A stretch of DNA of 24,106 bases from a virus, in IMG/VR virus record IMGVR_UViG_3300045051_000623, positions 1-24,106 of that record. One strand, given 5' to 3'. The position numbers were made by a program, and so were the translations under genes. Positions within the stretch are counted from its first letter, which is position 1. The number at the start of each line of letters is the position of its first letter. The notes under the pieces were generated by a model, which was given only the letters and a program-made list of their open reading frames with translations, ran no database searches and was not told where the DNA came from. This document shows, one piece after another, positions 1 to 24,106 of this stretch.

Positions 1-1887
1 GTGCTGCGGTTGGGCAACGACGGCACGCGCGATGTGGGCCAGGTGCCGGGGTCGGGCCGGAAGATCCGCGTACCGAACATTCTGACCGCGGTCTGTACCA
101 CGGCAGCCCGCGGCACCAACGCGCTGCCGAATGCCACGCTCGCAACCCGTTATGACCTGACCACGACCGGCGGCGGCGTGATCGAGATGGATAAGGTCAA
201 CCTGGCCTGGTATCCATCAATCTCGCAGGCGTACTCGGTGTCGATGGTCGACGTCGGCATCCTGACTCAGCTTTCGCTGAGCGAGGTCGCTCAGCCGATG
301 ACGCTCACACGCGTGTGCGTCGGCCAGGAAGCAGCGAACGCTCAGGTCGGACTGGTCATCGGGCTGTGCTTTGCGGGCGGCACGATCAGCGATTGCCATA
401 TCACGCGCGCAACGCTGGCTGCGAGCGGCAACTACGTCGTCACGCTAACCGACGCATCCGACTTCGCCTTCAGCGGGTGCCGCTTCAATACTCGCGTAAA
501 CAAGGCCAACGCGGGCGCCGGCACTGCCCTTGCGACGCGCGCGGTGAACTGCACTTTCGACGGCTTGCAGCTGGTCGGCGGCAAGTTCGTGATGGCGGGC
601 TGCACTGGCGTCGACTTTACTTCGACGCGCTACGCGGATGTGGTTACCGGAAATACTGCCACCGGTGCCTCGACGCTCAATAGCGTCTGGGAATTCGCCA
701 CGGCCGCTTCGCTCAATGTGGTCTTGGATGGGCTCGACTTTTTCGGCCTCACGAACGTCCAGCCGTACTCGAATATCCTGCTCATCAACATTGCAGGGTG
801 CGCGAACATCAAGTTGCGCAACCTCGGTACGTCGCCGAGCGCGCCCCTGTCGCTCGGGTCGTCGAACTCGACGGGCTACCTCTTGAACCTGATCGCGGGC
901 GCTGCCGCGGCGGACGTCAAGGTTCAACGCTGTTTCACGTCCAACACGCGAACGAACCTGTATACGCTCGACAACTCTTCCAGCCGCATCACGCTGGAGA
1001 ACGTGATGGGCGACTACGCCGAAGTGCCGGTCGCCGCAGCACTCAACTTGATCCATAAGGGCGTTGGGGCGACCCCGACCTACGCGGCCCAGACCGGCGT
1101 GTATGGCACGCACTGGTGGGACCACTTCACCTCCGCCACGGTCGGACGCATCGCGATCGTGATGAATGAGCCGACAAGCCTGACGGCGGATCAGGTCGCG
1201 CTCACCGGCGGTGCGGCGTTTACCGCCGCTGGCGGCTTGTACATGCCCACGGTCGGGATGACCGCGACCTTCACCATGCCGCACTTTGCGCTCGGCCACT
1301 CGAGCTTCACGAACACGGCGCTGGTGATGGCTGGCGGCGGCGCGGTCGGCAACTTCACCTTCGCCTACCAAATTGACACTGGCGCGGGCTTCGGTGCCTG
1401 GTCGTCCGAGCTCACGGCCGCCCAACTCGGCACGGAACTCAACGGCTTGTCGATCAGCGCGAGCACTGGCTTCAAGCTCAAGCTGCGCATCACCACCGGA
1501 ACGGCCAACACTACGGCCATCACTTCGGTCTACATCACCACCGGCACGAGCGCGGCCGCCCAGGCGAACTACTACCCGCTCGACACGGTGCCGGTGAGCG
1601 TGACGGTGCTCGACGTCAACACGGGCTCGCCGATCGAGAACGCGCGCGTGCTGATCGAGGCCGCCGGTGGCGGTGGTCCGGCGCCCGATGGCACCGACAT
1701 CCTGACCGGCCTGACCAATGCGTCGGGGATCGTCACTGGCACCACGGAGTACGTGGAGCAGCCGATCGCCGGCAAAGTCAGGCGGGCGACCACTGCCTTC
1801 GGCACGCTCTACAAGACGGCCACCGTGTCCGGAACGATCACGGCCGCGGGCCTCGATGTCACAGTCCTGATGATCCCGGACGAGTGA
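1..1887 (+). CDS. Beta-helix-like virion protein with C-terminal Ig-like/peptidase-regulatory-like domain (5' end outside window)
   Basis: The frame is open from the first base, so the true start is probably upstream and the GTG at position 1 is only a default. Residues about 60-340 show short repeated strands with recurring Cys/Phe rungs (for example GGTISDCHIT, FAFSGCRFNT, AVNCTFDG, FVMAGCTGVDF). This is the look of a right-handed parallel beta-helix as found in phage tailspikes and surface proteins. Residues about 530-628 (VSVTVLDVNTGSPIENARVLI and onward) resemble a carboxypeptidase-regulatory/Ig-like beta-sandwich, a common surface-display module. No catalytic site is recognised. It lies directly upstream of the head genes, one base before the next ORF, so a head-attached fibre or decoration role is possible, but a tailspike-like role is not excluded. 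The fold is inferred from pattern only. Confidence 0.6.
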   Translation: MLRLGNDGTRDVGQVPGSGRKIRVPNILTAVCTTAARGTNALPNATLATRYDLTTTGGGVIEMDKVNLAWYPSISQAYSVSMVDVGILTQLSLSEVAQPMTLTRVCVGQEAANAQVGLVIGLCFAGGTISDCHITRATLAASGNYVVTLTDASDFAFSGCRFNTRVNKANAGAGTALATRAVNCTFDGLQLVGGKFVMAGCTGVDFTSTRYADVVTGNTATGASTLNSVWEFATAASLNVVLDGLDFFGLTNVQPYSNILLINIAGCANIKLRNLGTSPSAPLSLGSSNSTGYLLNLIAGAAAADVKVQRCFTSNTRTNLYTLDNSSSRITLENVMGDYAEVPVAAALNLIHKGVGATPTYAAQTGVYGTHWWDHFTSATVGRIAIVMNEPTSLTADQVALTGGAAFTAAGGLYMPTVGMTATFTMPHFALGHSSFTNTALVMAGGGAVGNFTFAYQIDTGAGFGAWSSELTAAQLGTELNGLSISASTGFKLKLRITTGTANTTAITSVYITTGTSAAAQANYYPLDTVPVSVTVLDVNTGSPIENARVLIEAAGGGGPAPDGTDILTGLTNASGIVTGTTEYVEQPIAGKVRRATTAFGTLYKTATVSGTITAAGLDVTVLMIPDE

Positions 1888-1888
1888 T

Positions 1889-2452
1889 ATGACGCTCTCG
1901 ATCAACTGGTCGACCAAGGTCATCACCGTGCCACAGGCGGACCTCTCGGCGCTGGGCGGAGGCCTGTACGAGCTCGACGTCGACGCGTTCCGCCTGGCGC
2001 TGAAAGACATCGAGGACGGCGAGGAGGGCATGGCCTTCCCGGATACGCACCGGCACAACACGGCGGTGACGCTCTCGGGTGTCACCTACGCGCGCACGTT
2101 CGAGATGATCAACGGCTACACGGTCACCTTCGAGGACGTCGGTAGCCCCTACACCGTGGTCTGCGTGGGCGCGAACCACAACATCGCGGACGTGAAGAAC
2201 GTCAACCAGGTGTCGCTGATCATTGGCAACTCGGCCGGCCTGATCCAAGTGACCTCGGGAAGCGGGTTGTCGACCGCGCAGGACCGCTTGCTGAAGATCG
2301 CCGCGGCCGGTGCCGCCGGCGGTAAGACCAGCGGACCGGTGCCGGGCACCGCCGGCACGGTGGTCGTGCGTGACGTCGACGACACCGTCGATCTGGTCAT
2401 GGCCGACGTCGACGAGTACGGCTACCGCACGGACGTCGTGGTCTCGGGCTGA
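1889..2452 (+). CDS. Conserved phage structural-region protein, function unknown
   Basis: A 187-aa protein starting one base after the previous stop (TGA-t-ATG). The first 110 residues contain the patterns DAFRLALKDIEDGEEGM, FPDTHRHNT, INGYTVTFED and NHNIADVKNVNQVSLI. I recognise this as a recurring unannotated family in phage structural modules. The middle (about residues 112-155) is Gly/Ala/Ser-rich, and the end is a short acidic beta-rich segment (VVVRDVDDTVDLVMADVDEYG). No membrane segment or signal peptide is visible. Tight coupling to the beta-helix gene before it and the Trp-repeat gene after it (stop and start share a base) suggests the three act together on the virion surface. No biochemical function is claimed. 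Confidence 0.7.
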   Translation: MTLSINWSTKVITVPQADLSALGGGLYELDVDAFRLALKDIEDGEEGMAFPDTHRHNTAVTLSGVTYARTFEMINGYTVTFEDVGSPYTVVCVGANHNIADVKNVNQVSLIIGNSAGLIQVTSGSGLSTAQDRLLKIAAAGAAGGKTSGPVPGTAGTVVVRDVDDTVDLVMADVDEYGYRTDVVVSG

Positions 2453-2727
2453 TGTGGGCCGCGAGCTTCTGGCCGTCCTCGTTCTGGACGCGTTCGTTCT
2501 GGCCGGGTGGCGCAGGTGGCACCGTCGAGCCACCGCCGACGAGCCCGCCGACGGAGTCGGGCGGCGGCGTGATCCGGCCGCGCGTGATGCGCCGCCGCGA
2601 CGGTTTCGTCGAGCGCGAGATCGCAACACCCGCAGGCCCGCTGATCGTGGTCGTGCCAGACGACTGGACGGCCGAAGACCTCATGACACTGACCACGGCG
2701 CTCGTCCTGGCGGACGCGCTCAACTGA
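2452..2727 (+). CDS. Small phage protein with SFW pentapeptide repeats
   Basis: A 91-aa protein whose ATG overlaps the upstream stop (TGATG). The N-terminus carries three consecutive five-residue units beginning Ser-Phe-Trp (residues 5-7, 10-12 and 15-17). A Gly/Pro-rich linker follows (residues 18-40), then a compact C-terminal part containing REIATPAGPLIVVVPDDWTA. Trp-rich repeats of this sort occur in small phage structural-region proteins of unknown role. The repeat may be a peptide that docks into the partner encoded just upstream, but this is inference. It ends 21 bases before the capsid gene, whose ribosome binding site (GAAGGAG) lies in that gap. Coding potential is supported by tight packing and G/C-biased third positions. 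Confidence 0.65.
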   Translation: MWAASFWPSSFWTRSFWPGGAGGTVEPPPTSPPTESGGGVIRPRVMRRRDGFVEREIATPAGPLIVVVPDDWTAEDLMTLTTALVLADALN

Positions 2728-2748
2728 TTTTTCGAAGGAGCTTCACCG

Positions 2749-4827
2749 ATGCCGATGATCAAGGTACAGGCCCGCGGCAATGCGGCGGCCGACGTCGAGA
2801 TCTACGCACCGATCGGCGAAAACTGGTACGGCGATGGTCTGACCGCAAAGCGCTTCCGAGACGACCTGAAGGCGCTCGGCAACGTCACCGACATCACGGT
2901 GCGGATCAACTCGCCGGGCGGCGAGGTGTTCGACGGCTTCAGCATCTACAACGCGCTGAAGGAACACCCGGCCAAGGTGACCGTCTACATCGACGGCCTC
3001 GCGGCCTCGATCGCCAGCGTGATCGCGATGGCCGGCGACACGGTCTACATGGGCGAGGGTGCCATGTTCATGGTGCACAGCCCGTGGACGATCTCGATGG
3101 GCGACGCCGACGACATGCGTCAGACCGCCGACATGCTCGACAAGATCAGCGTCGGCCTGGTCGATGCGTACGTGGCGGGCACCGGCCAGGATCGCGGCGT
3201 CGTCGAGGGCTGGATGCAGGGCGAGACCTGGTTCACGCGCGACGAGGCGATCGCCGCCGGTCTGGCGGACGGCCCGTCGGTGGCCAGCGCACCCGCCGCC
3301 CTGACGGATCGGCAGGCCCTCGCTCGCGAGCGCTTCCAGGCCTTTGCGTCGCATCTCAGCTTTGCCGCGGCGCTGAAGGCGTCGCAGCCGTCCGATGTTT
3401 CGAAGTCCCCGCAGGAGACTGCGGATCCCCCTCTGTCGGCATCCGCCGATGCACTCTCCACTGAGGAGCTTTCCATGCCCAATGCCAATGCGTCGGCGCC
3501 CAACGCAGCCGATACCCTTTCCCGCGAACAGGTGCTCGCCGCCGAGGCCGGTCGCCGGGAGACCATCCGCACCCAGTTCGGCCGGTTCTCGGCCGAGCAC
3601 CGCGGCCTGCTCGATGCCTGCCTCGACGACATGAACTGCACGCCGGAGAAGGCCTCGCAGCTGCTGCTCGCCAAGCTCGGCGAGGGCGTCGAGCCGGCCC
3701 GCCCGGCGGCGCACGTCACCGCCGGCGTCGACAGCCGCGACAAGTTCATCGCGGGCGTCGCCAACGCCATCATGGCCCGCCGCGGCATCGAGAAGATCGA
3801 GGCCGGCAACGAGTTCGCCGGTGCCGGCCTGCAGCGCATCTGCCGCGCCGTGCTGGCCCGCGCCGGCGTCGCCCACGTCGATCGCCTCGAGGGCGCCGCA
3901 CTCGCCTCGAAGGTCTTCGGCACGATGACCTCGAGCGACTTCCCCCTGCTGCTCAGCAACACCGCCAACAAAGCCCTGCGTGCCTCGTACGAGGCGGCCC
4001 CGAGCACCTGGCAGCAGTGGGCGAAGAAGGGCGAGGTCTCGGACTTCAAGTCCAACAGCCGCCTGCAGGTCGGCAGCTTCAACTCGCTGGCCGTCATCCC
4101 CGAGGGCAGCGAGTACAAGGCCGCCAGCCACAGCGAGGAGGCCGAGACGATCCAGGCCCAGACCAAGGGCCGGTTCATCTCGCTGACGCGGCAGATGATC
4201 ATCAACGACGACCTCGGCGCGTTCGTCGACCGCGCCTCGCGTCTCGGCTTCGCGGCCCGTCGCACCGTCAACGAGGACGTCTACGCCAAGCTCGCGGCCA
4301 ATCCGACCATGTCGGACACCGGCGCGCTGTTCAACTCGACGGCCGTCACGACGGCGGGCGGTCACGCCAACCTGGCTGGCTCCGGCGCGGCCATTTCGGT
4401 GGCCACGATCGCGACGGGCGAGGCGGCGATCGCGGTGCAGAAGGACAAGGACCTGCGCACGACGCTGAACCTGTCGCCGCGGTTCATCCTGGTGCCGCGC
4501 GGCAAGCGCGTGGTGGCCTGGGAGGTGCTGAACTCCCCGACCGACGTCTCCTCGTCGAACTCGAACAAGCGCAACTACGCGGCCTCGCTGGCGCTCGAGA
4601 TCATCTCGGACGCGGAGCTCGACAAGGCCTCGGCGACGGCCTGGTATCTGGCCTCCGACCCGATGGTGGCGCCGCTGATCGAGTGCGCGTTCCTCAACGG
4701 TCAGGACACGCCGTACACCGAGGAAGACGTCGACTTCATGACCGACGCGGTGCTGCTGAAGGCGCGGCTCGACTACGGCGTTGCGGCCATGGACTGGCGC
4801 GGCGCGTGGAAGAACCCGGGCGCCTGA
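2749..4827 (+). CDS. ClpP-type prohead protease / major capsid protein fusion
   Basis: A 692-aa protein preceded by a good ribosome binding site (AAGGAG). Residues 1-195 form a ClpP/S14-type serine protease. It has the oxyanion-side INSPGGEVFDGF motif (53-64), the nucleophile Ser87 in GLAASIAS, and the likely catalytic His110 in MFMVHSP. Residues about 196-325 are a variable linker plus a helical segment (LSREQVLAAEAGRR) like that seen after phage ClpP-type proteases, where it acts as scaffold. Residues about 325-692 form an HK97-fold-type major capsid protein ending WRGAWKNPGA. Fused protease/capsid genes are known in some siphophages. The protease would mature the prohead and the capsid part would build the shell. 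An in-frame ATG at 3475 with its own ribosome binding site may make a separate 450-aa scaffold-capsid product. Confidence 0.9.
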   Translation: MPMIKVQARGNAAADVEIYAPIGENWYGDGLTAKRFRDDLKALGNVTDITVRINSPGGEVFDGFSIYNALKEHPAKVTVYIDGLAASIASVIAMAGDTVYMGEGAMFMVHSPWTISMGDADDMRQTADMLDKISVGLVDAYVAGTGQDRGVVEGWMQGETWFTRDEAIAAGLADGPSVASAPAALTDRQALARERFQAFASHLSFAAALKASQPSDVSKSPQETADPPLSASADALSTEELSMPNANASAPNAADTLSREQVLAAEAGRRETIRTQFGRFSAEHRGLLDACLDDMNCTPEKASQLLLAKLGEGVEPARPAAHVTAGVDSRDKFIAGVANAIMARRGIEKIEAGNEFAGAGLQRICRAVLARAGVAHVDRLEGAALASKVFGTMTSSDFPLLLSNTANKALRASYEAAPSTWQQWAKKGEVSDFKSNSRLQVGSFNSLAVIPEGSEYKAASHSEEAETIQAQTKGRFISLTRQMIINDDLGAFVDRASRLGFAARRTVNEDVYAKLAANPTMSDTGALFNSTAVTTAGGHANLAGSGAAISVATIATGEAAIAVQKDKDLRTTLNLSPRFILVPRGKRVVAWEVLNSPTDVSSSNSNKRNYAASLALEIISDAELDKASATAWYLASDPMVAPLIECAFLNGQDTPYTEEDVDFMTDAVLLKARLDYGVAAMDWRGAWKNPGA
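3463..3477 (+). promoter_or_regulatory. Internal ribosome binding site and in-frame ATG for the capsid part
   Basis: GAGGAG at 3463-3468 lies six bases upstream of ATG 3475-3477, in the frame of the protease/capsid gene. The codons after it (MPNANASAPN) look like a protein N-terminus and fall at the junction between the protease and the scaffold/capsid part. Initiation here would give a 450-aa protein. It resembles the true start of the gene, where AAGGAG also precedes ATGCC. The arrangement parallels lambda C/Nu3, in which an internal start yields the scaffold. Use of the site is inferred. Confidence 0.55.
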
Positions 4828-4844
4828 TCCCGCCCTGACGACTG

Positions 4845-4885
4845 AGCCGGCGGCCTGACCGGGCCGCCGGCTTCCATCCATTTTT
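4845..4885 (+). terminator. Strong GC hairpin with distant T5 after the capsid gene
   Basis: Perfect 11-bp inverted repeat (arms 4845-4855 and 4862-4872, loop TGACCG), followed after eight bases by five Ts (4881-4885). The stem is typical of an intrinsic terminator, but the T tract is displaced. It is more likely a weak terminator or an mRNA 3'-end stabiliser between the abundant capsid transcript and the next gene. Confidence 0.4.
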
Positions 4886-4907
4886 CGAATTCGAGGGATT
4901 TTCAAGA

Positions 4908-5270
4908 ATGACGACCAAATATGTGCAGCAGGGCGGCGTGATCGATTACGTCAACGCCGGCTCTGCAATCGCGGCCGGTGCGGTCGTGGTCATGGGCCAC
5001 ACGATCGGCGTGGCACTCACCGACATCGCCAGTGGCGCCACCGGCGCGGTGGCGATCGAGGGCGTGTTCACGGTGCCGAAGGTGTCGGCGGCGGTGTTCG
5101 TGCAGGGCGAGAAGCTGATCTACGACGTGTCCGCGTCGCAGTTCGACGACTCGCTCGCCACGCCGGCCACCGGCGACATCACCGGTGGTGCCATCGCCAT
5201 GGTTGCCGGCGCCAACCTCGAGACGACCTGCGTCGTCAAGCTCACCGCGGGCAACGCGACCAAGACCTGA
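4908..5270 (+). CDS. DUF2190-family capsid-associated protein
   Basis: A 120-aa protein with GAGGG ahead of its ATG. The sequence pattern is typical of DUF2190 proteins encoded next to phage capsid genes: an N-terminal KYVQQGGVIDYVNAGSAIAAG, then alternating short beta segments (VVVMGHTIGVAL, GAVAIEGVFTVPK, KLIYDVSASQFD). Members are small beta-rich proteins thought to decorate or stabilise the capsid. Position directly after the major capsid gene agrees. The gene is bracketed by two strong hairpins (4845-4872 and 5276-5307), which could give it its own transcript level. No enzyme motif is present. The family call is from pattern and position. Confidence 0.75.
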   Translation: MTTKYVQQGGVIDYVNAGSAIAAGAVVVMGHTIGVALTDIASGATGAVAIEGVFTVPKVSAAVFVQGEKLIYDVSASQFDDSLATPATGDITGGAIAMVAGANLETTCVVKLTAGNATKT

Positions 5271-5275
5271 TGAGC

Positions 5276-5307
5276 CGGGGAGGGGCCGCACGGGCGGCCT
5301 CTCCCCG
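5276..5307 (+). terminator. 14-bp hairpin downstream of the DUF2190 gene
   Basis: Arms 5276-5289 and 5294-5307 pair over 14 bp with a single G-T wobble and a four-base loop (ACGG). There is no T tract, so it is not a standard intrinsic terminator. It may be an RNA-stability or processing element. Confidence 0.35.
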
Positions 5308-5323
5308 CTGACCGGATGCACGC

Positions 5324-5866
5324 ATGAGCCGCCAGACCGAGATCGCGAAATACTCGACGGCCTACGTGCACTCGTCCTACCGGATGGGGCAGGCCCGCTA
5401 CACGGCGGCGCTGCGCGATTTGACCGGCCTGCAGGGCTCGCTGCTCGACGTGGGCTGCGGCCGCGGCGAGGTACTGCGGCTGGCGCTGGACATGGGAATG
5501 CATCCCGTGTCCGGCACCGAGGTCGTACCGTCGCTCCTCGGCCCCGGCGTGGTGTATGCCGAGGCCCACCAGCTGCCGTTCCCGGATGGCAGCGTCGACC
5601 ACGTGACCTGCTTCGACGTGCTCGAGCACCTGGTGCGCGAGGACACGGAGATCGCGCTGCTCGAGCTCGCGCGCGTGGCGCGAAAGACCGTCACCGTGAC
5701 GGTCGCGGACTATCCGCACGTTTTCCAGGGCGTCGACCTGCACGTGAACCGACGCCCGTACCCTGAGTGGCAGCGGCTGCTCGAGAGCTTGTTCGCGCAC
5801 CTGTTGCGCCCGCTGGGCCCCGCCGGCGCGTCGCAGGCCTGGCGGATCCAATTGCCGGGAGCGTAA
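5324..5866 (+). CDS. Class I SAM-dependent methyltransferase
   Basis: A 180-aa protein of the Methyltransf_11 type. The SAM-binding motif I is LDVGCGRGE (residues 41-49). An acidic residue ending the second strand (Glu66) should contact the SAM ribose. The post-motif region QLPFPDGSVDHVTCFDVLEHL (83-103) is the usual substrate-side signature of small-molecule methyltransferases. No target-recognition domain or DNA-methylase NPPY motif is present, so DNA methylation for restriction evasion is unlikely. The substrate is unknown; a sugar or other small molecule is plausible. Its stop overlaps the start of the DUF115-like gene (TAATG), which argues for a shared job. It interrupts the head-to-tail gene order and may be an accessory (moron-like) gene, though its base use matches its neighbours. 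Confidence 0.85.
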   Translation: MSRQTEIAKYSTAYVHSSYRMGQARYTAALRDLTGLQGSLLDVGCGRGEVLRLALDMGMHPVSGTEVVPSLLGPGVVYAEAHQLPFPDGSVDHVTCFDVLEHLVREDTEIALLELARVARKTVTVTVADYPHVFQGVDLHVNRRPYPEWQRLLESLFAHLLRPLGPAGASQAWRIQLPGA

Positions 5867-6582
5867 TGCGCACGGTGCGCGACCTGCTGCTCAAGCATGC
5901 AGGGGCCACCGTGGCGGTGCTCGGCGGCGGGCCGAGCCTGCCCGAGCAGGCGCAACGGCTGCCACCCGGCACGCTGTGCCTGAGCGCGAACCAGCACGGC
6001 TGTCGGCTGCGGGCCTGCGACTACATCGTGGCGCTCGATCACATCGAGACGACGCTGCGGCCCTACGGCGTGCCGATCGTGGCGCCGCACGCCTGGGCGG
6101 ACTACCGCATGACCGAGCACCCGCAGATGCCCTACAGCGGCATGCAGGCGGCGTGGGTGGCTTGGATGCTCGGTGCGAGGGCGATCCTGCTCGCCGGGAT
6201 GGACTGCTACGCGGACCCGCGGGGCATCTACTTCCACGGCGAGGGGTCGAGCCCCGGGCAGTTCCGGCCCGCGTTCGTGCACGAGCGCGGCTGGCAGCGG
6301 GTCCAGACCTGCGTGCCGCTACCCATTCGAACCATGGGCGGGCCGCTGGTTGAGATGTTCGGCGAGTACGACCCGGCGGAAGTTCTGCCGCCGTACACGC
6401 CGCCGGAACGCTTTCGACTGCTCGCCGAATGCGCGGGCACCCGGGTGGACATCCTGCGCGATCACACGCGCGGCAAGTACCACCGATACCTGCAGGGCCA
6501 GGTGCTCGAGCTGCCGCACGCGGAGGCTCAGGCGCTGATCGCCAAGCGCATCGCCCGCCGACACATCGAGGCCGAGACGTGA
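5866..6582 (+). CDS. DUF115/MptE-like Rossmann-fold protein
   Basis: A 238-aa protein; ATG 5866 is chosen because it overlaps the methyltransferase stop. Upstream in-frame codons to 5767 overlap that gene and are unlikely to be used. Features are a Gly-rich loop GGGPSL (residues 20-25) after a beta strand, DYIVALDHI (52-60), SGMQAAWVAWMLGA (91-104) and ILLAGMDCY (107-115). These match the DUF115 fold shared by MptE-type pterin diphosphokinases and by Maf flagellin-glycosylation proteins. Substrate and reaction are unknown. Paired with a methyltransferase in a structural operon, it could take part in modifying a virion or host-surface glycan, but that is inference. The next gene starts inside its last codons (GTGA overlap). 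Confidence 0.65.
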   Translation: MRTVRDLLLKHAGATVAVLGGGPSLPEQAQRLPPGTLCLSANQHGCRLRACDYIVALDHIETTLRPYGVPIVAPHAWADYRMTEHPQMPYSGMQAAWVAWMLGARAILLAGMDCYADPRGIYFHGEGSSPGQFRPAFVHERGWQRVQTCVPLPIRTMGGPLVEMFGEYDPAEVLPPYTPPERFRLLAECAGTRVDILRDHTRGKYHRYLQGQVLELPHAEAQALIAKRIARRHIEAET

Positions 6583-6908
6583 TCACCGACGACCCGCAGA
6601 TTCACCTTCGCGCCTTCGGCAACTGCACCGTGACCTTCGGCAGCCTGGCGGTGCTCGGCATCGCCGACGACGTCGAAGAGCTGGTGCAGACCAACGACGC
6701 CGGATCGTCGACTGTCATCGAGCGCCTCTCGGTGCTGTTTCAGACATCCACCCTGCCCGGCCTCGAGGTGGGTGCGACGCTCACGCTCACCGGCCTGAGC
6801 GACGCCTCACCGATCCCGACCACGGGCCGCACCGTCGAGGTGCGCGAGCGCTACCGTGTCCACGAGGGGGGCATGACGTTGATTTTCTGCCGCGAGATGC
6901 CGGCCTGA
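6579..6908 (+). CDS. Putative head-tail joining (head closure-like) protein
   Basis: A 109-aa protein starting at GTG 6579, which overlaps the stop of the DUF115-like gene by four bases; any longer form would lie inside that gene. It is beta-rich, with repeated short strands (IERLSVLFQ, GATLTLTG, GRTVEVRERYRVHEGGMTLIF) and no hydrophobic segment. Small beta-barrel proteins at this place, between capsid genes and the tail terminator, usually form the head-tail connector stopper. It is followed by the tail terminator-like gene with a TGATG overlap. The call depends mainly on position and beta content. Confidence 0.5.
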   Translation: MITDDPQIHLRAFGNCTVTFGSLAVLGIADDVEELVQTNDAGSSTVIERLSVLFQTSTLPGLEVGATLTLTGLSDASPIPTTGRTVEVRERYRVHEGGMTLIFCREMPA

Positions 6909-7345
6909 TGGCGACGCTGCGCAAGCAAATCGTCGACGCGGTGCTCTCGGCGCTCAACACCGGCACACCGCCGGGCGTGCCCGCCGCCACGCGCCTGCGG
7001 CAGTCGCAGGTCGAGGCCGATGAGCAGCCCTCGATCTCGGTGTACCCGGGTGACGAGCCCGTGCGCCCGGCGACCAACCGTCCCGGCCCGCTCGTGGTGC
7101 GCCAGCTGCAGATCGTGGTCGAGGCGCGCGCGAACGGCGACGAGCCCGACGTGCTGCTCGACCCGCTGCTCGCGTGGATCGAGAAGGCCGTGCCATCGGC
7201 GATTTCGACGCTCTGGCACGACGACGTGCAAGAGACCCTCGTGCATCACGAATACACGATCGGCGTGGTCCCGCACGGACTCGCGCGCGTGACCTTTGTC
7301 ATCCCCTACCAGACCCGCCGCAATGATCCCGAGGCGGCCGCTTAA
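6908..7345 (+). CDS. Tail terminator-like protein
   Basis: A 145-aa protein with ATG overlapping the upstream stop. The N-terminal helix (LRKQIVDAVLSAL) precedes a segment with conserved-looking SISVYPGDE. A central strand (VRQLQIVVEARANGDEPDVLLDPLL) is followed by a helix (AWIEKAVP) and a C-terminal strand (ARVTFVIPYQTRR). This order (helix, strand, a long strand with R-x-L-x-I-V-V-E, helix) is that of phage tail completion/terminator proteins that cap the tail tube, such as the lambda gpU and DUF3168 types. Its place immediately before the tube protein gene supports this. No sequence-level family assignment is certain. Confidence 0.6.
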   Translation: MATLRKQIVDAVLSALNTGTPPGVPAATRLRQSQVEADEQPSISVYPGDEPVRPATNRPGPLVVRQLQIVVEARANGDEPDVLLDPLLAWIEKAVPSAISTLWHDDVQETLVHHEYTIGVVPHGLARVTFVIPYQTRRNDPEAAA

Positions 7346-7363
7346 CCACAGGAGCCTCCTGAT

Positions 7364-8140
7364 ATGTCTTTCTCTGCCAATGGTGAAAATCTCAAGCTCG
7401 GCCGCGGCGCGCTGTTCCTGGCGCCCTGGGTTGCCGGTGTCGCCCCCAGCGGCGACGCGCTCGGCACGTTCGTCGGCAACATCACCTCGCTCGAACTCTC
7501 GTCCGAGAACGAGACCCGCGAGAAGTACTCCTCGACCGAACAGTCCTCGCCGCTGCTCGACAGCCGCGTGATCCGACAGGCGTACGAGGCCGTCGCCAGT
7601 TTCGATGAGCACACGCTGCTCAACCTGAAGCTGTTCATGTCGGGCGACTCGACCACCGTCTCGCAGTCGCTCAGCACGACCGGCTCGAAGACGCTGACCG
7701 ACGTCGTACTGGGCGACACCTACTACGTGGGCGCGCGCAACATCACCAACGTCGTGATGGTGGAAGGTTCGGCCACCAAGACGCTCGGCACCGACTACCT
7801 GCTCGACGCCGCGCAGGGCTTGGTCACGATCCTCGGCGGCACGATCATCACGGGCGACGACGTAACCGTGACGTTCGACCAGCCGGCGGCCACGATCCAG
7901 AAAATTCGCGGCGGCACGACCGTCTCGCCGACCTACAAGTTGACGTTCCAGGCCGACGATGCCAACGCCGACGGCGTGGCAGCGGCGGACCGGCTCACGG
8001 TGTGGAAGGTGTCGGTCGCCTCGGACGGTGCGTACCCACTCATCAGCGACGACTACGCGGCGTTCGGCCTGCGCTTCAAGCTGCTGTCGGACAGCGCGAA
8101 CCACCCGACCGAGCCGTTCTTCATCCTCGAGCGGGTGTAA
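7364..8140 (+). CDS. Major tail (tube) protein
   Basis: A 258-aa protein with AGGAG about eight bases before its ATG. It begins with GENLKLGRGALFLAPW and continues with a beta-rich body containing ITSLELSSENETREKYSS and FDEHTLLNLKLFMSGDS. The C-terminal half (from about residue 110) includes KTLGTDYLLDAAQGLVTILGG and DDVTVTFDQPA, typical of phage tube subunits with a stem or Ig-like addition. It lies between the tail terminator-like gene and the frameshifted chaperone gene, the standard position of the tube gene, and carries its own good ribosome binding site as expected of a highly expressed subunit. No cysteine or membrane segment is seen. Confidence 0.8.
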   Translation: MSFSANGENLKLGRGALFLAPWVAGVAPSGDALGTFVGNITSLELSSENETREKYSSTEQSSPLLDSRVIRQAYEAVASFDEHTLLNLKLFMSGDSTTVSQSLSTTGSKTLTDVVLGDTYYVGARNITNVVMVEGSATKTLGTDYLLDAAQGLVTILGGTIITGDDVTVTFDQPAATIQKIRGGTTVSPTYKLTFQADDANADGVAAADRLTVWKVSVASDGAYPLISDDYAAFGLRFKLLSDSANHPTEPFFILERV

Positions 8141-8143
8141 GCG

Positions 8144-8596
8144 GTGGCCGGAGAGGTTCATGTCCTCGGGGGTCGGCGGTTCACCGCCGCCGACCTCGAC
8201 CGCCGCACTGTTCGCCAGCATCACTACCTGGCCGCCGTCACGCGCGACGTCGGCACCCCGAAGCGCATGCCGGGGGAGGACGAGTCGCCGGCAGCGTTCC
8301 TGGTCGAATGGAACGCTGACGTGCTCGCCTCCGGGCACAGCTGCCGCCTGCTGGCCGCATTCCTCCTGCCGGAAGGCAAGACCACGCGCGACTGGACGGT
8401 GGAGATGGCGGCGGAGACGCAGGCCTTTCTCGAGGGGCTCGATACCGAGGAAGACCGCCAGCTGGTCGACGCGCTCGTCATGGAGTGCGTCGTCGGTTTT
8501 TTTCAGCGTGCGCTGCGACCGCTGATCAGTTCCCTGAGCTCTACCGCCGCCACGCCGGCGACCGGCGGCCAGGGAAACCCGATCGTGGCGCACTAG
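8144..8596 (+). CDS. Tail assembly chaperone, short form (G-like)
   Basis: A 150-aa protein starting at GTG 8144, three bases after the tube gene. It has an N-terminal FTAADLDRRTVRQHHYLAA and a middle acidic helical part (TVEMAAETQAFLEGLDTEEDRQLVDALVMEC). It sits between the tail tube and tape measure genes, where nearly all long-tailed phages encode a G/GT-type chaperone pair. It contains the heptamer T_TTT_TTT at codons 119-120. Most ribosomes should finish this form; some shift to the -1 frame to make the long form. In lambda the products bind the tape measure and recruit tube subunits, and are absent from the virion. Confidence 0.8.
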   Translation: MAGEVHVLGGRRFTAADLDRRTVRQHHYLAAVTRDVGTPKRMPGEDESPAAFLVEWNADVLASGHSCRLLAAFLLPEGKTTRDWTVEMAAETQAFLEGLDTEEDRQLVDALVMECVVGFFQRALRPLISSLSSTAATPATGGQGNPIVAH

Positions 8597-8823
8597 GCGA
8601 CGGAGAGTTCGTCGCGGTCGTCCGTGAAGTGGCCGGTCACGATCCGGATCGAGCCGATCGCATCCTCGACTGGCCGCTGCGCGAGCTGCTGCTGGCGTAC
8701 ATCGAAACCATGAAAGCCGCGGCGCTCGAGTCCTACCGCCACGCCTCGATCATGTGGGCGCTCACCGCGCCGCATAGCAAGAAAGCCCAGAAACCGCCAC
8801 GAGTGCCGTCGATCCTCAAATGA
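8144..8823 (+). CDS. Tail assembly chaperone, frameshifted long form (GT-like), join 8144-8503 and 8503-8823
   Basis: The frame open over 8485-8823 has no convincing start of its own and lies exactly -1 to the upstream gene. Slippage at T_TTT_TTT (8497-8503) would join codons 1-120 to a 106-residue extension, giving about 226 aa. The extension includes FVAVVREVAGHDP, LDWPLRELLLAYIETMKAAALE and a basic C-terminus (KKAQKPPRVPSILK). In lambda the T domain binds the tube protein while G binds the tape measure. The stop overlaps the tape measure start (ATGA). The frame relation, heptamer and position all agree; a defined downstream RNA pseudoknot was not identified. Confidence 0.82.
8497..8503 (+). 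other. Programmed -1 ribosomal frameshift heptamer T_TTT_TTT
   Basis: Seven Ts fall in the zero frame as GGT TTT TTT, so the heptamer has the X_XXY_YYZ form that permits both tRNAs to re-pair after a -1 slip. The zero frame then runs on to a stop at 8594-8596, and the -1 frame to 8823. It lies in the tail chaperone gene, the classical place for this event in tailed phages. Confidence 0.85.
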
Positions 8824-11297
8824 GCACACCCGCTGCACAAGTTCGCGTCCGGCTCTCGGCCGACGGCGTCAAGGACGTCGTCAACGCGCTGAAGTCGGTC
8901 GAGAAGCAGGCCAAGCAGACTGCGAGCGGGAAGGGTCTCGGCGCCATCAACCAAGGCCTGCGCGAGCTGAAGGGGCTGCTGCCGGCGATCGGCCTCGGCG
9001 CGGCCGTGGTCGGCTTCACTAGCCTGGTGAAGGGCGCCCTGCAGAGCGCCGACGCACTGGGCAAGGTATCGGCCAAGACCGGCGCCACGGTCGAGGATAT
9101 CTCCGCGCTCGGCGTCGCCGGGCGGCTGGCGGACGTCTCGGTCGAGCAGCTGCAGGGTGGCATCGTTCGCCTGTCACGCTCGATCGGTGAACTGAAGTCG
9201 GGCAGCCAGACCGCTGTGCAGGCCTTCGCGCAGATCGGCCTCGCGGCGAAGGACTTCGAAAACCTCGACACCGGCCAGGCGTTCGAGCTGATCTCGAAGC
9301 GCGTGCTTGCGATCGAGGATCCCTTCCGCCGCGCGCAGGTCGGATCGGAGCTGCTCGGCAAGGGCTTTGCCGACCTGATTCCGGTCATGCAGGCCGTCGC
9401 CGATCAGGGCCTCGCGAACCTGCGGCAGCAGGCGGCCGACCTCGGGCTCCTGATCACTGGCGATCTGGCGGCCGCCGCCGACCAGGCGGGCGACTCGTTC
9501 GACCTGATCAAGCTGCAGGCCGAAGGCGTCGCCACGGCTTTCCTGAGCGGCCTGGCGCCGTCGATCGTTTCGGCGATGGGCGACTTCTCGAAGTCGATCA
9601 AGGGCGACGGCGTCAAGGAAATGCAGGCCTTCGGCCGCGAGACTGGCCGGATTCTGCGAACGGTCATCGCCACGTTCAAGTTGCTGGCCACTGTTGCCGT
9701 CGACGTGTTCAAGCTTGTCGGCGACTCGATTGGCGGCACGGCCGCGGCGGCGACGCAGCTGGTGCAGGGTAACTTTCGCGAGGCCGGGCGGATCTATCTC
9801 GACGGCTGGCGGCGGTCGATCGCCGGCATCAAGGGCCTGAAGGGCGACGTGGCCGCCGGTCTTGCCGCCATCACCACGGAGGCATTGCGCGACGCACCGC
9901 CGATCGTGTTGCCAGTGAAGGCTGATACGTCGAAATTGCAAGAGGAAGTCGCCGCGGCCCTTGCGAAGGCGGATGCGGCGGCCGCCGCTGCTCGCAACAA
10001 GGGCGCCACGGACAGCGCCGCCGCGGCGGCCAAGCGTGAGGCCGAAAGGGCTGCCCGCGAGGCGCAGAAGCTCGCCGCGGATCAGGCTCGCGCCGACCAG
10101 GCGGCCGGCGAGGCCCGCTTCGAACTTGAGCAGCGCATCCTCGAGGCCACCGGCCGCGGCAGTGAGGCGAAGCTGCGGGCGCTCGACGCGGAGCTGGCAA
10201 AGACGCGCGAGATTCTGGCGCTGGCGCAGGGCGGCGTGACGGCGCAGGACGAGGCCGCGCTCGGCAAGGCGCGCGAGACGGGCGTCGCCGGCATCAACCT
10301 CGAGCAGGTCCTGGCCGAAGGCCGCGCCGCACTCGAGCAGCTCGCCACGGTGCGCACGCGCATCGAGCAGGACGTGCAGCTCGGTATTCGCACGCAGTTC
10401 CAGGGCGAGCAGGACATTCTAGCGATCGAGAAGGAGCGGCTCGCGATCCTGCAGGCGATCGCGGCGCAGACGACCGCAGCCGCCGACGCGGTCGGCACGC
10501 CAGAGGCGCAGGCCTCGGCGGCCGCGTTCACCGAACAGGTGAACCAGGTGGCGATCTCCGTCGCCAACGCCTCCAACAGCTTCCTGGTCCTGCAGCAGGG
10601 CGCGTCCGAAGCGTTGAACGGCGGTCTGGTCGATGTGCTCACCAACCTGCAGAACTTCGAGAGCGTTGGCGACGTATTCGAATCGCTGGCCAGCACGGTG
10701 GCTTCCTCGCTGCAGCGGATCGCCGCCGAGATGCTGGCGACGTACCTGCAGGCGCAGCTGCTGAAATTCGCCATGGATGCGTTTGGCTTTTTCGGCGGCA
10801 GCACTGGCGGCGTCGGCGACTTCTCGTCCATGACTGCGATCAACTCGGCGCCGCTGAAACGTGGTGGCCTGGTCGGCTACGCGGGCGGCGGCACCATCGA
10901 CGCCACGGGCGGGGGCCGCATTCGCGGGCCGGGCACGGGCACCAGCGACAGCATCCCGGCCATCACCACCGCCGGCGCCCCGCTGCTGGTGAGCAATGGC
11001 GAGTTCGTGGTCAATGCCGCGGCCACGGCGCGCCACCTCGACCTGCTGCGACTGATCAACGCGGGATCTGCAGCCCTCCACGCCACGCCCCGCGGCATGC
11101 CTCGGCGGCTGGCGGCCGGCGGCATCACGGGGGACATGGAACCGGCGAAGGCGGGCGAGCGCCGGGCCGGCTTCCGGGGCGAGCTTGGCCTCGAACCGGG
11201 CCTCGTCATGAAGCAGCTCGACACCGAGGACTTCGACCGCTTCCTCGTGAAGCGCATGCAGCGCAACTCGGGCTCCATTCGAAACATTCTCAGGTAA
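8820..11297 (+). CDS. Tail tape measure protein
   Basis: An 825-aa protein starting inside the stop of the chaperone long form. The N-terminus is helical (VKDVVNALKSVEKQAKQTASGK), followed by a hydrophobic stretch at about 51-75 (GLLPAIGLGAAVVGFTSLV). Residues about 377-460 are an Ala/Arg/Glu-rich coiled coil. The C-terminal part has the signature often seen in phage tape measures: Gly-rich GGLVGYAGGGTID, then RGPGTGTSDSIPA and LLVSNGEFVVNA near residues 700-735. It sets tail length and is threaded through the tube. By the known near-proportionality in siphophages, 825 residues predicts a tail a little over 100 nm. No muralytic domain is recognised. Confidence 0.93.
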   Translation: MSTPAAQVRVRLSADGVKDVVNALKSVEKQAKQTASGKGLGAINQGLRELKGLLPAIGLGAAVVGFTSLVKGALQSADALGKVSAKTGATVEDISALGVAGRLADVSVEQLQGGIVRLSRSIGELKSGSQTAVQAFAQIGLAAKDFENLDTGQAFELISKRVLAIEDPFRRAQVGSELLGKGFADLIPVMQAVADQGLANLRQQAADLGLLITGDLAAAADQAGDSFDLIKLQAEGVATAFLSGLAPSIVSAMGDFSKSIKGDGVKEMQAFGRETGRILRTVIATFKLLATVAVDVFKLVGDSIGGTAAAATQLVQGNFREAGRIYLDGWRRSIAGIKGLKGDVAAGLAAITTEALRDAPPIVLPVKADTSKLQEEVAAALAKADAAAAAARNKGATDSAAAAAKREAERAAREAQKLAADQARADQAAGEARFELEQRILEATGRGSEAKLRALDAELAKTREILALAQGGVTAQDEAALGKARETGVAGINLEQVLAEGRAALEQLATVRTRIEQDVQLGIRTQFQGEQDILAIEKERLAILQAIAAQTTAAADAVGTPEAQASAAAFTEQVNQVAISVANASNSFLVLQQGASEALNGGLVDVLTNLQNFESVGDVFESLASTVASSLQRIAAEMLATYLQAQLLKFAMDAFGFFGGSTGGVGDFSSMTAINSAPLKRGGLVGYAGGGTIDATGGGRIRGPGTGTSDSIPAITTAGAPLLVSNGEFVVNAAATARHLDLLRLINAGSAALHATPRGMPRRLAAGGITGDMEPAKAGERRAGFRGELGLEPGLVMKQLDTEDFDRFLVKRMQRNSGSIRNILR

Positions 11298-11300
11298 GGC

Positions 11301-12209
11301 ATGACCACCTCCTACGGCACCGCCACTGACCATGACGACCTCTTCGAGCGGCTGCGCACGTTTCTGACGACGGGGATCGGCACGGGCGAGAACTGGACGG
11401 AGCTCGACTACAACACCGCCGACCGCTCGGTGCTGTTCGAGGCGCCGGGCCTCTCTGGCACGGAGGAAATCCACGTCGGCCTGCAGCTGTATGAGAGCGT
11501 CGACACCGACACGTTCGGCTTCTATGGCTGGATGTTCCGGGCGTACGACTCGGGGCTGGCGCACACGCTGCAGCCCGGCGCTTCAGCAACGAGATTCCAT
11601 CCGACCTTCGACGCGGCCATCCCGTACTGGTTCTTCGCGAACGCGCAGCGGGTGATCGTCGTGACGAAGATCTCGACCGTCTACACGGCGAGCTACCTCG
11701 GCAAGTTCCTGCAGTACGGCACGCCCGGTGAGTATGGCCAGCCCTATTACGTGGGCATGCCTTACAGCGGCGCGCTGCGCTTCTCGTCCGAGCGCCACGA
11801 CTTCCGCAACTTCTGGGACCCGGGCGACGGCGCGCAGATCCTGCTGCCGAGCGGCTCGTGGTCAACTTGCCGCAACCACGACGAGTCCACCAGCGCCGAG
11901 TCGCCCGCGACGTCGGGCAATTTCATCCACCCCTATCACGATCGGTCAGGAACTTCCGCCAACGAGGTGCGCAGCCGCTGGCGCGAGCTGCGCGACAACG
12001 TCGACGGCAGTTACACACGGTTCCCACTGATGCTCACGGGAAACACGCCCGAAGCGAACATCTATGGCGAACTGGATGGGGCGTACGCGATCAGCGGGTT
12101 CAGCACGGTGAGTGAGGACGACCTGACCATCGGCGGCGACTCGTACCTGATCTTCCAGGACTGCTACCGCACCGCGCGCTGGAACTATGCCGCGCTCCTC
12201 GAGGCCTGA
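11301..12209 (+). CDS. Tail-associated protein, paralogue A
   Basis: A 302-aa protein with no recognised domain, rich in Tyr, Trp and Phe, as many virion surface proteins are. It shares positions with the next gene: YDSGLA followed three residues later by QPG, an I-S-x-x-Y segment leading to L-G-x-x-x-x-Y-G, and a C-terminal L-x-IGGD motif. The two are therefore tandem paralogues of similar length (302 and 301 aa). The place after the tape measure and before the gpL- and gpJ-like genes puts it at the tail tip or on tail decorations. Function is unknown; adhesion or tip assembly are possible roles. Confidence 0.75.
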   Translation: MTTSYGTATDHDDLFERLRTFLTTGIGTGENWTELDYNTADRSVLFEAPGLSGTEEIHVGLQLYESVDTDTFGFYGWMFRAYDSGLAHTLQPGASATRFHPTFDAAIPYWFFANAQRVIVVTKISTVYTASYLGKFLQYGTPGEYGQPYYVGMPYSGALRFSSERHDFRNFWDPGDGAQILLPSGSWSTCRNHDESTSAESPATSGNFIHPYHDRSGTSANEVRSRWRELRDNVDGSYTRFPLMLTGNTPEANIYGELDGAYAISGFSTVSEDDLTIGGDSYLIFQDCYRTARWNYAALLEA

Positions 12210-12212
12210 CGC

Positions 12213-13118
12213 ATGCCATATCAAACCGGTGCGGCCTCGGATCCCGCCGACCTGCTGGCCGATCTCGGCACCTTTGCCGCGGCCAACGGCTGGACCGTCA
12301 GCAGTCCCACCAGCGGCAAAGTGTTCTCGAAGGGATCGGCGTTCTGCGGCGTCGTCGCCGACGCCGACTCACTCGACTCGCGCGGCTGCATTTCGTACGA
12401 CTCCGGGCTGGCGTGGAATGCACAGCCTGGGCACTCCGGCGTTACCCATTCCTGCAATCTGGGGGCGGGGCCGTTCACGGCGTATCACTTCTATGCCGAG
12501 TCGGAGGAGTCCAAGAGCTTCCTGGGCGCGGTGGTGGAGATTTCGGCCGGCGTCTACCGCCACTGGGTGCTGGGCGACCTGATCAAGTACGGCGCCTGGA
12601 CGGGAGGCACCTACAGCGACAGCGTGTTCCATGACACGACCTCGGACGATGCGAATCGCACGACGAGCGCTAATCACCGCTACCTGGCCGACACGATCTA
12701 CGGCGGCACCGCTCGCGGGCAGTTCTACTGCAACGTCGATGGGTTGACCGACAACTGGGTGAAGATCGCCGCCAGCAGCGACATCGCCTCTGCTTCGTCG
12801 TTCGGCACCGGCTGCGTGAGGGGTGACGGCAAATGGATCGGGGCGATCGGGTCTCAGTACCAGAAGTGGAACCTGCGCACGCCGCTCTTCCCGCTCGAGC
12901 TGTTCGTCAACCGCCCGTCGTCACTGCGGTCAATCGTCGGTCGCGTTCCGGCGCTGCGCCACGTGAGCCTGCGCAACTACATGCCCGGCGAGATACTGTC
13001 GATCGGGGGCGATGACTGGCAACTCTGGCCGGTCGTGGCGCGCACGGATACCTCCGGCTCGAGTTCGTCCACCACGCCCAGTTCCGGCTACTACGGCTAC
13101 GCCTACCTGCGCACGTGA
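12213..13118 (+). CDS. Tail-associated protein, paralogue B
   Basis: A 301-aa protein with GAGG ahead of its ATG, three bases after paralogue A. It begins YQTGAASDPADLLADLGTF, comparable to YGTATDHDDLFERLRTF in paralogue A, and shares YDSGLA, the central VEISAGVYRHWVLGDLIKYG region and LSIGGD near the C-terminus. The tail end is Ser/Thr/Tyr-rich (SSSSTTPSSGYYGYAYLRT). Similar lengths and several co-linear matches indicate duplication followed by strong divergence. The next gene starts in its stop (GTGA overlap). It is probably a tail-tip or peripheral tail component; function is not known. Confidence 0.75.
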   Translation: MPYQTGAASDPADLLADLGTFAAANGWTVSSPTSGKVFSKGSAFCGVVADADSLDSRGCISYDSGLAWNAQPGHSGVTHSCNLGAGPFTAYHFYAESEESKSFLGAVVEISAGVYRHWVLGDLIKYGAWTGGTYSDSVFHDTTSDDANRTTSANHRYLADTIYGGTARGQFYCNVDGLTDNWVKIAASSDIASASSFGTGCVRGDGKWIGAIGSQYQKWNLRTPLFPLELFVNRPSSLRSIVGRVPALRHVSLRNYMPGEILSIGGDDWQLWPVVARTDTSGSSSSTTPSSGYYGYAYLRT

Positions 13119-14806
13119 CGAGCTTCACTGGCTTCGAGACTGTCGGCGGCATCAGTGTCAGCGCGCCGACCAATCCGGCCCTTGGTTCGCGGGACACGGT
13201 CGGAACGACCCAGGAGACCTACCTGCCGACCGGTGCCGCTGCGGGCACCCAGGCCGACAATTTGCCGATCAGCGCGGAGCCCAAGAACACACAGACCGGC
13301 ACCGTCGCCGACTCGTTTGGCTTCCTGCACTGGTACAACCGCATCCACGTCACGCCGTTGACGCTGGCGCTCGGCAACCTGATTTCCTCTCAGGTGCGCG
13401 AGATCTCGCTGTTCTCGACCTACTTCGTCCCGCGCACGTTGAACGACGTGACGCTGGCGAACGGGGAGGGGCTGGTGCTGACCGAACCCGCCGCCACGCC
13501 GCTCGTGCTGGCGCCGTGGCAGGAACTGGTCTACGAGCTGGCGGTATCCACCGACGGGCCGCCGGTCATCGACGCCACCGTCAGTTACGACGTCGACGTG
13601 ATCGATCTCGCGGTGGCCGTCACCGGTGTGCGCATCGTCGCCTGGCACGTCGCCCCGAACTGGCTCGACCCGGTGCGCGAAACGCTGTTCTGGCTGACCG
13701 ACGTGCAACGCACCGAGTCCGGCCTCGAGCAGCGCGTCGCGCTGCGCGAGGGCCCTCGGCAGGCCTGGTCGTTCACGTTCGACTGCGACGGCCCGCTGCG
13801 GCGCACGCTCGAGAGCGAGATTTATGCCTGGGGCTCGCGCGTGTGGGTGCTGCCGATCTGGCCCGACGTGGTCGAACTCAGCGCCGCGCTCACGGCGGGG
13901 GCGACGTCCATTCCGCTGTCGACCGCCACGCGCGACTACCACGCCGGCGGCCTCGGGCTGCTGCTCTCGCCCGACGGGCTCAGCTACGAAAGCTTTGAGG
14001 TCGATGCGGTGGGGCCGTCCGCGCTGACGCTCGCGCGGCCTCTGCTCAACAACTGGCCGATCGGCACGGCCTGTTACCCGGCGCGCCAGGCGCGGCTCAC
14101 GGAAGCGCAGGGGCTCGGCCGCCTCACGAGCAGCTACGTCACGGCCAGCGCGAGCTTCGAGACCGTCGAGCAGATCCTGCGGACGTTCGACGCCGAGCCG
14201 CTGTACCGCGATCTGCCCGTGCTCGAGCACGCGCCGAACTGGCGCGACGCGCCGCAACTGTCGTTCCGCCGCCAGCTGTCCACGCTCGACAGCCAGACTG
14301 CCGCGCTGCTCGTGCAGGACCGCTCGGGTCTCGCCGAGCCGGCGCAGACGGTGCTCTGGTCGACGTTCGACCGTGAGGAGCAGGACCAGCTGCGGCAGTT
14401 CCTGTACGCCCGCGCCGGCCGCTGGCGTGGGATCTGGGTCCCCACGTTCGCGGCCGACCTCAAGCTCGCCGCTACCGTGGGCGCCGCGGAAGTCAACATC
14501 GATGTCGAGCGCATCGGGCTGGTGCAGTTTGTCGGCGCCGACGTCGGCCGCCGGGACATCCGCATCGAGCTCACCAACGGCGCGGTTCACTACCGGCGCG
14601 TGTCTGGGTTCGCGGCGGTCGATGCCCAGACCGAGCGCATGACCATGAACACGGCGATCGGCGTCGAGATCACGCCAGAGAGCGTGGCCATGATCAGCTG
14701 GATGATGTTCGCGCGCCTCGACGACGACGTGGTCGAGATCGAGCACGCCTCGGCCGCGGTTGCCGAGGCCACCCTTACCCTGACCGGGCCGCGCAATGTC
14801 CATTGA
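13115..14806 (+). CDS. Large phage tail protein (distal tail/tip component)
   Basis: A 563-aa protein starting at GTG in the stop of paralogue B. The N-terminal 60 residues are Thr/Gly/Ala-rich. The body contains repeated beta-rich segments and aromatic motifs (FGFLHWYNRIHVTPLTLALG, EIYAWGSRVWVLPIWPDVV). The C-terminal third includes FRRQLSTLDSQTA, a second tip-like unit (LYARAGRWRGIWVPTFAADL) and LKLAATVGAAEVNI. The internal similarity between the VWVLPIWPDVVELSAALTAG and GIWVPTFAADLKLAATVGA regions suggests two related halves. It sits between the duplicated tail genes and the gpL-like gene, the usual place of distal tail or gpM-like proteins. Its stop overlaps the next start by 11 bases. 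Confidence 0.7.
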   Translation: MTSFTGFETVGGISVSAPTNPALGSRDTVGTTQETYLPTGAAAGTQADNLPISAEPKNTQTGTVADSFGFLHWYNRIHVTPLTLALGNLISSQVREISLFSTYFVPRTLNDVTLANGEGLVLTEPAATPLVLAPWQELVYELAVSTDGPPVIDATVSYDVDVIDLAVAVTGVRIVAWHVAPNWLDPVRETLFWLTDVQRTESGLEQRVALREGPRQAWSFTFDCDGPLRRTLESEIYAWGSRVWVLPIWPDVVELSAALTAGATSIPLSTATRDYHAGGLGLLLSPDGLSYESFEVDAVGPSALTLARPLLNNWPIGTACYPARQARLTEAQGLGRLTSSYVTASASFETVEQILRTFDAEPLYRDLPVLEHAPNWRDAPQLSFRRQLSTLDSQTAALLVQDRSGLAEPAQTVLWSTFDREEQDQLRQFLYARAGRWRGIWVPTFAADLKLAATVGAAEVNIDVERIGLVQFVGADVGRRDIRIELTNGAVHYRRVSGFAAVDAQTERMTMNTAIGVEITPESVAMISWMMFARLDDDVVEIEHASAAVAEATLTLTGPRNVH

Positions 14807-15623
14807 TACCTTCGAACAGAGCGAGCAGGACGCCGCGCCGATCGAGCTCTACGAGTTCACGGCCGGGGTCAACGTGCTGCGCTTCACTTCCTGGCACCGC
14901 GACTACCTGTACCAGGGGGCGACCACGTTCACCACGGCGTCGATCCGCCGGTCGGCCATCGAGGACTCGCCCGAGCTTTCTCGCGCGCCGCTCGACCTCA
15001 CTGTGGCCCGGGACTTCCCCATCGCCGAGCTGTTCCGGGTGGCGCCGCCCTCGTACGTCGTGCGGCTCTCCGTGTTCAGGATCCACGCCGGCGACACCGA
15101 GCGGGCCTTGATCTGGTCCGGTCGTGTCATCGATCGCACCGTCGAGGGGTCGATCGCCGCGACGCTGCATTGCGAACCGGTGATGACCGGCATCAAGCGG
15201 CTGGGCCTGACGCGCAGTTATCAGCGCGCGTGCCCGCATGCGCTGTACAGCGAAGGGCCGGGTCGCTGCAACGTCAGCCGGGCGGCGTTCTCGGTCAGTG
15301 CAAACCTGTCATCCGTGGCTGGTGTGTTCGTCAATTCGTTCACCTTCGCCTTGCAGCCCGACGGCTATTACGCCGGCGGCGACCTCGAATGGGACGCCGG
15401 TTCGGGTCGGATCGAGTACCGCGGCATTCGCAGCCACGTCGGCACCGAGATCGAGCTCACTCACCCGATCGCCGACCTGGCCGCGCTCGACACGGTGGTT
15501 GTGGCGGCCGGCTGCAGCCACGAGATTACGGTCTGCGATTCGAAGTTCGGCAACTCAGCCAATTACGGCGGGTTTCCCAACGTACCGCAGAAGAACCCCT
15601 ACGGCGGCGGGAGCGTTTTCTAA
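14796..15623 (+). CDS. gpL-like tail tip assembly protein (BR0599/DUF2163-type) with probable Fe-S cysteines
   Basis: A 275-aa protein. The N-terminal half (ELYEFTAG, LRFTSWHRDYLYQG, TASIRRSAIEDSPELSR) is typical of the phage BR0599/DUF2163 family. The C-terminal half carries four cysteines in the family arrangement: Cys146 (RACPH), Cys158 (GRCNVS), Cys240 (AAGCSHE) and Cys247 (TVCDSKFGN), followed by NYGGFPNVPQKNP. In lambda gpL four Cys bind a [4Fe-4S] cluster, and its last pair is also seven residues apart. It likely helps form the tail tip complex with the gpJ-like protein encoded next (TAATG overlap). No NlpC/P60 gpK-like gene follows, unlike lambda. Confidence 0.85.
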   Translation: MSIDTFEQSEQDAAPIELYEFTAGVNVLRFTSWHRDYLYQGATTFTTASIRRSAIEDSPELSRAPLDLTVARDFPIAELFRVAPPSYVVRLSVFRIHAGDTERALIWSGRVIDRTVEGSIAATLHCEPVMTGIKRLGLTRSYQRACPHALYSEGPGRCNVSRAAFSVSANLSSVAGVFVNSFTFALQPDGYYAGGDLEWDAGSGRIEYRGIRSHVGTEIELTHPIADLAALDTVVVAAGCSHEITVCDSKFGNSANYGGFPNVPQKNPYGGGSVF

Positions 15624-17659
15624 TGGTCTGGCCCGTGTGGGTCGTTCAGGCGGTGCTGTTCGTCGCCACCACGATCATATCGATCGCGCTCGCGCCGAAG
15701 CCGCGAAACGCCAAGGCGGCCTCCCTTGACGATTTCAAGGCGCCGACGGCAGAGGAGGGTCGGCCGATCCCCGTGGTGTTCGGCAAGGTCATGATCACCG
15801 GCCCGAACGTCGTCTGGTACGGCGACCTCGACAAGAAGGCGATACGCAAGAGCTCCTTCGGGCAGAGCCAGGTCGTGGGGTTCAAATACTACCTTGGCCT
15901 GCACTACGTCATCTCGTTCGGCCCGATCGACGAATTCCTGCGCTGGGACTGGGACGAAAAGACGGCATGGTCTGGCAGCCTCACCGCCTCGGCCACCCAG
16001 TCGATCAACCAGAAAAAGCTGTTCGGCGGCGGGAAGGGCGAGGGCGGCCTGATCGGCGATTTCGACGTGATGATGGGCGATTCGTCCCAGACGCCCAACA
16101 CGTACCTGCTGGCGCAGATCGGTGCGCCGTTGTCGGCGCACCGTGGCGTCGTCTCGGTGGTGTGGAAAGGCGGCTACGTCGGCAAAAGCCAGTACCTGAA
16201 GCCGGTACAGTTTCTCGTGCGACGCACCGCCGCGGGGTGGGAGCAGGGCGCCGCCTGGAACGCGGCGGATGTCACCGTCGATGAGGGCATGAACCCCGCG
16301 CACATCGTTTACGAAGTGCTGACGAATTCGGTCTTTGGCTACGGCGAGCCGACGGCCTCGATCGATGAAACCAGCTTCGGTGCCGCGGCCGACCTGTTCG
16401 TATCCGAGACCTTCGGCCTGAACCTGCAGTGGGTGCAGTCGTCGGAGATCGGCGACTTCCTCGGCGAAGTTTGCTCGCACGCCGGCATGGTGCTCGGCGA
16501 GGATCCGACCACCGGCAAGTACACGCTCACGCCGCTGCGCAACGACTACGTCGCCGAGGACCTCGACCTCATCGATGAGGACTCGGTCATTGAGTTGATC
16601 CGCTACTCGCGGCCGGGGTGGGGCGAGACGGTCAACGAGATCACCTTGGTCTATACGGACCCGGTCTCGTACAAGCCGACCGCCGTCACCGTGCACGACC
16701 TCGGCAACATCCGCGCGCAGGGACGGGTGATCTCCCAGACGATCAAGTACCCAGGCATCCGCAACCACGACGTGGCGAAGACCGTGGCTGCGCGCGAGCT
16801 CGTGCAGCGCTCGACCCCGCTGGGGCGTGGCACCTTGCGCTGCAGCCGGCGCACCTGGCGGCACCAGCAGGGCAAGGTCGTGCGCTTCTCCTGGGAGAAG
16901 GAAGGCCTCGTCGACATCCCTCACCGCGTCATGGCGATCCGCAAGGGCACGCTCGAGGACGGCTCCATCGAGATCGACCTGGCCAAGGACGTGTTCGGCG
17001 TTTCGACCGCGACCTACGTGGCGCCCACCGGCATCGACGACGTGCCGGCACAGCCTCCCGATCCGGATGAACCCGGCTCCGCAGGTGCGAGTGTCCTGTC
17101 GACGACGACCACCGCGCCGCCCGGCTCGCCTGCCGATGGCGATTCGTACTACGTTCCAACCGGGGCGACCGGACTGTGGGCAGGTCATGCCGGCGAGATC
17201 GCAACGTGGGACGCGGACGAAGGCGAGTGGATCTTCGAGGCCATCGTCGGCACGCCGATCGTCTCTGTCGTTGACGATGACGCTTTTCGGGTCCTGAACG
17301 GCGACGGCACGACGAGCGCCGGCCCGTGGCCGGATGCCGGTATCCCGCAGAACGCGCAGACCGGCAATTACGGCATCGTCCTGGCTGACAACGGTCGACA
17401 CATTCATCACGCCAGCGGCGCCGGCGCCGGCGATGTCTACACCATCCCTGCGAACGCCAGTCTGGCCCTGCCGATCGGCTTCACGGTGACCATCACGAAT
17501 CTGGCGGCCGACCCAGTCCAGATTGCGATCACGACCGACACGCTTTACTGGTCGCCAACCGGCGCCACTGGCACCCGCACGCTCGCGCAGTACGGCATCG
17601 CGACGGCGATCAAGGTGACGTCGACCGGGTGGATGATCGGCGGGGTGGGGCTTTCGTGA
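15623..17659 (+). CDS. gpJ-like central tail tip protein with C-terminal fibre-like modules
   Basis: A 678-aa protein; ATG 15623 overlaps the stop of the gpL-like gene, and the open frame further upstream lies inside that gene. A hydrophobic N-terminus (about residues 6-24) precedes the tip-protein pattern GRPIPVVFGKVMITGPNVVWYGD. The middle has the hub-like segment GWGETVNEITLVYTDP and a region ending near residue 475. Residues about 493-550 (TTTAPPGSPADGDSY, then GLWAGHAGEIATWD) resemble DUF2793. Residues about 575-678 (NYGIVLADNGRHIHHASG, YTIPANASLALPIGFTVTI) resemble tail-fibre C-terminal domains. It should form the tail tip and carry receptor contacts. It is shorter than lambda gpJ (over 1,100 aa). 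Confidence 0.85.
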   Translation: MVWPVWVVQAVLFVATTIISIALAPKPRNAKAASLDDFKAPTAEEGRPIPVVFGKVMITGPNVVWYGDLDKKAIRKSSFGQSQVVGFKYYLGLHYVISFGPIDEFLRWDWDEKTAWSGSLTASATQSINQKKLFGGGKGEGGLIGDFDVMMGDSSQTPNTYLLAQIGAPLSAHRGVVSVVWKGGYVGKSQYLKPVQFLVRRTAAGWEQGAAWNAADVTVDEGMNPAHIVYEVLTNSVFGYGEPTASIDETSFGAAADLFVSETFGLNLQWVQSSEIGDFLGEVCSHAGMVLGEDPTTGKYTLTPLRNDYVAEDLDLIDEDSVIELIRYSRPGWGETVNEITLVYTDPVSYKPTAVTVHDLGNIRAQGRVISQTIKYPGIRNHDVAKTVAARELVQRSTPLGRGTLRCSRRTWRHQQGKVVRFSWEKEGLVDIPHRVMAIRKGTLEDGSIEIDLAKDVFGVSTATYVAPTGIDDVPAQPPDPDEPGSAGASVLSTTTTAPPGSPADGDSYYVPTGATGLWAGHAGEIATWDADEGEWIFEAIVGTPIVSVVDDDAFRVLNGDGTTSAGPWPDAGIPQNAQTGNYGIVLADNGRHIHHASGAGAGDVYTIPANASLALPIGFTVTITNLAADPVQIAITTDTLYWSPTGATGTRTLAQYGIATAIKVTSTGWMIGGVGLS

Positions 17660-18531
17660 CGATCATCCAGGCGATGTTCGCGATCCTTGGAGGTAGCGCG
17701 GGCCTCAACGCTGAAATCTTCGTCGACGGCGAGTCCGGCACCTGGCTGAAGCCGGTCGGGTGCCTGTGGGTCGAAGTGATTGCAATTGGCCCGGGTGGCG
17801 GCGGCGGTTCGGGCGCGTTGGCGGCTGCAGGCGTAGCCGCATCGGGCGGGGGCGCGGGCGGTTCCGGCGGCTTTTCGTACGCTGTTCTTGATGGCGACTC
17901 GCTGCCGTCGAGCGTCGCAGTGCAGGCAGGCGCTGGCGGCACCGGCGGCGGCTCGCGCGTTGCGGGATCTGGCCAGGGAGATGGCACGGCGGGCGGCGCC
18001 GGCACACCAAGTTACTTCGGATCTTTCTGCGAAGCGAAGCCCGGCGCCGGCGGCGTTGCGGGTCGTATCACAGCGGGCACGGCCGCCGGCGGCGCCGCAG
18101 GGTCAGGAGCGCGGCAGAGCGGTCTCGCCGGCGGCAACGCCAGCACCACGGCGAATGGCGTCGCAGGAACAGCGAGCACGCAGTACGGCGTCGGCACGGG
18201 AGCTGGCGGCGGGGGCGGCGGCTGCACGCTCGGCAATACTGAGCTCTACGGTGGTGCTGGCAGCGCATTCACCAACCTGAGCGGACTGACACCGGCGCCG
18301 GCCACAACCACGTCAGGCCAGGCCGGTACGGCGGGCGACTCGTTTGCGGGGTTCGGCGGCGGGGGCTCCGGCGGCGCCGGCAACCTCACCGGCAACGGCG
18401 GAAATGGCGGCGCCGGCGGTTCCTACGGTGGCGGTGGCGGTGGTGGCGGCGGGGCGCGCACTGGGAACAACAGCGGCACGGGTGGCGCCGGCGGCGGCGG
18501 CTTCGTGCTGATCATCTCTCACATGCCCTGA
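17656..18531 (+). CDS. Glycine-rich tail adhesin-like protein 1
   Basis: A 291-aa protein from GTG 17656, which overlaps the gpJ-like stop; an in-frame ATG at 17629 would lie within the previous gene. After a short N-terminus comes GTWLKPVGCLWVEVIAIGPG, then long Gly-rich runs with GGX and GGXGG patterns. It closes with GGGGFVLIISHMP. This matches the phage glycine-rich domain type, in which a small beta head is followed by Gly-rich strands, possibly polyglycine-II-like as in gp38-type fibre tips. It is the first of three tandem paralogues and is probably receptor-binding or fibre-associated. Evidence is pattern and position. Confidence 0.75.
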   Translation: MTIIQAMFAILGGSAGLNAEIFVDGESGTWLKPVGCLWVEVIAIGPGGGGGSGALAAAGVAASGGGAGGSGGFSYAVLDGDSLPSSVAVQAGAGGTGGGSRVAGSGQGDGTAGGAGTPSYFGSFCEAKPGAGGVAGRITAGTAAGGAAGSGARQSGLAGGNASTTANGVAGTASTQYGVGTGAGGGGGGCTLGNTELYGGAGSAFTNLSGLTPAPATTTSGQAGTAGDSFAGFGGGGSGGAGNLTGNGGNGGAGGSYGGGGGGGGGARTGNNSGTGGAGGGGFVLIISHMP

Positions 18532-18535
18532 GCCC

Positions 18536-19378
18536 ATGGCAACCGACGTACAGCGCTTCACAAGCTCGGGCACGTGGATCAAGCCCGCCAACTGCCGACT
18601 GGTCAAGGTTTACGTCGGAGGTCCTGGCGGCGGCGGTGGCTCGGGCGCGCTGAGCAACACGGGCGTGGGCGTGGGCGGCGGTGGCGGCGGCGAAGGCGGC
18701 GGGCGGTCGATCGGATTCTTCAGCGGATCGCTGCTGCCGAGCTCGGTGTCAGTCACCGTCGGCGCGGGCGGCGCCGGCGGCGCTGGAGTGGTGTACGCGG
18801 GTGCAAACATCGCCGGCCTCGCCGGCGCGTCAGGGTCGGGGCCCTCAAGCTTTGGCGACTATGTCGTAGCGGCGGCCGGGACAGGTGGAGGTGCCGGACA
18901 GATCGGCGGTTCATCGACTGTCGTGGGAACGTCCGGTGCCGGAAACCTCGTCAATGGCGTTGCCGGAACGCGCGGCGGGGTCAGCGCGGTTCAGGATTCG
19001 GCGGCAGACACGTGGGCCACTCCCAACTACGGCGGCGGTGGCGGCCGCGGCCAATCGATCGGAAATTCCGGCCGCGCCGGCGGCGGGTCCGGAAGCAACG
19101 CGACAAAGTCGCTCGGTTCCTACTTCAACGCGGCGGTGGCCGGTGGTGCTGGCGTCGACGGTTACACGTACGGCGGGCTCGCGGCCGTGGGCGGCACCGG
19201 CGGTGGCCACGGAGGCACCGGATCGCCGAGCGTACGTCACTCCGGCGGTCATGGAGCCATTGGCGGCAGCGGTGGCGGCGGCGGGTCCGGGGCTTACGGC
19301 ACGACCGGAGTGACCTCTGGCGCTGGCGGCGACGGCGGAGATGGTCTCGTCGTTGTCGTGTCTTACGTGGACGCCTGA
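18536..19378 (+). CDS. Glycine-rich tail adhesin-like protein 2
   Basis: A 280-aa protein starting four bases after the previous stop. It has the same architecture as its neighbours: GTWIKPANCRLVKVYVGGPG near the N-terminus, a Gly-rich core with a shared segment LLPSSVSVTVGAGGAGGAG (LPSSVAVQAGAGGTGGG in protein 1), and a C-terminus GGDGLVVVVSYVDA. The middle differs from its paralogues (for example DTWATPNYGGGGGRGQSIG), as expected if loops between Gly-rich strands vary for receptor choice. No other domain is seen. Whether all three are in the virion at once is unknown. Confidence 0.75.
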   Translation: MATDVQRFTSSGTWIKPANCRLVKVYVGGPGGGGGSGALSNTGVGVGGGGGGEGGGRSIGFFSGSLLPSSVSVTVGAGGAGGAGVVYAGANIAGLAGASGSGPSSFGDYVVAAAGTGGGAGQIGGSSTVVGTSGAGNLVNGVAGTRGGVSAVQDSAADTWATPNYGGGGGRGQSIGNSGRAGGGSGSNATKSLGSYFNAAVAGGAGVDGYTYGGLAAVGGTGGGHGGTGSPSVRHSGGHGAIGGSGGGGGSGAYGTTGVTSGAGGDGGDGLVVVVSYVDA

Positions 19379-19380
19379 GC

Positions 19381-20229
19381 ATGGCAAACACGCAAGTCGA
19401 CATCATTGATGCCAGCGACACCTGGTCGCCCCCGGTCGGCGCTGTCTGGTGCGAAGTCATCGCTGTGGGCGGTGGTGGTGGTGGTGCCAGCGGGTGCATA
19501 CCGACAACGACGGCCGGCTCGGGCGGGACGGCCGGTGCCGGCGCCGGCGGCAGTTTCGAGGCGATAGATCCCGCGGCCATTCTTTCGTCGCTGAGCGCGA
19601 CCGTCGGCAGCGGCGGTAGCGGTGGCGCGTCCCAGACATCCGCCGGCAGCGGCGGGCTCAATGGTTCAGCCGGCGGTGCGAGCACGCTCGGCGGGATCAC
19701 CGGCGCGCCAGGCGGCGCGGGTGGTGTCGGTGGGCGCGTCAACGGTACGCCGATCGGTTCAACTGTCGGCGGGGCGGGAACGTGGACAACGGGCGCCAGC
19801 GCTACCCATCAACCCAGTGGCGCCACGGGTAGCAGCAACGATTCAGCCAACGTCTCGGGCATGGCGGCCGCGCAGCCGGCTGGCGGCGGTGGCGGCGGCG
19901 TGCAAGCCACAGCAAGCATTGTGCGAAACGGCGGCAACGGCGGCAGCTTTACGCTGCTGACGAACCCCATCGCCGGCGGCGCCGGCGGCACGGCCCACGG
20001 CGCGAACGGTGCCGGAGGCGTGGAAAACAATGCCGCGCAGGGTGCGGGCGGTGGCGGCGGCGCGGCTGACAACACGTCCTCGACGTTCGTCGGTGGCAGC
20101 GGCGGCAGTGGTGCGCGACCTGGCGCCGGCGGGGGCGGTGGCGGCTCAACTCACGATGGCACTGGCAATGCGTCTGGCGCGGGCGGCGCGGGCGGTGGCG
20201 GTCGCCTCATCATCGTTTCGTACTTCTAG
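19381..20229 (+). CDS. Glycine-rich tail adhesin-like protein 3
   Basis: A 282-aa protein with ATG 19381, two bases after the previous stop. The longer open frame from 18574 is a shadow of the preceding gene. It begins ANTQVDIIDASDTWSPPVGA and continues WCEVIAVGGGGGGASG, then the shared LSSLSATVGSGGSGGA and long GGX runs, ending GGGGRLIIVSYF. It is closer to protein 1 than protein 2 in the WVEVIAIG/WCEVIAVG segment. A 46-base gap follows before the lysis genes, marking the end of the tail module. Confidence 0.75.
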   Translation: MANTQVDIIDASDTWSPPVGAVWCEVIAVGGGGGGASGCIPTTTAGSGGTAGAGAGGSFEAIDPAAILSSLSATVGSGGSGGASQTSAGSGGLNGSAGGASTLGGITGAPGGAGGVGGRVNGTPIGSTVGGAGTWTTGASATHQPSGATGSSNDSANVSGMAAAQPAGGGGGGVQATASIVRNGGNGGSFTLLTNPIAGGAGGTAHGANGAGGVENNAAQGAGGGGGAADNTSSTFVGGSGGSGARPGAGGGGGGSTHDGTGNASGAGGAGGGGRLIIVSYF

Positions 20230-20275
20230 CTCGCACGGCTGAAGCCTTGGCCCGAATCTAGACACTGGAGCACTG

Positions 20276-20587
20276 ATGGAATTCGAAGCAAACGACGACC
20301 AGCGGCCTCACGACTACAAGCACATGCGCGTCTCGCTCGCCGCCTCGGTGCTGATCAGTGTCGTGGTGGGGGCGTTCAGCGCTGGCATCACGCAGGGCAT
20401 CGGCTCGCAGCGCGTGGCCATTCTCGAGGAACGCACCCGCGCTGCCGAGGCGAAGGTGGATGCGCTGCAGGCGAGCGAGGCGCAGCTGCGCATCCAGACT
20501 GCAGTCACGCAGTCGCAGTACCAGGAGATTCTCCGGAGGCTCGAGCGGATCGACGTGGCGATCGCCGGCTCGGACCGCCAGCCATGA
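20276..20587 (+). CDS. Single-TM coiled-coil protein of the lysis region
   Basis: A 103-aa protein with GGAG six bases before ATG. A charged N-terminus (EANDDQRPHDYKH) is followed by one membrane segment at about residues 20-41 (SLAASVLISVVVGAFSAGI), then a long amphipathic helix (EERTRAAEAKVDALQASEAQ and onward to LRRLERIDVAI), a likely coiled coil. The gene leads the lysis cassette and overlaps the endolysin start (ATGA). It could be an accessory holin, an antiholin or another membrane-anchored lysis factor. It is not a typical Rz, because a separate spanin pair is present downstream. The function is not certain. Confidence 0.65.
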   Translation: MEFEANDDQRPHDYKHMRVSLAASVLISVVVGAFSAGITQGIGSQRVAILEERTRAAEAKVDALQASEAQLRIQTAVTQSQYQEILRRLERIDVAIAGSDRQP

Positions 20588-21075
20588 CCGAGCCGGCCTG
20601 GCTGCCGATTGCTCGCCGCCACGTCGGACTCGCTGAAACCCCGGGCTCGGTCACAACCTCCACGATCCGCCGCTGGCTGGTCGAGCTGCGAGCCTGGTGG
20701 ACAGACGACGAAACGCCGTGGTGCGGCACGTTCTGTGGGGCCGTGCTGCGCGAGGCGGGGCTGCCTATCCCGAAAGCGTGGTATCGCGCGAAGGCTTGGC
20801 TCGACTGGGGCCAACCCCTGCCACGTGACCTGCTCGGCTGCATTGTCGTCTTCGAACGCTCGGGCGGTGGCCACGTTGGATTCGTGGTCGGCCGCAACGC
20901 GCTCGGCCAGCTGCTGGTGCTCGGTGGCAACCAGGGCAACCGTGTGTCGATCGCCGCGTTCAGCACCAACCGTGTCCTCGGCTACCGCTGGCCGGCGGGC
21001 CTTGAATATCTGACCGCCCCTCCGTCCCCTCTGCTCGCCGCCGCCGGCGCGCCCCTCAGCTCCAACGAGGCCTGA
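20584..21075 (+). CDS. Endolysin-like peptidoglycan hydrolase (TIGR02594 type)
   Basis: A 163-aa protein of the Cys/His peptidase or amidase group (NlpC/P60- or CHAP-like). The likely nucleophile is Cys47 in TPWCGTFCGAV, the His is His97 in GGGHVGFVVG, and a third polar residue may be Asn116 in LGGNQGNRVSI. The N-terminus (WLPIARRHVGLAETPG) matches this family. It should cut peptide bonds of peptidoglycan at lysis. No signal peptide or SAR-type membrane segment is present, so export would need a canonical holin, which fits the two-TM gene next to it. The N-terminus also lacks a cell-wall binding module, as usual for phages of Gram-negative hosts. Confidence 0.85.
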   Translation: MTEPAWLPIARRHVGLAETPGSVTTSTIRRWLVELRAWWTDDETPWCGTFCGAVLREAGLPIPKAWYRAKAWLDWGQPLPRDLLGCIVVFERSGGGHVGFVVGRNALGQLLVLGGNQGNRVSIAAFSTNRVLGYRWPAGLEYLTAPPSPLLAAAGAPLSSNEA

Positions 21076-21079
21076 CGCC

Positions 21080-21331
21080 ATGAACCCGCTGTATACGCTG
21101 ATCGCACGCGCGATCCTCTCCTGCGTCGCGATCTCCGGCTATGGCTGGATCGTCGCGACCGTCATCAGTTCGAATCTCAACATCACGCCCGAGCTCGAGC
21201 GGCTGCTCATCTTCCTGCTCGGGGCCCTGACCACCTCCGTGGTGACGATCATGAACTTCTGGTTCTCGAGCACCCAGGGCAGCGCCGACAAGAGCGTCGT
21301 GATCGCAGCGGAGCGCAACAACAGTGCCTGA
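21080..21331 (+). CDS. Holin-like two-TM membrane protein
   Basis: An 83-aa protein with two predicted membrane segments: about residues 5-28 (LIARAILSCVAISGYGWIVA) and about 43-64 (LIFLLGALTTSVVTIMNFWF). They are joined by a short polar loop (SSNLNITPELER), and the tail is polar. Size, topology and position directly after the endolysin fit a class II-like holin that permeabilises the inner membrane and lets the endolysin out. Some phages carry similar proteins of uncertain role, so a generic call is used. The following small ORF starts within its last codons. Confidence 0.7.
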   Translation: MNPLYTLIARAILSCVAISGYGWIVATVISSNLNITPELERLLIFLLGALTTSVVTIMNFWFSSTQGSADKSVVIAAERNNSA

Positions 21332-21500
21332 CCTCACTCGGGTGATCGATCTGCTGCGCGAGGCCGCGCGGGCCCTCGAGGACGCCGAGCGCCGCCTGCA
21401 GCACGACGTGGCGCCGGCGCGTGAGGCCGTGCACCGCGAGCTGGTGCAGGCCGGCACGTCGATCGGGCGGGCGCTGCACCTCGTCGGGGGCGGTTCGTGA
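21324..21500 (+). CDS. Very small predicted helical protein
   Basis: GTG 21324 overlaps the last eight bases of the holin-like gene and opens a 58-codon frame ending at TGA 21498-21500. The product (VPDLTRVIDLLREAARALED and onward) is Leu/Ala/Arg/Glu-rich and almost wholly helical, with a heptad-like pattern and no membrane segment. A TGA-overlapping start for the next small ORF continues the tight packing. Support is the operon-like spacing and frame, not homology. Function is unknown. Confidence 0.5.
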   Translation: MPDLTRVIDLLREAARALEDAERRLQHDVAPAREAVHRELVQAGTSIGRALHLVGGGS

Positions 21501-21637
21501 GACTGGGCCGCTACTTCGTCCAGGTCGCGCCTTCGGTCAACGGCCGCGATCGCTGGCTGGCCGGGGCTGACAACACGATCTACTGGGCGCGCTCCGCCCC
21601 GTGCTGGCTGTCATGGAGGTCGCGATGCTACCGCTAG
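21497..21637 (+). CDS. Very small ORF, possible lysis-region protein
   Basis: GTG 21497 overlaps the previous stop (GTGA) and opens 46 codons ending at TAG 21635-21637, 13 bases into the Rz-like gene. The product begins VRLGRYFVQVAPSVNGRDRW and ends basic (SWRSRCYR). No motif is recognised. It fills the only gap between the previous ORF and the spanin genes, which supports it being real. Evidence is limited to length, packing and the overlapping start. Confidence 0.4.
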   Translation: MRLGRYFVQVAPSVNGRDRWLAGADNTIYWARSAPCWLSWRSRCYR

Positions 21638-22125
21638 GCCCGCTCGCCCCGTATGCCGCCATGCTCCGCGTCGGGCTGGCCGTCGCCGGCGTTGCCCTGA
21701 TCGCGCTGGCCGGCTGGCGGGTGTCGGTCTGGCACGAGGCCTACGGCGAGCTGCAGGCCGTGCAGGAGCGTCTGGCCGCGGAGGAGAGATGCGAGGAGGG
21801 CTCAAAGTGCCGCGCGCGCGTGGCAGCGGCTCAGGCCGTGCAGGCAACGAAAAACGCGGAGGCGGTGACCCAGTATGAACAGGAAATTGCTCGGCTCAAT
21901 GCTCGCCCTGTCGAGCGTAGGGTTATTCGGGTGTGCCCCGATCCAAGTACGGTGCGTGATGCCGCCCGTGCCGGCCAACCTGCCGGCGCCGAAGCCGGAG
22001 GGGTACTTCGAGGACCGGTTGAATTCGATACTGGCCCCTTACGAGACCTCGTCCGAGAAGCCGACCGACAGTCCGCCGCCTACCGGGCGCTGAGGGAGAG
22101 GGACGAGGCGCTGGCGCGGGATTGA
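21625..22125 (+). CDS. Rz-like inner-membrane spanin subunit
   Basis: ATG 21625 is preferred because GGAGG (21615-21619) lies five bases upstream; other in-frame starts are GTG 21601 and ATG 21613. The 166-aa product has an N-terminal membrane anchor (LRVGLAVAGVALIALAGW), then a long charged helical domain (ELQAVQERLAAEERCEEG and onward) facing the periplasm, and a Gly/Ala/Asp-rich segment with a terminal helix (READRQSAAYRALRERDEAL). This is the layout of i-spanins, which join the outer-membrane partner to fuse the two membranes at the end of lysis. The Rz1-like gene is encoded inside it in another frame. Confidence 0.8.
   Translation: MLPLGPLAPYAAMLRVGLAVAGVALIALAGWRVSVWHEAYGELQAVQERLAAEERCEEGSKCRARVAAAQAVQATKNAEAVTQYEQEIARLNARPVERRVIRVCPDPSTVRDAARAGQPAGAEAGGVLRGPVEFDTGPLRDLVREADRQSAAYRALRERDEALARD
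21875..22093 (+). CDS. Rz1-like outer-membrane spanin lipoprotein (nested)
   Basis: A 72-aa protein wholly inside the Rz-like gene, in the +1 frame relative to it. A lipoprotein signal peptide (MNRKLLGSMLALSSVGLFGC) ends at a lipobox LFGC, so Cys20 should be lipidated after cleavage. The mature part is Pro-rich (PPVPANLPAPKPEG; SPPPTGR), typical of o-spanins. GGAGG lies about 12 bases upstream of ATG. It would anchor to the outer membrane and bind the Rz-like periplasmic domain. The nested layout, Pro-richness and lipobox together make the call strong. Confidence 0.85.
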   Translation: MNRKLLGSMLALSSVGLFGCAPIQVRCVMPPVPANLPAPKPEGYFEDRLNSILAPYETSSEKPTDSPPPTGR

Positions 22126-22172
22126 GCTAGCCCCAGCCGGCCGGCATGGTGGTGGGAGTGCGTGAGTGCATC

Positions 22173-22232
22173 GTCTAAGATTCGCCCGTGAAACCTCCCG
22201 GCCCCGCCGCGGATTCTGGGTCGGCTTCTAAG
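22173..22232 (+). repeat. Left arm-type TTCTAAG sites of attP
   Basis: GTCTAAG at 22173-22179 (one mismatch) and TTCTAAG at 22226-22232 lie on the lysis-gene side of the core. They have the same orientation as the three copies on the other side, as expected for integrase arm-binding sites. Confidence 0.6.
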
Positions 22233-22288
22233 AGTTCGGATTCTGCAATTCCAATGCAGACAAAGGCTTACGACACGCGGCGTATTCC

Positions 22289-22333
22289 TTCGTAATCAGT
22301 AGGTCCGCGGTTCGAATCCGCGAGTCGGCACCA
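22289..22333 (+). other. attP core: 3' fragment of a tRNA-Thr(CGU) gene
   Basis: Reading 5' to 3': anticodon loop TTCGTAA with anticodon CGT (22291-22293), stem TCAGT, variable loop AGGTC, T stem CGCGG, T loop TTCGAAT, T stem CCGCG, acceptor strand AGTCGGC, discriminator A and CCA (22331-22333). The upstream bases (ATTCC) cannot pair with TCAGT beyond one position, and no D arm or GCCGACT acceptor strand is found. The fragment is therefore a 45-bp attachment core, not a functional gene. Integration would rebuild the host tRNA's 3' end. The host gene is probably tRNA-Thr with anticodon CGU; P22 uses a core of similar size in the equivalent gene thrW. Confidence 0.85.
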
Positions 22334-22348
22334 TTTTCAGGCCCCCGC

Positions 22349-22375
22349 TTCTAAGCTTCTAAGGGCCGTTCTAAG
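22349..22375 (+). repeat. Right arm-type TTCTAAG direct repeats of attP
   Basis: Three exact TTCTAAG copies at 22349-22355, 22357-22363 and 22369-22375, all in one orientation, between the tRNA core and the integrase stop codon. With the left-side copies they flank the core, the pattern of tyrosine integrase arm sites. Confidence 0.7.
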
Positions 22376-22377
22376 AA

Positions 22378-23358
22378 TCACCGCAGCGCCGCTACGGTCT
22401 GGTGCCTGACGTACACGGCCAGCATCTGCTGGCCGTGGCCGAGAATGTTGTGGCCGGCGTCGCTGGCCGACTTCCCGCGCAGGTCGTGGAAGTGCCAGCC
22501 GCCCTTCGGCAGCCGCCGCAGGGCCGACTGAATCCCGCTCAGCGTCCACGGCTGGTTGAACTGGTTGACCAGCAGGAACTCGCTGACCGGGCGGGCCCGG
22601 CGGTGCTTCACGGGATCAGCCCCACGGGCCGCCACGGTCGCCTGCCGCTCGAGCGACCGGCGCACGAAGAACCGCAGCGCGTCCGACCACTGCACCAGGC
22701 GCGTCTTGCCCGTGGTCAGCGCGGTCTTGCCTTCCACGATCACGATCCCCTCCGGCGTCAGGCTGGCGCGGGTGAGGGCGCGGAGGTCACCCTGGCGCGC
22801 TCCCGTCAGCAGGCCGATCGCGAGGAAGTCCTGGACGTGCTCAGGCGCGGCCTCGAAGGCCGACAGGTACTCGGCATCGCTCACGTACCGTTTCCGCGGA
22901 CGTTCTTTGTTCCGCTTGATCCCCCGGCAGGGGTTCGAAGTCGCCCATCCGTGGCGCATCGCAAACTCATACGCCCCCGACAGCACCGCCAGCTCGCGAT
23001 TGCCCATCGTCCCCACGCCGTCCTTTTTTCGTTTTTCGGAGTACGTGGCGACGTGCACCGCCGTCAGGTTGCCGATCTGCACCCGTCCGAAGTGGTGCAT
23101 CAGCCTCGCCTCACAGATCCGGCGGTATTCGTTCCGCGTCGTCTCGGTAATCTCGGCCCCGATCAGGTAGCGCGGCAGCAGTTCGCCGATCGTCGTCGGC
23201 CTCTGCTCACTCGGCAGATCGAGCAGCGCCGCCCTCAGCGCCCGCAGACCGTCCGCGACGGGGGTCAGAGCGTGCCACTTTCCGCGCACGACCTTGTAGT
23301 ACCGGCCGCCCTTCACGTACACCGCTTTGGGGATCGTCCAGGGTGAATCCATCGTCAT
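22378..23358 (-). CDS. int: Tyrosine-family site-specific integrase
   Basis: A 326-aa tyrosine recombinase (324 aa if ATG 23352 is used; GGGAAGG just upstream suits that start better). The N-terminal region (AVYVKGGRYYKVVRGKWHAL) is an arm-binding domain. Residues about 55-140 form the core-binding SAM-like domain, and the C-terminal half is catalytic: Arg188 (TGARQGDL), Lys218 (TTGKTR), His291 and Arg294 (HFHDLRGK), His308 (LGHGQQ) and nucleophile Tyr316 (AVYVRH). All expected residues are present, so it should be active. The 3' end abuts the attachment site. It would integrate the phage into a tRNA-Thr gene. It is in a minus-strand operon with a DUF4224-like gene and a GIY-YIG gene. Confidence 0.95.
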   Translation of the reverse strand: MTMDSPWTIPKAVYVKGGRYYKVVRGKWHALTPVADGLRALRAALLDLPSEQRPTTIGELLPRYLIGAEITETTRNEYRRICEARLMHHFGRVQIGNLTAVHVATYSEKRKKDGVGTMGNRELAVLSGAYEFAMRHGWATSNPCRGIKRNKERPRKRYVSDAEYLSAFEAAPEHVQDFLAIGLLTGARQGDLRALTRASLTPEGIVIVEGKTALTTGKTRLVQWSDALRFFVRRSLERQATVAARGADPVKHRRARPVSEFLLVNQFNQPWTLSGIQSALRRLPKGGWHFHDLRGKSASDAGHNILGHGQQMLAVYVRHQTVAALR

Positions 23359-23518
23359 CCTTCCCGTGCATGGCCCTGTTCACGGCCTCGCTGGTCGTCC
23401 AGGGGTTGCCGTCCTTGTCGCGACAATACTTGATGCCTTCGCCCGTCAGCCAGCGCTTCACGGCCGCGCGCTGGGTGTGCCCGCTGATCCGCTGCAGTTT
23501 GGCGAAGGTCAGGATCAC
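23207..23518 (-). CDS. DUF4224-like small protein upstream of integrase, with long overlap
   Basis: A 103-aa frame from GTG 23518, overlapping the GIY-YIG stop by four bases. Residues 1-52 (TFAKLQRISGHTQRAAVKRW, then GIKYCRDKDGNPW) match the small DUF4224 type often found just before phage integrases, with a helix-turn-helix-like look. An excisionase or integration control role is often guessed but not proved. From about residue 54 the frame runs through the integrase start for 152 bases, giving an Arg/Gly-rich tail (REGRPVLQGRARKVARSDPR) with no evident fold. This tail is either a genuine overlap or the result of a lost early stop. Confidence 0.65.
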   Translation of the reverse strand: MILTFAKLQRISGHTQRAAVKRWLTGEGIKYCRDKDGNPWTTSEAVNRAMHGKDDDGFTLDDPQSGVREGRPVLQGRARKVARSDPRRGRSAGAEGGAARSAE

Positions 23519-23946
23519 GGCTTGCGGGTTGCCGGGCGAAAATACCGGACCAGTTCCATTCTGCGGTTGTGCATCGGCCTCAGCCTCGCGATCAAGTCAG
23601 CCTCGACTGTCGCGGTCTCAGCGATGCTCTTGATCGCGATCCAGGTTGCATGCGTCGGGTACAACCGTGGATCGCTGTGCCAGTTAAGAAAGTGGTGGCG
23701 CAGCCTGGCGGCAACGTTCACGGACCGGCCAACATAGAGCAGGCGCGGACCGGACCAGAGCAGATAAACACCTTGGGCAATGGCCGTCGAGTTCAATTCA
23801 TGCCACGTTCCGCGCCCTCGATACTCCTTCGGCGCATCAAGTCGAGGTAGTCCGCGGTAGTAATCCAGAGCTGGCCGCTCAATTCCTCGGCGCTCGTAGG
23901 CGCGACGGGCCAGCAGCTGCACCAGGTTGCGCAGGGCGGGGCTCAC
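23515..23946 (-). CDS. GIY-YIG nuclease-domain protein
   Basis: A 143-aa protein from GTG 23946. The GIY motif is GVYLLW (residues 59-64) and the YIG motif is LLYVGRS (69-75). The likely catalytic Arg is Arg81 in RLRHHF, the metal-binding Glu is Glu115 in TVEADLIARL, and a conserved Asn is Asn127 in LRPMHNRR. A 50-residue N-terminal extension with basic helices precedes the domain. Free-standing GIY-YIG proteins include homing endonucleases and repair- or restriction-like nucleases. The place in an integrase operon, coupled on both sides by four-base overlaps, suggests a conserved phage function rather than a recent intron invasion. The target is unknown. Confidence 0.85.
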   Translation of the reverse strand: MSPALRNLVQLLARRAYERRGIERPALDYYRGLPRLDAPKEYRGRGTWHELNSTAIAQGVYLLWSGPRLLYVGRSVNVAARLRHHFLNWHSDPRLYPTHATWIAIKSIAETATVEADLIARLRPMHNRRMELVRYFRPATRKP

Positions 23947-24106
23947 GGGTTGTGCTCCAGCGCCTGCAGTGCCTGGCTGGGCGTGTGGTAGACCTGCGCG
24001 AGGCCTTCGACGTGGTACGTCTCGACCCAGTCCGCGTCCTGCGACGGCCGCTGCACGAGCTTGACGAGGCGCGGATGCTGGCAGCGGGTCTCGCGCAGCT
24101 CTTCGC
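23943..24106 (-). CDS. C-terminal end of an unidentified phage ORF (start beyond window)
   Basis: On the minus strand the last 53 codons of an open frame end at TGA 23943-23945, overlapping the GTG of the GIY-YIG gene. The residues read EELRETRCQHPRLVKLVQRP, later ending TPSQALQALEHNP. The tight overlap matches the other genes of this operon, supporting it as real. The start is outside the window, and no family is recognised. Confidence 0.6.
   Translation of the reverse strand, partial: EELRETRCQHPRLVKLVQRPSQDADWVETYHVEGLAQVYHTPSQALQALEHNP

Follow-up and report, generated by a model that had tools for sequence, protein, structure and literature searches.

What is the function of three glycine-rich proteins encoded one after another behind the tail hub gene of a virus? 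The question was raised by a window of 24,106 nucleotides (the whole stretch analysed, from IMG/VR virus record IMGVR_UViG_3300045051_000623), in which the genes g1, g2, and g3 lie back-to-back directly downstream of the hub gene. A preliminary description had reported three consecutive genes of 291, 280, and 282 aa, and its coordinates and lengths were correct (Table 1). The GTG start of g1 overlaps the stop codon of the hub gene (GTGA), and the intergenic gaps are 4 nt (g1-g2) and 2 nt (g2-g3). Since these gaps are so short, the three proteins are probably produced together.

Table 1. Features of the hub gene and the three downstream genes in the window
Feature	Position	Strand	Basis
Hub/central-fibre protein, 679 aa, comprising the tail part, the DUF2793 linker, and, at the C-terminus, the connector	15620..17659	+	phrog_1101 E 1.9e-162, PF13550, PF10983
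Hub DUF2793 linker, residues 490-561	17087..17302	+	PF10983 E 8.5e-14
Connector domain, hub residues 575-679, proposed tip-adhesin dock	17342..17656	+	A2 alignment, AF2 model, VIA
g1 (291 aa, GTG start), putative brush adhesin carrying the docking plug	17656..18531	+	AF2 model, VIA
g1 N-terminal plug helix (predicted), MTIIQAMFAILG	17656..17691	+	plug matrix score, predicted helix
g2, putative brush adhesin without plug, 280 aa	18536..19378	+	g1 paralogue; phrog_863 E 4.2e-13
g3, putative brush adhesin without plug, 282 aa	19381..20229	+	PF21722 34.2 bits

The motifs that had been described as shared by the three proteins were found to be real. The TW-x-x-P start is TWLKP in g1, TWIKP in g2, and TWSPP in g3, with its tryptophan at residues 30, 14, and 15, respectively. 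The glycine-rich core motif is VEVIAIGPGGGGG (g1), VKVYVGGPGGGGG (g2), and CEVIAVGGGGGG (g3), in the last of which a cysteine replaces the first valine. A segment LPSSVAV (g1), LPSSVSV (g2), or LSSLSA (g3) is present as well, and a hydrophobic strand closes each protein. The Smith-Waterman scores among g1, g2, and g3 were 486, 472, and 393, compared to shuffle means of approximately 209-221 (z 12.5 to 17.8; 300 shuffles each), and z was 10.6 to 12.5 when 10-residue blocks were shuffled (300 shuffles each). g1, g2, and g3 are true paralogues, and their likeness goes beyond a common composition. When the shared Gly-Gly columns were left out, the predicted strands were 32-35% identical and the remainder was 14-20% identical; therefore, the earlier statement that the Gly-rich interiors differ between the copies stands.

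The AF2 model of g1 (pLDDT 85.6, pTM 0.84) was matched by VIA to the "tail wing brush" gp33 of phage Bxb1 at Z 22.1 (2.3 A over 210 residues, 32% identity) and to the fibre gp24 of cyanophage Pam3 at Z 15.7, after which all the other entries had a Z of 8.3 or less. The brush profile A3 also matched Bxb1 gp33 (9d93_Qa, E 4.6e-12). PF21722 (Gly_rich_2) was matched by 39 of the 42 A3 members at E <= 0.01. g3 passed the curated cut-off of this family (34.2 versus 24.3 bits); g1 (16.4 bits) and g2 (16.0 bits) were under it, though their matches covered almost the whole model, and the family name is claimed here for g3 only. Judged from the model, the three proteins are poly-glycine "brush" adhesins, a kind already known, with a TNF-like beta-sandwich and glycine-rich loops predicted for g1. 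That they are tail-tip adhesins, as had been proposed, is very probable, and the predicted fold of g1, the sequence profile, the gene position, and the docking plug all point to it. The brush proteins would be present in virions and bind receptors. BLAST of the brush proteins against named phages gave no match, or one at E 2, which was to be expected with the low-complexity filter on.

Several known systems can be compared with the trio. Bxb1 gp33 (PDB 9D93) has the same fold as g1 over the 210 aligned residues, lies late in the tail operon and near the integrase gene as the trio does, and is present as three chains in its PDB entry. However, its homologous part begins at residue 38, and its N-terminal part therefore differs; the host is mycobacterial; and of gp29 and gp33, the two Bxb1 proteins tested, only gp33 matches A3. 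Pam3 gp24 (PDB 7YPX) shares the TNF-like sandwich and the glycine-rich loops with g1. In the passages of PMC9608196 that deal with it, gp24 is a trimer and a receptor-recognition tip as proposed by the authors, but, unlike in the window, only one gene is involved, its product has a long helical bundle at the N-terminus, and gp25 serves it as a dedicated chaperone. The T-even gp38 proteins (S16 and PP01), as portrayed in excerpts of PMC6851490 and PMC12892980, resemble the trio, as pictured here, in their poly-glycine II lattice, whose distal loops vary, and in being separate small tip proteins docked on the fibre end. Nevertheless, they are monomers with a beta-helix instead of a TNF-like base and with an N-terminal three-helix attachment domain, compared to a single short helix in the g1 model. 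S16 gp38 (6F45) was absent from the Foldseek and VIA lists for the g1 model, which excludes nothing. In the parts of PMC13243795 and PMC13252515 on siphophage hubs, LSH1 and Mysterious (gp31/gp32) have a poly-glycine brush on the central tip, comparable to what is proposed for the window. Mysterious has two adjacent brush proteins, and in LSH1, unlike in the window, the polyglycine-rich domain is at the hub C-terminus; a set of three is not described for these hubs in those parts.

The hub ends in a connector of approximately 105 aa, which is an abundant module among environmental phages (alignment A2, 20 rows, mean column identity 75%). Its AF2 model (pLDDT 90.6) was matched by VIA to the Pa223 capsid spike (Z 12.4), KP1 (11.6), CBA120 TSP4 (9.6), T4 gp9 (8.8), and T4 gp10 (8.7), with lower rows falling to 7.9 and 4.0. 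The predicted fold is that of a gp9/gp10-like fibre connector domain, although no solved structure was matched when the connector was searched by sequence profile. In 112 of 114 cases, the connector was within 2 residues of the gene end, and the ORF after it usually opened with an MSGALQAVF-like peptide, the "plug", joined to an exchangeable tip domain. A position matrix for the plug was built from 54 distinct 9-mers; 4 of the 81 next-ORF starts (L066, L110, L044, and one of L021) were left out as not plug-like or wrongly started. Among the 1404 possible starts in the window, that of g1 scored highest, a score reached by 289 of 20000 shuffles, whereas g2 (-7.8) and g3 (-8.6) are without a plug. 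The g1 plug is predicted to be a helix at residues 3-12, with a mean pLDDT of only 58 for the first ten residues. It is gene order that suggests binding of a fibre or tip protein by the connector, and g1 is probably docked through the plug and the connector. The connector-plug pair could thus serve as a map to the tip adhesins of uncultured phages, which would be found behind a conserved "IPQNAQTGNY" domain.

The closest phages lack this arrangement. L004 is 73-76% identical to the window over the tape measure and four more tail genes and, in the hub, as far as residue 570, where the similarity ends; in L005 and L006 (52-72% identical), it ends at residue 575. Past this point, the three phages have a long fused fibre in place of the connector, and the brush genes are absent. 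The connector and the brush genes are a cassette swapped against a fused fibre in the closest relatives. The hub was also matched against 398 genomes from the phylum of L044's Magnetococcales genome; 60 matched some hub part, mostly the DUF2793 linker only, 9 matched the connector, and the host of the window was not found among them.

The number of brush genes in relatives was monitored by motif scans of viral contigs, which gave at least 119-120 stretches each among the matches listed and which favour contigs with several copies over single-copy ones. The 228 arrays were reduced to 175 by dropping those >= 90% identical to another and then to 112 by dropping those with a flank of < 700 nt. 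Among the matches listed, these 112 tight tandem arrays, all completely flanked, comprised 79 with one gene, 9 with two, 24 with three, and 0 with four or more. In the two scans aimed at no single clade, the respective numbers were 61, 5, 12, and 0 among the matches listed. When gaps of up to 3 kb were allowed, one four-gene set (L063) was obtained. In the W-V-A-P sub-family, sets of one, two, and three numbered 100, 3, and 0 when tight and 69, 9, and 4 with gaps of up to 1.5 kb, with no excess at three among the matches listed. How poly-glycine domains are distributed among phages is termed an interesting problem in a passage of a 2026 paper (PMC13243795), and these counts offer a first answer from one collection.

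The gene order is kept in the triples. The nearest relative from another array was at the same position for 84 of 108 triple members, compared to a shuffled mean of 35.9 and a maximum of 55 (2000 shuffles). Despite this order, the triples form several separate groups, and descent of all the triples from one triplication, with the positions fixed ever since, was rejected (all first members as one clade, AU p 2e-66). In a 90-row tree, the closest relatives of g1/g2 and of g3 were single-copy genes, and g3 grouped with the single-copy L132 and L137, not with g1/g2 (support 84-89). Further single-copy relatives are L179 and two cultured phages of Rhodobacter, RcBaka and RcSwan; the protein encoded upstream of the brush gene in these two phages is of the same kind as in many triples. 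With a loose pattern, a common N-terminal peptide was seen in all three members of 17 of 36 triples and in two members of 7.

We propose that the trio makes up the tip with which a siphophage tail binds its host. Each protein would form a small TNF-like beta-sandwich with glycine-rich loops projecting as a packed "brush", and the loop tips, which vary from copy to copy, would contact the surface of the host. The 10-residue N-terminal helix would anchor g1 to the connector at the hub end; g2 and g3, without such an anchor and translated right after g1, would be held by g1 via the beta-sandwich, making a mixed trimer, an asymmetric tip whose three binding faces all differ. The ceiling at three and the kept order can be read as a sign that a 1:1:1 mixed trimer is selected for. 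This explanation as a whole, a siphophage tip with g1 docked and a mixed g1/g2/g3 trimer as the likeliest assembly, has an even chance of being right, and the mixed trimer itself is plausible, at about that level or slightly below. It is also tentatively proposed, with rather less than an even chance, that brush adhesins of tailed phages were repeatedly triplicated into obligate 1:1:1 heterotrimeric tips with fixed roles and order, the window being a separate case, with the docking peptide retained by the first subunit alone. The heteromeric fibre end suggested in the preliminary description is favoured indirectly, by the relatives, while the heteromer itself is what we infer from them. A mixed trimer has an experimental precedent, since three consecutive tail genes of the virophage DSLV2 give products that co-purify as a 1:1:1 heterotrimer; however, according to the same portion of PMC12724248, this tripartite tail, unlike the brush proteins, has a gp37-like fold and is placed by the authors on the virophage capsid. 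If the mixed trimer is true, a three-paralogue tip could engage three distinct surface features simultaneously, and host escape by one receptor change would therefore be harder; the recurring trio is, moreover, a countable and searchable signature. Speaking against a mixed trimer, only one plug would be brought to a presumably trimeric connector, the likeness of array mates could reflect gene conversion instead of separate triplication, g3 has its affinity to single-copy genes, and the W-V-A-P sub-family has no preference for three.

Homotrimers are the usual description of phage fibres. The three proteins may be separate homotrimeric adhesins, one receptor each, shown side by side or picked at random for the tail, with wider or safer attachment as the gain. 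The prevalence of single-gene sets among the matches listed and the single genes of RcBaka and RcSwan agree with this. Since many triples have an N-terminal peptide common to their members, three homotrimers on one kind of site are equally possible there. However, separate homotrimers leave the ceiling at three and the strict order unexplained, and no anchor is visible on the window's g2 and g3; we regard separate homotrimers as possible but on the unlikely side. If g1 were the sole working tip, with g2 and g3 as partly redundant duplication leftovers or non-virion helpers, the restriction of the plug to g1 and the single-copy neighbours in the tree would be accounted for. Nevertheless, g2 and g3 are intact and full length, with strands better conserved than the diverged loops, and other lineages keep their triples in order, which makes a g1-only tip improbable.

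A switchable or recombining store of adhesins, with the host range changed by recombination or inversion, would draw on the loop differences between the copies and on the exchange of the whole tip cassette among related phages. The longest exact DNA matches between the copies were 15, 14, and 19 nt, compared to codon-shuffle maxima of 14, 15, and 17 nt (20 shuffles each). Recombination via repeated DNA, as the preliminary description had envisaged, was rejected because matches of 14-19 nt are too short for it to occur easily; as for inversion, the inverted repeats have only imperfect, GC-rich arms. A switchable set is not supported: no promoter-like site was found between the three genes, and neither invertase nor reverse transcriptase was seen among the scanned proteins of the window, whose linear record may be incomplete. 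An adhesin store is accordingly very improbable. The integrase was the sole recombinase seen among the scanned window proteins, and the tandem-repeat scan yielded short, low-score runs.

The tail block of the window, a linear IMG/VR record taken over its entire 24,106 bases, was found to end with three tandem glycine-rich genes, g1, g2 and g3. It belongs to a siphophage late module comprising a protease-capsid fusion, a head decoration protein, a major tail protein, the tape measure, tail tip genes, lysis genes and an integrase (see the table). The GTG start codon of g1 overlaps the stop codon of the tail hub gene, and g2 and g3 start 4 nt and 2 nt past the preceding stop, respectively. The window was searched for promoter-like sites around the g1-g3 junctions, and none were found.

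Features of the window with positions and matches
Feature	Position	Match or remark
ORF	1-1887	upstream of capsid gene
ORF	1889-2452	upstream of capsid gene
692-aa ORF	2749-4827	fusion of a Clp-type protease with the major capsid protein
Methyltransferase-like gene	5324-5866	PF08241, E 7.3e-14
271-aa ORF	5767-6582	adjoins methyltransferase gene; weak sialyltransferase PHROG match, E 0.0068
Tandem pair, first gene	11301-12209	phrog_687 (structural protein)
Tandem pair, second gene	12213-13118	phrog_687 (structural protein)
Connector of hub	17342-17656	
g1 (291 aa)	17656-18531 (+)	
g2 (280 aa)	18536-19378 (+)	
g3 (282 aa)	19381-20229 (+)	

The three genes had been described as paralogues, and this was borne out by alignment scores above those of 10-residue block shuffles (z 10.6 to 12.5). 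The Pfam cut-off of PF21722 was passed by g3, and g1 and g2 fell below it while matching almost the whole model. A profile of 42 members from the window and the viral loci (A3) matched Bxb1 gp33, labelled a tail wing brush, with an E of 4.6e-12. Moreover, the AlphaFold2 model of g1 (pLDDT 85.6, pTM 0.84) resembled Bxb1 gp33 with a Z of 22.1 across 210 residues and Pam3 gp24 with a Z of 15.7, the following entries being at 8.3 or less. The motifs of the preliminary description fall, in the model, on or beside the strands of the g1-type sandwich and the first glycine run, and the interior between them is predicted to be the brush. With shared glycines excluded, conservation in the strands of g1-g3 was roughly double that outside them (32-35% vs 14-20%). 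Published work on Pam3 and on gp38 of S16 and PP01 takes the variable loop ends to be the receptor sites (PMC9608196, PMC6851490, PMC12892980), and a study of haloarchaeal viruses names a glycine-rich adhesin as the key determinant of host range (PMC8651126).

The last 105 residues of the hub form a connector, which is a gene-terminal domain in other viral contigs as well. It lay within two residues of the gene stop in 112 of 114 instances, a set of partly redundant loci that includes the window. Its model (pLDDT 90.6) has a fold like that of connector-type domains in phage fibre and spike proteins, among them T4 gp9, T4 gp10 and CBA120 TSP4. The gene after the connector in the viral loci usually opens with a short MSGALQAVFQNQRSF-like peptide, the plug, followed by a variable and often glycine-rich domain. 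When scored with a plug position matrix, the g1 start ranked first among 1404 possible starts in the window (score 8.3, equalled by 289 of 20000 shuffles), and g2 and g3 scored -7.8 and -8.6. Furthermore, the first possible start lay at least 25 residues before the conserved tryptophan throughout a 90-protein brush set, with g2 of the window (13) as the sole exception; g3 is masked in that set by a longer frame, and its own translation gives 14. These scores and short N-termini suggest that g1 is the putative docked member and that g2 and g3 would be bare heads.

The connector domain ('IPQNAQTGNY') is abundant in viral contigs, with 342 confirmed stretches; among the best 80 of these 342, it almost always stood at the gene end. 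Within a single bacterial phylum, it also occurred in 9 of 398 genomes.

Brush genes were gathered from viral contigs by DNA motif and from connector loci, called with the A3 profile, and joined into arrays at gaps to 350 nt, with near-duplicates removed and complete flanks required. Among the matches listed, the 112 complete-flank sets comprised 79 single, 9 double and 24 triple arrays and none larger, and short-flank sets added 12 triples, again none larger. The maximum remained three with gaps to 1.5 kb, and one set of four (L063) appeared at 3 kb. Two scans not directed at one clade gave 61 single, 5 double, 12 triple and no larger arrays among the matches listed. By a crude measure, the median gap within triples was 3 nt. 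The W-V-A-P sub-family, duplicates retained, gave 100 single and 3 double tight sets among the matches listed; with gaps to 1.5 kb, sizes one, two and three numbered 69, 9 and 4, with none above three and no excess at three.

In a tree built from 36 triples (108 members), the members at each of the three positions formed separate clades within several groups (for example ten arrays, supports 95, 100 and 93 for the first, second and third positions). The nearest relative from another array held the same position for 84 of the 108 members, compared to a mean of 35.9 and a maximum of 55 in 2000 order shuffles. A single clade of all first members was rejected (AU p 2e-66, quick tree); L230, L192, L447 and L456 clustered by array, as did the window less firmly. 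This pattern suggests either repeated origin of triples or homogenisation, with their order mostly kept thereafter. In a separate tree, g1 and g2 grouped with L179 and g3 with L132 and L137, all three of which are single-copy loci (support 84-89), so that the window set is probably a triple of its own. The brush genes of the L192 triple seem to open with a signal-peptide-like hydrophobic stretch, which is odd for a tail protein.

In a family with trimeric solved members, a ceiling of three copies in fixed order would be the expected outcome of a mixed trimer. The plug-less g2 and g3 of the window point the same way, since they would depend on g1 for their place on the tail. The mixed trimer is a plausible inference, with separate homotrimers as its main rival. 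A precedent, in a different fold, is the virophage DSLV2, whose 1:1:1 heterotrimer is encoded by three adjacent tail genes (PMC12724248). The literature searched, a set excluding two primary mycobacteriophage brush-domain papers, yielded no account of such triple arrays in phages.

The same kind of tail was also found with another tip. L004 was 73-76% identical to the window over the tape measure, a further four tail genes and the hub as far as hub residue 570, and L005 and L006 were 52-72% identical as far as residue 575. Past these points, similarity is lost and the hubs continue with a C-terminal part of another kind (1158 aa for L004, 1399 aa for both L005 and L006); the stretch covered contains no brush gene after it. 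This suggests a cassette swap, in which one kind of tail bears either a fused fibre or a connector with a brush set.

Ahead of 18 of the 35 other triples (e.g., L163, L242, L338 and L441) lies a protein of some 140 aa that begins with 'NTxPIY' and might serve as another type of dock. In the Rhodobacter phages RcBaka and RcSwan, a protein of this kind is followed by a single 296-aa brush gene (147 and 144 bits with the A3 profile), with holin and endolysin next; these phages provide a cultured single-copy counterpart to the triples. A gene of about 60 aa often lies near the 'NTxPIY' protein at triple loci.

Elsewhere in the window, the two ORFs that precede the capsid gene had no match in Pfam or PHROG, and the one at 1-1887 may extend beyond the record. 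The methyltransferase-like gene sits within the head-tail gene block. Its neighbour, the 271-aa ORF, had no Pfam match; as a guess, the two might together modify a surface sugar of the virion or the host. The phrog_687 genes are a further pair of tandem paralogues within the tail block, and L004-L006 keep it too.

Follow-up and report, generated by a model that had tools for sequence, protein, structure and literature searches.

Gene content and order of the contig

The window, that is the whole stretch of DNA analyzed here, is a linear IMG/VR virus record of 24,106 bases with no end repeats. In order, it encodes a head protease-capsid fusion, tail proteins, a CHAP hydrolase and a weakly matched Rz-like spanin; next come the putative phage attachment site (attP), an integrase gene (int), an excisionase-like gene (xis) and a GIY-YIG gene. 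As neither a terminase nor a portal was recognized in the window, it is probably a fragment. The original prediction placed structural and lysis genes on one side of the site and the integrase on the other. Structural genes on the left and the integrase on the right are clear, but the lysis label is only partly secure: the CHAP protein (20584-21075) is a better fit to a tail lysozyme (phrog_1259, 3.7e-37) than to an endolysin, and the spanin (21601-22125) is a weak match (E = 0.0046). The GIY-YIG endonuclease-like gene (23515-23946), directly upstream of xis and int, has a weak Pfam match and a match to phrog_16880 (9.2e-7).

By capsid, the nearest phages are L004-L011, at 53-59% identity. No relative of the window integrase was detectable in these contigs, which may be fragments, and the integration module therefore appears mosaic relative to the head genes. 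A capsid match in the metagenome-assembled genome (MAG) G029 was rejected as a prophage capsid since it is confined to the ClpP-like part. Two further observations concern the structural genes. The adjacent genes at 11301-12209 and 12213-13118 both belong to the structural family phrog_687 and cover the same profile positions, and are probably a tandem duplication. Upstream of the capsid gene, an ORF of 628 amino acids (1-1887) is open from the first base; its repetitive sequence looks structural and matches no Pfam or PHROG family. Among phages we found a single relative, located in the tail region of Caudoviricetes ctPCi537 (47.5%), and L005 has an ORF of similar size (606 amino acids) between portal and capsid, likewise with no PHROG match.

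A tRNA-Thr(CGU) fragment flanked by direct repeats

As originally predicted, a 3' fragment of tRNA-Thr(CGU) ending in CCA is present at 22289-22333. This 45-bp fragment is real, but the sequence held in common with bacterial tRNA-Thr(cgt) genes (described below) is 49 bp long, because the first 4 nt past the CCA also match. The common core thus spans 22289-22337 (+ strand), from the anticodon loop through the CCA plus 4 nt of 3' flank, and is identical at 49/49 positions to the genes in contigs L002 and L003. The identity begins in the anticodon loop and breaks off abruptly at both ends, with no adjacent matching base on either side. ARAGORN found no complete tRNA in the window, an Rfam search of the window gave no matches, and there is no second copy of the core within it. 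The host 5' half is likewise absent from the window with up to 3 mismatches allowed, as had been claimed. Anticodon-loop crossovers and 3' fragments are both common: among the islands catalogued by Islander, 3760 carry a 3' fragment, 159 a 5' fragment and 2083 are anticodon-centered (PMC4383910).

The core lies 40 bp from the int stop codon and is flanked by copies of TTCTAAG, which reads CTTAGAA in the sense of int. The repeat counts given previously hold. To the right, exact copies (all - strand) lie nearest the core at 22349-22355, in the middle at 22357-22363, and beside the int stop at 22369-22375; the middle copy is 12 bp from the next. To the left, an inner exact copy lies at 22226-22232 (-) and an outer near copy, CTTAGAC (GTCTAAG on the other strand), at 22173-22179 (-), 53 bp from the inner one. 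Measured from the int stop, the five offsets are 2, 14, 22, 145 and 198 (the last being CTTAGAC), all in one orientation with the core in between. We regard these as putative arm-type integrase sites, three in the P' arm and two in the P arm, one of the five being imperfect.

The clustering of the repeats is far from random expectation. All four exact copies in the 24-kb contig fall within 150 bp around the core (0.37 expected), so the motif is not found at equal frequency elsewhere in the contig. At least four copies were reached in 0/100 shuffles, and simulations based on the local sequence gave no 7-mer with four occurrences in 3000 trials. With one mismatch allowed, the motif matches 19 times contig-wide versus 13.1 expected, which is not clearly enriched, and the near copy at 22173 consequently rests on its position.

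The integrase and Xis-like proteins

The gene int (22378-23358, - strand) reads toward the attP region and encodes a lambda-type tyrosine integrase of 326 amino acids (phrog_1, E = 2.6e-41). Its score against the Pfam integrase family is under the gathering cut-off; the PHROG assignment and the fold are clear. The catalytic residues (R-K-H-R-H-Y) align with those of relatives as K211, H291, R294, H308 and Y316, plus the arginine in TGARQGD. An AlphaFold model (mean pLDDT 82) has a three-stranded sheet and helix followed by core-binding and catalytic domains, and its top match in the PDB by Foldseek is full-length lambda Int (1z1b). In the N-terminal part of the model, strands at residues 13-16, 19-24 and 27-33 precede a helix at 34-46 (block pLDDT 71-85). 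Residues 13-46 are accordingly a predicted arm-binding domain.

Just upstream of int lies the conserved part (residues 2-56) of a DUF4224/phrog_1266 excisionase-like gene, xis (23207-23518, - strand; phrog_1266, E = 5.9e-13; PF13986, E = 1.2e-4), whose 3' end overlaps the int start.

Candidate host loci

We compared an exact 40-bp core pattern with 84,980 species genomes. It occurs in only two contigs, L002 and L003, both from MAGs labelled Gammaproteobacteria or Proteobacteria, and in each the core is part of a complete tRNA-Thr gene (anticodon CGT). As predicted, these genes match to the end of the fragment and diverge upstream at the anticodon loop. Synteny between the two loci extends across the tRNA gene, and their match to the window is confined to 22289-22337; neither flank of the window resembles them beyond these 49 bp. 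Being empty and syntenic, both are candidate attB sites.

Both MAGs belong to one genus, for which nine species were covered. The core was not found in the other seven species with up to 3 mismatches allowed, an absence that is weak evidence given that the MAGs are incomplete. Among 196 genomes drawn from the order, the core is present only in G030, one of the two MAGs. No relative of the window integrase was detectable in either candidate host MAG, and no integrated copy of the window phage was found. The family to which these MAGs belong does include relatives of the window head protein (47% identity in G234, 35-49% in G227) and of the window integrase, several of the latter adjoining tRNA genes. 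From these sequence matches, the genus of the two MAGs is the probable host genus. A search of IMG/VR with the core pattern gave no match.

Repeats beside related integrases

A scan of IMG/VR with the single integrase protein found no relative, and an alignment-based scan found 23. One of these, L120 (IMGVR_UViG_3300038701_000785), was retrieved by its integrase protein only, which is 33% identical to that of the window; the window capsid protein has no match in this contig. L120 carries CTTAGAA five times, all within 185 bp after the int stop (offsets 0, 12, 22, 123 and 176) and nowhere else in its 6.2 kb, where 0.6 copies are expected. The 3+2 layout and the orientation are the same as in the window, with one site at the int stop, a 12-bp step among the near sites, an inner far site in a matching position, and the two P-arm sites 53 bp apart in both. 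Because the two far copies are exact in L120 and have this same spacing, they support the imperfect fifth site of the window. The L120 layout is our strongest evidence that the window repeats are integrase arm sites and fits the earlier suggestion that equally oriented repeats on both sides of the core are shared arm sites; the window integrase probably grips all five.

The core in L120 is different. The attP of L120 (3228-3410) has as its core the 5' half of an apparent tRNA-Arg(CCU) gene, which is the less common orientation. This bears on a reading in which the tRNA fragment of the window comes from the decay of a tRNA gene carried by the phage, or was acquired by chance, and the TTCTAAG repeats have nothing to do with it, being for example regulatory or terminator elements. 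Phages do carry tRNA genes and fragments, and binding of the repeats by the integrase is putative. But the fragment is intact at 49/49 positions and stops exactly at the anticodon loop, only 40 bp separate it from the int stop, and repeats of the same kind recur around a different tRNA core in L120. We consider this explanation extremely improbable.

Short repeats also accompany other integrases of the group. L119 has TTAGAA at its two far sites, whose separation of 42 bp is shorter than that in the window by about one turn of the helix. Three copies of GTAGAG in L090, beside a tRNA-Lys, are spaced by 12 and 8 bp as in the window, and TAGACAG occurs twice in L091 at an interval of 20 bp. The named phages mEp390, ZF40, F10, Fostie and PBR31, whose integrases are distantly related, have their own short repeats after int; in mEp390, an attP is annotated just downstream of int. 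As a separate observation, the integrases of L119 (1-783) and L120 (2277-3227) are shortened before the catalytic tyrosine and lack the usual LGH motif there.

A search of IMG/VR for a triple CTTAGAA pattern returned 31 stretches, and only in the L120 contig does the motif lie beside an integrase of this group. Most of the others are evenly spaced repeats or AT-rich contigs; the motif alone hence does not find attachment sites. One high-GC phage among the stretches (L151:5475-6010) has CTTAGAA three times, plus twice inverted about 500 bp away, with no integrase adjoining the motif.

A model for integration and the state of the DNA

The region brings together a host-identical tRNA 3' core, arm-type repeats on both sides of it and an adjacent integrase gene, and its match to the candidate host loci is limited to the core. 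We therefore conclude with high confidence that it is the complete, unrecombined lambda-type attP of a temperate siphovirus with a heterobivalent integrase and an Xis-like protein, and that the contig is not a simple prophage. Heterobivalent integrases with arm- and core-type sites have been described (PMC2951348).

In the proposed mechanism, the N-terminal domain of Int would bind the five CTTAGAA sites, three between int and the core (P') and two beyond it (P), while the catalytic domain would bind and cut the tRNA-derived core, so that Int may bridge arms to core as in the lambda mechanism. Strand exchange with the host tRNA-Thr(CGU) gene would take place near the anticodon loop. Integration would leave int beside a rebuilt tRNA gene, unchanged because the exact match spans the anticodon loop to past the CCA, and the displaced 3' half at the other end, adjoining the late genes. 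The reverse reaction would be directed by the Xis-like protein, whose gene lies upstream of int.

Integration as a prophage places the P and P' arms at opposite ends. In the window both still flank one core and no host flank is seen, so the sequenced DNA did not come from a simple integrated prophage; on the same grounds we rejected the reading of the site as an ordinary attL or attR. The original proposal of a free or permuted genome is thus supported by the two-sided arm sites, which have late genes to their left and int to their right. Two identical or nearly identical prophages integrated in tandem at one tRNA gene would meet in a junction indistinguishable in sequence from attP, with the same P-core-P' order; tandem islands at tRNA genes are reported by Islander, with 125 in the "two or more" class (PMC4383910). 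However, the candidate host loci match nothing in the window outside the core, and in collections of viral contigs one would expect free or induced phage to outnumber tandem copies. The presence of one arm motif on both sides of the core, in a layout common to L120, argues against a junction of two different elements. We judge the tandem junction to be improbable, and the molecule was more likely virion, circular or replicating phage DNA.

Comparison with known systems

The general picture of phage integration is unchanged by this site. A single metagenomic contig, not a simple prophage, here reveals a temperate phage, the gene that it probably targets and its probable host genus, and provides a predicted set of integrase, attP and attB for a gammaproteobacterial genus represented here by MAGs alone. 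A modest addition is that the arm sites and their spacing are common to a phage whose attP holds a different tRNA. This suggests that arm-site motifs, combined with the integrase, can help to identify attachment sites in uncultured phages. We put forward, with the chances evenly balanced, that an arm-site code (CTTAGAA, 3+2, direct, with far-arm spacing of 53 bp, or 42 bp in a third relative) is conserved in this integrase group while the tRNA core has been swapped, from the 3' half of tRNA-Thr(CGU) to the 5' half of tRNA-Arg(CCU), so that arm recognition and target choice evolve independently. If true, the arm motif could trace integrases that switched targets.

The window attP is an ordinary lambda-type site, comparable to published ones. 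As in lambda, P and P' arm-type sites flank the core and int and xis lie side by side, and the window Int, like lambda Int, has an N-terminal arm-binding domain (here predicted), full-length lambda Int being its best structural match. Lambda does not attach at a tRNA gene, and its arm sites have another motif than those of the window. The gene thrW encodes tRNA-Thr(CGU), the same isoacceptor as the window core. P22 and its relatives integrate into thrW (PMC2629481), and the original comparison with P22 is therefore apt at the level of the target tRNA gene. In mycobacteriophage Pixie, the attP core is 47 bp of a tRNA-Lys gene, and direct arm sites flank it, two to one side and three to the other (PMC3203893), an arrangement like that of the window; Pixie differs in its tRNA-Lys target, its actinobacterial host and one further inverted arm site (PMC3203893).
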